From Candidatus Uhrbacteria bacterium (GTDB lineage Bacteria; Patescibacteriota; Patescibacteriia; 2-12-FULL-60-25): a stretch of DNA of 64,000 bases. Made by a program: the position numbers and the translations under genes. Shown piece by piece: positions 1 through 64,000 of this stretch. The stretch lies in the NCBI GenBank assembly GCA_003576745.1, contig QEVR01000002.1, forward strand, positions 299,884 through 363,883, in the 5' to 3' direction. Position 1 is the stretch's first letter. Every line of letters begins with the position of its first letter. The notes under the pieces are model-generated. The model saw only the letters and a program-made list of their open reading frames with translations. It had not been told where the DNA came from and made no database searches.

Positions 1-2830
1 CGCTGCCGGTGAGATCCCGAAGCGAGCCCTTGCGGATTTGATCACGCTTCTTGAGAACATCCACATCGAGCATATTAATGTTCAGTCCGGAAGCGCCCAA
101 TGCGGCCGCCAAATCCGCCTGACTCTTTGCGGTTTTGATGGTTTTCTTATCCACGAACACGGCGCCGGCCCCGAGCTTCTCCTGCGCCTTATTATGCTTG
201 TCGATGACGGTTTCGATGCGCGCGCCTTCCTGATCCATAATGCGAGCCATGCGCCCGACGGACTCAAGCGCATTCTTATTGCCGGATCCTTTTGCCTGTT
301 CGGCCGCGCGTTCAAGGGCGCCCACATCCGTTGCACCCGCAAAGCGGCGTCTTGCCTCATTGTAGCCCCGGGGATTCTGCTGGAGCGTCTGGAAGTCCAT
401 TTGATTGTAAATATTCACGTCCTGTTTGGCTGCCTGATGAATCGCACTGATATTCGCCGTAAAGCTCTTGCCCTCTGCCTCGTTTTCGAAAGCGCCATTT
501 GAAATCTTGTACGCTTCATCGAGCCGCGAGCCGGCGCGCATCATGCCGAGCTGGGCCTCCTGTACGCCGCGCGCGTCTCCGGCGGCGCGATAGCGTTCCA
601 CCTCGGATTTTCCGGCCTCGATTTCGCGATCACGCCGCCGTGCGCGCGCCGGACCCGCGGCTGCGGCGCGAACCGCGCCTTCTTCCATTTCCTTGGCCGT
701 ATACAGCCGATACTGGGAACGGCCGTTCGCATCCCTCCCGCCCGGCATATACATGCCGCCCGCCATTTCGCCGGACTGAATGAATGCGCCGACGGGCATA
801 TTGCGGCTTGCCGCGGCAGCCGTAAGCTCGCCCACGCGCTGCCGCAGGAGCTGGCCCTTGGTGCCGCCCTTTTCCACGAGCTTTTTATAATACTCATTCT
901 CCTTATTAAACTCGCCGCTCTCGTCCAGCATGCCGCTGCCGGTTAAAATCGCATCCAGCACGCGCGGATCCTGATAGGCGCGCGAATCCACGTTCTTCAT
1001 GAAATCATTCGCATCCCCGTCGTCGATCATGCGCGTCACCTGGCGACGCAGGGCGTCGTCGTCCTGAATCCAGTCGGGGCGCTTTTGCGATTCCTTGCGC
1101 GCCTCATCCAATAGCTTCTGGTCATTGGTCTCTTCGCCGATGCGCGTAATAAGATCGCGGTCCTGCGCGGCCATGCTGCGCGCATCGCGCTCCGCGAGCG
1201 CGGCTGCCATGTCGGCGCTCATGCCGGATGCTTTGTACTCGGCCTCTTTCTGCTCGCGCGTGGCCTTCATGCCGTCGGATGATGTCCGAAGCTGGGCGAG
1301 TTGAAGTTCGGCAGCGCGTTTTTTATCTGCATCAACGGAACGCGACGCATAGCGCTCAAGCGCCTGTATACGCTCGCCGGCGCTCATGTCCCGCGTAGCG
1401 CCTTCCATGCGTTCTTCGAATTCGCGACGACGCGCAACGCGACGTCCGCGCAACTGGCCGCCTGCCACGCCTAAGGCAGTAATGCCCGTTGCCGCGCCCG
1501 CGGCCTGAAGCACCCCGCCGGCTCTTCCTGCCAAATTCAAGCGCGATTCCGCCACCCGTCCAACAGCAACCGCTCCGCGCGCTCCTGCCCGCCCCGCCGC
1601 GCGCGCGCCGCGCTCAACTCCTCTCGCCGCCATTGCGCCGCCGGCAAGCAGTCCTCCGTAGCTTAAGAATCTTGCGGCCGCGACGCCTCCCCGCTGGATG
1701 CCGCCCGCCACCCGGCCGAGCGTCGGCGAGAAGGAAGATCCAATGGAGACGGCTGCCTGCACGCCCATCATGAGCATAATAATGGCCACAAAAAACGTAG
1801 CGACTTCCTGGACGTTTCCGACGGCGGTCGCGAAATAGCTTTGCTGAAGCTGGGCCGTTTCACCGGCGGCGGCCTGCTGCGCCGCAAAACTCCCGAATCC
1901 TCCCTGCTGAACCGTGGCAAGGGTGAGCCACAGGAAAAAGGCCATAATCGGTCCGCCCACGAGCATGGCCCCGAGTTTGGACCAATATCCTTCCGTAATG
2001 ACATTCACGTATTGCGCCACGCTGGTCTTTGAAATGGCGGAGGCAAAAAAGGCGGCAGGACTCAAAATGAGCGCAATCCATAATCCCACAACCCTAAACA
2101 GAAGATACAGGAGCAGAATGACGAGCATGGACAGGGTAATAGTCAAAAAGAAAATGCCGAGGATTTCACCCATAAGGAGCTTAATGAGCAGACTGTCCTG
2201 CTGTTGCGACAGCTGGCCTGCCTCTACCGCGGCCTGGGATTGCCCAAGGGTCGGATCGCCCGGCAATTTCATGATTTTGTCGAGCTTGAGCGCCGTAATA
2301 AAATTTCCTCCCGCCGCGGATTTGAATCCATTCACGAAGGTGAGCATGACCACTTGGGAAAAATCGATGAGAAGCCCGATGAGCGTTAAAGAAAAGTTGA
2401 CGAGAACGGCCATGAGAAGAAGCTTCGGGAGTACCACATTGTACCGCCACTGTCCTGGCTTCCACTGAACAATCGTTGCAAAGGCGCTTACAAGAAGCAC
2501 GACAATAAAGAACATGTTTACCACGTCGCGCACGAGCGGCCACCCTGCCTGCACCGGCGCCGAGGAGACGAATGCATTGTATTGCGACACGTCGATAACC
2601 ACATGCACCAGCATGACAATAAATGTCCCCAAAAACTGGATGAGCCAGCCCAAAATAGTCGCAAGCCCGAGCAAGATATAGTTGATGAGATCCTTCACCG
2701 GGCCGGCTTGCAAAACTTCAAGCGGAAGCAACACGCCGACAAATGCCAATATCAACACGGCGGCGCGCCACGTCCGCTCTCTCTGACGTACAATATCCGC
2801 ATCCGGTGCCGGGATGCTGCGTCCTTCCAT
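1..2830 (-). CDS. TrbL/VirB6-like type IV secretion membrane protein, C-terminus beyond window
   Basis: An open frame of about 943 codons runs from an ATG at 2828-2830 to the left window edge with no stop. The first 350 residues hold about seven hydrophobic segments, starting with a helix near residues 20-40. A Gly/Ala/Arg-rich stretch follows (about 370-450), then some 490 charged, helical, Gln/Glu/Arg-rich residues with no membrane segment. This layout (polytopic N-terminus, long soluble tail) is seen in TrbL/VirB6-type proteins of conjugation-like machines, which many CPR genomes encode, often beside VirB4 ATPases and pilins. The family call rests on architecture, since I see no diagnostic motif. 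The neighbouring VirB genes would lie to the left, outside the window. The gene is transcribed away from lcp, with a repeat block between them. Confidence 0.6.
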   Translation of the reverse strand, partial: MEGRSIPAPDADIVRQRERTWRAAVLILAFVGVLLPLEVLQAGPVKDLINYILLGLATILGWLIQFLGTFIVMLVHVVIDVSQYNAFVSSAPVQAGWPLVRDVVNMFFIVVLLVSAFATIVQWKPGQWRYNVVLPKLLLMAVLVNFSLTLIGLLIDFSQVVMLTFVNGFKSAAGGNFITALKLDKIMKLPGDPTLGQSQAAVEAGQLSQQQDSLLIKLLMGEILGIFFLTITLSMLVILLLYLLFRVVGLWIALILSPAAFFASAISKTSVAQYVNVITEGYWSKLGAMLVGGPIMAFFLWLTLATVQQGGFGSFAAQQAAAGETAQLQQSYFATAVGNVQEVATFFVAIIMLMMGVQAAVSIGSSFSPTLGRVAGGIQRGGVAAARFLSYGGLLAGGAMAARGVERGARAAGRAGARGAVAVGRVAESRLNLAGRAGGVLQAAGAATGITALGVAGGQLRGRRVARRREFEERMEGATRDMSAGERIQALERYASRSVDADKKRAAELQLAQLRTSSDGMKATREQKEAEYKASGMSADMAAALAERDARSMAAQDRDLITRIGEETNDQKLLDEARKESQKRPDWIQDDDALRRQVTRMIDDGDANDFMKNVDSRAYQDPRVLDAILTGSGMLDESGEFNKENEYYKKLVEKGGTKGQLLRQRVGELTAAAASRNMPVGAFIQSGEMAGGMYMPGGRDANGRSQYRLYTAKEMEEGAVRAAAAGPARARRRDREIEAGKSEVERYRAAGDARGVQEAQLGMMRAGSRLDEAYKISNGAFENEAEGKSFTANISAIHQAAKQDVNIYNQMDFQTLQQNPRGYNEARRRFAGATDVGALERAAEQAKGSGNKNALESVGRMARIMDQEGARIETVIDKHNKAQEKLGAGAVFVDKKTIKTAKSQADLAAALGASGLNINMLDVDVLKKRDQIRKGSLRDLTGS

Positions 2831-2859
2831 ATTCTGTATCTAAGGATACCACAGAAGCA

Positions 2860-3235
2860 GGAGGGCGGCAGGAGCTTTATGCAATAGGCTATTAGCTGTT
2901 GGCAATTAGCAAAAGGAATAGGGCAAAGGGCTAAGGGAAACAGGTTATGGGTTACTGGTTACGGGTCTTGGATAAACAACGCATTACCTACGAACCTACG
3001 ATCTTACGAACCTGCTGACCCAAGGGCAAAGGGAACGGGTTTTTGGTTACGGGTTATTTGTTATGAGTTATGGGTTATGGCGTAGATTGTAGCTGATAGC
3101 TATTGGCAATTAGCAAAAGGGCAAAGGGCAAAGGTTTCGGGGAGAATTATGACCCCCTACGCAACTACGTCCTACGCACTCCTCCTCCCAATTTCCCCCT
3201 TCCCGTCCTCCTGTCGCGCCCTTTTCAAAACCCCC
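2860..3235. repeat. Dispersed intergenic repeat, copy A
   Basis: Non-coding stretch of over 300 bases made of short recurring words: ggcaattagcaaaagg (twice in this copy), gggcaaagggctaaggg, gggttatgg, then cctacgaacctacgatctt and the pyrimidine-rich tail with acgtcctacgca and cctcctcccaatttcccc. The same words in the same order recur at 17665-17860, 26585-26675, 52335-52505 and 54665-55025. No gene is visible in it. Its right end supplies the in-frame sequence upstream of the lcp start. Confidence 0.8.
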
Positions 3236-3261
3236 ATTCACCGCTACACTCACCCCACTCC

Positions 3262-4722
3262 ATGACTCGTTCACTGAAGGTTGATTTTTTAGGCGGCGAG
3301 GCAGAGCAAAAAGCCCGTCAAACGACCGCAATCATCGCGGTCGTCTTTGCGGTAGCCGTCGGCATCCTTTCCGCTGTCGGCGCCGGCGCCTCGTATCGCG
3401 CCGCGATATACGGAACAACCGTCCTGGAAGAAGTCGGGAATCTCCCGATCATCGCGGATATCCGCCGACTCGCGGTCGGCGAATCGGAATCGGACATACC
3501 CCAGACGCCCGACAATCGCCTCACCTTCCTGCTCATGGGAGTCGGCGGAGCCGGACACAATGGACCGCAGCTTTCCGACACCATTCTCCTGGCCTCCATC
3601 GACCTCAAAGACATGGGCGTCGGCATCGTATCCATTCCGCGCGATCTGGCCTTTCCGTTGGGCGGAGGACGCTTCGTAAAAATCAATCACGTGAATGCCT
3701 ATGCCGAGGAATCCCATCCCGGACAAGGTGCGCGCGAAACGGCGGATGCGTTCGAAGATCTCTTCGGCATCCGTATCGATCATGTGGTGCGCGTGGACTT
3801 TCAAGGATTCGAAGAATTCATCGACGCGCTTGGCGGCATTGACGTAACGGTGGAGCGTTCCTTCACGGACACCCAATATCCCACCTACGACGATAAATGG
3901 ACGGTGATTTCCTTTCAAGAAGGAGAACAGCATATGAACGGTAAAACCGCCCTTCAGTTTGTTCGTTCGCGCCACGGATCCAATGGGGAAGCCGGCGACT
4001 TTGCGCGGAACAGGCGCCAGCAGATTGTCATGCTCGCCATCAAGGATCGTCTCCTCTCTATGGGCACCATCGCGAACCCGTCGAAGCTCGTCAGACTGTA
4101 CGAATCCGTGGCGAACAATGTGCAGACGGACATGACGGCCTGGAGCATGCTCAAGCTCGCGCCGCTCGCCAAAGGGGTGCAAACGGACAAGGTCGTGACC
4201 ACGGTGCTGGAAGACGGCGCAAGCGGCGTTCTCGAACCCGCGAACGTCAACGGCGCCTTCATGCTTTTTCCCAAAAAACAGGACTGGTCCGAAATCCGTG
4301 AAATCGTTCAGAACCCGTTCAAAACCCGCGAAGAACGCCTTGCCGAACTCAAGCCGCAAACCGAGGTGCGCATCGAAATCCGGAACGGCACCAATATCAC
4401 CGGCTTCGCATCGCGCATGTCGGACTATCTTACGCAGAACGGATACCTGGTCCAGGATGTCGGTAATGCCGGCAATCGCGGCTATGAGCGCACCGTTATT
4501 TATGATCTGACCCGCGGCGCCAAAATCCAGGAACTCGCCCGGCTCCGCAAACTGCTGGACGCGAACGTGTCGGGCAATATTCCCGGATGGATGGATGCGC
4601 CTTCTCCCGTAGGGAGCGCCGATACGTCGCCCGTAGAACGCGCCGTTGCCAAGCAGAATACGGATTTTTTAATCGTTCTCGGAGAATCGAGTTTCGGCAT
4701 TGTAAATCCGTACGGACAATAA
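3262..4722 (+). CDS. LytR-CpsA-Psr (LCP) family cell-wall ligase
   Basis: LCP proteins transfer undecaprenyl-linked polymers to peptidoglycan or surface glycans outside the membrane. The 486-residue product has a short cytoplasmic start, one membrane helix (about residues 22-43), and an LCP domain (about 86-235) with LLMGVGG, the SDT aspartate, SIPRDL and the arginine-rich FVRSRHG...FARNRRQQ segment that binds the pyrophosphate lipid. A LytR_C domain follows (about 370-460, starting VRIEIRNGTN). The frame stays open upstream to 3103, but that part is translated repeat copy A, so I chose the ATG just before TRSLKVDF. A weak -10-like TACACT lies 12 bases upstream. First gene of an lcp-der-pth operon. 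Confidence 0.9.
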   Translation: MTRSLKVDFLGGEAEQKARQTTAIIAVVFAVAVGILSAVGAGASYRAAIYGTTVLEEVGNLPIIADIRRLAVGESESDIPQTPDNRLTFLLMGVGGAGHNGPQLSDTILLASIDLKDMGVGIVSIPRDLAFPLGGGRFVKINHVNAYAEESHPGQGARETADAFEDLFGIRIDHVVRVDFQGFEEFIDALGGIDVTVERSFTDTQYPTYDDKWTVISFQEGEQHMNGKTALQFVRSRHGSNGEAGDFARNRRQQIVMLAIKDRLLSMGTIANPSKLVRLYESVANNVQTDMTAWSMLKLAPLAKGVQTDKVVTTVLEDGASGVLEPANVNGAFMLFPKKQDWSEIREIVQNPFKTREERLAELKPQTEVRIEIRNGTNITGFASRMSDYLTQNGYLVQDVGNAGNRGYERTVIYDLTRGAKIQELARLRKLLDANVSGNIPGWMDAPSPVGSADTSPVERAVAKQNTDFLIVLGESSFGIVNPYGQ

Positions 4723-4734
4723 CGAACAAACGGT

Positions 4735-6165
4735 ATGAAACAGAAAGCGCTTAAAGCGCGCTATCCCGCCGTCGCCATTGTCGGACGGGCAAATGTCGGC
4801 AAATCCACGCTCTGGAACCGCATTGTCGAAAAAAAACGCGCGCTGGTTTCCGCGGAACCGCATACCACGCGCGATCGCAATATTGCGAAGGCCATATGGC
4901 GCGGCCGCCAATTTGAAGTGATCGATACGGGCGGCATGGACACGGAAGCCACGGAGATCGGCGAAGGAATACGGCGGCAGGCGGAACGCGCCATGAAAGA
5001 AGCGGATGTTATTCTTTTTCTGGTTGACGGAAAAACCGGCGTGGTTCCGGAGGACCGCGAGCTTGCAAAAGCCCTTCGCGCCTCCGGAAACAAGGATATT
5101 ATCCTGGTCATCAACAAAATTGAAAAGCTGTCGCAGATGGGAGCTCCCGTAGAACGCAGCGTTTTTAGCCTGGGTTTCGGCGAAGCCGTGCCCATTAGCG
5201 CCGCAACCGGCAAAGGCGTCGGCGATCTTTTGGATGTCGTGTATGCACGGCTGGACGGAAAGCGCCTTGAACCGCAGGAGATTCCTGAAGCGGAAGAAGA
5301 GCCGCTTAATATCGTTATCATGGGACGGCCGAATGTGGGAAAATCGTCGCTCACCAATGCCATCCTCGGCGAGGAGCGGGTGATCGTGGCGGATATTCCT
5401 CATACCACACGTGAACCGCAGGACACGCATCTTTTGTATCATGGACATCCCGTCATCCTCGTTGATACGGCCGGCATGCGCAGGGCGTCGAAACTCAAAA
5501 AAGAACTGGATGAGGAAGCCTTACGCCGCAATGAACGCGCGCTCGAACGCGCGGACATCGCGTTTTTGGTTCTCGATGCAACCGAAACACCGAGCGGCCA
5601 GGACAAACAGCTCGCAGGCCTCATGCGGGACGAGCATAAAGGCATGGTGATTGTGGCGAACAAATGGGATCTGGTGAAAGACAAAACCACCAGGAGCGCA
5701 AAAGAGTACGAAAAAACCATTCGTCAGGCATTCCCCTTTTTGGATTGGGCCCCTATCGTCTTCATTTCGGCAAAAACGGGCAGGCGTACAGATGAGCTGC
5801 TCGACCACGCATTCCGCATTCAGGGCGAACGAAGGCGCGTTATCGACTACAACGCCGCGAACCGCCTGCTAAAATCGGTTATCAAGCAAAAGCGTCCTCT
5901 TCAAACTCTAGGTCCCAAGTCCCCGCGCGTGCATGACATGGCGCAGGTGAGCACTGAACCTCCGACGTTTCTCGTAACCGTCCATGGCGAAAAAGAACGC
6001 CTGCACCCCTCATGGCTCAAGTTCGTGGAAAAACGTCTCCGGCAAAAATTCGGATTCGCCGGAACGCCGATCGTGGTGAAATCAAGCAATGTCCCTCTGT
6101 CCAAATCCGAACGCAAGTGGAATGTGCGCGGACCGGGGATGGCGCATGTCCCGAATGAGGAATGA
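4735..6165 (+). CDS. der: Ribosome assembly GTPase Der (EngA)
   Basis: Der has two tandem GTPase domains and a C-terminal KH-like domain and helps assemble the 50S subunit. The 476 residues show G1 motifs GRANVGKST (near residue 18) and GRPNVGKSS (near 200), G3 motifs DTGGMD and DTAGMRR, and the KH-like end from about 375. The second domain has a normal G4 motif, NKWD. The first reads NKIE, so the usual guanine-specifying aspartate is a glutamate. That is odd and may weaken nucleotide selectivity of domain 1. It starts 12 nt after lcp and pth follows immediately, so the three are probably co-transcribed. Confidence 0.95.
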   Translation: MKQKALKARYPAVAIVGRANVGKSTLWNRIVEKKRALVSAEPHTTRDRNIAKAIWRGRQFEVIDTGGMDTEATEIGEGIRRQAERAMKEADVILFLVDGKTGVVPEDRELAKALRASGNKDIILVINKIEKLSQMGAPVERSVFSLGFGEAVPISAATGKGVGDLLDVVYARLDGKRLEPQEIPEAEEEPLNIVIMGRPNVGKSSLTNAILGEERVIVADIPHTTREPQDTHLLYHGHPVILVDTAGMRRASKLKKELDEEALRRNERALERADIAFLVLDATETPSGQDKQLAGLMRDEHKGMVIVANKWDLVKDKTTRSAKEYEKTIRQAFPFLDWAPIVFISAKTGRRTDELLDHAFRIQGERRRVIDYNAANRLLKSVIKQKRPLQTLGPKSPRVHDMAQVSTEPPTFLVTVHGEKERLHPSWLKFVEKRLRQKFGFAGTPIVVKSSNVPLSKSERKWNVRGPGMAHVPNEE

Positions 6166-6166
6166 T

Positions 6167-6718
6167 ATGAAACTCATCGTCGGCCTCGGGAATCCGGGGA
6201 AGGAGTACGAAGGCACACGCCATAACGCGGGTTTCTTGGCCGTGGACGCTTTCGCCGATCAGCTCGGTGCAGCCTGGGCGGATGACACAAAGCGAAAAGC
6301 AGAAACCACGAAAGCGCTCCTTGGAAGCGAAACCATTCTGCTTGCGAAGCCGACAACCTATATGAACCGTTCCGGAGAAGCGCTGCAAATGCTTGTATCC
6401 TTTTATAAGATCGCTCCGCAAGACCTTCTCGTCGTCCACGATGACATGGACCTCGAACCGGGGCGCATGCAGTTCAAACGCGACGGCGGAGCCGCCGGCC
6501 ATCATGGCGTACAGGACATTCTGGAGCGGCTCGGCACGGACCGTGTCAACCGTCTCCGCATCGGCATTGGCCGGCCTGAACAAGCGCAAATACCGAGCGA
6601 AGACTGGGTGCTTGGCAAGCTATCCACAGAACAGTCCCCGAATCTTCTTGACACTTCTTCCGCAATGCGAGACTGGATAGAAGAGGGGGTGGAAACCGCA
6701 GCAAACCGCTGGAATTAA
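6167..6718 (+). CDS. pth: Peptidyl-tRNA hydrolase
   Basis: Cleaves peptidyl-tRNA released from stalled ribosomes and so recycles tRNA. The product of 183 residues begins MKLIVGLGNPG and carries the family's Asn (GLGNPG), catalytic His (TRHNAGF), the second Asn (TYMNRSG) and the Asp (VVHDDMDL), followed by the Gly/His-rich GAAGHHGV loop. The frame is open further upstream, but the family's N-terminus starts exactly at this ATG, one base past the der stop. A terminator follows within 20 bases, closing the lcp-der-pth operon. Confidence 0.95.
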   Translation: MKLIVGLGNPGKEYEGTRHNAGFLAVDAFADQLGAAWADDTKRKAETTKALLGSETILLAKPTTYMNRSGEALQMLVSFYKIAPQDLLVVHDDMDLEPGRMQFKRDGGAAGHHGVQDILERLGTDRVNRLRIGIGRPEQAQIPSEDWVLGKLSTEQSPNLLDTSSAMRDWIEEGVETAANRWN

Positions 6719-6735
6719 TTCGGTTATGAATTGCG

Positions 6736-6763
6736 AATCATTCGAACATTCGAATGATTTTTT
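6736..6763 (+). terminator. Intrinsic terminator after pth
   Basis: A perfect 10-bp stem (AATCATTCGA / TCGAATGATT) with loop ACAT is followed by a T run. The stem is built from the attcg words that recur at 7098-7135 and 21750-21830. Confidence 0.8.
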
Positions 6764-6789
6764 GTATGGGAAAAATCCAAAAGTAGGTC

Positions 6790-7071
6790 ATTCTGTATTC
6801 AGACCTGAGCTATCGCGTCGTCGCGGCCTCACTTTCTCTGCGAGGAATACAATATGCTCCGCACGCTTTCATGCCCATTCAGTTTCGAAAACGGAATATC
6901 GGCAAATCCTATTTGGATTTCCTCATCGAGGATCGCATCATTCTGGAGATAAAGCGTGACGCGCGGATAAGACGTCCCTTCATTGATCAAGCCCCGGCCT
7001 ATCTAAGATCGACGGATCACCGGCTCGCCATGCTCGCCAATGTTTCGCCTAATGAACTTGAATATACATAG
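6790..7071 (+). pseudogene. Remnant of a GxxExxY-type protein (PDDEXK-like fold)
   Basis: Reading the frame of the 66-residue ORF that starts at 6871 back to about 6794 gives YSDLSYRVVAASLSLRGI, then the stretch ending YLDFLIEDRIILEIK. GxxExxY proteins normally start with a YPELSYKIVG-like segment, continue through the GxxExxY helix, and later show RxDFLVEDKIILELK. Here the two ends are joined with the middle (including the GxxExxY motif) missing and no obvious start codon or ribosome-binding site. I read it as an internally deleted gene. The tail LAMLANVSPNELEY still matches the family's LGLLINFG region loosely. It is flanked on both sides by attcg-type repeats. The family's function is not well established. 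Confidence 0.6.
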
Positions 7072-7094
7072 CTTCTCAATCCACAAGCACCACC

Positions 7095-7136
7095 TCCATC
7101 ATTCGTCATTCGCAACATTCGCGATTCGTAATAGAA
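7095..7136. repeat. attcg-type short intergenic repeat
   Basis: The words cattcgtcattcgcaac and attcgcgattcgtaat match those at 6731-6763 and 21748-21833. The block separates the broken GxxExxY remnant from dprA. Confidence 0.6.
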
Positions 7137-7228
7137 AAACGTTCTTCATACTGCCCACGCGAGACCTGTTTTTCCGGGCTGGAGGGGCAATCCCGGTCGT
7201 CCTGCGTGAACAGTAGGAAAAACGTTTT

Positions 7229-8389
7229 ATGAGAATGGCCATGTCTTACCAACAAACGACAACGGGCGTCAAGAAAAGCCCGCCTGACACCCCTGTCGGC
7301 TGGACGGAAGAACGTCTGGCAGCGCTCCGGTCGGCGCGTGCGCTCGCGCATGGAAGCCGGACCCTCTGGGAGATCGCCCGGCATACGGGCGGCCGCTTTT
7401 TGCCGCCCGCATCGGCGGAAGAGCGGACAGCGTGGCCGTTAACGGACTCCCAAAAGGAGCGCCTCGCCGCCTCATGGCGGGAGCCGATCGAACCTTTGGC
7501 GGAATACCTGGATCGGCATGGGATTTGCGCGATCTTCGCGGACGATCCCGGCTACCCCGCGGAACTCCTGCGTATTCCCGATCCTCCGTATGTCATATTC
7601 CTCCGCGGCACCCCGCTCCGCGATGAAGTGCGCATTGCCATTGTCGGAACGCGGCGCATGACATCGTATGGCAGGCGGAGCGCGGCGTTTTTCGGCGGCG
7701 AACTCGGTCGCGCGGGGATCACGGTCGTTTCCGGCCTCGCAACCGGCATCGACGCCGAATCTCATCGCGCATGCATCGATGCGGGAGGGAGAGCGGTTGC
7801 CGTTCTCCCGGGAGGCGTGGATGACGCATCCGTGGTGCCGCGCTCCAACATGACGCTCGTTCGGGACATCCTTGCCGCGGACGGAACATTGGCATCCGAA
7901 CACCTCCCGGGGACGGATATGAAACCGTACTCCTTCCTGTATCGAAACCGCATCATCGCGGGCCTCTCGAACGCCGTACTCATCGTGGAAGGAGATCATG
8001 ATTCCGGCGCTCTGGTAACGGCTCGGCTGGCGCTGGAGCAAGGCAAAGAAGTCCTCGCGGTCCCCGGCTCCATTTGGTCGCGGGCTTCCAAAGGCCCGAA
8101 CCGGCTCCTCGCCGACGGCGCGCGCCTCTGCGAGAGCATGCAGGATATTTGGGAGGCGCTCGGCATGGACGGCCGCGAAGCGCGACGCACGACGCAGGCC
8201 CGGAGCGGTCTGCCGCCCACGCCAGCGGAGAACTGTATCCTTGAACTCTGCGGCGAAGAGCGGACCGCGGATGAGCTTGCGAGATTGTCCGGATTTTCGG
8301 CGCAGGAGGTGGCTTCGGCGCTCAGTCTTTTGGAACTCAAAGGACGCATCCTGAATGTCGGCCCCAAAACATTTCTACGGCTTCCTTAA
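7229..8389 (+). CDS. dprA: DNA-processing protein DprA
   Basis: DprA binds incoming single-stranded DNA during natural transformation and loads RecA. The 386-residue product has a helical N-terminal region (about 20-110) and a Rossmann-like core (about 115-305) with IVGTRRMTSYG, VSGLATGID and AVLPGGVD. The C-terminus (about 325-386) looks like the DprA winged helix (ADELARLSGFSAQEVASALS). AGGAAAAA upstream fits a weak Shine-Dalgarno for the first ATG; a second ATG four codons on is possible. CPR bacteria commonly keep dprA with com genes, consistent with DNA uptake. No com genes are visible here. Confidence 0.93.
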   Translation: MRMAMSYQQTTTGVKKSPPDTPVGWTEERLAALRSARALAHGSRTLWEIARHTGGRFLPPASAEERTAWPLTDSQKERLAASWREPIEPLAEYLDRHGICAIFADDPGYPAELLRIPDPPYVIFLRGTPLRDEVRIAIVGTRRMTSYGRRSAAFFGGELGRAGITVVSGLATGIDAESHRACIDAGGRAVAVLPGGVDDASVVPRSNMTLVRDILAADGTLASEHLPGTDMKPYSFLYRNRIIAGLSNAVLIVEGDHDSGALVTARLALEQGKEVLAVPGSIWSRASKGPNRLLADGARLCESMQDIWEALGMDGREARRTTQARSGLPPTPAENCILELCGEERTADELARLSGFSAQEVASALSLLELKGRILNVGPKTFLRLP

Positions 8390-8400
8390 AGGTGATCCGA

Positions 8401-8429
8401 TTGACAGATGCGCCGTTCAATGATAGATA
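8401..8429 (+). promoter_or_regulatory. Promoter of topA
   Basis: TTGACA, 17-bp spacer, TAGATA. The predicted transcript starts about 60 nt before the topA ATG. Confidence 0.65.
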
Positions 8430-8498
8430 CCAAAAACCTTTTCGGACGCTCGCCGCATTCGACGCAGAACGGCAACACCGTGTATCCTCTGTTCCTAT

Positions 8499-10706
8499 AT
8501 GCAGCTCGTCATTGTCGAGTCTCCCACAAAAGCGAAAACGATTTCGCGTTTTTTGAGCGCCGAGTACAAGGTGCTGGCAAGTTTCGGCCATGTACGGGAT
8601 TTACCGAAATCCAAACTTGGCGTGGACGTGGAAAAAAATTTCGAGCCAACCTATGTCATCCCGGTAAAAAGCCGGCAAAAAATCAAGGAATTGAAAGCGG
8701 CGGCAGGCAAGGCAAAGCAAATCCTCTTTGCGACAGACGAAGACCGGGAAGGCGAAGCCATTTCCTGGCATTTGGCCGAAGTATTGGACGTGGACCCGGG
8801 CAAGCTGAAACGGATCACGTTCCACGAAATCACCAAGGACGCCATTGCAGAAGCCCTGGAACACCCGCGCGACCTGGACCGACGCCTCGTGGACGCCCAG
8901 CAGGCGCGACGCATTCTGGACCGCCTTGTCGGATATGAGCTTTCTCCCCTGCTCTGGCGGAAGATTCAGCGAGGACTATCCGCCGGACGCGTGCAGTCCG
9001 TGGCGCTCCGGATTATTGTGGAACGCGAAAGGGAGATTCAGGCATTCGTTCCAAAAGAGTACTGGTCCATCGAAGGCCTGTTCGCAAAACGCGGCTCCGA
9101 TACGCCGTTCGAAGCGAAACTGAATGCATGGGAAGGAAAGACGCTCGAAAAAATGGCTCTCGCATCCAAAGAGGAAGCGGACCGCATTCTGGACCGCATA
9201 AAAAATGCCTCTTGGCGCGTGACCGGCGTCACGGAAAAAGAAAAGAAGCAAACGCCGCCGCCGCCCTTTACCACTTCCACGCTCCAGCAGGCGGCCAATA
9301 GCAGGCTCGGATTCACCTCCAAGCAAACCATGACGCTCGCGCAAAAGCTGTATGAAGGCGTCGAGTTCGGCGCGGAAGGGCAAACCGGCCTCATTACATA
9401 CATGCGAACGGACTCTGTGAATCTGTCGCAGAAATTCTTAGATGATGCCAAAAGCCATATCGCGAATGCGTTCGGCCGCAATTACGCGCTTGAAGAGTCG
9501 CGGAGGTACAAGACAAAAAGCAAAGGCGCGCAGGAAGCGCATGAAGCTATCCGTCCCACCGACGCCTCGCGAACGCCGGAAGACGTAGCTCCGTATCTCG
9601 AAGCGAATATGCTCAAGCTGTATCGGCTCATTTGGCAGCGTGCCGTTGCCACGCAAATGCGGCAGGCAATGATCCTCTCCACATCAGTCGACATTACCGG
9701 CGGTGACGCGGTGTTCCGCGCAACCGGCCAGCGGGTGACCTTCGACGGATACCTGAAACTGTATCCGGATCAGGATAAAGAGAAGATCCTCCCGGAACTT
9801 CGCAATGAGGACGAGCTTGAAGCAAAAGATATCCAGGGAAAACAGCATTTCACTGAACCGCCGGCGCGATTTTCTGATGCGACCCTCGTGAAAAGCCTGG
9901 AAGAAGAGGGTATCGGCCGTCCATCAACCTATGCGACAATCATTTCGACCCTTCTCGACCGCGGGTATGTGGAACGCGATGAACGCAAACGGCTGTTTCC
10001 CCAAGACGTGGCCTATGCCGTAAATGACATGCTCGTAAAGCATTTCCCGAATATCGTTGATGTGGCGTTTACGGCGCGCCTCGAGCACTCCCTCGACAAG
10101 ATCGCTGAGGGCGAAATGAACTGGCAGCCTCTTCTCGAAGCGTTTTACGGCCCCTTCCATACGAATCTCGTCCAGAAGGAAAAAGAACTCACCAAAGAGG
10201 CCTTCGAAGAAGCGAGCGGCGAGGTATGCGAAAAATGCGGCAAGCCCATGCTCGTCAAGCGAGGACGATATGGAAAATTCCTGGCATGCTCGGGATATCC
10301 CGAATGTAAGAACACGAAGCCGATGAAAGGAGAGGAACCGCCGCCGCCGGAACCCACAGATGAGGTATGCGAAAAATGCGGCGCGCCCATGGTGAAAAAA
10401 GTCGGGCGTTTCGGGCCCTTCCTTTCCTGTTCGCGCTATCCGGACTGCAAAAACATCAAATCCATCGAAAAAGGCACGGGCGTCACATGCCCGAAATGCG
10501 GCAAGGGGGAAATGATCGAAAAACGAACGAAGAAAGGAAAAATCTTTTACTCCTGCAATCGCTATCCGGAATGCGATCAGGCATTCTGGGATAAGCCGAC
10601 GAATGAAACCTGCCCGGAGCACACATGGCCTCTGCTCGCGAAAAAAACCAAACTCGTATGTTCGTTCGAAGGCTGTAAATATTCCAAGCCGCGAGAAGAA
10701 ACGTAA
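8499..10706 (+). CDS. topA: DNA topoisomerase I (type IA)
   Basis: Relaxes negative supercoils by transient single-strand cleavage. The 735-residue protein starts with the TOPRIM domain (MQLVIVESPTKAK, with DEDREGEAISWH near 80). It holds the catalytic tyrosine in LITYMRTDS near residue 305 and the conserved EAHEAIRPT. It ends with several zinc-finger modules from about 575 on: three C-x2-C pairs closed by a C-x5-6-C or similar pair (CEKCGKPM, CEKCGAPM, CPKCGKGE), then a degenerate fourth. It has its own promoter and a shared bidirectional terminator downstream. Confidence 0.96.
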   Translation: MQLVIVESPTKAKTISRFLSAEYKVLASFGHVRDLPKSKLGVDVEKNFEPTYVIPVKSRQKIKELKAAAGKAKQILFATDEDREGEAISWHLAEVLDVDPGKLKRITFHEITKDAIAEALEHPRDLDRRLVDAQQARRILDRLVGYELSPLLWRKIQRGLSAGRVQSVALRIIVEREREIQAFVPKEYWSIEGLFAKRGSDTPFEAKLNAWEGKTLEKMALASKEEADRILDRIKNASWRVTGVTEKEKKQTPPPPFTTSTLQQAANSRLGFTSKQTMTLAQKLYEGVEFGAEGQTGLITYMRTDSVNLSQKFLDDAKSHIANAFGRNYALEESRRYKTKSKGAQEAHEAIRPTDASRTPEDVAPYLEANMLKLYRLIWQRAVATQMRQAMILSTSVDITGGDAVFRATGQRVTFDGYLKLYPDQDKEKILPELRNEDELEAKDIQGKQHFTEPPARFSDATLVKSLEEEGIGRPSTYATIISTLLDRGYVERDERKRLFPQDVAYAVNDMLVKHFPNIVDVAFTARLEHSLDKIAEGEMNWQPLLEAFYGPFHTNLVQKEKELTKEAFEEASGEVCEKCGKPMLVKRGRYGKFLACSGYPECKNTKPMKGEEPPPPEPTDEVCEKCGAPMVKKVGRFGPFLSCSRYPDCKNIKSIEKGTGVTCPKCGKGEMIEKRTKKGKIFYSCNRYPECDQAFWDKPTNETCPEHTWPLLAKKTKLVCSFEGCKYSKPREET

Positions 10707-10713
10707 CGATCGC

Positions 10714-10745
10714 AATGAATAATCCGCCGTGGCGGATTATTCATT
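10714..10745. terminator. Bidirectional terminator between topA and the coiled-coil gene
   Basis: A perfect 15-bp stem (AATGAATAATCCGCC and its complement) with a two-base loop and A/T tracts on both sides. Its right arm includes the stop and last codons of the convergent gene at 10737, so that gene's C-terminus (Lys-Lys-Asn-Glu) is partly dictated by the hairpin. Confidence 0.85.
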
Positions 10746-12014
10746 TTTCTTAACTGCTTCCTCCCTCGCTTTTTTCTTCGCCTTCTCGATTTCTTCGACG
10801 CGTTTCCCGAACAGAAGATATCGCGTTCCTTCGATGAATCCCATGGCCTTTCCCTTCCCTTTTGGCGGATTCTGCATTTCTGAAGAAAATTTCGAACCGA
10901 TCTCGGAGAAAAACTTCCCGGGATGCATGGTGAGATGATAGAGATTCTCAAAGAATCTGCTCACAAAGCGCGCCGGATAATACGCCGCATGCGCCGCGAC
11001 AGACCCTACGAATGCGGCCCCTCCGCCAATATACATGGCGGCGGCGGCAAAACGGCGCGATGACGGCCGGAAAGCTGGTTTGAGTTGTTCCTGGTTTGCC
11101 GGCTCCGGGCGCGGCGTAACAACCTTCAGCTTTTCCGCCGCTGGAGCAATCTCAGCCGCCGTTTTCGGCTTCGTGTCTCCCCCCTTTCCTAAATCAATGC
11201 TCATGGCGGCTATGACGGCGCCAAGCTCCGCCGCTTCCTGGTCGGCGCGCTTTATATGTTCTAATGCGGCCGAATGTTCCTCAATCACCTTCTCCAAATC
11301 CGCCGCCCGAGTGTCTCGCTCCGCAATAAGCTCTTCCACAATGCCCTGAGAGCGCTCAACATCCGCTTTAAGGCTTTTTAAAATCCGCGGCATGGCGTCA
11401 ATCTGCGTTTTGACGTCTTCGGAAGGTTGGCGCGCAAATGACTCCTGAAGCTCCTGAAGTCGCTTCTGCTGGCTCTCGAGATCACGTATTTTTTCGCGCA
11501 TTTCCTTCTCCGTTTCCTTTTGCTGACGTTCCCTCTGGTCAAGATCTGCTTGAACGACATCGATCTCTTCGGCCTTTTCTTTTGCGATCTTCTCAAGCTC
11601 GTCGCGGCGTGCCACGGCCTCCGCCTGCCGTTCCATCGCCTCGACTTTGTCGATGCGCGACATGAGCTCGACTTTCTTTTTTCCTTCCTCGGGCGTCAGT
11701 TCGGCTTTCGATTCAAGCTCTTCGAGCTCCTGTTTCCATTCTTCTTTCTTCCTCCCGAAAAAAACGACATTTTGCCGCTCGATTCCTGCAAGCGTCACGC
11801 GTTCACGAGGACTCGCAATCACTTCTTTCAGGAAAGCGATATGACCTTCGTCCTCTTTTTGCAAGGCTTCCAATTCTTCCATGCGCGTCATGCGTTCGGG
11901 CATGGGCGCAGACTCATTTTTACGCCGGCGTTCCGATGCAGGCTCTTGTTCTCCCGAAGAACGGTGTTGTTCTACCGTTTCGGAAGTGAATGCGCGCGCC
12001 TCCGTGGATTTCAT
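10737..12014 (-). CDS. Coiled-coil protein with one C-terminal membrane segment, unrecognised
   Basis: The 425-residue product starts MKSTEARAF. Residues from about 40 to 265 are almost wholly Glu/Lys/Gln/Arg with heptad-like spacing, predicting a long coiled coil. A Pro/Ala/Lys linker follows (about 275-310), then a single hydrophobic stretch (about 320-345) and a charged tail. An earlier in-frame ATG exists, but it lies upstream of a good promoter whose start point coincides with the ATG chosen here, making the mRNA practically leaderless. No family motif is seen. A membrane-anchored structural or tethering role is possible, but the sequence does not show it. Confidence 0.75.
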   Translation of the reverse strand: MKSTEARAFTSETVEQHRSSGEQEPASERRRKNESAPMPERMTRMEELEALQKEDEGHIAFLKEVIASPRERVTLAGIERQNVVFFGRKKEEWKQELEELESKAELTPEEGKKKVELMSRIDKVEAMERQAEAVARRDELEKIAKEKAEEIDVVQADLDQRERQQKETEKEMREKIRDLESQQKRLQELQESFARQPSEDVKTQIDAMPRILKSLKADVERSQGIVEELIAERDTRAADLEKVIEEHSAALEHIKRADQEAAELGAVIAAMSIDLGKGGDTKPKTAAEIAPAAEKLKVVTPRPEPANQEQLKPAFRPSSRRFAAAAMYIGGGAAFVGSVAAHAAYYPARFVSRFFENLYHLTMHPGKFFSEIGSKFSSEMQNPPKGKGKAMGFIEGTRYLLFGKRVEEIEKAKKKAREEAVKKNE

Positions 12015-12021
12015 AATTGAA

Positions 12022-12050
12022 ATTTTATCATAGCGCGCATGCCTTGTCAA
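12022..12050 (-). promoter_or_regulatory. Promoter of the coiled-coil gene (leaderless)
   Basis: TTGACA, 17-bp spacer, TAAAAT. The start of transcription, 6-8 bases downstream of the -10, falls on the ATG at 12014. The word atgccttgtcaa, containing the -35 box, is repeated 37 bp away at 12076-12087, which could be an operator or a second -35. Confidence 0.65.
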
Positions 12051-12124
12051 GGTTATTTGACACTCTTTTTTCGTAATGCCTTGTCAAATATCGCTATACG
12101 GCCTAGCCTACGAGAACGACGCGT

Positions 12125-13636
12125 ATGAGCGGTGCAACTGTCGGAACCACAATCGAAGACGTTATTCAAACGGTGAAATCGTATGACGCGGACGCGGACG
12201 AATCACAGATTCGCGATGCGTTTTCCTTTGCCGAGGAAGCGCATGCGGGTCAATTTCGCGCTACGGGAGAGCCGTATGTCATGCATTGCGTGGCAACGGC
12301 CATGACGCTTGCAGGTATGAACCTGCCGCCTTCCATGATCATTGCGGGGCTTTTGCACGATGTACCGGAAGACACCGAGCGGACGCTTGAAGACATTGAA
12401 AAACGATTCGGTCCCGAGGTGGCGGGCATGGTTGCCGGAATTACGAAACTCGGGAAGCTCAAATACCGGGGCATCGAACGGTATATCGAAAATCTCCGGA
12501 AAATGTTCCTCGCCATGGCGCAGGATGTCCGCGTGGTCATTATTAAATTCGCGGACCGGCTTCATAATCTGGAAACGCTCGATGCCATCCCGCCAAAAAA
12601 GGCCTATCGCGTTGCTTTGGAATCCCTTCAAATTTTTGCTCCCATCGCGGGGCGGCTCGGCATGGGCGACATGAAAGGACAAATCGAAGACGCTTCATTC
12701 CGGTATGTGTATCCGAAAGAATACGAATGGACAAAGATGCTCGCGACGACGACGGGAGCGGGAAAGCAAAAATACCTTGCGGAGATCATGAAACGGACAA
12801 AGGGCATTTTGGAGCATGCGGGGCTCAAAAACATCGAAGTTCACGGACGGGCGAAGCATGTATATTCCCTGTACCGGAAACTGCTCAAAAACGACCGGGA
12901 CATTTCACGCATCTATGACCTGAATGCCGTCCGAATCATCGTGCCGACCGTGGCGGACTGCTATGCCGCTCTCGGGGTTATCCACGGTACCTGGACACCG
13001 CTCAAGGGCAGAATCAAGGACTATATTGCGCAGCCCAAACCCAACGGCTATTCATCCCTGCACACCACGGTATTCTGCGAAGACGGGGAAATCGTAGAAT
13101 TTCAAATCCGGACGCCGGAAATGCACCGCGTCGCCGAATACGGTATCGCGGCGCACTGGCAATACGATGAGCGAAAACTCAAAGCGGCATCGGGCATCGA
13201 ACGCGCGGAAGACACGCGGTGGATGGAACAGCTCGCGGAGCTTAATAAAGAAATTTCCGACCGAAAACAGTACATCAGCGCGCTGGAGGAAATGAAAATC
13301 GACGTATTCCGCGATCGAATTTTCGTCTTCACGCCGAAAGGCGACGTCATCGATCTTCCGGAAGACTCGAGCCCTGTGGATTTCGCCTATGCCATTCACA
13401 CGGAGATCGGCGATAAATGTACGTCGGCAAAAGTAAACGATGAAATGACATCATTGGATCACCCTCTGAAAAGCGGCGATATCGTCGAAATCGTCGTGGA
13501 TAAATCGCGCAAGGCGCCGAATCCCGACTGGCTGTCATTCGTTAAAACGCGTCACGCGAGAAGCCGCATCCGCCAAAAATCGCAGATGTCCCTCCGAAGC
13601 TGGATTAAGGGCCTCATGCCGGGAAACCACGGCTAG
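12125..13636 (+). CDS. RelA/SpoT-type (p)ppGpp synthetase/hydrolase, short form
   Basis: Makes and degrades the stringent alarmone (p)ppGpp. The 503 residues contain an HD hydrolase domain (HCVATAMTL, then LLHDVPEDT near 80), a synthetase domain (about 235-345, with KPNGYSSLHTTV, EFQIRT and the AEYGIAAHW segment) and a TGS domain (about 395-460, IFVFTPKGDVIDLPEDS). Typical RelA/SpoT proteins reach 700-750 residues. Here the C-terminal helical, zinc-finger and ACT/RRM regions that contact the ribosome are absent, so regulation by stalled ribosomes may differ. Both catalytic centres look intact. It is transcribed divergently from the coiled-coil gene. Confidence 0.93.
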   Translation: MSGATVGTTIEDVIQTVKSYDADADESQIRDAFSFAEEAHAGQFRATGEPYVMHCVATAMTLAGMNLPPSMIIAGLLHDVPEDTERTLEDIEKRFGPEVAGMVAGITKLGKLKYRGIERYIENLRKMFLAMAQDVRVVIIKFADRLHNLETLDAIPPKKAYRVALESLQIFAPIAGRLGMGDMKGQIEDASFRYVYPKEYEWTKMLATTTGAGKQKYLAEIMKRTKGILEHAGLKNIEVHGRAKHVYSLYRKLLKNDRDISRIYDLNAVRIIVPTVADCYAALGVIHGTWTPLKGRIKDYIAQPKPNGYSSLHTTVFCEDGEIVEFQIRTPEMHRVAEYGIAAHWQYDERKLKAASGIERAEDTRWMEQLAELNKEISDRKQYISALEEMKIDVFRDRIFVFTPKGDVIDLPEDSSPVDFAYAIHTEIGDKCTSAKVNDEMTSLDHPLKSGDIVEIVVDKSRKAPNPDWLSFVKTRHARSRIRQKSQMSLRSWIKGLMPGNHG

Positions 13637-13749
13637 ATCGCAGCTCGCCGTACGCAACGAAGGAGAAACCTTTTTCGATGCTTGTTGAGATGCCCCGGAC
13701 GTAAAAGATCGAAAATGAGAAGGGAAAATGTCGCTTGCTAACCCCTTAG

Positions 13750-14637
13750 CTACGAACTACCCCCGATTTTTCCGAGAAGGTCCTCGAGATCTTCCTGATC
13801 GTGAAAATAAATTCGGATTTCCCCGGCGCCGTCGCCGGCGGTTTTAATGTGGACCCTGTGTCCCACCCAATCGCGTACCCTTTGTTCCGCCGCGGCAATA
13901 TTTGGATCCTGCGAGATGCGTCCGCGGCGTGGGTGCGGAATGCGCGCCTCCGTTTGCCGGACGGTGAATTGACCTGCGAGCATGTCCTCAAAAAGCCGCA
14001 TCCGTTCGGCGTCCGTCGGCAGAGATAAAAGGGTGCGCGCATTGGATGCGGAGATTTTCCTGTCCACGAGAGCCTGCTGAATTTCCCGCGGCAATTGGAG
14101 AAGGCGCACCGTATTTCCCACCTGCGGACGGCTCTTCCCGACTTTTTTTCCAACATCGTCCTGTGTGAGGCCGAATTCATCCATGAGACGCTGATAAGCA
14201 ATGGCTTCCTCAATAGGATTCAAATCATGTCGCTGGATATTCTCAATGAGCGCAAGTTCCAGCTTATCCTGCTCCGATGCTGTACGGATGACGCACGGAA
14301 CCGTGGCAAGCCCGGCGATGGTTGCGGCTCGCAGTCGTCGCTCCCCGGCGATAAGTTCGAAATTGCCGTCAGGAAGACGCGTCACAATAAGCGGCTCGAC
14401 CACGCCGTGTTCGCGGATGGAGTTTGTAAGATCTTCGAGCGCCGCATGATCGAAATGCTGGCGCGGCTGTTTGGGGTTCGGAACAATGCGCTCAACCGGA
14501 ATCTCCATGAAGCCCCCCTGAATCTCCGCATGCGGCGGAGCATGAGGCTCCACGGTCTGAGCAACAGAAGAACCGCCCGGTCTGGGCGGAATGAGCGCGC
14601 CTAGTCCTCTGCCGAGTCCGGAGGGTCGTTTCATCAT
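13750..14637 (-). CDS. parB: Chromosome-partitioning protein ParB
   Basis: ParB loads at parS sites as a CTP-dependent clamp and works with ParA to move origins apart. The 295-residue protein begins with the typical PSGLGRGLGALIP, has the ParB/Srx domain (about 45-135, with GERRLRAATIAGL) and the helix-turn-helix region (about 140-210, LTQDDVGKKVGKSRPQVGN). It ends with the C-terminal dimerisation segment. Its start overlaps the parA stop by 4 nt, indicating translational coupling. I did not find a clear parS palindrome in the window, and no dnaA or origin is visible beside it. Confidence 0.95.
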   Translation of the reverse strand: MMKRPSGLGRGLGALIPPRPGGSSVAQTVEPHAPPHAEIQGGFMEIPVERIVPNPKQPRQHFDHAALEDLTNSIREHGVVEPLIVTRLPDGNFELIAGERRLRAATIAGLATVPCVIRTASEQDKLELALIENIQRHDLNPIEEAIAYQRLMDEFGLTQDDVGKKVGKSRPQVGNTVRLLQLPREIQQALVDRKISASNARTLLSLPTDAERMRLFEDMLAGQFTVRQTEARIPHPRRGRISQDPNIAAAEQRVRDWVGHRVHIKTAGDGAGEIRIYFHDQEDLEDLLGKIGGSS

Positions 14638-15416
14638 ACGGCGGGCATGCGTTCCAGCTCGGTCTCGATAATTTCACGCGCGAGCCGCTCATAAGCTTTG
14701 GCGCCTTTAGAACTCGCGTCAAACATGGCAATGGACCGACCGAAGGACGGAGCCTCGGCAAGACGCACGCTCCGCGGGATCACGGAACGAAAAATATTTC
14801 GCGGGAAGTATTTGTAGAGTTCCTGCAGGACGTCGTCGGAGAGCTTTGTGCGGCTGTCATACATGGTGAGGACGGCTCCTAGAATATCCACGTCGGGCCG
14901 TATGCGCGCCTTCACCAGATTGACGGTTTCGAGAAGCTGGCCCAACCCTTCGAGGGCATAATATTCCGCCTGGACGGGAATGAGAATTTCATCCGCAGCA
15001 ACGATTCCGTTCAGCGTGATAAGACCGAGCGTCGGCGGACAGTCGATAAGGATGTAATCGTAGTCATGGCGAATTTCGAGCAAGGATTCATGCAATTTAT
15101 ATTCGCGCCGATCCATGTCCACGAGTTCCACATTCAGCCCGGCGAGTGCGGGCGTTGCCGGAGCAATTCGAAGCGTTTGATGCGCGGTGGGCTGAACAAT
15201 ATCTTTCATGCGTACCTGTCCAAGAACGGCTTCGTACACTCCTTGTTCCAAAGCCTGAAAATCCACGCCAATGCCTGATGTGGCATTTGCCTGCGGGTCG
15301 AGATCCACGATCAGCACGAACTTCCCTTCCTCGGCCAAATACGCGCCGAGATTAATGGCGGTAGTCGTTTTGCCGACCCCGCCTTTTTGATTGACCACGG
15401 AAATGATTCTCCCCAT
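14634..15416 (-). CDS. parA: Chromosome-partitioning ATPase ParA
   Basis: ParA-type P-loop ATPase that dimerises on DNA and positions ParB-bound origins. The 260 residues start MGRIISVVNQKGGVGKTT with the deviant Walker A lysines, followed by the Walker A' and B elements VDLDPQANATSG and YILIDCPPTLG. The open frame extends 41 codons further upstream, but the family's N-terminus begins at this ATG and the extra part runs into the divergent tRNA-Leu promoter region. First gene of a parA-parB pair. Confidence 0.95.
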   Translation of the reverse strand: MGRIISVVNQKGGVGKTTTAINLGAYLAEEGKFVLIVDLDPQANATSGIGVDFQALEQGVYEAVLGQVRMKDIVQPTAHQTLRIAPATPALAGLNVELVDMDRREYKLHESLLEIRHDYDYILIDCPPTLGLITLNGIVAADEILIPVQAEYYALEGLGQLLETVNLVKARIRPDVDILGAVLTMYDSRTKLSDDVLQELYKYFPRNIFRSVIPRSVRLAEAPSFGRSIAMFDASSKGAKAYERLAREIIETELERMPAV

Positions 15417-15492
15417 ATGCGTAGCCTCCCAAGGATACGCGTACAAAGCAAGTGCTTCAAGAGCATCCTGTATAAAAATTGTATAAAACCTG

Positions 15493-15521
15493 TTGACGAG
15501 TTTTTCGCATCCTCGTATAGT
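15493..15521 (+). promoter_or_regulatory. Promoter of tRNA-Leu
   Basis: TTGACG, 17-bp spacer, TATAGT, followed by a G/C-containing start region typical of stable RNA promoters. The start lies about 55 nt before the tRNA. Confidence 0.75.
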
Positions 15522-15583
15522 GCGCTTCACATTGAGCACGGAGGATGCTCAATCAAAAAACAGGAGAAAACCAAGAATACAGC

Positions 15584-15670
15584 GGGCGGGTGGCGGAACT
15601 GGCAGACGCACAGGACTCAAAATCCTGCGAGGGCAACCTCATGAGGGTTCGATCCCCTCCCCGCCCACCA
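15584..15670 (+). tRNA. tRNA-Leu (anticodon CAA)
   Basis: The acceptor stem GGGCGGG pairs with CCCGCCC, the anticodon stem CAGGA/TCCTG encloses loop CTCAAAA, and a long class-II variable arm is present. CCA is encoded. It reads UUG codons. Confidence 0.93.
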
Positions 15671-15672
15671 TG

Positions 15673-15705
15673 AAAATCGGGACATCGAGGAGTCCCGATT
15701 TTTCT
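15673..15705 (+). terminator. Terminator after tRNA-Leu
   Basis: An 11-bp stem (AAAATCGGGAC / GTCCCGATTTT) followed by a T-rich tract. Confidence 0.85.
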
Positions 15706-15738
15706 TTGTACAAAAAATGTTCGGAAAATTATCGACCA

Positions 15739-15779
15739 CATAGAAAATCGAACGGGATAAGCCCGTTCGATTTTCTATG
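15739..15779 (-). terminator. Long hairpin after tRNA-Met
   Basis: A perfect 18-bp inverted repeat (catagaaaatcgaacggg and its complement) with a 5-base loop begins at the last bases of the tRNA CCA end. It is T-rich on the distal minus-strand arm and probably terminates tRNA-Met transcription. Confidence 0.75.
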
Positions 15780-15854
15780 GTACCGGGGGCCGGATTCGAA
15801 CCGGCGACCTCGGGCTTATGAGTCCCACGCTCTAACCAACTGAGCTACCCCGGC
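15778..15854 (-). tRNA. tRNA-Met (anticodon CAT), elongator or Ile2
   Basis: Seventy-seven bases with encoded CCA. D stem GCTC/GAGC, anticodon loop CTCATAA, T stem GCCGG/CCGGC. Pair 1-72 is G-T. The anticodon stem has a T-G pair and an A-G apposition next to the loop. It lacks the initiator hallmarks (C1-A72 mismatch, A11-U24), so it is either elongator Met or the lysidine-modified Ile2, which sequence alone cannot decide. Confidence 0.88.
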
Positions 15855-15960
15855 ATGCCGCTCGTTGATGACGATTCTGTCATCCTTCCTTAGGAAAGAC
15901 TGGGCAAAGCGCACCAACGAATGAGCTTTCGATACCGGCGGCCGATATCGTTGCCGGCAG

Positions 15961-15989
15961 AATATATAAGAAAACGACGGTCTTGGCAA
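15961..15989 (-). promoter_or_regulatory. Promoter of tRNA-Met
   Basis: TTGCCA, 17-bp spacer, TATATT, about 100 nt upstream of the mature tRNA 5' end. Confidence 0.65.
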
Positions 15990-16013
15990 GATATTTTTGT
16001 CTTAAAAAATCCA

Positions 16014-16055
16014 TGGGGTGAAAAGAAGCCCCAGACAGCGAGTGCTGCCTGGGGC
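16014..16055 (-). terminator. Terminator of the unrecognised GC-rich gene
   Basis: A 12-bp stem GCCCCAGGCAGC / GCTGTCTGGGGC (one G-T pair) with loop ACTC, followed by TTCTTTT on the minus strand, 50 nt after the stop codon. Confidence 0.85.
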
Positions 16056-16105
16056 GATGCGCCTTTGGACGAAGTCCTTGGGCGTGAGTGCCGCAACCGG
16101 CGTTG

Positions 16106-16972
16106 TCAGCTCGCGCTGACGAGGGCGGCGGTGTGCTTGGCGTTCTTCGGGAACACCAGCAGGTTCGGGTAGTCCTTCCCCCACTGAATCTCGAGGATCG
16201 CCTCGATGCCGTCCCCTCCGGGCGTTCCCACGTACCGGGCGCCGGTCTCGGCCTGCGCCGTGATCTTGGCCTGGTCCATGGCGTGCACGTCCGCGATCTG
16301 CGCGACGAAGTTGTGGCCGCGGACGGTCGTTGCCACGATCGTCATGAAGCCCGCTTCGTTCTTCGCACGGTTGAGGTACTCGATCTGCGCGTTGAAGGTC
16401 TGGATCACGGTCGCCTTGTTCGAACGCGTGTCGTAGTCCGCGCCGGTGAACGGGAAGAACAGGATCATGTTGTCCTTCGCGGCCAGGAGCCCGGCGGGCG
16501 TGACGCGCGGAAGGTGCATGAGCCCGCTGTCCTTTTCGGTCCAAAGCGGATCGACCTTCTGTCCCGCCACCTTCACCGGCACCTGATCGTCGCGGTAGGG
16601 GTTGACCAAGTGAAGGTCGAACACCTTGCGCTCGTTCATGTGCTTGGCCGGCAGGTTCTCGGCGATGGTCCGGACGATGGCGGCGAAACGCGCGTCCTTC
16701 AGCGCCGCGGCCTGGGCCTCGGCGATGATGACGTTGGTCTTCGCGATCATCTGGACGCTCCCCAAGTACTGATACCCCGGGGTCGGCTCGATCTGGATCT
16801 CGCGCTTCTCGCCGATGACGGCGGGGAACTCGAGCCAGCTCAACTCGACCTTGCCGGTACGGTCGAAACCGACCGCGACCAGCGTTTCGAGCGTGATGCC
16901 GTTTTTGCGGATCTCGCTCGCGAGGGTGTCGACGCCGACGATGAGGGTGCGGAGATTCTTTTGGGTCTTCAC
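16106..16972 (-). CDS. Unrecognised protein, 288 residues, biased GC-rich codons
   Basis: I do not recognise this protein. It starts at a GTG with a good Shine-Dalgarno (AAGGAG, 9 bases upstream) and ends at a strong terminator, so the minus strand is well supported over the longer antisense frame. It has no signal peptide or membrane helix. The product is mixed alpha/beta in character, beginning with a segment rich in Val/Leu/Ile (LRTLIVGVDTLASEI). Third positions are strongly G/C (GCC, ATC, CTC, AAG, GTC preferred), more so than neighbours, suggesting either high expression or recent transfer. It stands alone between tRNA genes with a leader of several hundred bases. Confidence 0.75.
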   Translation of the reverse strand: MKTQKNLRTLIVGVDTLASEIRKNGITLETLVAVGFDRTGKVELSWLEFPAVIGEKREIQIEPTPGYQYLGSVQMIAKTNVIIAEAQAAALKDARFAAIVRTIAENLPAKHMNERKVFDLHLVNPYRDDQVPVKVAGQKVDPLWTEKDSGLMHLPRVTPAGLLAAKDNMILFFPFTGADYDTRSNKATVIQTFNAQIEYLNRAKNEAGFMTIVATTVRGHNFVAQIADVHAMDQAKITAQAETGARYVGTPGGDGIEAILEIQWGKDYPNLLVFPKNAKHTAALVSAS

Positions 16973-16979
16973 GATGGCT

Positions 16980-17332
16980 TTCTCCTTACTGCCTCCGGTA
17001 TTGCCGGAGGGGTCATGGGCCGCTCCTTTCCCGGCGACATGCCGGAAGTACAGAACGGACTCTCACGGTTCATTGCTGACCGGGCGATGAACCGGACTGC
17101 AGGTGACGAATGGTCCGTCCTCCATGCGGAGTGAGCGGACTGTGCGCCTGCAGACGCGCCGGCCGGATGTAGCCCCTTTTTCTCCCTTGTCGGGAGCAAG
17201 TCGCCTATCGGCTGACCGCATCGAAACTTCTTTGCGGCTATGTGGTGCAAGCGGACAAAAAACCAGGCCTGTCCGCCCGCGTACAAGGTCCTGGCCTGGT
17301 GTCTGATACGGCTTTGCCGGATCAAGCATCAA
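16980..17332 (-). promoter_or_regulatory. Long structured 5' leader of the 288-residue gene
   Basis: This gene-free stretch of about 500 bases between 16973 and 17484 holds, on the minus strand, a possible promoter (TTGATG, 18 bp, TATCAG, 17303-17332). Almost at the predicted start is a hairpin CCAGGCC/GGCCTGG followed by TTTTTT (17257-17299), which looks like an intrinsic terminator. Further down are small hairpins, and beside the ribosome-binding site a 7-bp stem CCTCCGG/CCGGAGG (16992-17010). The arrangement suggests attenuation, but the ligand or signal is unknown. Confidence 0.4.
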
Positions 17333-17454
17333 CCCAGGATATGCTGGCTTCATGAAGATGGAAAAAGAACACAAGCAATGGGCGGGCGGAATGATACGCG
17401 AGCCTTAATATGCCGTCAAGTGCCAAAGGGACGAGCTGTCCACATAAACAATAA

Positions 17455-17480
17455 TCCCCCTTTCTTCAATGAAAGAGGGA
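17455..17480 (-). terminator. Terminator after initiator tRNA
   Basis: A 10-bp stem TCCCTCTTTC / GAAAGGGGGA followed by TTATTGTTT on the minus strand, just past the tRNA CCA end. Confidence 0.75.
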
Positions 17481-17484
17481 CTTT

Positions 17485-17561
17485 TGGTTGCGGGAGGGGG
17501 ATTTGAACCCCCGACCTCCAGGTTATGGGCCTGGCGAGCTGCCTGACTGCTCTATCCCGCG
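17485..17561 (-). tRNA. Initiator tRNA-fMet (CAT) with C33
   Basis: Bacterial initiator marks are present: C1-A72 mismatch, A11-U24 pair, anticodon CAT and encoded CCA. Two positions are unusual. The anticodon loop reads CCCATAA, giving C at position 33 where U is nearly universal. The stem is CCAGG/CCTGG, so 29-41 is A-U instead of the third G-C pair of the classic GGG/CCC run. Confidence 0.92.
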
Positions 17562-17578
17562 ACGGATCGGCGTTGCCG

Positions 17579-17607
17579 ATGTTAAAAGAAATGCCCCGGA
17601 ACGTCAA
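17579..17607 (-). promoter_or_regulatory. Promoter of initiator tRNA
   Basis: TTGACG, 17-bp spacer, TAACAT, ending 18 bases before the tRNA 5' end. Confidence 0.7.
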
Positions 17608-17664
17608 GTACCTTAGACGTAAAAACAAGAGTTCCTCATTCCAAATTCTATAATCCCGAAACAC

Positions 17665-17860
17665 GAGAACTGGTGGCTAAGGGCACAAGGTAAAAGGAAC
17701 GGGTTATGGTGAAGATTGTAGGTGGGAGCTGTTGGCAATTGGCAAAAGGGCAAGGGGTTAAGGGAAACGGGTTATGGGGAAGATTATGCTCCCCCTACGC
17801 AACCACGTCCTACGCAACCCCCTACTCCCCACGCCCTACTCCGTATCCCCGCACATCTAT
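17665..17860. repeat. Dispersed intergenic repeat, copy B
   Basis: Contains gggagctgttggcaatt, ggcaaaagggcaagggg, aagggaaacgggttatgggg, gctccccctacgcaacc and the tail cctactccccacgcccta. The order of words is as in copies A, D and E. Its right end reads into the final codons of the methyltransferase gene at 17822, so the C-terminus RGYGVGRGE is repeat-encoded. Confidence 0.8.
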
Positions 17861-18358
17861 TCGATACTTATACAACTTCAATTCCCCATGTAGCGCATCC
17901 TCCTCTTCCGCCGTCCAACCTTCCATGGGCCAAACATACGTAATGACGACCGCGCCGGATTTGAGCTCTTGTTCCAGTTTTGCCTTGATGCGATGTGCGG
18001 CTTTCGGCATGAGAAAAAGGTAGACGACGTCAACATTGCGAAGTTCAGCGTTCCACAAACTCCGAAAATGAATGCGGGCATTCGGCACGCGCCTATTCCT
18101 CCATACGGCAAGAAGGAGCGGAACAATAGCTATCTCATAGCCACGAGCGGTAGCGCCCTTCCGCGCAGCTTCATGAACGAGACGCCCGTCGCCGCAGCCA
18201 AGATCCGCAAATACCGTCCCCGATTTCACATCCGCAAGGCGCATCGCTCGGTCGACGTGATGCTTCCGCGTGGGAACCCACGGCGCCGTTTGCCATCCCG
18301 CATATGCATAGGTGCCGGCCAGCGCGAAAAGAACGGCATAGAGGAAGAATTCAATCAT
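17822..18358 (-). CDS. SAM-dependent methyltransferase, FAM173-like
   Basis: The 178-residue protein begins with a hydrophobic helix (about 3-22), then has the class I methyltransferase motif I VFADLGCGDGRLVHEAA (about 48-64), an acidic post-II segment, and DVVYLFLMPKAAHRIKAKLE (about 110-130). The combination of an N-terminal membrane segment, VPTRKHHVDRAM and YLFLMP resembles the FAM173/ATPSc-KMT group of protein-lysine methyltransferases. The substrate here is unknown. It overlaps the upstream glycosyltransferase gene by 8 nt. The last few codons lie in repeat copy B, so the original C-terminus may have been replaced. Confidence 0.8.
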   Translation of the reverse strand: MIEFFLYAVLFALAGTYAYAGWQTAPWVPTRKHHVDRAMRLADVKSGTVFADLGCGDGRLVHEAARKGATARGYEIAIVPLLLAVWRNRRVPNARIHFRSLWNAELRNVDVVYLFLMPKAAHRIKAKLEQELKSGAVVITYVWPMEGWTAEEEDALHGELKLYKYRIDVRGYGVGRGE

Positions 18359-19481
18359 ATGTTTCGCGAATGCCCCGTAGAATGATATCGGCAGCCTTCA
18401 TCCAGGACCAGCGTTTAGCGGATTCCGCCTGCGATGACAGCCATGAAAGCCTGCAATCCGTATCCGCGATAATGCGCACCATGGCGCGCACCCAAAGTGC
18501 GTCATCCTCGGGATCAAGACACCATTCCCCTTCCCCGAGAATCTCCGGCAAAGCGCCACGATTCGACAAAAGAACTGGAACGCCCGCCTGGGCAGCTTCC
18601 AGCGCTACCAAGCCGAACCCTTCCGACAGGGAGGGAACGAGAACAAGCGACGCGTGCAGAAGCAATGCCCGCCGCTCGTCATCTTCGATGTTCTTTACTC
18701 GGAGAATATCCGACGCCGCAGAAATTCGCGCATCCTCGAGAGCGCGGGGAATGTCTTGCATGCGCCAGCCGTCGCGGCCGGCGATGACAAGATCTATGCC
18801 TGGAAGTACTCGAGACACCTGAGGCCAAATACGCGCAATAAACGGAATGTTCTTCCGGGGCTCTGCCGTTCCGAGTATGAGCATATAGGGTCTCGCGATT
18901 CCAAAACGCATAAGAATGGACTGCGTTTTCCGTCGGAGCTTCGCTCGCGAATCGGCAGTGAGTCCCGCAAGAATCGCATCACCTCCTTCGCCCGTTACGC
19001 GGATCGTCGCGGGATCCAGGAGACCTCTTTCAATGCACTGCCGCTTGGCGTATGCGGACACGACAAAAACAGCCGGAGCCCGACGCATGCCCCGCAGGAC
19101 CATATGTGTCGTGAGTGCTCGCCGGAAAAACGACTGAGGGAACCATTCGGGATGAGAAAAAATGTCCAAATCATGAATCCACGGATAGGCGGGAATCGGC
19201 AGGCCGAACGGCACGGCTCCCGACGGAACAAAAAATGCGTCGCACGCATGCGCATGCAGGGCGCGGAGGAGTGTTCTGCGCGATGCGTCCGGAAGCAGAA
19301 CGCGGGACGAGGAGCATCCCGAACTCGGACTCCCGTCATCCGGCCGGGCGCCCTGCGGCACAAACCATACCGTAGCTTCGCGGGCGGCCATCGCGCGCGA
19401 AATTGCGCGCGCCGCATGCGCAATGCCTCCGCCGGGCGATCCGTCGGCCGGAAGACAGCGGAGATCGATGCCGATATTCAT
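18351..19481 (-). CDS. Glycosyltransferase family 4 (GT-B fold)
   Basis: Transfers a sugar from an activated donor, probably in cell-surface glycan synthesis. The 376-residue product starts MNIGIDLRCLP with the GGG loop of family 4 enzymes. It has the linker MLILGTAEPRKNIPF (about 205-220) and the donor-binding EGFGLVALEA motif with the E-x7-E glutamates (about 295-310). An upstream in-frame ATG would add 18 residues without homology. It sits between the D,D-peptidase and methyltransferase genes in a minus-strand envelope cluster. Acceptor and donor cannot be deduced. Confidence 0.88.
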   Translation of the reverse strand: MNIGIDLRCLPADGSPGGGIAHAARAISRAMAAREATVWFVPQGARPDDGSPSSGCSSSRVLLPDASRRTLLRALHAHACDAFFVPSGAVPFGLPIPAYPWIHDLDIFSHPEWFPQSFFRRALTTHMVLRGMRRAPAVFVVSAYAKRQCIERGLLDPATIRVTGEGGDAILAGLTADSRAKLRRKTQSILMRFGIARPYMLILGTAEPRKNIPFIARIWPQVSRVLPGIDLVIAGRDGWRMQDIPRALEDARISAASDILRVKNIEDDERRALLLHASLVLVPSLSEGFGLVALEAAQAGVPVLLSNRGALPEILGEGEWCLDPEDDALWVRAMVRIIADTDCRLSWLSSQAESAKRWSWMKAADIILRGIRETYD

Positions 19482-19500
19482 GTTCCTCTGAAACTTCTCG

Positions 19501-20424
19501 CTATTCCTCCCCTCTCGGCCAGCGGAAGGTATCAAATGCCCAGGCGGTAAGCGCCTTCACTTCCTGAAATCTCCCGAAATGATTGTCACTGCCGAGCACG
19601 ACCGCAATCACTTCCTGCCCGTCGGGATGCCGCGTCACCTGTCCCAAGCAAAAACCGGCCTCGGGGAGCGATCCCGTTTTTCCGATAATAACTTTATACG
19701 GGTCTTGATTTAGATAGGAAGCGATGAGTTCATTGGTGGGCTTCATCTGGATCGATCGTCCCTCCGCGGTTCGAAGATCGAATCCGCCCGATCCCGTAAT
19801 ATCCCGCATGAGCGGGTATGCGGTTGCGCTCCGAAACAATCGCGCGACATCCGAAGCAGATGCGGCATTTGACGGATCGATGCCGCTCGCATCCCGGAAT
19901 GTGGCATGCCGGAGCCCAAGCGTCGCCGCCTTTTCCCGCATAGCCTGCAAAAACGCTTCCCTGCCTCCCGGCGCTGTCCTGGCAAACGCATTCGCCAGCT
20001 CGTTCACAGAAGAAATGAGCATAGCCCGAAAAGCGTCGCCGCGACTCATGGATTCGCCTGCGCGGAAATACCTACGCCCGATAGAATCAAAATCGGACTC
20101 TTGTATAGTGATTGTTTCAGATTCTCGAAGCCCCTGATCGAGAATCACCATGGCCGCCAGCAGTTTGGTAAGAGAGGCGATGGGATACGGAATCTCCGCG
20201 TCTTTGGCATACAGCACCGCGCCGCTGCCCACATCCACGACAATGGCGGATTTTGCCGTTGTTAGTACGCCCAGCGAATCGCTTTTCCCCCTGATGGGCG
20301 GCAACGCCGCTATCCGCGACGCTGTCCGCGGAAAACGACCGAGATTCGCCGGCACGGCTTCAGGAGCCGGATTCGCGTTCATTGCCACGGCGGCAAGGAT
20401 GGAGACGAGGAAATTCAGGGTCAT
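19501..20424 (-). CDS. D-alanyl-D-alanine carboxypeptidase (peptidase S11)
   Basis: Trims the terminal D-Ala of peptidoglycan stem peptides outside the membrane. The 307 residues carry a signal peptide (MTLNFLVSILAAVAMNANP) and the three penicillin-binding motifs: SLTK (SxxK serine and lysine) near residue 85, SVN near 140 and KTG in IGKTGSLPEAG near 255. It lacks the C-terminal beta domain and amphipathic anchor of PBP5, so it may be secreted or held otherwise. Its ATG is one base away from the scpB stop, in a run scpA-scpB-dac-GT-methyltransferase. Confidence 0.92.
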   Translation of the reverse strand: MTLNFLVSILAAVAMNANPAPEAVPANLGRFPRTASRIAALPPIRGKSDSLGVLTTAKSAIVVDVGSGAVLYAKDAEIPYPIASLTKLLAAMVILDQGLRESETITIQESDFDSIGRRYFRAGESMSRGDAFRAMLISSVNELANAFARTAPGGREAFLQAMREKAATLGLRHATFRDASGIDPSNAASASDVARLFRSATAYPLMRDITGSGGFDLRTAEGRSIQMKPTNELIASYLNQDPYKVIIGKTGSLPEAGFCLGQVTRHPDGQEVIAVVLGSDNHFGRFQEVKALTAWAFDTFRWPRGEE

Positions 20425-20425
20425 A

Positions 20426-21001
20426 CTAGACCTTCAGCTCTTTCGTTCCGTCCTGCGCCGTCTTCCCCGCCTCCAAATCGGCAAGAGCGTCGGTGAGGAC
20501 TTCGTGTCCGCGCATCTCTTCGTACTCCGGAAGGTCCTCGACCGACGAAAGTCCGAGATGACGGATAAAATCGAAAGTTATCGCATATACGGACTGTCCG
20601 AGCCGTCTGTCTTCCTGCTCTTCAACGAGGCCGCGCAACATGAGATTCCGTAAAATAAGCGCGGATTGAATGCCGCGAATCTGTTCCAATTCGGGACGGG
20701 TCATAGGCCCGCGATAGGCCAGAATCGTAAGCGCCTCCAAGGCGGGACGCGTGAGTTCCCCGAATGCTTCTTCCCGTACCACCTGCGCGACGATATCCGA
20801 GGCTTCAGGTTTGGTAACGAGCTGCGCGTCGGTACCGGATCGCTGCAGCATAATGCCCCGGTTCGCGCAGGCCGCCGAAAACTCTTTGAGCGCGTCCTCC
20901 ACGTCCGTTACTGAGCATTCGCAGAGGTCCGCGAGTTTCTTGATGGAAAACGGCCTGGCGCCCGCAAAGAGTATCGCTTCAATAGTGTGCTGAAGTTTCA
21001 T
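20426..21001 (-). CDS. scpB: Segregation and condensation protein ScpB
   Basis: Winged-helix kleisin partner that, with ScpA, bridges SMC dimers in chromosome condensation. The 191-residue product begins with the typical LQHTIEAILFAGARPFSIKKLADL and carries the conserved LTRPALEALTILAYRGPMTRPELEQIRG segment in two parts (about 83-110). It lies 2 nt after scpA, as in most bacteria. No smc gene is in the window. Confidence 0.94.
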   Translation of the reverse strand: MKLQHTIEAILFAGARPFSIKKLADLCECSVTDVEDALKEFSAACANRGIMLQRSGTDAQLVTKPEASDIVAQVVREEAFGELTRPALEALTILAYRGPMTRPELEQIRGIQSALILRNLMLRGLVEEQEDRRLGQSVYAITFDFIRHLGLSSVEDLPEYEEMRGHEVLTDALADLEAGKTAQDGTKELKV

Positions 21002-21003
21002 AC

Positions 21004-21747
21004 TTACACGAATTCGATTTTTAAATCTGCGAGCTTTTCAAGATCATTCGCGGCAATGGAGATATCCTCAAAGAGATCCTTTTGTTCCACGTTTACCACG
21101 CGCTGTTTTACGAGTTCGAGGAGGGCGAGAAAAGAGATAACCGCTTCGGACTTGTCCCGGGATTTTTTCAGAAAACCCGAAAAGGTAAGTTTTGCGTGCG
21201 AACGCAGGCGTTCGGCAAGATCGCGTATTTTTTCCTGAATGGTCACCACGCGTCGGACGGCGGCTTCCGGGAGTTTGACAATGGGTGTAAGGCGCTTCAG
21301 CACGAATTCCATGACATCGCGAAGCGTCTGCGCCGAAACGCCCGGTGGAGGCGCGAACGATGTTTCCAGACTTCTCAACGGCCTTTTTTCCCTCGGGAAA
21401 CTCACCATCCCCTCGTTCCACCGTTCGTCGATCCATTTGGATGCCGATACGAAACGCTGGTACAAACGGAGCTGTGAGGCGAGATCGGGGCCTTCTTCAA
21501 GATCTTCATCCAGGAGTCCGGGCAGAATAGCCTTGGATTTCATATACACCAGCCGCGCGGCAATCACCAAAAAATCCGCCAGCTCTTCGGGAAGAATGTT
21601 CTCCTGTTCCGCCTGCACATGCTGAATAAACTGATCCGCGACGACGGACAAGGACACATCCGTAATTTCAAGTTCTTCGCGCTCGATAAGCTGAAGCAAA
21701 AGGTCCAGGGGACCTTCGAAGGCTTCAATGCGAAACGTCACGGACAT
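21004..21747 (-). CDS. scpA: Segregation and condensation protein ScpA
   Basis: Kleisin subunit that closes the SMC ring. The 247-residue protein starts with FRIEAFEGPLDLLLQLIE (near residues 4-21), the family's N-terminal signature, followed by DFLVIAARLVYMKSKAILP and a C-terminal winged helix rich in VSFLALLELVKQ-like sequence. It is the first gene of the scpAB pair. The 86 nt between it and aspS carry attcg-type repeats, so the two may be separately transcribed. Confidence 0.94.
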   Translation of the reverse strand: MSVTFRIEAFEGPLDLLLQLIEREELEITDVSLSVVADQFIQHVQAEQENILPEELADFLVIAARLVYMKSKAILPGLLDEDLEEGPDLASQLRLYQRFVSASKWIDERWNEGMVSFPREKRPLRSLETSFAPPPGVSAQTLRDVMEFVLKRLTPIVKLPEAAVRRVVTIQEKIRDLAERLRSHAKLTFSGFLKKSRDKSEAVISFLALLELVKQRVVNVEQKDLFEDISIAANDLEKLADLKIEFV

Positions 21748-21833
21748 GCGGATTGCGAATGATGCGAATTACGAATGAACACCGACATGCATGACGGATT
21801 CGTCATTCGTGTTATTTGCGATTCGTAATGTTG
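21748..21833. repeat. attcg-type short intergenic repeat
   Basis: Contains gcgaattacgaatgaac and gattcgtcattcgtg, then gcgattcgtaatg. The same words flank the GxxExxY remnant at 6731 and 7098. Confidence 0.6.
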
Positions 21834-23228
21834 TCATTTTTTCATCTGGATATTCGCCTCATCGAGCGCTTTCTTGGGCAGGGGCGACGGGGCTCCCATC
21901 ATCAAATCACGCGCGTTCCCGTCTTTGGGATATGCGATCACCTCGCGGATATTCGGCTCGCCCATCATGAGCATGACAATCCGATCGATGCCGGGCGCGA
22001 ATCCGCCATGCGGCGGGGCGCCGTATTGAAAGGCGTCGAGCATATGTCCGAAACGACGCTGCTGCTCATCCTCGTCGATATTCAAGAGATCAAAGATTCT
22101 TTTTTGTAGTTCGCGTTCATGAATTCGGATGCTCCCGCTCGAGAGCTCGAAACCGTTCAGGACGAGATCGTACGCATTCGCGCGAATACTCATAAGATCT
22201 TCGCCCTTCATGAAGGCTTCCTTGTCTTCTTCCTTAATTGAACAAAATGGATGATGCGTGGCGCCGATGTGGCCCTGTTCGTCGAGTTCGAACATCGGGA
22301 AGTCGACAATCCACGCAAAGGCGAGTTCGTTCGGATTCTCCTTGTTGCGTCGCAAATCCGGCTTGTCGCTTCCGAATCGTTCCATGGATTCGGCATATGT
22401 GAGACGCGGGAATGGCTTTGCGATGATGGTCTTTTCCGGATAGAGCGTTTCGACCATGGCAATCATCATGGCTTCAGTGTAGGACAGCACGTCCTCCTGG
22501 TTGACGAAGGACATTTCATAATCAAGCTGGGTAAATTCCGGCTGACGGTCCCCACGCTGGTCCTCATCGCGGAAACAGCGGGCGATCTGAAAATACCGCT
22601 CGAACCCGGCCACCATGGAGAGCTGCTTGAACTGCTGCGGAGACTGCGGCAGCACGTAGAACTCTCCCGGATGCAGGCGCGAAGGAACAAGATACTCGCG
22701 CGATCCTTCCGGCGTGCCTTTCATGAGAATCGGCGTTTCGATCTCTACAAAATCATGCGCGTGCATATAGTTCCGGAAGAACGCGATCATCCGGTCGCGT
22801 TCGCGAATGTTCTTCTGCATCCTTGGACTGCGGAGATCGAGATAACGGTATTTCAAGCGAATCTCTTCGTTCACGCCGCGCGTATCGTCAAGCTCGAACG
22901 GAGGCGTCTTGGAGGGATTCAAGATCACGAGATTCTTTGCCAGCACTTCCACTGTTCCGGTGGGAAGGTTCGGATTTACTTGTTTCGCGCCGCGCGTTTT
23001 CACCTCTCCCTCGATTTCTACGACATATTCCGGTCGAATGCTCTGCATGAGTTCCGCCTGATCTGTCGGAAGTTCCGACGGCACAAGGACGACTTGGACA
23101 AGCCCGGATCGGTCGCGAAGGTCCAGAAACAGCACCTTGCTCATATCACGGCGGGTATGCACCCACCCTTGGAGTTTTACCGAGTTTCCGACGGCATGCA
23201 CCGTGTCTTTTGCGAGTGTTCGTTCCAT
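21834..23228 (-). CDS. aspS: Aspartyl-tRNA synthetase without the GAD insertion domain
   Basis: Charges tRNA-Asp (possibly also tRNA-Asn). Its 464 residues have the N-terminal OB-fold anticodon domain (VKLQGWVHTRRD), class II motif 2 in FRDEDQRGDRQPEFTQLDYE and motif 3 in GGFAPGIDRIVMLMMG. The C-terminus is of the bacterial kind (REVIAYPKDGNARDLMMGAPSP). Bacterial AspRS is about 590 residues because a GAD domain is inserted between the YAESMERFGSDKPDLR segment and the WIVDFPMFE segment. Here these are separated by only about 15 residues. Whether it discriminates Asp from Asn tRNAs cannot be read from sequence. Confidence 0.92.
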   Translation of the reverse strand: MERTLAKDTVHAVGNSVKLQGWVHTRRDMSKVLFLDLRDRSGLVQVVLVPSELPTDQAELMQSIRPEYVVEIEGEVKTRGAKQVNPNLPTGTVEVLAKNLVILNPSKTPPFELDDTRGVNEEIRLKYRYLDLRSPRMQKNIRERDRMIAFFRNYMHAHDFVEIETPILMKGTPEGSREYLVPSRLHPGEFYVLPQSPQQFKQLSMVAGFERYFQIARCFRDEDQRGDRQPEFTQLDYEMSFVNQEDVLSYTEAMMIAMVETLYPEKTIIAKPFPRLTYAESMERFGSDKPDLRRNKENPNELAFAWIVDFPMFELDEQGHIGATHHPFCSIKEEDKEAFMKGEDLMSIRANAYDLVLNGFELSSGSIRIHERELQKRIFDLLNIDEDEQQRRFGHMLDAFQYGAPPHGGFAPGIDRIVMLMMGEPNIREVIAYPKDGNARDLMMGAPSPLPKKALDEANIQMKK

Positions 23229-23274
23229 AGGATTTCCGCCATATCAAACCACATCCGCCCCGTTTGGCCAAGGA

Positions 23275-23688
23275 TTAAAAAGGGGGGCTGTCGGGAGTAA
23301 ATGGTTCACACGTACCGACCGGAGAATCCGGCCCGGTAATGCATTTCAGATCCGTCATGCACTGATAGTCCCCGACGCATGGTTCGCCGACATCTTTCGG
23401 CGGCGGCGCATCCGCGTCTGTCATGCATGTGCCGTACTGACGATCCCATGATTCTGACGGAATGCTGCACACGAGGCCGGGCTTGCACGGATACCGTTCC
23501 GGACCCCCGCATGCCATACCGGGTTCGCCCAGACGGGTCATATCTATAGCTGGCCTTGGCAATGAAAAAACTCTGTATCTAAAAAATGCCGGGATAGCGA
23601 AGGCGGCGCACACAAAAAGAACGAGCGCGACGACGCCGAGCATGATAAGCGCGGTCAGGCCCTTTGGGGGTGATTCATGCTTTGACAT
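23275..23688 (-). CDS. Membrane-anchored cysteine-rich exported protein, unrecognised
   Basis: The 137-residue product has a short basic start, one membrane helix (about 12-34) and an extracellular part with two cysteine modules. Each is a G-x2-C ... C-x5-C ... G-x-C arrangement (GMACGG...CKPGLVCS...YGTC and GEPCVG...CMTDLKCI...VGTC). The pattern predicts disulfide-linked knots. The ORF is open further upstream, but that part overlaps the terminator of the preceding gene. The ATG used here follows a -10-like TACAAT at 23695-23700 by only a few bases. No function is evident. Confidence 0.75.
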   Translation of the reverse strand: MSKHESPPKGLTALIMLGVVALVLFVCAAFAIPAFFRYRVFSLPRPAIDMTRLGEPGMACGGPERYPCKPGLVCSIPSESWDRQYGTCMTDADAPPPKDVGEPCVGDYQCMTDLKCITGPDSPVGTCEPFTPDSPPF

Positions 23689-23729
23689 AGGCACATTGTA
23701 CCCGACGAAATGCCATGACGCTATGCGCC

Positions 23730-23767
23730 AAAAAAGAAGCACCCCGACGCTGTGAACGCAGGGGTGC
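23730..23767 (-). terminator. Terminator after the lipoprotein gene
   Basis: Stem GCACCCC/GGGGTGC with extra pairs in the loop, followed by TTCTTTTTT on the minus strand. Confidence 0.8.
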
Positions 23768-23795
23768 ATGAGTTGGTCAGAAGCCGTTTGAAGGA

Positions 23796-24308
23796 CTACT
23801 GGCAAGGAACCGTGCTCACCATTACGGGATTGCCCCGGAGAGGGAAGGCGCCGTCCACGCGCGCATCGGGGACCGAATGAACGGCGTCCTCGTCCGTGAG
23901 GCTGAAGACATGCTCCCCAGTAGCGTCGGATGCGTGCGCCTGTATCCAGAACTGAAGTGACTTGGATGCTCCCGCAGGAACGACGAAAGGCGCCATGGGA
24001 AAGGTCACCGAGTCGGCGTTCACAACGCCTTCGCGGATGATGGCCCCGTTGAAGCCCCAGAAGCCGTAGTCCTCGGCATTTCCGGAACCGGTGCGCCTGA
24101 AATACAGCTCCTGAATGTTCATATCCGTGTCAGAGAGATTCGCAAGAATCACCCGGAACATGAGAGCCGGTTCGTCAACGCAAATGGTTTTGCCCGGTTG
24201 GATGTCCTCCATCCGAACTTCGAGCAGAGGCTGGTTGTCCGCGTCAATGGAGGAGCCGCCACAGGCCGACACGAACATCAGCAGCAGGCATGCGATGAGA
24301 TATTTCAC
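23796..24308 (-). CDS. Lipoprotein, unrecognised
   Basis: The 170-residue product has a lipoprotein signal peptide with lipobox VSAC (Cys16), predicting attachment to the outer face of the membrane after processing. The mature part looks like a single beta-sandwich domain (VRMEDIQPGKTICVDEPAL, then IQELYFRRTGSG, FWIQAHA). No known motif is visible. Translation starts at GTG with GGAG 9 bases upstream. It has its own strong promoter and terminator, so it is monocistronic. Confidence 0.8.
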   Translation of the reverse strand: MKYLIACLLLMFVSACGGSSIDADNQPLLEVRMEDIQPGKTICVDEPALMFRVILANLSDTDMNIQELYFRRTGSGNAEDYGFWGFNGAIIREGVVNADSVTFPMAPFVVPAGASKSLQFWIQAHASDATGEHVFSLTDEDAVHSVPDARVDGAFPLRGNPVMVSTVPCQ

Positions 24309-24398
24309 GGTTGTTTCTCCAAGGTCCTGCCTCCAGCATACCCGCCGGAGGGAAAATGGTGAATGCTACCCGCCCAAAGATGAGACAGATAACTAAAG

Positions 24399-24427
24399 AA
24401 TATAGAGGAAAACCGACAAACTGTCAA
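24399..24427 (-). promoter_or_regulatory. Promoter of the lipoprotein gene
   Basis: TTGACA, 17-bp spacer, TATATT, in an AT-rich gap, about 80 nt before the GTG start. Confidence 0.8.
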
Positions 24428-24450
24428 GTAATCTTGTCAGCTATAAATGT

Positions 24451-25236
24451 TTATTTTTGGCTCAATAGAGCCGAAATCGTATATAATCCATGGGGTTCTT
24501 TCTGCAAAGGCGCGGCCTTGAGCGCGCACAAAATGGCCGATGAAACACGGACAAACTGATCTGCCCGCCCGGTTAAAAGAAAAACATTGCGTATGGGTTC
24601 TTTTCGAAGAAATCGTATGAGTTTCAAGGTCTCTTGATCAATCATCTCGGCATTCGGGTTGGCGCTCCGAAGCACGCGATAGCAATCCGCGCAGGTCAGT
24701 GTCGCCGTATGCGGAATCAGGAAGAATTCCCCGTAGCGCATTTCTTCGCGGCATGATGCGCAATGCGTAAGCGCCGGCGCAAGTCCAACGCGATCCAGGA
24801 GCTTCAAGGCCGCAACGGCATACAGGAGTCCTGTCCGTTCGCGCGAGGGTTCGTCAGGAATGGATTCCCCCGCTTCAAGGACTTCTACAAGCAGCGCGTA
24901 GAGCGTTTCGTCGACAATGCCCGGCTTCTGCATGCGCTCGAAGAGGTCAAAGAAGGACCCGACGAATGCGAGCGCGCCCAATCGTTTACGAATGCCTCGA
25001 TGATGATTCGTAATACGGGCAACGGCAAGCTTGTCGTACATAGCTCCCTTCGCAATCATCACATCGATCTCCGACATGGGCGTCAAATGTCCCGCCTGTT
25101 TGGAGCGCGCAAGGCCCGATCCGCGCGCGACCGCCTCCATGAGCCCGTGCTGCCAGCCGAACATCACGATCATGCGGTCATGCTCGCGGAACGGGACGCT
25201 GCGCAGGATCACCACACGGTCGCGGAGATAGGGCAT
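24451..25236 (-). CDS. recO: DNA repair protein RecO
   Basis: RecO anneals single strands and helps load RecA in the RecFOR pathway. The 261-residue protein has the N-terminal OB fold (YLRDRVVILRSVPFREHD) and a C-terminal helical domain with a zinc site formed by CASC (near 160) and CADC (near 182). The start coincides with the family's N-terminus. It follows ruvX by 44 nt in a map-ruvX-recO minus-strand run, so a repair cluster is attached to the end of the ribosomal protein region. Confidence 0.92.
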   Translation of the reverse strand: MPYLRDRVVILRSVPFREHDRMIVMFGWQHGLMEAVARGSGLARSKQAGHLTPMSEIDVMIAKGAMYDKLAVARITNHHRGIRKRLGALAFVGSFFDLFERMQKPGIVDETLYALLVEVLEAGESIPDEPSRERTGLLYAVAALKLLDRVGLAPALTHCASCREEMRYGEFFLIPHTATLTCADCYRVLRSANPNAEMIDQETLKLIRFLRKEPIRNVFLLTGRADQFVRVSSAILCALKAAPLQKEPHGLYTISALLSQK

Positions 25237-25280
25237 GGGGGCGTAAGGAGGAACAGTGTAGAGGGAGCGGAAGAAAATTC

Positions 25281-25700
25281 CTACTTCCGACTCCCTCCTC
25301 CCTTTTTCTTCCTGTCAAGCCAACTCTGCAGGATCGCCGCCGCGGCCAAATCGTCGCGCTTCCTCCAGTCGCCGGCCTCTTCGGCCTGCCGTTGCGCCAA
25401 TTTGGACGTCAGCGCCTCATTTTCGGTGTCGACCACGAATCCGGCATCACGAAGCGCTTCGATGAATTCTTTTGTCTCGCGAACCTGCGGATTCTCCGCA
25501 TCCGCCTTCCGAAGAGGTTTCGGAATACCGACGACGAATTTTTCGATGTCATCACGCTGAACCATATCACTCAAACGATCGATGATGAGCTCGATACCTT
25601 CATTCGGAAGCACGCCCCACGGACTTGCGATGCGCGAATCCGTATCGCCGAGGGCGAGTCCGATGCGGCGAGAGCCGTAGTCGATGCCGAGAATGCGCAT
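25281..25700 (-). CDS. ruvX: Putative pre-16S rRNA nuclease / Holliday junction resolvase (YqgF/RuvX)
   Basis: RNase H-like fold enzyme of 139 residues. MRILGIDYGSRRIGLALGD holds the first catalytic aspartate, FVVGIPKPL the second beta strand, and the last acidic residues occur in LAAAAILQSWL. Family members mature the 16S rRNA 5' end and may also cut junctions; which applies here cannot be told. The C-terminus ends in a basic KKKGGGSRK tail. Upstream, 63 nt with degenerate repeat words (gctgttggc, aaacagctaat) separate it from map. Confidence 0.9.
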   Translation of the reverse strand: MRILGIDYGSRRIGLALGDTDSRIASPWGVLPNEGIELIIDRLSDMVQRDDIEKFVVGIPKPLRKADAENPQVRETKEFIEALRDAGFVVDTENEALTSKLAQRQAEEAGDWRKRDDLAAAAILQSWLDRKKKGGGSRK

Positions 25701-25763
25701 AGATTGCTGTTGGCTGTTCGCGATGAGCTATGGGCGCATGTGGCAATAGCAAAAAACAAACAG

Positions 25764-26552
25764 CTAATCGCCTGCCTGATCCGGCCAGGGAGTCACAAGA
25801 TCATACCCGTCATCCGTAACGGCGACGGTGACTTCGAAGTGCGCAGCTTTTGAGCCGTCCGCGGTTACAATAGTCCAACCGTCATCTTTTTGACGGATCC
25901 TCCAGCCGCCAAGCGTCACCATAGGCTCGATAGCGATCACCATTCCCGTTTGGAGGCGTACCCTCGGCGCGCTCGGCTCCCGATAATTCGGAATTGCCGG
26001 ATCTTCGTGTACGGCATGGCCTACCCCGTGACCGACCAAGTCCCGAACGATGCCATAGCCCTTCGGAGCGAGATAATCCTCAACCGCCGCGCCGATATCC
26101 GATACCATGCCGCCATGTTTGACGGCGCCAAGCGCCCGCACCAGAGACTCTCGCGTATCATGAACCAGCTCCTGTTCTTTTTCCAAAACGTCCCCGACGA
26201 CGACTGTTGTCGCCATGTCCGTACACAATCCTTTGTACCAAAATCCGATATCCAGCCCGACAATGTCCCCATCGCTGATACTGCGGCCGGGATGCGCAAG
26301 GCCGTGCACCACTTCGTCGTTCATGGAAACGCAGAGCGCGCCGGAATACGGAGTATCGTCAGGAGAAATCCGATATCCTAAAAAAGACGGCATTCCTCCC
26401 GCCTCCTCCATACGCTTCCGCGCGAGCATATCCATGTCAGCGGTTGAGACGCCCGCAATACACATCGAACGAATCTCCCGAAGGATAGTCGAGAGAATTT
26501 TTCCGCCTTCTTTCAGTTTTTCGATTTCTTCAGGCGTTTTGATGAGTGACAT
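25764..26552 (-). CDS. map: Methionine aminopeptidase (type I)
   Basis: Removes the N-terminal Met from nascent proteins. The 262 residues contain the five metal ligands of the pita-bread fold: Asp in VGLDIGFW, Asp in CTDMATT, His in GHGVGHAVHEDP, Glu in MVIAIEPMV and Glu in AAHFEVTVAV. Length and motifs fit the bacterial type Ia enzyme, although the second half is slightly long. In many bacteria map follows secY-adk. Here the order is secY, 67-residue gene, presenilin homologue, adk, map, with repeat copy C inserted between adk and map. Confidence 0.94.
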   Translation of the reverse strand: MSLIKTPEEIEKLKEGGKILSTILREIRSMCIAGVSTADMDMLARKRMEEAGGMPSFLGYRISPDDTPYSGALCVSMNDEVVHGLAHPGRSISDGDIVGLDIGFWYKGLCTDMATTVVVGDVLEKEQELVHDTRESLVRALGAVKHGGMVSDIGAAVEDYLAPKGYGIVRDLVGHGVGHAVHEDPAIPNYREPSAPRVRLQTGMVIAIEPMVTLGGWRIRQKDDGWTIVTADGSKAAHFEVTVAVTDDGYDLVTPWPDQAGD

Positions 26553-26584
26553 ACCAAGAAGAACAGGGCTGGGGTCTGGGTTGA

Positions 26585-26675
26585 ACAGCTCATTCCCTAC
26601 AGACCTAGGGCTAAGGGAAACAGGTTATGGGGAAGAATATGCTCCCCCTACGCAACCACGTCCTATACACTTTCG
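26585..26675. repeat. Dispersed intergenic repeat, copy C (short)
   Basis: Contains gggctaagggaaacaggtta, ggggaagaatatgctcccc, ctacgcaaccacgtccta. It matches the middle of copies A and B and lies in the 146-bp gap between adk and map. Confidence 0.75.
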
Positions 26676-26698
26676 CAAACCGCTTCCCGCGAAAGACC

Positions 26699-27277
26699 TT
26701 ACGGTACAAATCCCAATTTGGCTAATTTCTTCACAAGAACTTCATGGACATATTCGACAGACTGATCTCCTTTTATCATGAGGAGTACGCCCTTCTGTCG
26801 ATAAAACTGCGCGAGCGGTTCGGTAAGAAAATGATAGCTTCGGATGCGCGTACGAATGGTTTCTGCAAGGTCATCGGACCTCTTTTCTTTTTTCCTGCGT
26901 TTTTTTAGACGGTTCAGGGCGATCTCATCGCTGACTTTAATAAGGATTGCGACGTTTACCGGCATTAGGCGCTGAAAAAAAGCCGCCTGATCCACGGTCC
27001 TCGGATACCCATCGAGAACAAAACCGTTTTTGAGATTTAACGATTTCATTTGTCGGCTCACGATGCCGTTCACCAAATCGTCTGGGGCGAGGCAACCAGA
27101 ATCCACATACACGCGCGCAAGCTTTCCTAATTCCGTTTGCTGTTCGATTTCGGAACGAAAAAGCTCGCCGGATCCGATGAATGGAACATGAAATTTTTGT
27201 GCCAGCAGACGTCCCTGCGTCCCTTTTCCGGAACCCGGAGGACCAAAAATGACCGCTCGCAGTGTTTTCTGCCTCAT
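26699..27277 (-). CDS. adk: Adenylate kinase
   Basis: Interconverts ATP + AMP and 2 ADP. The 192-residue product has the P-loop GPPGSGKGTQ, the AMP-binding GSGELFRSEI and LDGYPRTVDQA segments. The LID region is short and basic (RLKKRRKKEKRSDD) without the four zinc cysteines of many Gram-positive enzymes. The ORF is open another 50 codons upstream, which only reads antisense-like sequence through the preceding gene. The chosen ATG overlaps the stop of the presenilin homologue by 4 nt. Confidence 0.93.
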   Translation of the reverse strand: MRQKTLRAVIFGPPGSGKGTQGRLLAQKFHVPFIGSGELFRSEIEQQTELGKLARVYVDSGCLAPDDLVNGIVSRQMKSLNLKNGFVLDGYPRTVDQAAFFQRLMPVNVAILIKVSDEIALNRLKKRRKKEKRSDDLAETIRTRIRSYHFLTEPLAQFYRQKGVLLMIKGDQSVEYVHEVLVKKLAKLGFVP

Positions 27278-28137
27278 AGGAGTTGGAATATCAGCATGAT
27301 CGCATATGGAATGCCTGCCCCCAGTCCCACCAGCAGCAGGGCGGGATACGGTTTTGTAGCTCCCCGCCTCCCAAGAAAAACAGCTCCGATACCTATGCCG
27401 GCAAGCACGAAAAGGGCCTGCACCCATCCTCGTATCATGGCCTGAGCCAGGAAAATACCGGGAAGAATAACGTCCCCCGCGCCAAGAAACACGGCTTTTG
27501 CGTTGCGCATTGCTTGGGGAATCTCTTGGATGAAATCCTCTGTCTGACCTGGAATGAGCAAACCGGGAACAAGGCCTCGATGAAAGAATGCGGCCGAAAG
27601 CTCTGCTGCAAATCCGCCGGGGCGCCCGGCGAACATATCATAAATGACGAGGGTCACCAAGACGATGAGAAGCGTGTAGGGATGAAACAGCAGGGCAAAA
27701 TTGAGCGAGATGCCCGCGGCGCCGATGAGGAGAAACACATCGTGGACAAAAACGCGGCGGACATACGCCTGAAGAATCGTAAAAAGTGCAGCGCACAAAA
27801 GAGCGAACGGGAGCGGCAAAACGAACCATGCATATACCCATACACCGAGAAAAAGCGTACCGGTAAGCATGGCCTCCCACACGATCCGCAGCCGGATATA
27901 CTGCAACAGAAATGCGCCTACGAGTATCGCGGCGAATATCATGATGAGGAATTGCCATGCCACAATTTGGCCGGGAATCTCTTTCGCAGCATTTTCTCTC
28001 CCGAGAGCGAACAAAACAGGGATGCATAAAAGAAGGGCGAGAACGCCATACATCATCGGCACGCTCCACAGGGCCAATGAAACTCCGGGGGGGGTTCGAG
28101 GTTCCCGGACATGCGCCGGCGTCGCGGATGATGACAT
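27274..28137 (-). CDS. Presenilin/signal-peptide-peptidase homologue (intramembrane aspartyl protease)
   Basis: Cleaves peptide bonds inside the membrane. The 287-residue protein has about nine hydrophobic helices. The two catalytic aspartates appear in canonical settings: YD in VIYDMFAG (about residue 175) and GxGD in FLGAGDVILP (about 228). PAL follows in PYPALLL near the C-terminus, the third signature of the A22-type GxGD fold (the archaeal PSH/SPP_2 group). The start is taken at the ATG two bases after the preceding small gene. Its place between secY and adk-map suggests a role in clearing signal peptides or other membrane remnants; that is inference. Confidence 0.85.
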   Translation of the reverse strand: MSSSATPAHVREPRTPPGVSLALWSVPMMYGVLALLLCIPVLFALGRENAAKEIPGQIVAWQFLIMIFAAILVGAFLLQYIRLRIVWEAMLTGTLFLGVWVYAWFVLPLPFALLCAALFTILQAYVRRVFVHDVFLLIGAAGISLNFALLFHPYTLLIVLVTLVIYDMFAGRPGGFAAELSAAFFHRGLVPGLLIPGQTEDFIQEIPQAMRNAKAVFLGAGDVILPGIFLAQAMIRGWVQALFVLAGIGIGAVFLGRRGATKPYPALLLVGLGAGIPYAIMLIFQLL

Positions 28138-28138
28138 G

Positions 28139-28342
28139 TCAATTGAATGCGCTCGCTTCGCAATGATGAGCGATCTCACTCGCAAGCAGCTTCTCATGCC
28201 CGGAAAAATCCTCCTCAAACCTTTTCCATAGCGTCCGGCACCGTTTGCAGCCTTTGGCATCTTTTCCGTATTGACGAAACCGCCAAGAGCCGTCAAGCGT
28301 CTCGGAAAGTTGTTGAATGAGGTTATGATTGTGATTTTTCAT
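28139..28342 (-). CDS. Small conserved protein next to the presenilin homologue
   Basis: The 67-residue product (MKNHNHNLIQQLSETLDGSW...) appears mostly helical. It has a CKRC pair (about residues 35-38) and His/Glu-rich ends (HEKLLASEIAHHCE) that could bind a metal, ferritin-like or otherwise. Similar short His/Cys proteins with NLIQQLSE and LWRF/Y segments occur in CPR genomes, from memory rather than from a search. The promoter just upstream puts the transcription start 2-3 bases before the ATG. It is the first gene of an operon with the presenilin homologue and adk. Confidence 0.75.
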   Translation of the reverse strand: MKNHNHNLIQQLSETLDGSWRFRQYGKDAKGCKRCRTLWKRFEEDFSGHEKLLASEIAHHCEASAFN

Positions 28343-28350
28343 ATGCAGCC

Positions 28351-28378
28351 AGTATAATGCCCCGCTTCGGAGTTTCAA
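28351..28378 (-). promoter_or_regulatory. Promoter of the presenilin-adk operon (near-leaderless)
   Basis: TTGAAA, 16-bp spacer, TATACT. The -35 overlaps the T tract of the secY terminator. Confidence 0.7.
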
Positions 28379-28396
28379 AAAACGGCTTTCGCCGTT
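28377..28396 (-). terminator. Terminator of the ribosomal protein-secY operon
   Basis: AACGGC GAAA GCCGTT with a stable GNRA tetraloop, then a T run, 25 bases after the secY stop. Confidence 0.85.
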
Positions 28397-28420
28397 CCCG
28401 CCGCTCCGACGGCATATCCT

Positions 28421-29689
28421 CTAATATACGTCGTATTCTCGCATGGTTACATGCGATTCAATCTGCTTCATGGATTCAATAACGACAGACACGACGATGA
28501 GAAGAGATGTCCCCCCGATCGCGAATGTCGAGGTACCACTGTACGATTGCAGGACGAATGGCATAACAGCAATGAACCCAAGAACAACGGAGCCGGCAAG
28601 CGTAATACGCGTCACCACATGCTGCAAATATGTTTCGGTCGGATTCCCCGGACGGATACCGGGAATAAACCCTCCTTGTTTTTGCAGATTCTCGGCGACC
28701 TGATCCGGTTTAAAGATGACCGCCGTGTAGAAATATGTGAAGCCTACGACGAGCGCGAAATACAGAATTCCATACACCCATTCATTCTGCAGGGTGCGGA
28801 TAATCCAATTTGCCGCATCCGCCAGCCATTGCGTACGGGCCCGAAGGAAGAATTGGCCGATGATGGTCGGGAAGAGCAAAAGAGAAATGGCGAAGATGAT
28901 CGGAATAACGCCTGCCATAAGTACGCGAAGCGGCAAGTGCGTGGATGTTCCCGCCGCCGCCCCCCGAACCTGACGCGCATACTGGATGGGGATGTTCCGC
29001 TGGGCCTCGGAAATGTATACAACGCCGAGCACGGTCACGATAGCAATGAGGCCGTAGCCGATCCAGGTAACAAGCTGGGAGGAGTCATACGTCACGAGCG
29101 CTCTCTGCAGAACGCTTGGGATGCCCGCAACGATACCGGCAAAAATAAGCAGAGAAATACCGTTTCCAACCTTCTTTTCGGAGATGAGTTCGCCAATCCA
29201 CATAAGAAACATCGTGCCGGCGGTCACGGTCATGACGATCGTAAGGTTATAGAGCATGCCGCTTTTGGTCAGAATGGGAAGCTGCGCATTCTGCATGAGC
29301 GAAATCAACGCGATAGACTGAAGCGCCGCAAGAGGGACGGTAGCCATCCTCGTCCACTGATTTATCCGCTGTCTGCCGCGCTCACCCTCCTTCTGCAATT
29401 CATCAAGCTGCGGAATAATCATGCCGAGCAGCTGAAAGATGATGGAGGCCGTAATATACGGAGCGACGCCGAGGGCGATAACGGAAAAATTTTCTAGCGT
29501 TCCGCCGCTAAACAGGTTCACAAGTCCCAAAACCTGGTTGGATTCAAAAAAACGCTGCAAGGCTACTACGTCGACCCCCGGCAACGGCACATTCGCCAAA
29601 AAACGAAACAGCACCATCATGGCGAATACGAAGAGCATGCTATTTCTCACTTCTCTTATTTTCCAGGCTTGAACGAGTTTTTCCCACAT
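28421..29689 (-). CDS. secY: Preprotein translocase subunit SecY
   Basis: Pore-forming subunit of the Sec translocon. The 422-residue product shows ten membrane helices. The plug-proximal region reads FLANVPLPGVD, and the family signatures GVAPYITASIIFQLL (about 75-90) and the cytoplasmic loop before helix 5 are present. The C-terminal loop reads ENLQKQGGFIPGIRPG and is followed by helices 9-10. It is the last gene of the S10-spc run, immediately followed by a terminator, so adk/map are not in the same transcript as in many bacteria. Confidence 0.96.
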   Translation of the reverse strand: MWEKLVQAWKIREVRNSMLFVFAMMVLFRFLANVPLPGVDVVALQRFFESNQVLGLVNLFSGGTLENFSVIALGVAPYITASIIFQLLGMIIPQLDELQKEGERGRQRINQWTRMATVPLAALQSIALISLMQNAQLPILTKSGMLYNLTIVMTVTAGTMFLMWIGELISEKKVGNGISLLIFAGIVAGIPSVLQRALVTYDSSQLVTWIGYGLIAIVTVLGVVYISEAQRNIPIQYARQVRGAAAGTSTHLPLRVLMAGVIPIIFAISLLLFPTIIGQFFLRARTQWLADAANWIIRTLQNEWVYGILYFALVVGFTYFYTAVIFKPDQVAENLQKQGGFIPGIRPGNPTETYLQHVVTRITLAGSVVLGFIAVMPFVLQSYSGTSTFAIGGTSLLIVVSVVIESMKQIESHVTMREYDVY

Positions 29690-29751
29690 AGGGTTATGGT
29701 GTTCGACAATCGGGCGGTTCGTAGTTTATCTGCCCTGCACGCGCCTGCCAA

Positions 29752-30261
29752 CTATGCAATGGGTTTTTTTGACATCTTCTGTCTTGCTGTCTGTTTTTTC
29801 GACGATGCGGCAGACGACAATGCCTCCAGGCTTCCGCCCGCATTCTCAATTGCCTTTGCAGCGCCATCGGTCGCTCGGATTCCGTACAATTTCAAAGCTT
29901 TTTTCAGGGCACCTGTTTGAACGATACGCACTCCTCCGGCCTTCAAAGGAATAAGATTGCGCTTTTTCATGATCGCTTCTGTCACCGTTTCGCCCGCACG
30001 GAACCATCGCTCAAGTTGTTCGAGCGTGACGGTCGCTGGTCGCGCTCTCTGGCTCGTAAACCCGCGTGACTTGGGAATACGAAGCAGCATGCGCTTCATT
30101 CCTTTCAACGCGAGTCCGCGCGATCCGCCAGACCGTGCGCGCTGTCCTTTCGTGCCTCGACCCGAAGTTTTTCCTTTGCCGCTTCCCGGACCACGCCCCA
30201 CGCGCATACGCTTCTTTCGCGCCGACTTCGGCTTTAATGTATGGAGTGTCAATTCGGACAT
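29752..30261 (-). CDS. rplO: 50S ribosomal protein uL15
   Basis: Binds 23S rRNA late in 50S assembly. The 169-residue product starts ELTLHTLKP and has the glycine/arginine-rich GRGPGSGKGKTSGRGTKGQR segment. It follows rpsE directly; uL30 (rpmD), normally between the two, is missing, as in CPR genomes generally. The C-terminus has a Ser/Lys/Ala-rich extension past the usual end. Confidence 0.95.
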   Translation of the reverse strand: MSELTLHTLKPKSARKKRMRVGRGPGSGKGKTSGRGTKGQRARSGGSRGLALKGMKRMLLRIPKSRGFTSQRARPATVTLEQLERWFRAGETVTEAIMKKRNLIPLKAGGVRIVQTGALKKALKLYGIRATDGAAKAIENAGGSLEALSSAASSKKQTARQKMSKKPIA

Positions 30262-30266
30262 ATCTT

Positions 30267-30971
30267 TTATTCCGCCGATTGGCCATGTGATGCCGATCCC
30301 TCGGATTTTTTCTGCGATTCGGCCAACACCGGTGTTCGGAGCGCGTTCAGCGCTTTAAATGTCGCTTTCACATTATTTACCTTATTGCCGGATCCGAGCA
30401 TCTTCGCGCTCACATTCGGGACGCCTGCCAGCTCCAATACCTGTCGTACGGCACCTCCCGCCTTCACACCCGTCCCCTTCGGGGCCGGCTTCATGAGAAC
30501 ATCCGCCGAACCGAATTTCGCGCGTACTTCATGCGGAATCGTTTCATTTACAATGGGGACGGTGATCAGACTCTTCCGGGCCTTCGTTGAAGCCTTATTG
30601 GTCGTTCCCGGAACATCCACGCCCTTTCCCATACCAAATCCAACGCGGCCCTTTCGATTTCCCACGACGGACAATGCGCGAAAACGCATGCGCTTCCCGC
30701 CGCCCGTGACGCGCGTTACGCGACGGATCTCGAGCGTCTTTTCCTCATAATCAGACTGCTCGGGAATCTCAGCCCTGTCTCCGCGACGACGGGGACCCCC
30801 GCGGCGGCCGGACGAACGGAGGCGAAATGAACGCGCATTCGGATTCGCCGAACCGCGGGCGGCATTGTCGTCCGATGGTTTTTCTCCCGAATCGCTCGCC
30901 GTTGGCTCGGCGGATTTATTCTCCGCGTCTGCCGCCGGTTCTGGATGCTTTGTGTCTTGTTCGTCTGCCAT
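30267..30971 (-). CDS. rpsE: 30S ribosomal protein uS5
   Basis: Contributes to decoding accuracy and mRNA entry. The 234-residue product carries an acidic, disordered N-terminal extension of about 75 residues (TKHPEPAADAENKSAEPTA), then the S5 double-stranded RNA-binding domain (RVTRVTGGGKRMRFRAL) and the S5 C-terminal domain (VLMKPAPKGTGVKAGGAVRQ). It starts 5 nt past rplR. Ordinary S5 is about 165 residues, so the added N-terminus is the odd part. Confidence 0.95.
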   Translation of the reverse strand: MADEQDTKHPEPAADAENKSAEPTASDSGEKPSDDNAARGSANPNARSFRLRSSGRRGGPRRRGDRAEIPEQSDYEEKTLEIRRVTRVTGGGKRMRFRALSVVGNRKGRVGFGMGKGVDVPGTTNKASTKARKSLITVPIVNETIPHEVRAKFGSADVLMKPAPKGTGVKAGGAVRQVLELAGVPNVSAKMLGSGNKVNNVKATFKALNALRTPVLAESQKKSEGSASHGQSAE

Positions 30972-30976
30972 AGTAT

Positions 30977-31339
30977 TTAGAATATAAGTCCACCTTCGCG
31001 CGCACCGTCTGCAACGGCTTTCACGCGACCATGATATTTTTTATCCCGACGATCAAATACGGCGTACTGTATGTTTTTTTCGATTGCACGCTTTGCAATT
31101 TCCTTCCCGACCTCGCGGGCAACTTCCGCGGGTTTCGCTCCCTTTGCCGCCTTTACATCCCTGTCGGATGCCGACACGAGCGTTTTTCCGGCCGCGTCAT
31201 CGATGAGCTGCGCGGAAATATGCCGAAGAGACCGGGCAACAGTCAATCGGGGTCGCTGTTCCGTGCCCTTCACCTTCGCCCGTACGCGCGCCACGCGCCG
31301 CCCCCGAGCCTGCATTGTTTTACGTTCTTGTTTCCTCAT
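30977..31339 (-). CDS. rplR: 50S ribosomal protein uL18
   Basis: Binds 5S rRNA with uL5. The 120-residue product starts MRKQERKTMQARGRRVARVRAK, matching the family's basic N-terminus, with RPRLTVARSLRHISAQLID and VFDRRDKKYHGRVKAVADGAR. The longer frame upstream overlaps rplF and is not used. Confidence 0.95.
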   Translation of the reverse strand: MRKQERKTMQARGRRVARVRAKVKGTEQRPRLTVARSLRHISAQLIDDAAGKTLVSASDRDVKAAKGAKPAEVAREVGKEIAKRAIEKNIQYAVFDRRDKKYHGRVKAVADGAREGGLIF

Positions 31340-31352
31340 ATGACATCCTCGA

Positions 31353-31904
31353 TTATGCCGCTGCGGCCTTCGCGGCTTTCCCGGCTTTGCGACGAATCTG
31401 CTCGCCGACGTATTTAATCCCCTTTCCCTTGTAAGGCTCCGGTGGGCGTATGCGCCGGATACGCGCCGCCCATTCGCCGACAAGATGCTTATCAATGCCC
31501 GAAATCGTGAGCACCTGCTTATCAACAGATGCCGTCAGACCCTGCGGAAGTTCCACGATCACAGAATGCGAAAAACCGACTTCCATGGTTATCGTATTTC
31601 CGGATACCGATACGCGATACCCGACGCCGACGAATTCTAACTGTTTTTCAAACGGCTTCTGGACGCCTTCGACGGCATTCGCGATAAGTTGCCGGAACAA
31701 TCCCCATAATGCACGCTGTTTCACGTCTTCCGGTTTCTTCACGGACACGACAACCGTATTCTCCGTCGTCACGTCCGCGTTCACCTGCGGATGCAGGCGA
31801 ACGGTGAGCGCGCCTTTCGCGCCCTTTACGGTTACCAAACCGTCCGCGATGGTTACATCAACGCCTGACGGAATGAGGATGGATTTTTGGCCGATTCGAG
31901 ACAT
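31353..31904 (-). CDS. rplF: 50S ribosomal protein uL6
   Basis: Two-domain protein near the sarcin-ricin loop. The 183 residues begin MSRIGQKSILIPSGVDVTI and end with the typical RIRRIRPPEPYKGKGIKYV signature, then a short basic and alanine-rich tail. Confidence 0.95.
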   Translation of the reverse strand: MSRIGQKSILIPSGVDVTIADGLVTVKGAKGALTVRLHPQVNADVTTENTVVVSVKKPEDVKQRALWGLFRQLIANAVEGVQKPFEKQLEFVGVGYRVSVSGNTITMEVGFSHSVIVELPQGLTASVDKQVLTISGIDKHLVGEWAARIRRIRPPEPYKGKGIKYVGEQIRRKAGKAAKAAAA

Positions 31905-31910
31905 AGCGTG

Positions 31911-32309
31911 TTAAACGATTTCACACAGAATTTCACCTCCCAGCTTCCGTTTTCGGGCTTCCTTATTGGTCATGATGCCCTGTGACGTAGAAACGATAGC
32001 GATGCCGAGATCGCTCATCACGCGCGGAAGTTCATTCGCTTTGCGATACACTCGAAGACCGGGTTTGGAAATGCGGCGGACCGTGCGGATCGCCGGCGCT
32101 TTCTTCCCGCCGTCGTATTTTAGCGATACCGTCAGTGTTTTCCTCGGCCCGTCTGTTTCCTCCTGCACGGATGCAAGATATCCTTCGCGTTCCAGGATTT
32201 TCGCAATCGAAAACTTCATCCGGGAAGACGGAAGTGTCAACGTTTCCCGACGCGCTGATTGCGCATTCCGGAGACGCGTCAAGAAGTCTGCAATGGGATC
32301 AGTCATCAT
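31911..32309 (-). CDS. rpsH: 30S ribosomal protein uS8
   Basis: Primary 16S rRNA-binding protein (helix 21) and, in other bacteria, autoregulator of the spc operon. The 132 residues start [18 protein letters not shown] and end with [19 protein letters not shown], the usual S8 signature. It follows rpsZ by 2 nt. Confidence 0.95.
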
Positions 32310-32311
32310 AT

Positions 32312-32497
32312 TTACCAGCTAGATTTTTTTACCCCGGGCATTTCCCCGCGGTTAGCGAGTTCCCGAAAACAAATGCGGCACAAGTCGAAATCCCGCATAT
32401 ACCCTCGGCTTCGACCGCAACGCCAGCATCGCCGAACCTTCCGGGTGCTGAACTTCGGTTTCTTCCGTGACTTTGCTCGTTGATTTTCCGTTGCCAT
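32312..32497 (-). CDS. rpsZ: 30S ribosomal protein uS14, zinc-binding type
   Basis: The 61-residue short form with four cysteines (CWRC and CRIC separated by 12 residues) coordinates one zinc. It ends in the family's [17 protein letters not shown]. Together with bL32 lacking cysteines, this shows a mixed zinc dependence of the ribosome. Confidence 0.95.
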
Positions 32498-32502
32498 AAA
32501 TA

Positions 32503-33042
32503 TTATTTCTGAAAAGGAAAGCCGAGCGCTCTGAACAATGCGAGACCGCGTTCACGCGTTTCGGCATTCGTCGTTATGGTGACCTGCAATCCGTGAATTT
32601 GTTCGATTTCGTCAGGCCGGACTTCCGGAAAAGCAAGATGCTCGACAAGGCCGTACGAAAGATTCCCCTGTGCATCCACGACCGATTCCGGAATCCCTCG
32701 AAAGTCGCGGACGCGCGGAAACGCAACATGAACGAGTCGTCCGACGAAATCCCACATGCGCTGACCGCGCAATGTGACTTTGAGACCAACAACCTGGCCT
32801 TGACGGATTTTGAAATTGGAGATGGATTTCTTTGCTTTCGTCCGTACCGGTTTTTGCCCTGTTACCCGCGCCAAAACCTTTTCGGCCGTTTCCAGCATCT
32901 TGCTATCTTTATGCTTTGCGGGAGAGATGCCCACGGAAAGCGTGACTTTTTTCACGGTCGGTATGGCCATCACATTCGTTAATCCAAGCTCCGCCTGAAG
33001 AGCCTTCGCGATGTTCGTTCGGAGTGTCGTAGAGAAAGGCAT
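32503..33042 (-). CDS. rplE: 50S ribosomal protein uL5
   Basis: Binds 5S rRNA and contacts the P-site tRNA. The 179 residues contain the family's KITLSVGI-like segment ([18 protein letters not shown]), [20 protein letters not shown] and the C-terminal [22 protein letters not shown]. Confidence 0.96.
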
Positions 33043-33044
33043 AC

Positions 33045-33317
33045 TTATTTTGCAGAGCGATGACGCTGTTTATGGCGACGGGCTACCCCGTCGTCCCCGA
33101 CCACCTGAACGTTCGAGGCATGAATGGGCATGAAGAATTCCACAATTTGACCTTTCTCGCCCTGACGGCGGCTTCGTAAATGCCTCTTGGAAGCGTGGAC
33201 CCCCTCAACGACAATACGATTCATCTTCGGGAATGTCTGAATGACTTTCCCGCTCTTTCCTTTGTCTTTGCCGGCAATCACTTTCACCGTGTCCCCGGTT
33301 CGAATACGTAGTTTCAT
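33045..33317 (-). CDS. rplX: 50S ribosomal protein uL24
   Basis: Assembly initiator protein with a KOW motif, RTGDTVKVIAGKDKGKSGKV, near the N-terminus, followed by IVVEGVHASKRHLR. Ninety residues, slightly shorter than usual; the C-terminal end is RRHKQRHRSAK. Confidence 0.95.
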   Translation of the reverse strand: MKLRIRTGDTVKVIAGKDKGKSGKVIQTFPKMNRIVVEGVHASKRHLRSRRQGEKGQIVEFFMPIHASNVQVVGDDGVARRHKQRHRSAK

Positions 33318-33323
33318 AGGGTG

Positions 33324-33695
33324 TTACAGGACCTCAGGCGCAAGAGAAACGATTTTTTGGTAACCGAGATTGCGCAGTTCTCGAACGACCGGACCGAAAA
33401 TGCGCGTTCCTTTGGGTTCTTTGCTCTTCCGATCAATGATCACGGCCGCGTTCTCGTCGAAACGGATATACGTCCCATCCGGTCGGCGCACCTCCTTGCG
33501 GGATCGGACCAGTACGGCATGGACGATATCGGATTTTTTTACTGCCGCGCGCGGATTCGCTTCCTTCACGACACACGTTACGATATCGCCCACGCGGGCA
33601 TAGTGTTTTTTATAGCCGCCAAGCACGCGAATCACCTGGAGCTTTTTGGCTCCGCTGTTATCCGCGACGGCGAGCATTGATCGATGTTGCACCAT
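33324..33695 (-). CDS. rplN: 50S ribosomal protein uL14
   Basis: Lies at the subunit interface. The 123 residues carry [20 protein letters not shown] and the C-terminal [20 protein letters not shown] signature. Confidence 0.96.
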
Positions 33696-33701
33696 AGGAA
33701 T

Positions 33702-33953
33702 TTAGACGGCCGGTTTTACCGTTTTTACATAGCGCCAGCACTTTGTTTTCGACAACGGACGGCATTCTTCGAATTCAACCAGATCTCCAACCTTTCCTTG
33801 CGCTTCCGGATCATGGACATGATACCGTTTTGAGACGGTGTACTTCTTTTGATATTTCGGATGCGAAACCTGCCGGTCCACCTTTACGACGGCCGTCTTC
33901 TGCATTTTGGTGGAGATTACCGTACCCCACAATCGTCTTCGTTGGGCTTTCAT
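33702..33953 (-). CDS. rpsQ: 30S ribosomal protein uS17
   Basis: Primary 16S rRNA binder. The 83-residue OB-fold protein has GTVISTKMQKTAVVKVDRQ and HDPEAQGKVGDLVEFEECRPLSKTK (shown in part), ending WRYVKTVKP. Confidence 0.95.
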   Translation of the reverse strand: MKAQRRRLWGTVISTKMQKTAVVKVDRQVSHPKYQKKYTVSKRYHVHDPEAQGKVGDLVEFEECRPLSKTKCWRYVKTVKPAV

Positions 33954-33959
33954 ATATGC

Positions 33960-34172
33960 CTAGTTGGGTTTCGTCTGAAATTCTGAACGCGCTTTTTCCG
34001 CGATCGCGGCCTGGATGCGCGCAAAATCCTTCTTCGCCTTCCGCAGATTCCTCACATGCGTGCTTTGCCGGGTTCCCACCGTAAAACGCAGATCGCGAAT
34101 GGTAGATGCCTGTACCGCCGCAAGCTCCTGAAGCCGTTTTAACGTATGCTGACGCAATTCTTTCATATCCAT
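33960..34172 (-). CDS. rpmC: 50S ribosomal protein uL29
   Basis: A 70-residue, two-helix protein at the polypeptide exit tunnel, with MKELRQHTLKRLQELAAVQ and the short tail typical of L29. The start may also be the second Met (MKELR). Confidence 0.92.
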   Translation of the reverse strand: MDMKELRQHTLKRLQELAAVQASTIRDLRFTVGTRQSTHVRNLRKAKKDFARIQAAIAEKARSEFQTKPN

Positions 34173-34176
34173 ATGC

Positions 34177-34587
34177 TTAGCGGGAAATGACCGTGGTCTT
34201 CACGGGAAGTTTATAGGCTGCCAATCGAAGCGCCTCTTTCGCCTGATCATCCGCCACGCCGTCAATCTCGAACATAACCGTTCCCGGCCTCACGGGAATA
34301 ACATAATGCTCCACGGCGCCTTTCCCCGCGCCCATGGGAACCTCGCTCCCCTTTCTGGTGATGGGATGGTCTGGAAAAATGCGAATCCACATTTTTCCTC
34401 CCTTCCTGAGATACCGCGTCATCACGCGACGCGCGGCTTCGATCTGCCTGGAGGAAATCCATGCTGGGGTTTGCGCTTTCAGACCGTACGAACCGTATGC
34501 GAGCGCAATTTTATTACTCGCGATCCGCTTATTGCGGCCACGGCCCTTATGCCATTTACGATGTTTGACCTTTTTGGGAATAAGCAT
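34177..34587 (-). CDS. rplP: 50S ribosomal protein uL16
   Basis: Needed for tRNA positioning at the A site. The product of 136 residues starts MLIPKKVKHRKWHKGRGRNK and has WIRIFPDHPITRKGSEVPMG and the AGKGAVEHYVIPVRPG loop. The upstream in-frame Met codons lie inside the C-terminal repeats of rpsC in another frame and are not used. Confidence 0.95.
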   Translation of the reverse strand: MLIPKKVKHRKWHKGRGRNKRIASNKIALAYGSYGLKAQTPAWISSRQIEAARRVMTRYLRKGGKMWIRIFPDHPITRKGSEVPMGAGKGAVEHYVIPVRPGTVMFEIDGVADDQAKEALRLAAYKLPVKTTVISR

Positions 34588-34597
34588 ATGGGTGTGT

Positions 34598-35359
34598 CTA
34601 TGCCCCTGCGGAAGAAAGGCCCGATTCCGAACCCCGTCCGCCGCCCATGCGTCCGCCGCCCATGCGTCCACGCGGTCCGCGCGTCGGTGTGGTCGGCTGA
34701 TACATGGACAAACGATCTTGCTCGAAAACGTCCCCGCGATAAATCCAAACCTTCACGCCGATCGTGCCGGCCATGGTCTGGGCGGCATCCTGAGCAAAAT
34801 CGATGTCTGCCCGAAGACTGGTAAGGGGAATTTTTCCCCAGCCAAGCCATTCCCGTCGGGCGATTTCCGCTCCGTTCAGCCGACCCGCGACGGCAACTTT
34901 CACGCCGAGACCGCCGCTCTTTTTTACGCGTTCGACCGTTTGCTTTAATACGCGGCGAAACGGCAGACGCCGCTCCAAATCCGTCGCCACTTGGCGTGCC
35001 ACAATGCGCGCATCAAGGTTCGCCTTCGGCACCTCGACGACATCCACGCGGAGCGTTACTTTTTTTCCGCGAAAGAAATTCTGCGCGATCTCTTTTCGAA
35101 GTTCATCGATACTCTGTGCGGATCTTCCAATCACAAGCCCCGGCTTTCCCGTGTGAATCGCGATAGCAATGACGCCGCGCGACCGTTCGATAGTCACATT
35201 GCTGATCGCTCCCTCCTTCAGGCGCCGCTGGATGAATGAGCGGATAGCCAGATCCTGCTGGAGCTGTTTTCGATAGGCATCCCCGCGGGCAAACCAACGG
35301 CTCGGCCACGTGTTCGTGACTCCGATGCGGAACAGTTTCGGATGGACTTTATGACCCAT
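34598..35359 (-). CDS. rpsC: 30S ribosomal protein uS3
   Basis: Forms part of the mRNA entry tunnel. The 253 residues start MGHKVHPKLFRIGVTNTW. They contain the KH domain (GLVIGRSAQSIDELRKEI) and the C-terminal domain with GRLNGAEIARREW and GVKVWIYRGDVF. The extra tail has a Gly/Arg/Met repeat (GRMGGGRMGGGR) encoded by the near-identical tandem triplets around 34640-34675. Confidence 0.96.
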   Translation of the reverse strand: MGHKVHPKLFRIGVTNTWPSRWFARGDAYRKQLQQDLAIRSFIQRRLKEGAISNVTIERSRGVIAIAIHTGKPGLVIGRSAQSIDELRKEIAQNFFRGKKVTLRVDVVEVPKANLDARIVARQVATDLERRLPFRRVLKQTVERVKKSGGLGVKVAVAGRLNGAEIARREWLGWGKIPLTSLRADIDFAQDAAQTMAGTIGVKVWIYRGDVFEQDRLSMYQPTTPTRGPRGRMGGGRMGGGRGSESGLSSAGA

Positions 35360-35374
35360 AGAGTTGAGGGATAG

Positions 35375-35851
35375 CTATTTGCTCTTGATTGGCACCTTCC
35401 TTTGGGATGCGGCGGCCTTCGCGGAAGTTTTCTTTGTTTCCGCAGACGACGTATCGGCTGCAGACTTATGCTCATTGCGCTTCTTCGACGCCGCCGAATG
35501 CGCGCCCTTCACATCCGCCTTTCCGTCTGTAAGAACCAAGGTTATGTGCGTCGTCCGCTTCCGCAAAGGCGTCGCGCGACCGTGCGCGCGCGGCATCCAG
35601 CGATACAGCGTTGGCCCACCGTCTGCCGTAATGGCCTTAATAATCAATGAGCTGGCATCGAGCTTGTGATTATGCTCCGCATTTGCCACCGCGCTCTTAA
35701 GGAGTTTCAGCACGGGTTTCGCCGCTTCTTTTTGCAAAAACTCCAACTGATGTGCGGCCGCCGAAACCTTCATCCCGCGAACCATATCAATCACCAGTCG
35801 TACCTTGCGGGGCGACATTCGGAGATATCGGAGGCGTGCTCTTACTTCCAT
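35375..35851 (-). CDS. rplV: 50S ribosomal protein uL22
   Basis: Lines the exit tunnel. The 158-residue product starts with EVRARLRYLRMSPRKVRLV and has the beta-hairpin signature RAHGRATPLRKRTTHITLVL. A charged Lys/Ala/Ser extension of about 45 residues follows the usual end. Confidence 0.95.
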   Translation of the reverse strand: MEVRARLRYLRMSPRKVRLVIDMVRGMKVSAAAHQLEFLQKEAAKPVLKLLKSAVANAEHNHKLDASSLIIKAITADGGPTLYRWMPRAHGRATPLRKRTTHITLVLTDGKADVKGAHSAASKKRNEHKSAADTSSAETKKTSAKAAASQRKVPIKSK

Positions 35852-35856
35852 AAATA

Positions 35857-36168
35857 TTATGCGGCCGGTTTAGATTCTGTAGCCGTCTTCTGCTGTTCGA
35901 GTTCTTTCATCATTTTTCCTCCGTGACGGACGAATTTCCGCGTCGGCGCGAATTCACCAAGCTTGTGACCGACCATATTTTCCGTTATAAGCACCGGCAC
36001 ATGCTGACGTCCGTTATGGATGGCGATCGTAAATCCAACCATTTCCGGCGTAATCGTCGAAGCCCGCGCCCACGTTTTTACGGGCGTCTTTTCTCCCGGC
36101 TTCAGCTTGGAGATTTTCTTCATGAGCTTCTCATCCAGGTATGGACCCTTTTTAAGACTTCGAGACAT
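35857..36168 (-). CDS. rpsS: 30S ribosomal protein uS19
   Basis: Sits in the 30S head near uS13. The 103 residues start [19 protein letters not shown] and have [23 protein letters not shown] in the family's position, with a short Glu/Gln/Lys tail. Confidence 0.96.
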
Positions 36169-36177
36169 ACAAGAGAA

Positions 36178-37017
36178 TTAACGCTTCTTTTTACGTCGCT
36201 GGATAATGTGAACATTGGTCGCCTTTTTGGCATTCCGAGTTTTCACACCCATGGCTTTCTTTCCCCACTTTGTTTTGGGGCCTTGTTTTAATCCAATAGG
36301 ATGCTTCCCTTCGCCTCCGCCATGCGGATGATCGACCGGATTCATAACCTTTCCACGAACGGTCGGACGAATGCCGCGATGGCGCATGCGGCCGGCCTTC
36401 CCCCACCGAACAAGACGCCAGTCGGGATTGGACACGGAACCGATCGTTGCGGCGCACGCCTTCGGGACGCGGCGCACTTCGCCGGACGGGAGTTTTAGCG
36501 TCGCGAAACGGCCTTCCACGGCCATGATTTGAATCTGCGTTCCCGCACCGCGCCCGAGCTGGCCGCCTTTTCCGGGCTGTAATTCGACGGAATGAACAAA
36601 GACGCCGACAGGGATGTGTTCAAGAGGCATGCGATTCCCCGTCACGATTTCCGCTTTTTGCAGGGAAGAGACGACGGTATTTCCGACAGCTAGGCCGTTC
36701 GGCGCAAGCATATAGCGTTTTTCACCGTCCTTATATATCAAAAGCGCGATGCGTGCTCCGCGATTCGGATCGTATTCAATGCTTGCCACGCTCGCCGGAA
36801 TATCAAACTTTTCCCGCCGAAAATCGACCAGGCGGATATACCTCTTATTCCCCGCTCCGCGGTGGCGAACCGTAATTTTCCCGCCGCTACGTCCGGCGTG
36901 CTCTTTTTTGATGACAAGCAGCGTTTTTTCCGGCTCTGTCCTCGTGATATCTGAAAAATCCTGCACCGATGATTTTCGGCGTCCGGCGGTATTCGGTTTG
37001 TATATCTTGATCGGCAT
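36178..37017 (-). CDS. rplB: 50S ribosomal protein uL2
   Basis: Required for subunit joining and peptidyl transfer. The product of 279 residues starts [16 protein letters not shown], has [17 protein letters not shown] and the C-terminal [20 protein letters not shown]-type signature (here [19 protein letters not shown]) with the conserved His. Confidence 0.97.
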
Positions 37018-37021
37018 AGAA

Positions 37022-37480
37022 TTACACGCCTTCCACGAGATTAATGGTGTGTCCTTTCTTCAGCTTGACGAGCGCTTTTTTCCAGGCATTTCGCTGGCCG
37101 GCGATGCGTCCGCGAGCGACGCGTTTTCCCGCTCCGCGCTGCGTACGGACGATTGATACATCCACACGATAGACGCTCTCTACGGCTTTCCGGATTTCCA
37201 CTTTGTTTGCAGAAACAGGGACATCGAACACATAGACCCCCTGGTCCGCGAGCATAGCGGCCTTTTCGCTCACATGCGGCTTCAAGAGAATGCCGGCATA
37301 GCGCGCCGAAACAATATCCGCCGCCTTCGTCTCCTCGGAACGCTCCGCTGCCAGCTTTGCAGGAGCGGCTTCCGTTTTCGGCTTCTGCTCCTTCCGAGAA
37401 AGAGGCGCACCCTGAACAGCGGCCTTTTGAATGGACTTCGTTGCGGCCTTTGGTTTCTTGAATCGGTCGAAGAGTGCCAT
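37022..37480 (-). CDS. rplW: 50S ribosomal protein uL23 with N-terminal extension
   Basis: Docking site for trigger factor and SRP at the tunnel exit. The 152-residue product has about 60 extra N-terminal residues rich in Lys/Ala/Glu before the L23 domain ([22 protein letters not shown], shown in part) and the C-terminal [18 protein letters not shown]. The extension is unusual, since ordinary L23 is 95-100 residues. Confidence 0.94.
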
Positions 37481-37485
37481 AGATT

Positions 37486-38121
37486 TTATGCTTCCTTGCG
37501 GAAGAGACTCTCAAATGCCGGAATAGCGTCCTTTTCGAAGAGAATTGTCTGATACTTCAACGCATCCAGAACGTTCAGCGTATTTGCCGTAATAACGTGT
37601 ATATTTGGAAGATTTCTGACCATGCGAACAAGTTCCGGACGCGGTTTTGCGATAATGTAGAGGACCGTCTTTTTCACCGGCAGCTTGCCCAAAAGTCCGA
37701 TCATCGCTTTCGTCTTGGCTTCTTTCGGTACAAACCCTTCAAGCACAAAAAGTGATTCATGCGCTACCTTGTCCGACAAAACCATCGACAAGGCCTTCTG
37801 GCGCATTTTGCGATTAATCTTTTGCGCGAAATTGCGGTCACTTCGCGGGCCGAAGGTGACGCCGCCACCAATCCAAATCGGCGAGCGGATGGATCCATGC
37901 CGCGCTCGGCCGGTTCCCTTTTGGCGCCAAGGCTTCTTTCCGCCCCCTCTGACCTCGCCTCGCGTCTTCGTGTGAGCAATAGCGCGTCGCGCATTGGCCA
38001 TTTGCGCCACTGCCGCCTGGTGCACGAGCGACTGCTTGACCGGCACGCCGAATCGGACGTCCGAGAGTTCCATCTCGCCCGTTTTCGCACCTTCCTGATT
38101 GTAGACAGCGATTTTCGGCAT
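37486..38121 (-). CDS. rplD: 50S ribosomal protein uL4
   Basis: Reaches into the exit tunnel and represses the S10 operon in enteric bacteria. The 211 residues contain the tunnel loop [20 protein letters not shown] followed by [16 protein letters not shown], and the C-terminal [20 protein letters not shown] segment. Confidence 0.95.
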
Positions 38122-38123
38122 AC

Positions 38124-38729
38124 TTATGCGGATACGATTTCAACAATGCTGTTTCGCGAACCCGGTATAGCGCCTTTGACGGCGATGATCCCGTCATTTC
38201 TGACCTCCATAACCTCCAAATTTTTTACGGTGACCTGTTCGTCTCCCATGCGGCCCGCCATGCGCAGCCCCTTAAAGACATGCTGGACACCGCCGGCGCT
38301 GATTGATCCGGGCATGCGCTCCTGATCCTTGTGCCCGTGGGACGCTTTCTGCCCGTGGAATCCATGACGCTTCACCACACCCTGAAATCCGCGCCCCTTA
38401 GAAATACCCGTAACGTGAATTCTGTCACCGGAGACAAATACCGCCGCTTCCACTTTGTCGCCGCGTTTCATGTCTGCGCCACCCTTGGTGAGACGAAATT
38501 CCCGCAGAAGACCAACCGGTTCAAGGTCCTTCACATGGCCCTTTTGTGGTTTGGAAAGATTCCGTTTTGGAAGGAATCCGAGCTGAACGGCCTCATAACC
38601 GTCCGTTTCTTCCGTTTTAACCTGCGTTACAATGCAGGGGCCGGCTTTCACGAGCGTCACGGGAACAACCGTCCCATCGGGACGGTATACCTGCGACATT
38701 TCGAGCTTTTTTCCAAGAATGAATTTCAT
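38124..38729 (-). CDS. rplC: 50S ribosomal protein uL3
   Basis: Early 50S assembly protein reaching the peptidyl-transferase centre. The 201 residues start MKFILGKKLEMSQVY and carry the loop GRGFQGVVKRHGFHGQKASH and the glutamine-containing GSISAGGVQHVFKGLRMAG signature. It is preceded by a structured gap of 284 nt after rpsJ, unlike the 2-15 nt gaps elsewhere in this operon. Confidence 0.96.
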   Translation of the reverse strand: MKFILGKKLEMSQVYRPDGTVVPVTLVKAGPCIVTQVKTEETDGYEAVQLGFLPKRNLSKPQKGHVKDLEPVGLLREFRLTKGGADMKRGDKVEAAVFVSGDRIHVTGISKGRGFQGVVKRHGFHGQKASHGHKDQERMPGSISAGGVQHVFKGLRMAGRMGDEQVTVKNLEVMEVRNDGIIAVKGAIPGSRNSIVEIVSA

Positions 38730-39013
38730 AGTCTGGCGCTTGTGCTTGGCTCATGCCGGCGAGAATGCCTCGCGGTCGACATGAAAAGCCAGAGGGCTCC
38801 TCGTGACACGCGGGTCATGAAGAATCCTCTGGCCTTCGGAGCGGCCATCCGTACGGATGGATCGAAGAAAGATTGTGACGAATTTCCTCACGTCCTGGCC
38901 TCTGCAGGGAGGTTATGCCGTGATCCCGATCGCTCATCGGGACTGACTTCGGCCATGCTGATGGCTGGCCGAAGAGCAACTTACTCCTTGGGGCCCCTTC
39001 GCGGGGGGTACGA
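38730..39013 (-). promoter_or_regulatory. Structured intercistronic region between rpsJ and rplC
   Basis: No ORF is seen in this 284-nt gap. On the minus strand it folds into successive hairpins: CCCC GCGAA GGGG right after rpsJ; CTTCGGCCA/TGGCCGAAG (38947-38974); TCCCGAT/ATCGGGA (38924-38942); and a long one with outer stem GCCAGAGG/CCTCTGGC (38788-38833). The inner stem of the long hairpin reads TCTTCATGAC against GTCACGAGGA. None is followed by a T run. This looks like a cis-acting leader inside the operon. No internal promoter is evident. Confidence 0.55.
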
Positions 39014-39355
39014 TTACATTTTTATTTCGACGTCCACGCCAGCCGGCAGATTGAGGCTCGTAAGCGCGTCAATCGTTTTGGCATTCGGATCCAGAATATC
39101 GACGATACGCTTATGAATGCGCATTTCAAACTGCTCGCGGGCATTCTTATGAACGAATGTGGAACGATTGACTGTCCACTTCTTTTTTTCCGTCGGAAGC
39201 GGAATGGGTCCGATAACCTTTGCCCCTGATCGTTCTGCCGTATCAATGATGGTACGCGTAGACTGATCAATGATTTTATGATCATACGCGCGAATCTTGA
39301 TGCGGACGCGATGTGCGGCGTCAGTGGCTTTTTTGGTATCGACCATGTCGTTCAT
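39014..39355 (-). CDS. rpsJ: 30S ribosomal protein uS10
   Basis: 30S head protein that also doubles as NusE in antitermination. The 113 residues contain [20 protein letters not shown] and [20 protein letters not shown]. It lies downstream of tuf, as in the str-S10 arrangement of many bacteria. Confidence 0.95.
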
Positions 39356-39462
39356 GCGCTGCGGTGCTTCCCGGGATTCCGGGGCGATCCGCCTCTGCCG
39401 CCGAGACTGTGTCGGGAGAAGAGGCGGATCGCCGCAGATCCGGAAGCTTTGCGGCGATCGTA

Positions 39463-40656
39463 TTACTTGATGATCTTCGTGACAACCCCTGCGCCCACCG
39501 TCTTTCCGCCTTCGCGGATGGCGAAACGCATTTTATCTTCCATAGCAACCGGGGTAATAAGTTTTACGGAAATCTGCGCGGTGTCGCCGGGCATAACCAT
39601 TTCCGTCCCTTCTGCGAGCTTCACTTCGCCCGTGACGTCCGTCGTTCGGATGTAGAACTGCGGCTTATAGCCCGTAAAGAACGGCTTATGGCGTCCGCCT
39701 TCTTCCTTTTTGAGTGCATACACTTCCGCTTCAAATTCGGTATGCGGAGTAATAGATCCAGGCTTTGCCAAGACCATTCCGCGCTCTACCTCTTCCTTTT
39801 TGATGCCGCGGAGAAGAATTCCCGCATTGTCGCCGGCAAGACCTTCATCGAGCTGCTTATTGAACATTTCGATGCCGGTAACAATCGTCTTCATGGGCTC
39901 TTCGCGGAGACCAACGATCGAAACTTCATCGTTCAAATGGATCTTGCCCCGTTCAATGCGTCCGGTTACTACGGTTCCCCTGCCTTCGATCGAGAACACG
40001 TCTTCGATTGGCATGAGAAGGTCCTTATCCACTTCGCGAACGGGTTCCGGGATTTTTTCATCGAGCGCCTTTACGAGATCGAGAACCGGCTTGGAAGCAG
40101 CTTCGTCGCTTGGATTCTGCAGAGCCTTCAAAGCGGATCCGCGGATAATCACAGCAGCGTCGCCGTCGAATTTATATTGCTTCAGAAGGTCTCGGACTTC
40201 CTGTTCAACAAGATCCACGAGTTCCGGATCATCAACCATGTCGACTTTGTTCAGAAAAACGACGATTTCCGGTACGCCGACCTGACGAGCCAACAGTATG
40301 TGCTCGCGGGTTTGCGGCATCGGACCGTCTGTGGCCGAAACGACGAGGATTGCGCCATCCATTTGGGCGGCGCCCGTAATCATGTTTTTGATGTAGTCCG
40401 CGTGCCCCGGGCAGTCCACGTGCGCATAGTGGCGCGCATCAGACTCATATTCGCAGTGAGCTGTCGCGATGGTGATACCCCGAGATCGGGATTCCGGCGC
40501 TTTATCAAGATCTTCCACCCCTTTGGTCTGGGCGGTTTTTCCATGCGCATTCAAGACGGCAAGGATGGCAGCCGTGAGCGTCGTCTTTCCATGGTCTACG
40601 TGACCGATGGTGCCGACATTTACGTGCGGCTTTTTTCGTTCAAACTTTTCTGCCAT
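39463..40656 (-). CDS. tuf: Elongation factor Tu
   Basis: Delivers aminoacyl-tRNA to the ribosome. The 397-residue product has the P-loop GHVDHGKTT, the switch [10 protein letters not shown] with catalytic His, NKVDMVDD, and the domain 2/3 signatures [12 protein letters not shown] and the C-terminal [15 protein letters not shown]. The Met chosen ([19 protein letters not shown]) fits the family; 13 additional upstream codons are not conserved. It has its own promoter and probably leads the S10 operon transcript. Confidence 0.97.
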
Positions 40657-40774
40657 AGAGGCGTGAGAATTAGCGGCGAATCGCCGGTCTTCCACCGTCG
40701 TTTTCCCTAAGAAAAGCGGGTAAAAACAACGCCTTCAGACGATGAAGAATAATGATGTGATTTAGAGCACGAGG

Positions 40775-40803
40775 AGTATAGCACCACCCTGTTTTGGATG
40801 CAA
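40775..40803 (-). promoter_or_regulatory. Promoter of tuf and the S10 operon
   Basis: TTGCAT, 17-bp spacer, TATACT, giving a leader of about 110 nt before tuf. Confidence 0.75.
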
Positions 40804-40885
40804 GGGTTATGGCAAACGCCGTCCTTTTTGCTCAACGGAGCTAGAAAATATGCGTTTCCAGTCCCCATTTCTTGACGAATAAACG

Positions 40886-41239
40886 CTATGATTTTTCATC
40901 TTCCAGAGGCTCCAGATAAAAATTCTCTTCCAGAAATGAGGCGTCCGTCGCTTCCACGCGCTTCTTCGTAGCAGAGGATGAGCCGTCCGTCGGATCCTGC
41001 ATATGTTCCTGCATCCGCTCGAGGGTAAGGTCGGCGAGCGCGCGGGCGACTTCATCTTCCGTTTCCGTCCCACCGTTTTGATGAACATGGGGCTTGGACG
41101 CGGTTGTCCCCGGGATGCCGACCATGGCCGCAAAGTCTTCAAACGGCATAACGACCTGAGGAGACTCCCCCCGGTCATTGGTGATAACGACGGGAATGCC
41201 GAGACGACCCGCCGTTTCGAGAATTTTATTGATGCTCAT
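40886..41239 (-). CDS. Small protein with Phd-like N-terminus, unrecognised
   Basis: The 117-residue product starts SINKILETAGRLGIPVVITN. The strand pattern IPVVITNDRGESPQVVMPFED loosely resembles the N-terminus of prevent-host-death (Phd/YefM) antitoxins, but no toxin gene adjoins and the rest is an acidic, Glu/Asp/Ser-rich, probably disordered tail ending in LEPLEDEKS. No clear Shine-Dalgarno is seen. A poor promoter (TTGTCA, 17 bp, TGACAT) would start transcription about 6 bases before the ATG. It lies between the small-gene array and the tuf promoter. Confidence 0.65.
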   Translation of the reverse strand: MSINKILETAGRLGIPVVITNDRGESPQVVMPFEDFAAMVGIPGTTASKPHVHQNGGTETEDEVARALADLTLERMQEHMQDPTDGSSSATKKRVEATDASFLEENFYLEPLEDEKS

Positions 41240-41330
41240 AACAGTACCGCTATGTCATCACGGTACACCCGACCTGACAAGATGCAAATCACCGAGTCAT
41301 ATGTTTGCCGTAGGTAGATATTTTTCGGAA

Positions 41331-41358
41331 AAGCAAAGAGCCTGCATGAACAGGCTCT
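41331..41358 (-). terminator. Terminator after the 90-residue gene
   Basis: AGAGCCTG/CAGGCTCT stem with a 6-base loop, followed by a T-rich stretch on the minus strand. Confidence 0.65.
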
Positions 41359-41456
41359 CGACGAGATTGAACGGCTTCCGACTTTTCGACCGGAAAAGGC
41401 GAAAAAACAAGGATCCATGGCGGCGGGCATCCGCCTGACCCATGTAGCGGTGGGAG

Positions 41457-41729
41457 CTATTCGTGACCCGTTCCGTCTTCCGAACCCGGGAAAGCCGCGC
41501 GGGAGGATCTTTGCGCGCGAACGGACTGAAGTCGACGCTCCACCTGTCTCCGCATGTGTTCAGAGAGCTCAAAAAGGAGTGACTCGTCTTCGGCGAGACT
41601 TATGAAAATTTCCGCGTTTCCTTCATCCGTTTCTCCATGTTCGGGAATGACGGCGAGGAGCTCCAGAAGCTTGATTCTTCGCAGGTTCACCCGCATTTTC
41701 CCCGTGGTATTTCTTGAGGATTTCGTCAT
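41457..41729 (-). CDS. Small protein related to its neighbour, 90 residues, unrecognised
   Basis: Starts at ATG (MTKSSRNTTGKMRVNLRRI) with AGGAAGG 8 bases upstream and a consensus promoter behind it. Residues 20-55 (LLELLAVIPEHG then FISLAEDESLLFEL) align with the second half of the 134-residue protein at 41852 (LAQLLALIPDDG, FLRLADDADLIRRL), so the two share a module. The start region is basic and the tail ends with Arg/Ser-rich sequence. It has no membrane helix and no known family. Confidence 0.7.
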   Translation of the reverse strand: MTKSSRNTTGKMRVNLRRIKLLELLAVIPEHGETDEGNAEIFISLAEDESLLFELSEHMRRQVERRLQSVRAQRSSRAAFPGSEDGTGHE

Positions 41730-41761
41730 CCGTGCTGCCTTCCTGACCAATGTGCCAGCCG

Positions 41762-41790
41762 AATCTAACGGGCAGAAATATTCCTGTCAA
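41762..41790 (-). promoter_or_regulatory. Promoter of the 90-residue gene
   Basis: TTGACA, 17-bp spacer, TAGATT. Confidence 0.75.
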
Positions 41791-41793
41791 CGA

Positions 41794-41829
41794 TAAAAAA
41801 GAGCCCGTCTCCTCTTGCGAGACGGGCTC
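41794..41829 (-). terminator. Terminator after the 134-residue gene
   Basis: An 11-bp perfect stem GAGCCCGTCTC/GAGACGGGCTC followed by TTTTTT, immediately upstream of the next promoter. Confidence 0.9.
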
Positions 41830-41851
41830 GGCCAGGCGCAGACGCATGGCC

Positions 41852-42256
41852 CTAGTACAGGATGACGTGCTTTCGGACGGTTTCCGCTTTCTTTCGGACA
41901 GCCGCGAACTCCTCGTGAGGAAGGCGCCGAATGAGATCGGCGTCGTCCGCCAGACGGAGAAACTCCGCTCCGTCATCGACGTCATCGACATTTCCGTCAT
42001 CGGGAATCAGCGCCAGAAGCTGCGCGAGCTTTTCGCCGCGCTGGAGGATTGCCTCTGCCGCTCGCGTGGCGTCCGAAACCACATCGAGGGTCTGCCGGTC
42101 GAGTCCGACCAGATTTCTTGCATCGCCCGCCAGGGCGATGTACTCCGCAATGACGTCCATCGAGACAGGAGTCTTTTGACGGAGGAGGCTCAAGATGCTA
42201 ATCAGCCTTTCCTGATCCGTATCACACGCCGTGGTTGCAGAAATGGTTGCTGACAT
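41852..42256 (-). CDS. Small acidic helical protein, 134 residues, unrecognised
   Basis: Excellent Shine-Dalgarno (AAGGAG, 5 bases before the ATG), own promoter and terminator. The product appears all-helical: an N-terminal Ser/Thr stretch, a first helical part (ERLISILSLLRQKTPVSM) and a second with LALIPDDGNVDDVDDGAEFL that is paralogous to the 90-residue protein downstream. Net acidic. No catalytic motif or membrane segment. Confidence 0.75.
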   Translation of the reverse strand: MSATISATTACDTDQERLISILSLLRQKTPVSMDVIAEYIALAGDARNLVGLDRQTLDVVSDATRAAEAILQRGEKLAQLLALIPDDGNVDDVDDGAEFLRLADDADLIRRLPHEEFAAVRKKAETVRKHVILY

Positions 42257-42288
42257 CCGATCTCCTTTTGAAGGTGAGGAACGACGGG

Positions 42289-42317
42289 AAGATACATCGT
42301 GTTTTCAATCATGTCAA
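42289..42317 (-). promoter_or_regulatory. Promoter of the 134-residue gene
   Basis: TTGACA, 17-bp spacer, TATCTT, about 25 nt before the Shine-Dalgarno. Confidence 0.8.
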
Positions 42318-42331
42318 GCGGTATGGACAAG

Positions 42332-42359
42332 CGAAAGCCCGCGGACGAAGCGCGGGCTT
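42332..42359 (-). terminator. Terminator after the 81-residue gene
   Basis: AAGCCCGCG / CGCGGGCTT stem, then TTCGCTTG on the minus strand. Confidence 0.7.
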
Positions 42360-42405
42360 GGAGATTGGTGAGATGAGCTCGAAGTGGTTTGTGAGCATCG
42401 GCGCG

Positions 42406-42651
42406 TTACGCGCTAATGGCAACGGCGAATGAACCGAGGATTTCAACGGCGCGGCTGCTCGCCTTCGTGAGGCGTATCTTTTCCGCTGATGAAAGCCCGT
42501 CGATGCGCTCGAGATGCTTCATGGCGCTGTAGAACGGGATGGCGGTTTCGTAGCCGGGGTTGGCTTTGAACGCGTCGAAGAGACGGAATATGTCGTCCTT
42601 GCTCGGAATTCGAAGGTTCGTTGCTGATTTTTCTTTTTGATGCACGGTCAT
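42406..42651 (-). CDS. Small helical protein, 81 residues, unrecognised
   Basis: The ATG is preceded by AAGGAGAGG, which fixes the start; the longer frame upstream lacks such a site. Sequence features: IPSKDDIFRLFDAFKANPGY, then FYSAMKHLERIDGLSSAEK and a hydrophobic tail SRAVEILGSFAVAISA. It is probably a small helical bundle. First member of the array between fusA and tuf. A -35-like TTGACG lies upstream, but the -10 is poor. Confidence 0.7.
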   Translation of the reverse strand: MTVHQKEKSATNLRIPSKDDIFRLFDAFKANPGYETAIPFYSAMKHLERIDGLSSAEKIRLTKASSRAVEILGSFAVAISA

Positions 42652-42778
42652 CCTCTCCTTCCTTTTCCATCGGCGCTCACGAATTGCGGCGCACTTGTGT
42701 TCACTTTCACCGTAGTACAGAGCGGGTCTGGCGTCAATATCTGTCGGCGTCTTTTGATACCCCCAAGCGGACGGACGC

Positions 42779-42804
42779 AAAAAGACCCGGGAGCGGGTCT
42801 TTTT
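42779..42804 (-). terminator. Terminator after fusA
   Basis: AAAAAGACCCG/CGGGTCTTTTT stem with loop GGAG, 18 bases past the fusA stop. It separates the str genes from the small-gene array. Confidence 0.9.
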
Positions 42805-42822
42805 GTTCGTTTCCTTCTCTAC

Positions 42823-44907
42823 CTACGACTTCTTTCCCTTGCCCGCAACGATTTCTTCCTCAACGGCCTTTGGCACCGGAGCATAATGATCGAATTCCAT
42901 GGTGGATGTCGCGCGGCCCTGCGACATGGAACGCAGCGTCGTAACATAGCCAAACATCTCCGAGAGAGGAACGACGGCATCGATCACTTTCATGTCGCCG
43001 CGATCCGTCATTTCATTCACCTGTCCGCGCCTTGAGTTCAAATCGCCGATGACATCTCCCATGAATTCCTCCGGCGTTACAACCTCGAGCTTCATAAGCG
43101 GCTCCAGCAGCACGAGACCCGCCTTTCTTGCCGCGTCCTGGAATCCCATGGATCCCGCGATTTTAAACGCGGCCTCGGACGAGTCAACTTCGTGATACGA
43201 GCCGTCGAAGAGCGTTACCGATACGTCCTGCAAGGGGTAGCCGGCAAGAACGCCGCGCGAAAGCGCTTCCTGAATGCCTTTGTTCACGGCAGGGATGTAT
43301 TCTCTCGGAATGACGCCGCCCTTAATTTCGTCGTGGAATTCATAGCCCTTGCCGCGTTCAAGCGGTTTGACGCGCACATACACGTGCCCGTACTGGCCGC
43401 GACCCCCTGTTTGGCGGATGTATTTCGCTTCCGCTTCCGCCTCGCCTTTGATGGTTTCGCGATACGCGACCTGTGGCTTGCCGACATTCGCTTCAACCTG
43501 AAATTCGCGTTTCATGCGGTCCACGATAATGTCGAGATGCAATTCCCCCATACCGCTGATAATGGTCTGGAGCGTTTCTTCATCCGTCCGTACGCGGAAC
43601 GACGGGTCTTCTTCCGCAAGTTTTTGCAACGCGATACCCATTTTGTCCTGGTCGGCCTTTGTTTTGGGTTCGATGGCGATGGAGATAACTGGCTCCGGTG
43701 CCTGAATAGTTTCGAGGACGACCGGAGAATTTTCATCGCAGAGCGTGTGTCCTGTGAATGTCCCCTTCAGTCCTACGGCAGCGGCGATTTCGCCTGCGAA
43801 CACCTCCTGCACTTCCTCACGAGAATTCGAATGCATGCGCACAATCCGGCTGATGCGCTCTTTTTCGCCCGTCGTCGTGTTGAGCACATACGATCCCGCC
43901 TTCAGCATGCCGGAATAGACCCGGAAGAAAATCAGCTTTCCGACATACGGATCCGTCATGACTTTGAATGCGAGCGCGGCAAAGGGTTCGCTGTCCGAGG
44001 CTTTCAGTTCGACGATCTCCTCTTCATTGTCCACTGCATGGCCTTTAACCGGAGGGACATCAACCGGCGATGGAAGATACTCCACAATTGCGTCGAGCAG
44101 GAACTGGACCCCCTTATTTTTCAACGCAGATCCGCAAAGAATCGGCACGAGCCTGCTCTCAATAACGGCTTTCCGAAGCGCTTTCTTGATTTCATCGACC
44201 GACAAAGTCTCTCCCCCGAGATAGCGGTCCATGAGCGCTTCATCCGTTTCCGCAAGCGCTTCCAAAAAGCGTGCGCGATACGCCTCCGCTTTTTCTTTAT
44301 ATTCGTCGGGGACGGCTGTTTCCTCGATTTCCTTGCCGAGTTCGTCTTTGTAAATGCGAGCGTTCATTTCAATGAGATCGATGATGCCTACGAAATTTGA
44401 CTCTTCCCCAATGGGAATCTGGATCGGATGCGCATCTTTCGTGAGACGCTTATTAATCGATTCCACATCCTTGTAAAAATCCGCCCCCGTGCGGTCGAGC
44501 TTATTCACGAAACACATGCGCGGAACCTTATATTTGTCTGCCTGGCGCCACACGGTTTCAGACTGCGGTTCTACGCCCGCAACACCGTCGAATACCGTGA
44601 CCGCGCCGTCGAGCACGCGGAGGGAACGTTCCACTTCGATGGTGAAGTCCACGTGCCCCGGCGTGTCGATGAGGTTCATGCGATGACCCTTCCAAAAACA
44701 CGTAGTGGCCGCCGAAGTGATGGTAATACCGCGCTCCTGTTCCTGCTCCATCCAGTCCATAGTCGCCTCGCCTTCGTGCACTTCGCCGATTTTGTGCTTG
44801 CGGCCGGTATAGAACAACACGCGCTCGGAGACAGTAGTCTTGCCGGCGTCAATGTGGGCGATGATCCCGAAATTCCGGGTAAGTTCCAGGGAATATTCTC
44901 GTGGCAT
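42823..44907 (-). CDS. fusA: Elongation factor G
   Basis: Drives ribosomal translocation with GTP. The 694-residue product has AHIDAGKTT (P-loop), the switch [20 protein letters not shown] and [10 protein letters not shown], and the domain IV region ([16 protein letters not shown], then [14 protein letters not shown]) with the family end [13 protein letters not shown]-like (here [17 protein letters not shown]). It follows rpsG by 108 nt. It is followed by a terminator, so tuf is a separate transcript. Confidence 0.97.
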
Positions 44908-45015
44908 AGATATTTACGATGAGGGAGTCGAAAAGAGGGCGCGGAAGACGTCCTGCTTGCGGTTAGGTGTGTCTGTTCAAAATTCCGGCACGCGGGGCTT
45001 CATCCATACAGCCCC

Positions 45016-45483
45016 TTAGCGAGCGAAGTGTGCAAAGGCGCGGTTGGCCTCGGCCATACGCTGGACATCCATCTTCTTTTTGACGGCATCGCCGCCGTTT
45101 TCCGCAGCGGCCAGAAGTTCATTGGCGAGCCTTTGCGACATAGGCTTGCCTTTGACGGCGCGAGACGCATCCACGATCCAGCGGAACGCCAGCTGCGTGC
45201 GCCGCTCGGCGCGCACCTGCATTGGAATCTGGTAATTCGCGCCGCCCACGCGCTTGGATTTCACTTCCAGAACGGGGCTGACGTTTTTGAGCGCTTCATC
45301 AAAAATCTCGAGCGCCGGCTTTTTGGATTTCTTTTCCATGATGCCGAACGCTTCATACACGACGCGCTGCGCCGTGGACTTTTTTCCGTCGCGCATAATG
45401 TAGTGGATGAACTTGGCCACATCTACGCGATTGTATTTGGGGTCCGCAAGAATTTTCCGTACGGGGGCTTTCTTTCCTCGCAT
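45016..45483 (-). CDS. rpsG: 30S ribosomal protein uS7
   Basis: Nucleates the 30S head. The product of 155 residues starts MRGKKAPVRKILADPKYN and has FIHYIMRDGKKSTAQRVVYE and RRTQLAFRWIVDASR. The upstream in-frame Met lies in rpsL. It begins one base after the rpsL stop. Confidence 0.96.
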   Translation of the reverse strand: MRGKKAPVRKILADPKYNRVDVAKFIHYIMRDGKKSTAQRVVYEAFGIMEKKSKKPALEIFDEALKNVSPVLEVKSKRVGGANYQIPMQVRAERRTQLAFRWIVDASRAVKGKPMSQRLANELLAAAENGGDAVKKKMDVQRMAEANRAFAHFAR

Positions 45484-45484
45484 A

Positions 45485-45913
45485 TTATTTCTTGGCTTCC
45501 TTCGGGCGCTTTGACCCGTACTTGGATCGTCCGCGACGTCGGCCATCCACGCCCTGGGTGTCGAAAACGCCGCGAACAATATGGTAGCGAACGCCCGGAA
45601 GGTCTTTCACCCTTCCGCCGCGGATGAGTACAATGGAGTGTTCCTGTAAATTATGACCTTCGCCCGGGATATATGCCGTCACTTCTTCGCCGTTCGATAA
45701 ACGCACGCGGGCTATTTTCCGCAATGCCGAGTTCGGCTTTTTCGGCGTGGTCGTTTTGACCTTGGTGCAGACGCCGCGCTTGAATCCCGCTCCCCGCTTG
45801 AGCTTGGTGCGACGGCGGCGAATGGTGTCGAGCGTGTACTGCAACGCCGGACTCTTCGATTTTGTTCGGAGGGTCTTGCGTCCTTTACGAAGGAGTTGGC
45901 TTGCTGTGGGCAT
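45485..45913 (-). CDS. rpsL: 30S ribosomal protein uS12
   Basis: Decoding-centre protein. The 142 residues start [14 protein letters not shown] and contain [20 protein letters not shown] and [21 protein letters not shown], the positions of streptomycin resistance mutations (Lys in PKKPNSA, Lys in VKDLPGV), both with wild-type lysines. Headed by its own promoter. Confidence 0.97.
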
Positions 45914-45992
45914 AGGATGCGCCGTGATCACGCTGGTGCGCCGCATGAAAAACCAGATTCTGGCGCAGGGTGTCCGGCGAAAATGCGGCGGA

Positions 45993-46022
45993 ACTATACC
46001 AATGAACAGACCCGACCGTCAA
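45993..46022 (-). promoter_or_regulatory. Promoter of rpsL-rpsG-fusA
   Basis: TTGACG, 18-bp spacer, TATAGT, about 75 nt before rpsL. Confidence 0.75.
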
Positions 46023-46070
46023 GAGTCGCAGTTAACGGCATGTTACGTATTACCACCACCAAAAAAAGCT

Positions 46071-47435
46071 TTATGTGCGGTTTTGCAGAAAACTACCGCG
46101 TTCGGCCAGGATGCGGTGCGTCCCGGCGAGGACGGCAAGGGCAAGCGCGAGAGGGCCGAAGGAGGATTCCTGCGAGCCGAAGAGCAGTCCGGCCATGGCA
46201 AGGGCGGCTGCGCCGGCGCTGCGGTAGAGGGTGGGCATAAAGGACGACGGAGACCAAGAGCGACCGCGCGTGAGATGCGATGCGGCAAGATACACAAGAA
46301 ACATGGCAAACACCGGCCAACCAAGCACCCATCCGGCGGCAAGCGCATACCATTCGCAGACGGCGGATGCGTCTTTCGCTTCCGCAACCGACAGCTCCCC
46401 GCGGACAATAGGCTGGTCGGAGTCCTTTGCCTCGTCATTGCGGAGACGGTTCAGATTGCGACGCATGACGGACGAAAAACGAAGCGCAATCATGGCGAAA
46501 ACCGCGATGCCAAAGGCAAGCCCCCATGACAATGAAAGCGACGGCGGACGCGCAAGAACGAGGGCGACCACAAAGCCCGCCGCGGCATAGATGGCGGCAT
46601 TCAGAGCGCCCCAGGCCCAGAATGCATGCCGGATCAAACGGCCGGCATTCGGAAATATCCAAAAAAATAGGATCATAAGAAACAATCCCAGAGCGAACAT
46701 GACAATACCCGCTTCCGTAAGCCGTAGCGCAATAGTCGCCTGCGACTCAACGACTGCAGGAAAACGCTCGTAGAGCGCATTCCACCAGTAGCCGTTGCTG
46801 ACAGCGGAGACGGCGGACCGCGCAACCTCGTTTCGAATGGCCGTCCATCCCAGACCATGTAGGAGCCTGTACGCGAGCGAGGACACTGACGTGATGCTGA
46901 TAAGCCCTATGCAAACCGCACTGAATGCCAGTCCGCCTAAAACAGAACGGACGACGCGATGCGTCGCGAACCAGATGACCAACCCCACGCTCAGGACGGC
47001 GGCGAATATACCGAGACGCATACCGACGGAAATACCGGACTCGATGGGCAGGAGTCCTCCCGTGAGAAGGGCGGCGAGGAGCGCATTGCCATCCAAAAGC
47101 GGCGCGGTAACGACAAGGCCTTTCCCATATGTGCGTATAAGGTCGAACATGGGGAAGGCCCAGGCGATGGGCAACATACGCACGATCCATACAAGCGTGT
47201 TCTCGACGGGGATGCGTGCCGTCATGCGCAACACGGCCGCAGCCACGAGTACGATGACGATGAATGCGCCCGGAATCGTAACGATGGCGGTCGTGAGATC
47301 CGGAAGACGGCCCTGCTCCCCGCGCCACGCGAACGCCGCAAGCAGTTCAAACACGGCAAGTACTCCCAAAAACGACAGGAACCAAGCTGAAATGCCCGGC
47401 CACGGCATGCGCTTGGAGACATTGATGAATCTCAT
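46071..47435 (-). CDS. Polytopic membrane protein, unrecognised, with a UbiA-like segment
   Basis: The 454-residue product has about twelve hydrophobic helices. A cytoplasmic stretch near residue 345 reads NRLRNDEAKDSDQPIVRGEL, which resembles the second acidic motif region of UbiA prenyltransferases (D..D followed by PI.RG.LS). The first NDxxDxxxD motif is not seen, so the assignment stays tentative. It overlaps the site-2 protease by 4 nt and probably shares its transcript. It has no recognisable signal peptide. Confidence 0.6.
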   Translation of the reverse strand: MRFINVSKRMPWPGISAWFLSFLGVLAVFELLAAFAWRGEQGRLPDLTTAIVTIPGAFIVIVLVAAAVLRMTARIPVENTLVWIVRMLPIAWAFPMFDLIRTYGKGLVVTAPLLDGNALLAALLTGGLLPIESGISVGMRLGIFAAVLSVGLVIWFATHRVVRSVLGGLAFSAVCIGLISITSVSSLAYRLLHGLGWTAIRNEVARSAVSAVSNGYWWNALYERFPAVVESQATIALRLTEAGIVMFALGLFLMILFFWIFPNAGRLIRHAFWAWGALNAAIYAAAGFVVALVLARPPSLSLSWGLAFGIAVFAMIALRFSSVMRRNLNRLRNDEAKDSDQPIVRGELSVAEAKDASAVCEWYALAAGWVLGWPVFAMFLVYLAASHLTRGRSWSPSSFMPTLYRSAGAAALAMAGLLFGSQESSFGPLALALAVLAGTHRILAERGSFLQNRT

Positions 47436-48076
47436 AAGCTCAATCCCATAAGACGAAAAAACGCGCTGCCGAAAAACTGGAAGAGGCCCGCGAAAATGCC
47501 GATGCCGCCAATGGCGTCAAGAAGAATAAGCGTAAGAAGCAAAAATGGTCCCTGCGTTTCCAGCGTATACCGTACGCGCGCGTATTTGGGTTTGGCTAAA
47601 ACAGCAAGCAGCATTTTTGATCCGTCGAGCGGCGGGACCGGAATCATGTTGAAGATCGCAAGGTTGATATTGATGAATGCCGTGAAAAAAAGAAACTGGA
47701 CCAGCAGGTTGGAGAATCCGAGCGAAGGAAGGAAGAACCGCAGGGCGTATGCAAACGCCGTGGCGAGAATGACATTCGACACCGGACCCGCAATGCCGAT
47801 GAGGACAGCATCGCGACTGCGATTCCGGAGATACGCAGGATTATATGGAACCGGCCGCGCGTATCCAAAACCCGCGACAAGAAGCATCATGAAACCCACC
47901 GGATCGAGATGCGCCAGGGGATTCAGCGTCAGACGGCCCATGCGTTCGGCCGTTGGATCTCCAAGCTTGGACGCCACAAACGCATGTGAAAATTCATGAA
48001 ACGACAGCGCGATCACAATGCCAAGAATGAGAGCGACAAAGAGAAGCGGCTGGCTGAACGCAAGGGAAAGAAGCAT
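47432..48076 (-). CDS. Site-2 protease-type zinc metallopeptidase (M50)
   Basis: Intramembrane zinc protease of 214 residues with five or so helices. FHEFSHAF holds the HExxH zinc motif (His27, Glu28, His31) and MIPVPPLDGSKM is the NPxxPLDG-like motif, both in membrane segments. It is of the small rhomboid-adjacent type without a PDZ domain. The frame upstream is open for 120 codons, but that would read across the divergent rpmB promoter. Substrate unknown. It lies before the polytopic membrane protein in the same transcript. Confidence 0.9.
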   Translation of the reverse strand: MLLSLAFSQPLLFVALILGIVIALSFHEFSHAFVASKLGDPTAERMGRLTLNPLAHLDPVGFMMLLVAGFGYARPVPYNPAYLRNRSRDAVLIGIAGPVSNVILATAFAYALRFFLPSLGFSNLLVQFLFFTAFININLAIFNMIPVPPLDGSKMLLAVLAKPKYARVRYTLETQGPFLLLTLILLDAIGGIGIFAGLFQFFGSAFFRLMGLSL

Positions 48077-48081
48077 ACATC

Positions 48082-48110
48082 TTGACGAAAGCGCAGGCGA
48101 AGCGTACCAT
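48082..48110 (+). promoter_or_regulatory. Promoter of rpmB (near-leaderless)
   Basis: TTGACG, 17-bp spacer, TACCAT. The predicted start is about 5 bases before the rpmB ATG. Confidence 0.7.
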
Positions 48111-48121
48111 CCGCGCACACT

Positions 48122-48298
48122 ATGGCAAAGGTCTGTCAGCTCTGCGAACGGGGTCCTGCATCTTCCCAGTCGCGCAGCCATTCCAAAGTGGCGACAAAAC
48201 GACGCCACGAAGTAAATTTGCAGACGAAAAAGCTCCACGGAACGCGGATGCGTATTTGCACAAGCTGTATCAAAACCATGAAGAAGCGGGCGGCCTGA
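48122..48298 (+). CDS. rpmB: 50S ribosomal protein bL28, zinc-binding
   Basis: Fifty-eight residues. The protein starts MAKVCQLCERGPASSQSRSH and has VNLQTKKLHGTRMRICTSC near the C-terminus. The C-x2-C pairs CQLC and CTSC would hold a zinc. It stands alone on the plus strand between two minus-strand operons, with its own promoter and a shared terminator. No Shine-Dalgarno is seen, matching a near-leaderless message. Confidence 0.93.
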   Translation: MAKVCQLCERGPASSQSRSHSKVATKRRHEVNLQTKKLHGTRMRICTSCIKTMKKRAA

Positions 48299-48308
48299 AC
48301 GCCGGCAT

Positions 48309-48340
48309 AAAAAACACCCCGGAGCGCCGGGGTGTTTTTT
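48309..48340. terminator. Bidirectional terminator of rpmB and the malic enzyme gene
   Basis: A 14-bp perfect stem AAAAAACACCCCGG / CCGGGGTGTTTTTT with loop AGCG, with T tracts in both directions. Confidence 0.92.
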
Positions 48341-49481
48341 ATGAACGAACGCTCGCGGCGACGGCGGTGTGCAGGCCGTCATCGAATATGGACGGAATGA
48401 ATCGCTCCGGCGTAGGGTCGGGAACCATGGCAGCAATGGCCCTTGCGGCGCGGATTTTTATGTCGTCCGTGACGCGCATAACGTTATGATCCAGCATGCC
48501 GCGGAATAACCCGGGATAGCACAGAGCATTATTCACCTGATTCGGCGTATCGCTCCTTCCGGTTGCGATGAGCATTGCCCCGGCCGCACGCGCGCGATCA
48601 GGCATAATCTCCGGCACGGGATTCGCCAAGGCGAATATGATCGGTTGCGGATTCATCGATACCACCATGTCCTCGGAGACGGTGCCCGGACCGGAGATAC
48701 CGATGAGGACGTCCGCCCCTCGAAGCATGTCGCCCAGCGTCCCCCGTTCCTTGTCCGGATTCGTCATGGCCGCCAGCTTTTTCTTTTCATCGTTCAACCC
48801 CGGCCGTCCCTCCCAAATAGCGCCCTGACGGTCTGCGAGGATGATGCAACGGACACCAACGACGCGGAGGAGTTTTGCAATGGCTGTACCTGCGGCGCCG
48901 GCCCCCGAACAAACAACGCGGATGTGTTCAATATTTTTTCCTGCGAGCGTCAACGCATTCAGAAGGCCTGCGAGAACGACGATGGCGGTTCCATGCTGAT
49001 CGTCATGCATGACGGGGATGCGAAGTTCGTTTATGAGCCGTTCTTCGATGATGAAACAGCGCGGGGCGGAAATATCCTCGAGTTGTATGGCGCCAAAACC
49101 CGGCGCAATCGCTGTTACCGTCCGGACAATCTCATCCGGATCTTTTGTGCCCAGAACGATCGGAACGGCATTGACGCCGGCAAAACGCTTGAAGATCACG
49201 CACTTCCCTTCCATGACGGGCAGCGCCGCGGCCGGTCCGATATCGCCCAAGCCGAGCACGGCCGTGCCGTCGCTCACGACCGCCACCGCATTCTTCCGCC
49301 AAGTGAGATCATCGACTCGTTCCGGGTATTCCGCGATCTCCGACGAGACATATCCGACTCCCGGCGTATACATGAGCGACAAATCACGCATGGACGAGAC
49401 GTCCATGCGCGGTTGCACGTCGATTTTTCCGCGGAGCCGCTCATGCAGATCGAGTGCGGCCTGTTTCAATTCATCGTTCAT
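48339..49481 (-). CDS. Malic enzyme (NAD(P)-dependent)
   Basis: Oxidatively decarboxylates malate to pyruvate. The 380-residue product has the malic N-terminal domain (LMYTPGVGYVSSEIAEYP), the metal-binding SDGTAVLGLGDIGPAAALPV, MHDDQHGTA and the NAD-binding Rossmann GAGAAGTAIAKLL followed by FALANPVPEI. It is shorter than eukaryotic forms and matches compact bacterial enzymes. It could supply pyruvate in an organism with little other carbon metabolism visible here. Cofactor choice is not decided. Followed by the shared terminator. Confidence 0.93.
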   Translation of the reverse strand: MNDELKQAALDLHERLRGKIDVQPRMDVSSMRDLSLMYTPGVGYVSSEIAEYPERVDDLTWRKNAVAVVSDGTAVLGLGDIGPAAALPVMEGKCVIFKRFAGVNAVPIVLGTKDPDEIVRTVTAIAPGFGAIQLEDISAPRCFIIEERLINELRIPVMHDDQHGTAIVVLAGLLNALTLAGKNIEHIRVVCSGAGAAGTAIAKLLRVVGVRCIILADRQGAIWEGRPGLNDEKKKLAAMTNPDKERGTLGDMLRGADVLIGISGPGTVSEDMVVSMNPQPIIFALANPVPEIMPDRARAAGAMLIATGRSDTPNQVNNALCYPGLFRGMLDHNVMRVTDDIKIRAARAIAAMVPDPTPERFIPSIFDDGLHTAVAASVRS

Positions 49482-49492
49482 GCGCGTAGCAA

Positions 49493-50377
49493 TTAGCCCG
49501 TTTTGAATCCCTTCAGTACCCTCTGGCGCTCGGATCCGTACGGACGTTCGCGCGTCTTTCGTATGATGTTCATAGCCTCTTCCGCCGATTCTACAACCTG
49601 AAGAATCTTCATATCATTCCTGTCGATATAGCCGTGCCCCTTCCATACACTCTCGCGCACCCATTCGACGAACGGAGACCAATAATCCTTGCCGAGAAGG
49701 ATCACCGGGACATTGCCCGGAATTTTGCGCGTTTGGATAAGCGTGACCATTTCGGACATTTCATCGATGGTGCCGAAGCCTCCGGGGAAAAATACATACG
49801 CCTGAGCCGATGCGCTCAACATGACTTTCCGCGTAAAGAAATAATGGAATCCCAGCGCGCGAGTGACATATTGGTTGCGACGCTGCTCTGTGGGCAATTC
49901 GATATCCAGCCCCACGCTTTCACCGCCCGCTTCGAATGCTCCCCAGTTCGCCGCTTCCATAATGCCAGGACCCCCGCCGGTGATAACGGTATATCCCTCC
50001 TTGCCCAGCATGAACCCCAAGCGTTTGGCTTCCTTGTAGTGGGGATCTTTTTTGGTGGCGCGTGCGCTGCCGAAAATCGTCACTTCCCCAAAGAGCTTAT
50101 CGAGAAATTCGAATCCTTCGATGAATTCCGCCATGATCCGGAAAATCCGCCAATTCGGATTGTCCGTGAAGGTGGCGAGCTGCTCGTGCATGGGCGAACA
50201 TTTTCCTGCCGGGTCGCAAAGCCATCGCTGATACCGCTCTCGGCCCGTAGATGGCAATCTGGGCGTTTGCGATGCAAGACGACGCGCCCCAATATCGCTC
50301 AACCTTCTCGTTTTTCTTACGGGATTTTTTTTGGCCGTTGGCGCATGCGTCTTTTTCTTTTGCATAGTGAAAGCCAT
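49493..50377 (-). CDS. LOG family protein (TIGR00730-like, Rossmann-like)
   Basis: The 294-residue product has a basic N-terminal extension of about 45 residues (KKKTHAPTAKKNPVRKTRR) before a LOG/lysine decarboxylase-like domain. The family signatures are GGGPGIMEAANWGAFEAGG (about 135-153) and PGGFGTIDEMSEM (near 200). Enzymes of this family cleave riboside 5'-monophosphates such as cytokinin nucleotides, and some bacterial members have the same activity on AMP-like substrates. The substrate here is unknown. It follows the small membrane-protein gene and precedes the malic enzyme gene. Confidence 0.88.
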   Translation of the reverse strand: MAFTMQKKKTHAPTAKKNPVRKTRRLSDIGARRLASQTPRLPSTGRERYQRWLCDPAGKCSPMHEQLATFTDNPNWRIFRIMAEFIEGFEFLDKLFGEVTIFGSARATKKDPHYKEAKRLGFMLGKEGYTVITGGGPGIMEAANWGAFEAGGESVGLDIELPTEQRRNQYVTRALGFHYFFTRKVMLSASAQAYVFFPGGFGTIDEMSEMVTLIQTRKIPGNVPVILLGKDYWSPFVEWVRESVWKGHGYIDRNDMKILQVVESAEEAMNIIRKTRERPYGSERQRVLKGFKTG

Positions 50378-50388
50378 CGTAGCATGCG

Positions 50389-50871
50389 CTATCGCACACT
50401 CTCAACCACATCCTCATACCCCATCGCTTCCTCCACGGAAGAAAGGAAGGATTCCAGATCACGGCGTCGCCAGCATGGCCCGAGCGGGATTCGTTCTTCG
50501 TGTCCGTCCTGGAAGGTTGCCGTAAGCGACTCAATACCGAGCGACGGGTTTAGACCTTCGTGGCGAAGCACGAGCGAGGATACATCCACGAGCTTCATGC
50601 GCGATTCGCGACCGAAGCGGGAAGATTGCACCAAGCTGTGATCTTGCAATGACAGCTTTTCGCTTGCGCCGTCGATGAGATAGATCCATGCTCCGAGCAT
50701 CAGAATGACGAACAAGATCGCCTGGGAAACGGCAAAACGATCCGTCAAAAAAAGAGCGGCCGTCAGCGCACTCAATACAATACACACGGCGAGCACAATG
50801 CCTCCGTTCAGCGAAATCAGCCGCGCGTGCACGACGACGACACAACTTTTCTGTTTTGTTTGTTGCGCCAT
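50389..50871 (-). CDS. Small membrane protein with PH-like C-terminus, unrecognised
   Basis: The 160-residue product starts MAQQTKQKSCVVVV and has two adjacent membrane helices (about 20-40 and 48-68). A soluble domain of about 85 residues follows (KLSLQDHSLVQSSRFGRESRM, then SLGIESLTATFQDGHEERIP), whose strand pattern resembles bacterial PH-like membrane proteins. It is transcribed with the LOG-family gene (11-nt gap). Function unknown. Confidence 0.7.
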   Translation of the reverse strand: MAQQTKQKSCVVVVHARLISLNGGIVLAVCIVLSALTAALFLTDRFAVSQAILFVILMLGAWIYLIDGASEKLSLQDHSLVQSSRFGRESRMKLVDVSSLVLRHEGLNPSLGIESLTATFQDGHEERIPLGPCWRRRDLESFLSSVEEAMGYEDVVESVR

Positions 50872-50908
50872 GGGTTTTATGGTAGCAAGATGATTGCCGT
50901 CGGTCACC

Positions 50909-50937
50909 TTGAAGGTTTGTCAAAGGATGGGTACACT
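50909..50937 (+). promoter_or_regulatory. Promoter of the tRNA-Pro locus
   Basis: TTGAAG, 17-bp spacer, TACACT, 15 bases before the broken tRNA copy. Confidence 0.6.
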
Positions 50938-50951
50938 CCGCCGACATACCA

Positions 50952-51005
50952 GGCTATAGCGCAGTTGGCTAGCGCCTGCCTGCAGACAGGCAAAAAGGCA
51001 GGCGC
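50952..51005 (+). pseudogene. Broken tRNA-Pro copy with palindromic insertion
   Basis: The first part, GGCTATAGCGCAGTTGGCTA, matches the 5' half of the intact tRNA-Pro downstream. After the D arm a 28-base palindrome (GCCTGCCTGCAGACAGGC, then aaaaaggcag) is inserted; the tRNA-like sequence resumes with GCGCATGCA and then diverges. The 3' half is missing, so it is not a functional tRNA. Confidence 0.7.
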
Positions 51006-51076
51006 ATGCACAGGAGTCGAGCGAAAGCTTGTCGAGCACACACAGAATCTTATCGTAACATCGTGCTCGAGTTCTA

Positions 51077-51179
51077 CGTTCACCATTGAATCGGGCTATG
51101 GCGCAGTTGGCTAGCGCGCATGCATGGGGTGCATGAGGTCGTGGGTTCAAGTCCCACTAGCCCGACTCAATGGTGAACG
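51077..51179 (+). repeat. 13-bp inverted repeat enclosing tRNA-Pro
   Basis: CGTTCACCATTGA (51077-51089) and its exact complement TCAATGGTGAACG (51167-51179) flank the tRNA, separated from the acceptor stem by two bases on each side. Together with the 7-bp acceptor stem they would form one long hairpin in the precursor. Confidence 0.85.
51092..51165 (+). tRNA. tRNA-Pro (anticodon GGG)
   Basis: Acceptor CGGGCTA/TAGCCCG, D stem GCGC/GCGC, anticodon stem CATGC/GCATG around ATGGGGT (anticodon GGG, G37), T stem GTGGG/CCCAC. Unlike the other four tRNAs in this window it has no encoded CCA. Confidence 0.9.
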
Positions 51180-51238
51180 AAACGATGTCGCGGGTTTCCG
51201 CCAATGGGGTTCGTGCATAAAAAAACGAAATCGTGTAT

Positions 51239-51268
51239 TTGACAATTTCGACCCTTTTCTCCTACGTT
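51239..51268 (+). promoter_or_regulatory. Promoter of the 112-residue gene
   Basis: TTGACA, 18-bp spacer, TACGTT, about 75 nt before the ATG. Confidence 0.6.
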
Positions 51269-51351
51269 CGGCGTGGTCCGGCGCTCCCGCCAGGCATGCC
51301 ATCGGTCTCCTGCACGCGAATGCGACGTGTGGGGGAAACGGATGATATGCC

Positions 51352-51690
51352 ATGGCGGTGATCGATACAATTGAGCGCGAACTCAAAACGATGCTCAATC
51401 GCATGCACGAACAGCTCGAGCGAGACGGTGCAGTAGACTCGAACGACTGGCGTCGCGCAATGGATCTCGCCGTCGCCGGCCATAAAGGCGCAACGGACGA
51501 GGCCTGGAAGATGAAATTCTCTTGGCAAAGAGACCCGGTGGTGGCCAGAAAACTCCACGAGAAGGCCCGTCGTTTTCACCGGCTTCAAGACCTTCTCCGC
51601 GCGGCAAATACGCCCGAGCGGCAGGAGGAACTCCTCCGAGAGCTCCGTCGCCCATATGCCCTGGAGGATCACCCGGCATTGGATCGTTAG
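51352..51690 (+). CDS. Small helical protein, 112 residues, unrecognised
   Basis: The product (MAVIDTIERELKTMLNRMHE...) appears fully helical, with charged heptad-like residues and no hydrophobic segment. It ends RRPYALEDHPALDR. It has a promoter upstream and a terminator 8 bases after the stop, so it is a monocistronic gene. No strong Shine-Dalgarno is visible, although GGGGGAAA lies 13 bases away. No family is recognised. It might be a helix-bundle or nucleoid-linked protein, as HU follows. Confidence 0.7.
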   Translation: MAVIDTIERELKTMLNRMHEQLERDGAVDSNDWRRAMDLAVAGHKGATDEAWKMKFSWQRDPVVARKLHEKARRFHRLQDLLRAANTPERQEELLRELRRPYALEDHPALDR

Positions 51691-51697
51691 TATTTGA

Positions 51698-51730
51698 AAC
51701 CTCCGCTTTTCTTGCGGGGGTTTTTCTTTT
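51698..51730 (+). terminator. Terminator of the 112-residue gene
   Basis: AACCTCCGC / GCGGGGGTT stem (one T-G pair), 7-base loop, then TTTCTTTT. Confidence 0.85.
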
Positions 51731-51889
51731 GCCGGCGCCGATGTCTCTAGATACTTTTTTTCGCTTCTTAGTATTTTTGGACAAACCGACTGACCCGTCA
51801 CTGTACGCAAAAACGAAACTGCCCTCCCAGCGGATTTCCGGAGGATTTGACATTTTCTTTCATTTTGTGGGGGTTTTCCCCAGGTTTTC

Positions 51890-51918
51890 TTGTCATTCTT
51901 GCAGAATCCCCCCATAAT
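51890..51918 (+). promoter_or_regulatory. Promoter of the HU gene
   Basis: TTGTCA, 17-bp spacer, CATAAT, about 35 nt before the ATG. Confidence 0.65.
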
Positions 51919-51960
51919 ACGGGGGTTCTTACACAATTAACTCATTTGTCGAACACTTCT

Positions 51961-52242
51961 ATGGCAAAAATGACAAAGTCCCAAATTCTCCAAGGCTTGG
52001 CCGAAAAGACCAGCCTGACAAAGAAGGACGTCGCCACCCTCATGGAAGCCATGACCGAAATGGCTTATGACCAGGTGAAAAAGGCCGGTGAATTCACATT
52101 CCCGGGCGTAGGGAAACTCGTGAAGGTACATCGCAAGGCGCGCATGGGCCGCAATCCGGCCACGGGCCAGCAGATCCAGATCCCGGCGAAGACGGTAGTA
52201 AAGTTCCGCGTCGCAAAAGCCGCCAAGGACGCGGTTCTGTAA
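51961..52242 (+). CDS. hup: HU family DNA-binding protein
   Basis: Histone-like dimer that bends DNA and organises the nucleoid. The 93 residues (MAKMTKSQILQGLAEKT...) show the helical dimer body, GEFTFPGVGKLVKVHRKAR and the beta-arm NPATGQQIQIPAKTVVKFRV with the intercalating proline in the usual position. An upstream in-frame ATG is inside the promoter region and not used. Followed by a terminator and then repeat copy D. Confidence 0.95.
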   Translation: MAKMTKSQILQGLAEKTSLTKKDVATLMEAMTEMAYDQVKKAGEFTFPGVGKLVKVHRKARMGRNPATGQQIQIPAKTVVKFRVAKAAKDAVL

Positions 52243-52267
52243 TTCAAAGATCGGAAACAAAAAACAT

Positions 52268-52295
52268 CCCCCAGTGCGCGCTGGGGGTTTGTTTT
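52268..52295 (+). terminator. Terminator of the HU gene
   Basis: CCCCCAG TGCGCG CTGGGGG followed by TTTGTTTT. Confidence 0.88.
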
Positions 52296-52334
52296 GATGT
52301 ACGATCGGGAAGATGAGGATTGTTCCAGCGTTCT

Positions 52335-52505
52335 AGCTTTTAGTTACGGGGCTAAGGGCAAAGGGAAGATTGTGGTCCCCCTACGCAACCACGCAACGAC
52401 ATCCTACAGGGCGCGGCATGCCGCACCCCTACATCCTACTCCCCACCCCCTACTCCCTATTCCGCATCCTACGCACCACGTCCTACGCACTTTTCGCATC
52501 CCGAA
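52335..52505. repeat. Dispersed intergenic repeat, copy D
   Basis: Contains ggggctaagggcaaaggg, gtccccctacgcaaccacg, then the words cctacagggcgcggcatgc and cctactccccaccccctact and the end acgcaccacgtcctacgca. These latter words also occur in copy E, so D and E share a tail that A and B lack. No gene is seen from the HU terminator to about 52600. Confidence 0.8.
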
Positions 52506-52585
52506 ACCCGCATACCGCTCACCACATGGCTCATGGCTCACGGCAACCCTCCATCCCCTCCTTCCTTTTGTCCCCGATCGATAAA

Positions 52586-52610
52586 CAAAAATCCTCGACG
52601 GCATCGAGGA
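52586..52610 (-). terminator. Terminator on the minus strand
   Basis: Stem TCCTCGA / TCGAGGA followed by TTTTTGTTT. It would serve the small frame at 52653. Confidence 0.65.
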
Positions 52611-52652
52611 CTGCTGTGTCCGCGGGATTCGGTAGAGGTTTACGGCTTTCTC

Positions 52653-52820
52653 TCAAGTGAGCACAACGTCCGAATGGCCGATAGCGGCAGAAGACCCGCC
52701 GGAATCGCACCACAGGATTGAACGCTGCTGGGCCCGCAATGCGAGTGCCACGGCCCCCGCATGTATAAGTCCCGAAAAGTCGTGTTTAGCCCGAAACCTC
52801 TTGCCGATCCCTCCGGACAT
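52653..52820 (-). CDS. Possible small protein, 55 residues
   Basis: A frame starting at an ATG (MSGGIGKRFRAKHDFSGLIH...) ends 43 bases before an intrinsic terminator. It contains HAGAVALALRAQQRSILWCD. There is no clear Shine-Dalgarno, and the only promoter-like sequence upstream (TTGACC, 17 bp, CACTCT) is weak. I recognise nothing in it. Support rests on the terminator alone. Confidence 0.3.
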   Translation of the reverse strand: MSGGIGKRFRAKHDFSGLIHAGAVALALRAQQRSILWCDSGGSSAAIGHSDVVLT

Positions 52821-52873
52821 CTCAAGAGTGCCCCGAGAAAAATCCTCGGTCAAGCGGGTATGTGGAAGAATAG

Positions 52874-52902
52874 AAAAAGGCGCTATCCCTCGGGAAAGCG
52901 CC
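52874..52902 (-). terminator. Terminator of the two-gene zinc-ribbon cassette
   Basis: GGCGCT...AGCGCC stem with further inner pairs, then TTTTTC on the minus strand, 38 bases past the stop of the 69-residue gene. Confidence 0.75.
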
Positions 52903-52939
52903 TCAAGGACACACCGTATGACGGAATCACGACGGCCTG

Positions 52940-53149
52940 CTACGAGAGTCGGTTGGACGGACGGCTTCTCGCCGCCTCTTCGCTCACTACCTGTTCGTAG
53001 CGCGCCTCTTCGCCCCAGCGGGATTCATCATCCTCGCGGTTGCGGACGGATGAAGAAAGACGCTTCGATCTCGGCGGCGGGAAGATGTCCGCCGTGTAGC
53101 CGGTGAGCTCAAGATCATCCTCTTCCTGTCCGTTGATTTTCTCGCTCAT
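52940..53149 (-). CDS. Small acidic protein, 69 residues, unrecognised
   Basis: Second gene of a two-gene cassette. It starts at an ATG with AAAGGAGGAGC 5 bases upstream and overlaps the preceding stop by 4 nt (ATGA). The product (MSEKINGQEEDDLELTGYTAD...) is highly charged and Pro/Ser/Arg-rich, apparently disordered. No family is recognised. Confidence 0.7.
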   Translation of the reverse strand: MSEKINGQEEDDLELTGYTADIFPPPRSKRLSSSVRNREDDESRWGEEARYEQVVSEEAARSRPSNRLS

Positions 53150-53727
53150 GATGCTCCTCCTTTATTGCTTGCATTCTTGGAAACCCGTGGGCGTTCGTAC
53201 AGCTGACGCAGTTTGTCCTGACTGCGACGCTGCGTATCCGCGCAGTACCACGGCGGCAGGCCATTATCCTGTGCGGGTAAAAGCTTTACGGTATCGGGAC
53301 AAACGGGACAAACGTATGGCGGGGCTTTCCCACGAAGCATCTGGTGCGTAAGCGGCGTCAGATGATCGTGATAGTCGCATGAGACATTCGGACAAAACCA
53401 GCTCCGCACGCGAAGCGGATTGATAACCTCACTCCTCGCCTCTGCCGACGATGACGGCCACGTGGCGGGCGACGGGTACAATCCATTCTTCGAACCGATG
53501 CGTTCCTTGGCCGCAATTTTGCGTGCCCTCTTTTCCTCCTTCCGAAGCGCTCGACGTTTCAGGACTTCGTCCATGGGTGGTTTTTCCGGGGTGTTGTATA
53601 TCCCGGAAGGTACCACCGCATCATGCGCGCCGGTCACACGATGACCGTGGCTCGCTTGCGTTTCCGATTCAGGCGCGCCGGGTATGTGATTCCCGCGCTT
53701 CACTTCTTCCTCTTCCGTTTCCGTCAT
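53146..53727 (-). CDS. Protein with paired zinc-ribbon cysteines, unrecognised
   Basis: The product of 193 residues has an acidic start (TETEEEEVKRG), a basic helical stretch (about 60-80, RALRKEEKRARKIAAKERIG) and a cysteine-rich part from about 110. CPNVSC and CPVC-P sites (CDYHDH, VCPVCPDTV) and a later WYCAD are spaced like a zinc ribbon. Its C-terminus is basic (RPRVSKNASNKGGAS). It is coupled to the 69-residue gene by a 4-nt overlap. No database family comes to mind. A nucleic-acid-binding role would fit but is unproven. Confidence 0.65.
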   Translation of the reverse strand: MTETEEEEVKRGNHIPGAPESETQASHGHRVTGAHDAVVPSGIYNTPEKPPMDEVLKRRALRKEEKRARKIAAKERIGSKNGLYPSPATWPSSSAEARSEVINPLRVRSWFCPNVSCDYHDHLTPLTHQMLRGKAPPYVCPVCPDTVKLLPAQDNGLPPWYCADTQRRSQDKLRQLYERPRVSKNASNKGGAS

Positions 53728-53794
53728 CGCCGTCCCTTCTCGCCCTCCAATGGGCTAGTGATTCGCGTCTGTAGGTGTGTAATGTGCGAGGAAC

Positions 53795-53820
53795 AAAGAA
53801 AGCCTCCCGTGAGAGAGGCC
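53795..53820 (-). terminator. Terminator of a short orphan transcript
   Basis: GCCTC...GAGGC with a 7-8 base loop and TTTCTTTG after it. Just upstream lies a second hairpin, CATACATCC / GGAATGTATG. Confidence 0.6.
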
Positions 53821-53844
53821 CTTCATACATTCCAAACGGGGACT

Positions 53845-53946
53845 TCAGGATGTATGAACGGCCTCCGGATCAACGATGAGGCAAAGGGCAAACGCAAAGG
53901 TCTGTACCTTTTTGGCGGTGAACATGCGGACACTCGCGTTTGTCAT
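53845..53946 (-). CDS. Possible 33-residue leaderless ORF or small RNA
   Basis: A promoter of TTGCGG, 17 bp, TATCAT (53954-53982) would start transcription on or next to the ATG of a 33-codon ORF (MTNASVRMFTAKKVQTFAFA...). A terminator follows about 30 bases after its stop. The transcript would be about 150 nt. Without homologues the ORF may be a chance frame in a small RNA. Confidence 0.35.
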   Translation of the reverse strand: MTNASVRMFTAKKVQTFAFALCLIVDPEAVHTS

Positions 53947-53953
53947 GAATCTT

Positions 53954-53982
53954 ATGATACATGCGCCCACCCGAAACCGCAA
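53954..53982 (-). promoter_or_regulatory. Promoter of the orphan transcript
   Basis: TTGCGG, 17-bp spacer, TATCAT. Confidence 0.5.
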
Positions 53983-54014
53983 TATCCGTCAAGTCGCCAG
54001 CTGATATTCCTGCC

Positions 54015-54611
54015 TCATTCCCCGGCGAAAAACGCTTTTGGATTGTAGAGAGCATTGTCCAGAACATGCTCGTAGCTCTGCAAATCCTCTTCGGTAAACC
54101 AAATGCCGATTTCGGTTTTCGCTTCCTCGGGTGTACCGGACGCGTGGATCAAATTGCGGATGGAACGATGCTGTTCATTTGCGAGCGAATAGGTATCCAG
54201 CGAAAAATCGCCGCGAATGGTTCCCGGCAAAGCGGACGCAGGTTCGGTGGCTCCGACAAGCTTCCGGACAAGCGGGATCGCCTGCTCCCCTTCCAGCACC
54301 ATAGCCACGATGGGCCCGGATTTGAGGAAGCGTACCAGTCCGTTCTTGATGTCCTGGCCATAGCTTTGCCAGTTCGGAAACGGAAACTCCCGACCTTCCT
54401 CCGCATATTTCGATTTTGCCTTGTTGTAAACACCCTGCATCCACTCGTCCGTGAGCGCATAATGGCGATCCACGTCCTCATGCTTCGGGAGGATCATTTT
54501 TATGGCAACGAGCTTCAGTCCCGCGCGCTCAAAGCGCGAAATGATGTCTCCCACATGACCGCGGGCGACGCCATCCGGCTTAATCAGTACGAGCGTTTTC
54601 TGCATGTTCAT
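54015..54611 (-). CDS. ndk: Nucleoside diphosphate kinase with insertion
   Basis: Transfers the gamma phosphate from ATP to other NDPs. The 198-residue product begins QKTLVLIKPDGVARG, has the catalytic His in RNLIHASGTPEEA, and GTIRGDFS and VLEGEQAIPLVRKLVGAT in their usual places. Typical enzymes are 140-150 residues; here about 35 residues (LTDEWMQGVYNKAKSKYAEE and more) are inserted after HYA, before FLKSGPIVAM. A shorter insertion precedes the catalytic His. This extended form occurs in some CPR and archaeal lineages, from memory. Monocistronic. Confidence 0.93.
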   Translation of the reverse strand: MNMQKTLVLIKPDGVARGHVGDIISRFERAGLKLVAIKMILPKHEDVDRHYALTDEWMQGVYNKAKSKYAEEGREFPFPNWQSYGQDIKNGLVRFLKSGPIVAMVLEGEQAIPLVRKLVGATEPASALPGTIRGDFSLDTYSLANEQHRSIRNLIHASGTPEEAKTEIGIWFTEEDLQSYEHVLDNALYNPKAFFAGE

Positions 54612-54623
54612 AATAGTGGCCGG

Positions 54624-54652
54624 ATGGTATCAGACACGGAGAGGTTTTACAA
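54624..54652 (-). promoter_or_regulatory. Promoter of ndk
   Basis: TTGTAA, 17-bp spacer, TACCAT, starting about 10 bases before the ATG. Confidence 0.6.
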
Positions 54653-54664
54653 GGGTATTGAGGA

Positions 54665-55025
54665 CGAAATGGCGGTAGGGAGTTGGCTTTTAGCTATTGG
54701 CAATTAGCAAAAGGAACAGGGCAAAGGGCTAAGGGCTATGGGAACGGGGTTATTGGTTACTGGTTACGTGTCCTGGATAAACAGCGCATTCCCTACGAAC
54801 CTACGATCTTACGGGCCTACGGACACAAGGGCTAAGGGCAATGAAAACAGGTTATGGATTATAGGGAAGATTGTAGGTGGGAGCTGTTAGCAATGAACAA
54901 TTGGTAATTGGATTTTCGGATGTAGGTATTCCGCATGACTCACGACCTACGTCCTACGCAACTACGTCCTACAGGGCGCGTCGTGCCGCGCCCCTGCATC
55001 CTACTCCCCACGCCCTCCTTTCTTC
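54665..55025. repeat. Dispersed intergenic repeat, copy E
   Basis: Gene-free stretch of over 300 bases. It repeats copy A closely in its first half (ggcaattagcaaaaggaa, ggataaacagcgcattccct, ccctacgaacctacgatc) and copy D in its second (cctacagggcgcgtcgtgcc, catcctactccccacgccct). It is thus a mosaic of the two. Confidence 0.85.
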
Positions 55026-55038
55026 TTCTCAATCTGAC

Positions 55039-55067
55039 TTGCCTTTTACGGCATTTTCTGCTAAATT
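55039..55067 (+). promoter_or_regulatory. Promoter of rpmF-nusB-rnc
   Basis: TTGCCT, 17-bp spacer, TAAATT, about 65 nt before rpmF. Confidence 0.6.
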
Positions 55068-55138
55068 CAGGCAACCTCTGATTTCGTCAGAGATCCCGGA
55101 CGACAGAACTCCGGTCTCTATTCTTCCTTACATCCGTT

Positions 55139-55384
55139 ATGCCATTACCCGGCCATCGACACACCCGTTCAAAAAAGCGAAGGCGAGCCAGTCATTTTGC
55201 GCTCGTCAAGGCAAATCTCTCCAAGGACGCTAAAACAGGAGCTCTGCATCTTTCCCACCGTGCCGCTCCCGGAACCATGGAGTACAACGGGAAGCCCATT
55301 CATATAAAGCCCGGCAAACGAAAGGCGGAAAAAGCCGCGAAGAAACTTACGCGAACCAGGGAAAAGGCGGCGCAGACCTCCTAA
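55139..55384 (+). CDS. rpmF: 50S ribosomal protein bL32, cysteine-free
   Basis: The 81-residue product starts [20 protein letters not shown], the usual basic L32 N-terminus (with RSKKRRR and HFAL), then [20 protein letters not shown]. Most bL32 proteins carry four zinc cysteines; here there are none, and the C-terminus is extended with Lys/Ala-rich sequence. It heads an rpmF-nusB-rnc operon. The family call rests on the N-terminus. Confidence 0.82.
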
Positions 55385-55418
55385 TCCCGTTCGAAACCCC
55401 TTGTCCTTTCAGCACCTT

Positions 55419-55982
55419 ATGTCCAATCGCCACCTTTGCCGCGCTCTTGCGCTCCAATCCCTCTATGAGTGGGATTTTCACAATGGCGGAAAAGATGCTG
55501 TCGCGCTTCTGAAACGCAATATCGAAGAGTTCGCTCCCGATTTGGAGGAAAAAGATTTTGCCGAACAGCTTGTGGACGGCATTATGAAGCACCAAGACGA
55601 TATTGACGGCCTTATTACCAAGTTCGCGCCCGACTGGCCATTGCCGAAAATCACGACCGTTGACAGAAATGTGCTTCGTATCGGGACATACGAACTCATC
55701 TATACGCATGAGATCCCATCCAAAGTCGCCATTAATGAGGCGATTGAACTGGCAAAAACCTTTGGAGGAGAATCCAGCGGCAAATTTGTGAATGGCGTGC
55801 TCGGCGCCGTGTTCCGCGATCAGGCCGCACAAGGAGTCGTGAAAGAATCGGACAAACCCAAAGAAAAAAAGGAAACGAAAGAGGAAGAATCGAAACGACA
55901 TGCCAAGGAAGGAACGGACATGCCCAAAGAACCTTCCACCTCGAAAGACTTTCCTGCCGCGCATCCGCATATTGAAGAATAA
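55419..55982 (+). CDS. nusB: Transcription antitermination factor NusB
   Basis: Binds boxA with NusE (uS10) to keep RNA polymerase from terminating in rRNA operons. The product of 187 residues starts [20 protein letters not shown] and has [20 protein letters not shown] and the C-terminal [21 protein letters not shown]-type signature (shown in part), the family core of about 140 residues. A charged, Lys/Glu-rich tail of about 45 residues follows. The start was chosen at the Met that fits the family; an ATG six codons earlier is also in frame. Confidence 0.93.
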
Positions 55983-56106
55983 AAATTGAGGAACGGAACA
56001 TACATTCACCTTCATATTCATTATTGACTCAAACGACTACGGCGAGGGATACGGAAGCGCGTACATACGAGCTCCGCAGCCATCGTCGTCGTCGTTCACT
56101 ACGACC

Positions 56107-56820
56107 ATGGAACGTTTCGATTATTCCGAGCTCGAAAAACAGCTCGGATACACATTCAAAGACCAGTCTCTGCTCACGCAGGCTCTTACGCACCGATCTT
56201 ACATTAACGAGCATGCGGATTTCCCGTATCCGCATAATGAACGTTTGGAATTTTTGGGAGATGCCGTCCTTGAGCTCATCGTGACGGAATATCTCTACTC
56301 CCATTACGAAAATCCCGAAGGGGATCTTACAAACTGGCGCGCTGCGCTCGTGAATGCCAAAACCCTCGCCGGTATCGCGAATCAGCTTCACTTTGAGGAA
56401 TACCTTCTTATGAGCCGAGGCGAAGCGAAGGACGCCAATTCCAAGGCGCGCATGTATATTCTGGCAAATGCCATCGAAGCCATTATCGGCGCCATTTACA
56501 TGGATGGCGGGAATGACGCGGCCAAAGGGTTCATCGACCGTCATATTCTGTCGCATTTGGATTTCATCCTGAAAAACGAACTCTATATCGATCCCAAAAG
56601 CAAATTTCAGGAGACGGCGCAGGAGCTTCTCGGTATCACTCCAAGCTATAAAGTGCTCGAGGAAACCGGTCCGGACCATGCCAAGGAATTCACGGTGGGC
56701 GTGTTCCTGGAAAAAGAGCTCGTGGCTGTCGGCAAAGGGACATCCAAACAGGAGGCGCAGATCTCCGCCGCCGAAGCCGGACTGGAAGAAAAAGGATGGA
56801 GGACAAAACCGGGAAAATAG
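56107..56820 (+). CDS. rnc: Ribonuclease III
   Basis: Cleaves double-stranded RNA in rRNA processing. The 237-residue product has the catalytic motif NERLEFLGDAVLELIV (about 40-55) and the second acidic cluster around AIEAIIGAIYMDGG. A C-terminal dsRNA-binding domain (about 160-230, with GTSKQEAQISAAEAGLEE) follows. Last gene of the rpmF-nusB-rnc run. Confidence 0.96.
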   Translation: MERFDYSELEKQLGYTFKDQSLLTQALTHRSYINEHADFPYPHNERLEFLGDAVLELIVTEYLYSHYENPEGDLTNWRAALVNAKTLAGIANQLHFEEYLLMSRGEAKDANSKARMYILANAIEAIIGAIYMDGGNDAAKGFIDRHILSHLDFILKNELYIDPKSKFQETAQELLGITPSYKVLEETGPDHAKEFTVGVFLEKELVAVGKGTSKQEAQISAAEAGLEEKGWRTKPGK

Positions 56821-56835
56821 GGTATATATCCGTTG

Positions 56836-56863
56836 CGTAGGGTGATGCATGCATCACCCTACG
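56836..56863. repeat. Perfect 28-bp palindrome
   Basis: The two 14-base arms (CGTAGGGTGATGCA and its complement) have no spacer, so it could extrude as a cruciform or fold as a hairpin. It has no T run and lies 15 bases after the rnc stop. Confidence 0.75.
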
Positions 56864-56959
56864 AACACCCACCCGCGCCCATATGTTCGCTTCGCTCGAT
56901 ATAAACGCTCGTCGCTCGGGAATGCATGAGCCGACGCTCCCGCACCACGCTCGCTCCTC

Positions 56960-57034
56960 GCGCCCATAGTTCAACGGATAGAACACCGGTCTTCGGAACC
57001 GGATATGGGGGTTCGATTCCCTCTGGGCGTACCA
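56960..57034 (+). tRNA. tRNA-Arg (anticodon TCG)
   Basis: Acceptor GCGCCCA / TGGGCGT (1-72 is G-T), anticodon loop CTTCGGA in stem CCGGT/ACCGG, T stem GGGGG/CCCTC, CCA encoded. Confidence 0.92.
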
Positions 57035-57211
57035 TTCAAAAACGGCACCGCCAGGTGTCGTTTTTGAATTGTTTGAACGGGTGAGGGAATCGAACGGACC
57101 AGCGAGAGGCCCGCCAGAGGCGGGCCTGTATCCTTCGGCTTCGCTCAGGATAGACTCCGCCACCCCGGTCCCCGAGAGCGGAGCGAGGGGCGATTCCCTC
57201 TGGGCGTACCA
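57014..57211. repeat. Direct repeat of the tRNA-Arg 3' end
   Basis: The last 21 bases of tRNA-Arg including CCA (57014-57034) recur exactly at 57191-57211. Between them, at 57083-57095, lies an inverted copy of the T-arm (GAGGGAATCGAAC). A duplicated tRNA 3' end is the classic trace of site-specific integration. Confidence 0.75.
57035..57068 (+). terminator. Terminator after tRNA-Arg
   Basis: A 15-bp stem TTCAAAAACGGCACC / GGTGTCGTTTTTGAA (one G-T pair) with loop GCCA, ending in a T run. Confidence 0.85.
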
Positions 57212-57218
57212 CTCGTTA

Positions 57219-57240
57219 CCCCGCCTCACGGCGGGGTTTC
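57219..57240 (+). terminator. Hairpin after the duplicated tRNA end
   Basis: CCCCGCC TCAC GGCGGGG followed by TTTCT. Confidence 0.65.
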
Positions 57241-57321
57241 TGATGGCGTGCTAAACTAATTTAGCATATAGGTTATACTCCTTATTCAGGATGAATTGGA
57301 AATTGTTATCTGTGTGAAAAT

Positions 57322-57738
57322 ATGAAAATAGCTGAACGTTTTGAAGTAATCATCGGAACTTTTTTTCTCACAGCACTTCTTTTCAGTATTGGACAAGGCT
57401 GTACAAATGAACAACAGAATGTAGATTCAACGCCAGAAGTTTCCCCGGCCATTGAAGTTCCGCAAACAACATCAACTCAGATACCGACGTACATGCAGGA
57501 ACCAGAACCTCTGATACAGGAACCCGACCAACAAACGAATATCAACCCGACTCCTGCCACAGCACCGTCCACGCCAACAGAACCTGTTCCCACAATAGAT
57601 CAGAAGCCTATTACTACACCATCGTCGACAAAAACCTGCTGTAAATATTGCAAAACCAGTAAGGCGTGTGGTGACTCCTGCATTTCAAAAAACTTAACAT
57701 GCAATAAGGTGCCCGGGTGTGCTTGCAATGCATATTAG
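57322..57738 (+). CDS. Lipoprotein with C-terminal cysteine-rich domain, AT-rich island
   Basis: The 138-residue product has a lipoprotein-like signal (TALLFSIGQGC, Cys27). A Pro/Thr/Gln-rich spacer follows (about 30-100). The C-terminal domain CCKYCKTSKACGDSCISKNL with four further cysteines is a small disulfide-rich module found in many proteobacterial proteins, judged from memory. Base composition is clearly lower in GC than the surrounding genes and codon use differs, implying transfer. Confidence 0.8.
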   Translation: MKIAERFEVIIGTFFLTALLFSIGQGCTNEQQNVDSTPEVSPAIEVPQTTSTQIPTYMQEPEPLIQEPDQQTNINPTPATAPSTPTEPVPTIDQKPITTPSSTKTCCKYCKTSKACGDSCISKNLTCNKVPGCACNAY

Positions 57739-57764
57739 TAATAAAAAACAACAGCAATCGAATT

Positions 57765-58099
57765 ATGTATAAAAAAATCATTGTCACAATAATAATTTTT
57801 TTCATTGCTTTGCCAGTGCAGGCGAAGGTCCGTCCAAACGAAATTTTGTCAGTAGGTCAAGTTGTGACATACACCGATAGACACGAACATAAAGACCGAC
57901 TTGGAACAGGATCTGGCACTATTATTGATGACAATGGATTGGTTCTTACCAACTATCATGGAGAGATTTGAGTTTAGGGATAACCAATGAGGATTTAACT
58001 CACATACCTGTAGAGATATTCGTTTGGAGTTCTAGTAAAAAATTAACCTTAGAGAGTCTGAACGAGTTTCTGCACATTTCTTTGCAAAGAAGTTGGTAG
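57765..58099 (+). pseudogene. Internally deleted trypsin-like (HtrA-type) protease
   Basis: The first 68 codons give a signal peptide (KKIIVTIIIFFIALPVQA) and the start of a chymotrypsin-fold protease up to GSGTIIDDNGLVLTNYHGEI, where the catalytic His stands in the expected TNYH. A stop follows at 57969-57971. The next bases, in another frame, encode NEDLTHIPVEIFVWSSSKK and end with LNEFLHISLQRSW. The middle of the protease, with Asp and Ser, is absent. I read it as a decayed gene. Confidence 0.6.
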
Positions 58100-58173
58100 A
58101 TATTCCGATGATGCAAAAGCCCCGACAGATGTCGAGGCTCTTATTGAGATGAGGAGGCGCGGTCGCTGTGCCC

Positions 58174-58824
58174 CTACGTTCCTGCCTTTGTAGCGAGAAA
58201 ATCGCGGCCGTGGCCTAGGTCCGTGCGGACCGGAACACCGTCGCGGCACAGCGGACAATCGTCCGGGGAATACGTTACGAGATCGAGATTGAGAAGACAA
58301 AAGAGCGTTTCGACGCCGATCGACTCCGCAGTGAGCTTTCCGCGATTGCAGATGCTTGCGACGCCGATGACGCGCCCGTTCAAACGGCGTACGGCAGCAA
58401 CCAGGAAGGTTGCCGTTGCGCCGGTGGTGAGCACATCCTCGACTACGAGCACGTTCCGTCCTGGAATGACGGCGTCATAACCGCGCCGGATGACAAAACT
58501 TCCGCCGTCTTTGTCGGCATAGACCGCCAGGACTTCCTTAGATGCGGATCCGCTTGCGTCGGCAAGCTCCACATGGGAAGCCACGAGCTGAGCGAGGATG
58601 GCCCCCGCTACGGCGGCACCGAGGACGACTTCGGGTTTCTCCTTCCACGTTTGCACCTCGTCCGCAATACGCCACGCCACCTGCGCTGCAATGAGCGGAT
58701 GCATGTACATGGCGTCCTTGTTGACATAGGCGTCGCCGTGCCTGCCGGACGCATACACAAAGTGACTCCCGAGCACGATGGCCCGGGCCTGTTCGAGCAG
58801 ATTCAGCAATGCTTCATCCGGCAT
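58174..58824 (-). CDS. pyrE: Orotate phosphoribosyltransferase
   Basis: Joins orotate to PRPP to form OMP. The 216-residue product has the start PDEALLNLLEQARAIVLGSHF, FVYASGRHGDAYVNKDAM (orotate-binding), and the PRPP loop VLVVEDVLTTGATATF (about residues 125-140). The Cys-rich end (CPLCRDGVPV) is unusual. It overlaps pyrF by 1 base in an ATGA junction. The reported longer upstream frame runs into pyrF. Confidence 0.92.
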   Translation of the reverse strand: MPDEALLNLLEQARAIVLGSHFVYASGRHGDAYVNKDAMYMHPLIAAQVAWRIADEVQTWKEKPEVVLGAAVAGAILAQLVASHVELADASGSASKEVLAVYADKDGGSFVIRRGYDAVIPGRNVLVVEDVLTTGATATFLVAAVRRLNGRVIGVASICNRGKLTAESIGVETLFCLLNLDLVTYSPDDCPLCRDGVPVRTDLGHGRDFLATKAGT

Positions 58825-59531
58825 CAGATCCCTCCTTCGGCGGATGCGATTTCCTCGACCACGCGTTTGGCGGCGTCGGCCCGGGAACCGATTTCCCGAG
58901 GAGGGCGCGTGACGGGGCGTCCGATGACGAGATAATCCGCGCCGTTTTTGACGGCCATTGCCGGCGTGGTGATGCGCGACTGATCGTCCTTGCATGCCCA
59001 TGCAGGGCGAATGCCCGGAGTCACGAGAATGAGCTCCCGATACCGCAATCGGATACGCGCGGCTTCGCGCGGCGAACATACGATGCCGTCAGCGCCGGCG
59101 GCGTCCATCCATCCGGCGAACTGCAGGACTTTTTTGTCAGGCGCATCTCCGAAAATGGAAAGACATTGATGCTCATCGATTGACGTGAGAACCGTGACGC
59201 CGAGGATTTTGGTCCGACTGGCTTCCACCGCTTCATGGACGGCATCCGAGCCGGCGCATGCATGGATTGTGAAAAATTCCACCTGCATGCGGCTCGCTGC
59301 CTGCGCGGCCATGGCCATGGTCTGCGGAATGTCGTGAAACTTCCCGTCGAGGAATACTTTTCCTCCCTCTTCCCGGACCATATTCACGGCCCTGCCCGCG
59401 CCGAGCTTGATGATGAGCTCAAGGCCGATTTTGAACATCCCAACATGTGGCGCGAGCTCCCGCACGATTGGGACGATCTCATGCTCTTCTAGATTGTCGA
59501 GCGCGACAATGAGCCGCTGTTCAGGCTTCAT
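58824..59531 (-). CDS. pyrF: Orotidine 5'-phosphate decarboxylase
   Basis: Last step of UMP synthesis. The 235-residue product begins MKPEQRLIVALDNLEEHEIV. The catalytic signature KVFLDGKFHDIPQTM (Asp-x-Lys-x2-Asp) lies near residue 60, with LVTPGIRPAW and ADYLVIGRPVTRP towards the C-terminus. A Met 30 codons upstream lies across the terminator of the preceding gene and is unlikely. First gene of pyrF-pyrE. Confidence 0.94.
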   Translation of the reverse strand: MKPEQRLIVALDNLEEHEIVPIVRELAPHVGMFKIGLELIIKLGAGRAVNMVREEGGKVFLDGKFHDIPQTMAMAAQAASRMQVEFFTIHACAGSDAVHEAVEASRTKILGVTVLTSIDEHQCLSIFGDAPDKKVLQFAGWMDAAGADGIVCSPREAARIRLRYRELILVTPGIRPAWACKDDQSRITTPAMAVKNGADYLVIGRPVTRPPREIGSRADAAKRVVEEIASAEGGI

Positions 59532-59570
59532 GCGAACCTCCGTAATGTTTGGAAAGAGCGCGGCCGGCCG

Positions 59571-59593
59571 AAAAAACGCCGGCTTGCCGGCGT
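59571..59593 (-). terminator. Terminator of the DUF11-like gene
   Basis: ACGCCGGC AA GCCGGCGT with TTTTTT on the minus strand. Confidence 0.88.
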
Positions 59594-59632
59594 ATCTTAC
59601 GCATTTCGAACATTCCCGCAAGCGCGATTCCG

Positions 59633-61606
59633 TCAGGGACGCGAAACCACGCCCTTCCCCTTGGCCAGCGCATCGCCGGGCAAATCCGTGGTAAGAGCCG
59701 GCGCGGTCCGAATCATGGATTCGCCGATATCCGTATCTGTGAACTCAAACCGGCTCTCGCCCAAGAGCTTGGCGAAACGCCCGACATCCGCTTCGGAAGG
59801 CGTAAGCGCCACGTCAAATGCAACAAGGACGCTGCCCACGGAGGTGGGCATTTTGTTGACGGACCATGTTACCAGCCGAAGCTCGGGATCATAGCTCACG
59901 TCCCCTGCTTCGACCTCTTTTACCGACATCCATTCAACATTGCGAGGAAGCGTGGCGCTTACCTTTATGCGCTCAATACCATGCAATGTTTTCTGAATCG
60001 TCCAAAAAATGCGATAAGATGTAACAGCGCCCACCACGGGCGGCAAAGGACCGGAGCCGATGGCAATGCCTTCTTCGGCCGTATAGGCTGCCGCGGACAA
60101 GAGCTCCGCATCCGTTTGGAGCGTAAGCGTGACGGGCTTTGTGGAAATGGTTCGATCCACCTTCTCATCATCCACCTTCGCGATAAACGCTTCAACGAAA
60201 ACGCGGATAGGCGCTTCATTCTGATTGCCGAGCGAGGCCGCAATGGGAACCGACAGATCGATGAGCCCTTCGCCATCGGGGGCAATGTCCGCAAGACCAT
60301 CAATAGCATCTTCCGTGAACTCGAGACTATTGTTTTTCCGGACGCCGCCCGCAGCATCCTGCAACTTTTCCCAATCGATCAAACTCTTGCCGCCTTCTCC
60401 GTCCGTTTCCGCGCGGAAGGTGAGCCGAACGCCTTTCAAATGCGCGCCGCTGATATTTTGATACGAAATGGCGATGCGCTGCCATTCTCCGAGTGCGACC
60501 GCACGGTCGGCATCCGAACCGTTGACGATGAGATTCACGGAAAGATCGCCGGCCAAAACCGATATGGTCGCCTCCGCCTTTTGCGCCGGTGCGAATGAAT
60601 CGTTCTCTGTGACGGTGCCGGCTTCCGCGCGAACGGGCGTATCGCCGGACGATCCGAACGCAAAGGCGCCGGGCACCTCCATGACGACGGTCGCGTTCGG
60701 CGCAAGCGAACCGATACTTCTTCGGAGCAAACTTCCGTCGAGCACGTCATTGCTGGAGCTCGCGCTCGGAACGAATCCTTCGGGCAGATACATGCGGACT
60801 TCAAGCCCTTCCAAAGAATCCGACCCTTTATTGCGAATCTCGTACCGCAGAACAATATCGTCCCCGGGAAGCGCTTTCGCCGGTACGGCGAGCGATCCTT
60901 CCAAGACGGTATCCGCATACTCGAGCTCTTTGGTTACAAGCGTTTCAAAATTGCTATTGAAGGAAGCGGGCTTATAGGTACCGATAACCTGAATGGCGCT
61001 TTTCGTACCCAAAGCGCCAGTGAAACGGCCGGTAATTTTTATGGTTCCTCTGGCTTCGGCGGACTGCGAACCCAAGCGGAAAACAAGCGGCTCCTGGTTC
61101 GGCTTGGGTTCCGTGGCGGTCAAGATAAAATCATTCGGAAAACTGACGCGGAGTTCCGTGGATGCAAGCGGTTCCTTGGCAACATTGCTCCAGTTAATGA
61201 AATACGTTACCTCTTTTCCGATAACGATCTGCGGCGAGCCTTCGATGCGGATGTCGAGACCCGTGCCGCTGAAGCCGCGGGGCCCGAACCACCAGAATCC
61301 CGCCCAGGCGAGCGCGCTCACGAGCCCGAGTAAACCGACAATGCTCCATACGACAATCTTCCATCTGCTCCGCTCCCCCTTTTCCATGGTGTTCAACCAC
61401 TCCTTCGATGGTTTGCCGTCGTAAATCGCCTTCAAGCCCTCCTCCACCTGTTCCTCGCGGCGCTCTTCCGGATCTTTGGAATGAACCGCGTGCGCCGTGA
61501 GATGCAGGGCGCTTGCGGCAAGCTTTTTCTCATCCGCGAATGTTTCATGCGGATGATGCGTGCCGCCGCTCTTCGATTCATGATGCTGTTTTTTTTGATT
61601 CTTCAT
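59633..61606 (-). CDS. Surface protein with DUF11/COG1361-like beta-sandwich repeats, one membrane helix
   Basis: The 657-residue product has a His-rich cytoplasmic start (KKQHHESKSGGTHHPHE) and a single membrane helix (about residues 88-108, IVVWSIVGLLGLVSALAWAG). The remainder looks like tandem immunoglobulin-like domains: VTYFINWSNVAKEP, IVLRYEIRNKGSDSLEGLEV, RIAISYQNISGAHLKGVRL and YRIFWTIQKTLHGIERIKV. These resemble the DUF11/CARDB-like repeats of cell-surface proteins. It overlaps the next gene by 4 nt, so the two act together. An envelope or adhesion role is an inference. Confidence 0.75.
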   Translation of the reverse strand: MKNQKKQHHESKSGGTHHPHETFADEKKLAASALHLTAHAVHSKDPEERREEQVEEGLKAIYDGKPSKEWLNTMEKGERSRWKIVVWSIVGLLGLVSALAWAGFWWFGPRGFSGTGLDIRIEGSPQIVIGKEVTYFINWSNVAKEPLASTELRVSFPNDFILTATEPKPNQEPLVFRLGSQSAEARGTIKITGRFTGALGTKSAIQVIGTYKPASFNSNFETLVTKELEYADTVLEGSLAVPAKALPGDDIVLRYEIRNKGSDSLEGLEVRMYLPEGFVPSASSSNDVLDGSLLRRSIGSLAPNATVVMEVPGAFAFGSSGDTPVRAEAGTVTENDSFAPAQKAEATISVLAGDLSVNLIVNGSDADRAVALGEWQRIAISYQNISGAHLKGVRLTFRAETDGEGGKSLIDWEKLQDAAGGVRKNNSLEFTEDAIDGLADIAPDGEGLIDLSVPIAASLGNQNEAPIRVFVEAFIAKVDDEKVDRTISTKPVTLTLQTDAELLSAAAYTAEEGIAIGSGPLPPVVGAVTSYRIFWTIQKTLHGIERIKVSATLPRNVEWMSVKEVEAGDVSYDPELRLVTWSVNKMPTSVGSVLVAFDVALTPSEADVGRFAKLLGESRFEFTDTDIGESMIRTAPALTTDLPGDALAKGKGVVSRP

Positions 61607-63999
61607 TGCTGCTTCGTGGAATAGAGCGCGGAAAGAACCCTGTCCCGGTCCCACATATCCGCGATCCCTTCGCCGTCGCGGGACCATTGCACGCCCCAGG
61701 TCTCGGGGATGGCCACCCGCGTTTCGATGCGGCGATCCGGCTTGCCGGACTGGCTCGTGAGAAGAAGGGAATACGCGGCGCGCGCCCCGGTATCCGCGCC
61801 GTCTTCCAGGCTGCCGCGAAGCCGCTCGCGGATATCAAAGGCCGTAAACGGCAGGCGATAGGTTACCACGAGCGTTACGGTTTTTCCTGGATCCACCATG
61901 CTCCATCCCCCGATGACGGTGCGGTCGCCTTCATCCCAAATTTCCACGCCAGAGGGATGGCGGAGCTTGGTTTTTTCGGCGGCGGCGATATCCGGATCCG
62001 GAACGGCGTCTTCGCGCGGTTCATCGAAAAATGCGGCCGCCGGCTCTGCAAACCCGTCGGCGCTCAAAAGCGAGCTTCCCCGAGGGACATAGAATCGAAA
62101 ATATGCGACATTCCGCACGCCGCGGAACAATTCGCCCGGCGATGCATTGTGTTGCCTCGTAACGGTCACGGTGTCCGCTATGCCGCCTTCTTCGCTGATG
62201 CGAACGTCATGGCGGACATCCTCACGGATAACGGCATCGGTTTTTTGCCCCGCGATATTCGCGGCGATCACGGCCAGTTCATCCCCGACCGAAGGCTTCA
62301 GGCGTCCGCTCCACCCGAACTGCTGGGCGAATTCGTTTTTTTGCGGATCCGTGAGGGCGATTTGGACGTCTTTACGCGTGATGGCTCCCGAGAGCATGCC
62401 GAGCAGCCGAAGTTTTTCTGCGGGCGGCAGCGCGGTGAGTTTTTCCATGAGCTTGGGCGCCATGAGCCCGAGGATTTTCTTGGGCTGATTTTCCGCCCTG
62501 TCATATTCCAGCTCCACCGCCTTCTGCGTTTCAAGCATGAAATTCTCACGATCAATTACCTTGTCCAGTTCCGGAATATCGATAGGCCCCGTGAAATCGA
62601 GCAAGTCCTCAATGAGCGTCGCATTGACGGCGATAATGCCGTCCACGGTGTAGCCTCCGGATTTGCTCCAGAAAAACCGCATTTTCTCGGCGGCGGCCGG
62701 AAAATCCGGTGACCAATTGCTGTCCTGAAATTCCCAGCGCTCCGCGACCAGCGAGAGAGGCTTGGGAGGAATAACCTGCGCCAACAGCTGGCCCTGCAAA
62801 TCATAGGTGCCGCCTCCGGGAATGTTCAGGCGCTTGATATTGCCGCGTGAAAGATCAAGTTCCGCATATGAACCCATGAATCCTCCGGTCGGGCGCAGTT
62901 CATGCGGATTTTGAAATACGATCACATACCGCCGCGGCTCCGTTTCGCCGAGCAGATCGCGCAGGAACTCGGATAATCCGACGAATTCACGGACCGCGAC
63001 ACGGCCATTCTGAATGCCCTCCGAAAGCGCGTTCAGCTTTTCGCGTTCACTCTCCGGCAAAACAGACTCGTCCACATTCGCGAGGGACTGCACGGCCCGG
63101 TCCAAAAGCGGAAGGGCGCCGTTCGCATACGTGGCAAACACCGTAAGCCGGTCGAGCGCCGAGCGTGATGAATCTTCCACGGCCGCCGAGAGTCCGGTGG
63201 CGAGCAATCTGGCGGCATCGGCGGAAGAGGATCCGATTTCCAGCAACGCTCTCGCCGTCCGGTAATTGGAGCGGGTGGCGGGCAAAAGGGAGGAGAGTCC
63301 GGTTGCGATGGTATTTGTTTCCGAAAGCAAACGATCCGCCGCCCGGAAACGTTCGCTGGTTTTGCGCAATGTGGCGATGGAAGCATCCAAGTCCGTACTC
63401 TCCCTGAGGGATGCCATATCGGACAACGCGAGTTCGCCAGCCTCGGTGACGGCTGCTTTTTTTGCATCAAACGCCCGCGACAATCGAACGGCATTTGCCG
63501 GCAACGTGGCGATGAGAAGCAGCATGCCCACGCCGGCAACCGCCCGCAGGGGCGACCATGCCGGCTCGACGAATACTTCCCCGTCCTGAAGCGCCGTCAC
63601 GCGCGAATGCCGGCGTCGGAATAGCGAGGTTGCATCGCGAATGCCCGACTCCACGCGATTCAATGCATGGATCAGAGGCCCGTAGCTCATGCGATAGGCC
63701 GATGAAAAACTCGCCGGCGTGAATTGCAAAGAGTATCGCTCCTCGATATCGCCGTTCAAACGCAGGTCGCGCGCGAGCGATTCGAGCACGTCCAGACTCG
63801 GCGGCCGTTCCGACGGCGCCGGCTCATAGCGCAGCATGTCGGAAAGGAATACGCGCTCATCCGGAGCCGGCGTGCCGCTATAAAACGTAATGCTCCGCAA
63901 TGAAATGACAAACGGACTCCGCGCATGCTCCATATATCGCACGGAAACAGGCATGCGCTTTTGTTCCGACTTCCGCTGTTTTGCAAACCCTACGATCAC
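61603..63999 (-). CDS. DUF4012-type envelope protein, start may lie beyond the window
   Basis: The 798-residue frame begins at a GTG one base from the edge, so the true start may be outside. Residues from about 150 contain a membrane helix (VAGVGMLLLIATLPANAV). A helical extracellular region and the DUF4012 core follow, starting RYVIVFQNPHELRPTGGFMG and continuing with GGTYDLQGQLLAQVIPPKP. The family is widespread in CPR, chloroflexi and actinobacteria, often beside LCP and glycosyltransferase genes, with a presumed envelope role. It lies directly upstream of the DUF11-like gene and is co-transcribed. Confidence 0.88.
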   Translation of the reverse strand: MIVGFAKQRKSEQKRMPVSVRYMEHARSPFVISLRSITFYSGTPAPDERVFLSDMLRYEPAPSERPPSLDVLESLARDLRLNGDIEERYSLQFTPASFSSAYRMSYGPLIHALNRVESGIRDATSLFRRRHSRVTALQDGEVFVEPAWSPLRAVAGVGMLLLIATLPANAVRLSRAFDAKKAAVTEAGELALSDMASLRESTDLDASIATLRKTSERFRAADRLLSETNTIATGLSSLLPATRSNYRTARALLEIGSSSADAARLLATGLSAAVEDSSRSALDRLTVFATYANGALPLLDRAVQSLANVDESVLPESEREKLNALSEGIQNGRVAVREFVGLSEFLRDLLGETEPRRYVIVFQNPHELRPTGGFMGSYAELDLSRGNIKRLNIPGGGTYDLQGQLLAQVIPPKPLSLVAERWEFQDSNWSPDFPAAAEKMRFFWSKSGGYTVDGIIAVNATLIEDLLDFTGPIDIPELDKVIDRENFMLETQKAVELEYDRAENQPKKILGLMAPKLMEKLTALPPAEKLRLLGMLSGAITRKDVQIALTDPQKNEFAQQFGWSGRLKPSVGDELAVIAANIAGQKTDAVIREDVRHDVRISEEGGIADTVTVTRQHNASPGELFRGVRNVAYFRFYVPRGSSLLSADGFAEPAAAFFDEPREDAVPDPDIAAAEKTKLRHPSGVEIWDEGDRTVIGGWSMVDPGKTVTLVVTYRLPFTAFDIRERLRGSLEDGADTGARAAYSLLLTSQSGKPDRRIETRVAIPETWGVQWSRDGEGIADMWDRDRVLSALYSTKQQ

Positions 64000-64000
64000 G

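Follow-up and report, generated by a model that had tools for sequence, protein, structure and literature searches.

An insertion hotspot filled with orphan genes and a Phd/YefM-like gene kept beside tuf between fusA and tuf of a Candidatus Uhrbacteria genome

The window (i.e., the whole stretch of 64,000 nucleotides analysed here) comes from contig 3 of a 1.06 Mb, 97% complete genome of Candidatus Uhrbacteria, ultra-small bacteria which have been placed in class ABY1 of the Patescibacteria (PMC12641178). Its minus strand carries the gene order rpsL, rpsG, fusA, ORF1, ORF2, ORF3, ORF4, tuf, rpsJ (Table 1). An earlier note on this DNA had reported four ORFs between fusA and tuf, and the ORF list confirms their number, lengths, and positions. 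The interval contains two unrelated things, a hotspot filled with orphan genes (ORF1–ORF3) and a small gene fixed beside tuf (ORF4, designated X hereafter); we are highly confident of the anatomy and distribution described below.

Table 1. Genes, protein parts, and candidate control signals of the fusA–tuf interval (positions in the window)
Feature	Position	Strand	Remarks
fusA (EF-G)	42823..44907	-	ORF list; other border of hotspot
Terminator-like hairpin after fusA, T-tailed on both strands	42777..42806	-	z -2.8
ORF1, 81 aa, orphan	42406..42651	-	Weak partial matches to longer proteins only
Hairpin with weak T tail after ORF1	42335..42359	-	z -3.0; missed by consensus scan
Promoter-like site before ORF2, TTGACA-17-TATCTT	42289..42317	-	Just past ORF1 hairpin
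ORF2, 134 aa, orphan, paralogue of ORF3	41852..42256	-	No convincing homologue
Terminator hairpin with full T6 tail after ORF2	41801..41829	-	z -3.9
Promoter-like site before ORF3, TTGACA-17-TAGATT	41762..41790	-	Just past ORF2 hairpin
ORF3, 90 aa, orphan, paralogue of the C-terminal half of ORF2	41457..41729	-	Z 10.9 against ORF2
Terminator-like hairpin with moderate T tail after ORF3	41336..41359	-	z -4.5
ORF4 (X), 117 aa: Phd/YefM-like core, acidic linker, C-terminal FYLEP motif	40886..41239	-	
N-terminal core of X, residues 1-46: helix, beta hairpin, helix	41102..41239	-	AF2 model, pLDDT about 90
C-terminal motif of X, EENFYLEPL, residues 104-112	40904..40930	-	
Conserved tuf promoter, TTGCAT-17-TATACT	40775..40803	-	X–tuf spacer, 118 nt before tuf start
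tuf (EF-Tu), gene directly downstream of X	39463..40656	-	ORF list; same in relatives

Hairpin strength was expressed as a folding z-score relative to shuffled sequences; for each of the four hairpins, no shuffle or almost none folded as well. Terminators had been proposed after each of ORF1, ORF2, and ORF3; hairpins are indeed present after all three, but only that of ORF2 has a full T tail, the tails after ORF3 and ORF1 being moderate and weak, respectively. The proposal that two consensus promoters lie directly past the preceding terminator agrees with the TTGACA-17 sites found before ORF2 and ORF3, both of which are located at the identical spacing of 32 nt from the next ATG. Putative promoters and terminators belonging to ORF2 and ORF3 themselves are supported by these signals. 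The single Rfam match in the interval scored far below the gathering score, and a known RNA element was rejected.

No convincing relative of ORF1, ORF2, or ORF3 turned up in the family (Candidatus Uhrbacteria of class ABY1), of which 40 other genomes were searched, and none of ORF2 among 381 genomes of the class; ORF3 was searched in the family genomes and by profiles only. A phage or plasmid origin was also considered and rejected: ORF1 and ORF2 had no match in phages, ORF2 had none in IMG/VR, and tuf was the sole match when the whole interval was compared with plasmids by blastn. Profiles of defence systems gave no match. Because the GC content of ORF1–ORF3 is that of their neighbours and no relative was found in phages, plasmids, or IMG/VR within these searches, a foreign origin is unsupported. 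The codon usage of these three genes is similar to that of neighbouring genes, and the gene frame ranks top of six for each ORF; since wrong-frame ORFs can reach similar scores, the protein-coding nature of ORF1–ORF3 is supported rather than proven. ORF2 and ORF3 align over about 57 aa with about 33% identity (0 of 1000 shuffles scored as high), so the paralogy proposed previously stands, and the aligned stretch is longer than the ~35 residues then given.

The content of the fusA–X space changes in almost every relative, even inside a genus. By names read from the sequence, it may be a pair of pilin-like genes, ABC transporters, a peroxiredoxin, a methyltransferase, or a reverse-transcriptase-like ORF, and in some relatives the space is empty. 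The fusA–tuf gap, for which the earlier note had proposed an insertion into a conserved neighbourhood, is an insertion hotspot throughout the family. As in known variable hotspots between conserved genes, the content differs from relative to relative; unlike those, this hotspot sits inside the usually compact fusA–tuf string, and a small gene of fixed position forms its border towards tuf. In this hotspot, ORF2 and ORF3 share an origin by duplication, each with its own promoter-like and terminator-like signals, and ORF1–ORF3 are most likely independent lineage-specific accessory genes that are tolerated there. The reverse-transcriptase-like ORF was read from the sequence between fusA and X in genome G024 (L081, 6074–7075). 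Genes of the VirB2/TrbC-like pilin type, also read from the sequence, are located just upstream of X in L051, L052, L057, L059, L061, L067, and L079; these are common to members of Uhrbacteria genus g14, unlike the variable fusA–X content elsewhere.

X presented a very different distribution. A profile search detected it in 271 of 381 class genomes (226 in an earlier profile round) and in 240 of the 319 that are near-complete, and a single-sequence search found it in 38 of 96 relatives; the genome scan used a genus-level alignment of X. The tuf locus was read in 14 class genomes that gave no profile match, and four of them (G044, G056, G057, and G065) have a divergent ORF resembling X ahead of tuf, which makes 271 a lower bound. 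In the remaining profile-negative loci, tuf comes immediately after fusA or after some other gene, or else a contig end truncates the region upstream; some class members lack X, which is therefore not essential everywhere. Outside class ABY1, a divergent X precedes tuf in some genomes and tuf directly follows fusA in many others. X-like proteins of other Patescibacteria classes (L256, L240, and L239) end in EEIPF, NDIPF, or DDLPL rather than in FYxEP, ends that resemble the tip of single-stranded-DNA-binding protein.

In every one of the 96 class loci examined, X is the gene immediately before tuf; these comprise 76 loci representing about 30 families and 20 more that were picked solely from the hit list. 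The gap between X and tuf measures 65–341 nt in the 76 loci, with one exception of 581 nt, and 67–428 nt in the further 20; a gap of more than 500 nt separates fusA from X in 38 of 60 loci, as compared to 1 of 76 for X and tuf. ORF4 of the window, which ends in FLEENFYLEPLEDEKS 229 nt before tuf, combines the core domain, the C-terminal [FY][FY]xE-P pattern, and the place directly before tuf, the features that define the as yet unnamed, class-wide tuf-linked X family. Genome G332 has two copies of X on separate contigs (L282 and L283), each followed by a tuf gene; either the genome has two tuf loci or the assembly combines two strains. Distances between X proteins follow those between EF-Tu proteins (Mantel r 0.42; 0 of 999 permutations), and dN/dS was 0.09 for one pair of X genes and 0.12 for another, dS being close to saturation; X is vertically inherited and under purifying selection. 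X has probably long belonged to the machinery of the cell, as opposed to having been inserted recently. A literature search found no account of such a tuf-linked protein.

These distributions also bear on the view of the earlier note that all four genes form one acquired, functional cassette acting on translation factors. Adjacency and similar control signals speak for such a cassette, but X occurs class-wide without ORF1–ORF3, no relative carries those three alongside X, and neither ORF1 nor ORF4 has significant similarity to the other three ORFs. When the array was sought in relatives, X recurred before tuf and homologues of ORF1–ORF3 were not found. With three orphans on one side and, on the other, an old, vertically inherited gene fixed before tuf across most of the class, a single acquired array was rejected, and the functional cassette acting on translation factors is highly improbable. 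Of the four genes, X alone offers indirect evidence of an action on translation factors.

Nearly all Uhrbacteria X–tuf spacers contain a promoter of the form TTGC(G/A)N-17-TATAxT, with a TTGC-type −35, a 17-nt spacing, and a TATA-type −10, suggesting that tuf is probably transcribed from its own start. X and tuf thus need not be co-transcribed, and a shared promoter alone cannot explain their linkage. A terminator was found in the X–tuf spacer in 7 of 76 loci, as compared to about one expected; read-through from X to tuf in most loci is possible, though unproven. A TG often immediately precedes the −10 of the Uhrbacteria tuf promoter (X–tuf spacers of L045–L081), and this promoter could serve as a promoter model for the lineage. 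In L104, L107, L111, L138, L139, L105, and L116, a TTGACx-16/17-TAAnAT sequence ends only 9–10 nt upstream of the X start codon, a layout suggestive of leaderless transcripts of X in several families.

The earlier description of all four proteins as having no known family fits ORF1–ORF3, at least among the 40 family genomes, and not X, for which matches to PF02604 (Phd/YefM) were obtained, mostly below threshold. In profile searches, this family matched 35 of 37 homologues (best E 6.9e-6) and 30 of 33 homologues, again mostly sub-threshold, with a best E of 1.1e-7; the window X scored 14.2 bits relative to a gathering score of 29.8 bits, and the homologue scores displayed are also below this cut-off. 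The NCBIfam model phd_fam weakly matched 9 of 37 members. In the alignment of X, the N-terminal 45 residues are conserved, the linker that follows varies greatly in length, and the C-terminal motif comes last. In a structural comparison of the AF2 model of the window X, ranks 1–14 were all Phd/YefM antitoxins (Z 2.9–4.2 over 38–47 residues), and the core aligned to nearly all of the top chains from their residue 10/11 on. A second AF2 model, of an X from another family, matched M. tuberculosis RelJ/YefM and P1 Phd from residue 8–10, with a match that takes in the following helix. Structural Z ranged only from 2.4 to 4.2 over both models, low as expected for a domain of ~45 residues; the linker and tail were poorly modelled.

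The helix-hairpin-helix core of X appears to be shared, by mostly sub-threshold profile matches and by structural matches of low Z, with Phd/YefM type II antitoxins (P1 Phd and the YefM proteins of E. coli and M. tuberculosis), as is a disordered C-terminal part past the core, and an antitoxin ancestry of the core is likely. Unlike these antitoxins, X has no adjacent toxin, has a conserved FYxEP tail, is fixed beside tuf, is inherited vertically, and lacks the DNA-contacting N-terminal strand: alignments begin at PF02604 position 11–13 and at residue 8–11 of Phd/YefM chains, the equivalent of Phd residues 1–10 is largely or wholly missing, and an in-frame stop is found about five codons upstream of the ATG of the window X. 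Of 76 X proteins, 71 carry the pattern [FY][FY]x[ED][PSEK] close to their C-terminus, as compared to 2 of 680 control ORFs, and X ends right after this motif in many families. The possibility that FYLEP is a tag shared by many proteins was rejected; the genome has a single match to the strict pattern, located in ORF4.

We propose that the ancestor of X was a type II antitoxin that either lost its toxin or never had one linked to it. The small, presumably dimeric core would present a disordered tail that docks onto a partner in the manner of an antitoxin, and this partner would now be a conserved housekeeping protein and no longer a toxin. Given the constant place of X beside tuf, EF-Tu or the elongating ribosome is its most plausible partner; the role of X would be to stabilise, regulate, or guard EF-Tu, the leading candidate as judged from linkage alone. 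As a whole, this reading of X as an antitoxin-derived scaffold whose C-terminus docks onto a conserved partner, most plausibly EF-Tu, is our best explanation, although we hold it tentatively and at somewhat less than even probability; that the partner lies in translation is about as probable. The fullest form of the proposal is rather doubtful, i.e., that X is an antitoxin turned permanent EF-Tu partner in most of ABY1 (divergent in some other Patescibacteria), a lineage-specific factor of translation elongation that docks by a conserved C-terminal peptide and whose shortness, divergence, and sub-threshold profile scores have caused it to be overlooked. Gene-order inertia or a cis-regulatory need could also hold X in place.

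X may instead be a working solitary antitoxin, whose tail neutralises a toxin encoded elsewhere in the genome or delivered by bacteria nearby. Like the Doc kinase, such a toxin might attack EF-Tu. A Phd/YefM-like core with a C-terminal docking layout would suit such a role, and Doc, the partner of Phd, phosphorylates EF-Tu and thereby inactivates it (PMC13034048). X resembles the Phd-Doc module in being Phd-like with a possible connection to EF-Tu. However, unlike in that module, no Doc/Fic gene is found between fusA and tuf, nor any toxin gene beside X, in the 20 of 60 loci where X is the only gene between the two (and thus has no linked toxin), and X adjoins the gene of the target and not that of a toxin. 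Its fixed position, vertical inheritance, and purifying selection are atypical of mobile toxin-antitoxin pairs, and its tail motif is not known to resemble the Doc-binding tail of Phd, which also counts against a solitary antitoxin; we consider this explanation unlikely.

Phd/YefM antitoxins are DNA-binding autorepressors, and the kinship of X with them, together with its constant place just upstream of the conserved tuf promoter and the occurrence of insertions upstream of X and essentially never between X and tuf, is consistent with X being a transcription regulator of that promoter. Against this explanation, which we consider quite improbable, stand the loss of the segment that contacts DNA and the acidity of the protein as a whole (10 K+R relative to 22 D+E): in E. 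faecalis Phd, Lys8 and Arg10, with Asn14, are needed for DNA binding (PMC13034048), and X begins at the equivalent of Phd residue 10/11, so that the segment with Lys8 and Arg10 is largely or wholly absent. A further explanation, also improbable in our judgment, is that X has no special tie to EF-Tu, functions elsewhere, and stays in the conserved rpsL-rpsG-fusA-tuf string by inertia of gene order. Ribosomal gene strings are generally conserved, and the separate promoters of tuf and X would fit such inertia; the asymmetry of insertions, which are common between fusA and X and essentially absent between X and tuf even though either spacer can be about 100 nt, weakens it, as does the finding of X away from tuf in none of 96 loci.

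Genomes of ~1 Mb have shed most dispensable genes, and most ABY1 genomes retain X directly before the EF-Tu gene despite their small size. If X binds EF-Tu, as the docking-scaffold reading proposes, it would represent a new factor of the elongation cycle confined to Patescibacteria, as well as an antitoxin that has been exapted into the core machinery; weak antitoxin annotations in Patescibacteria may hide housekeeping proteins.
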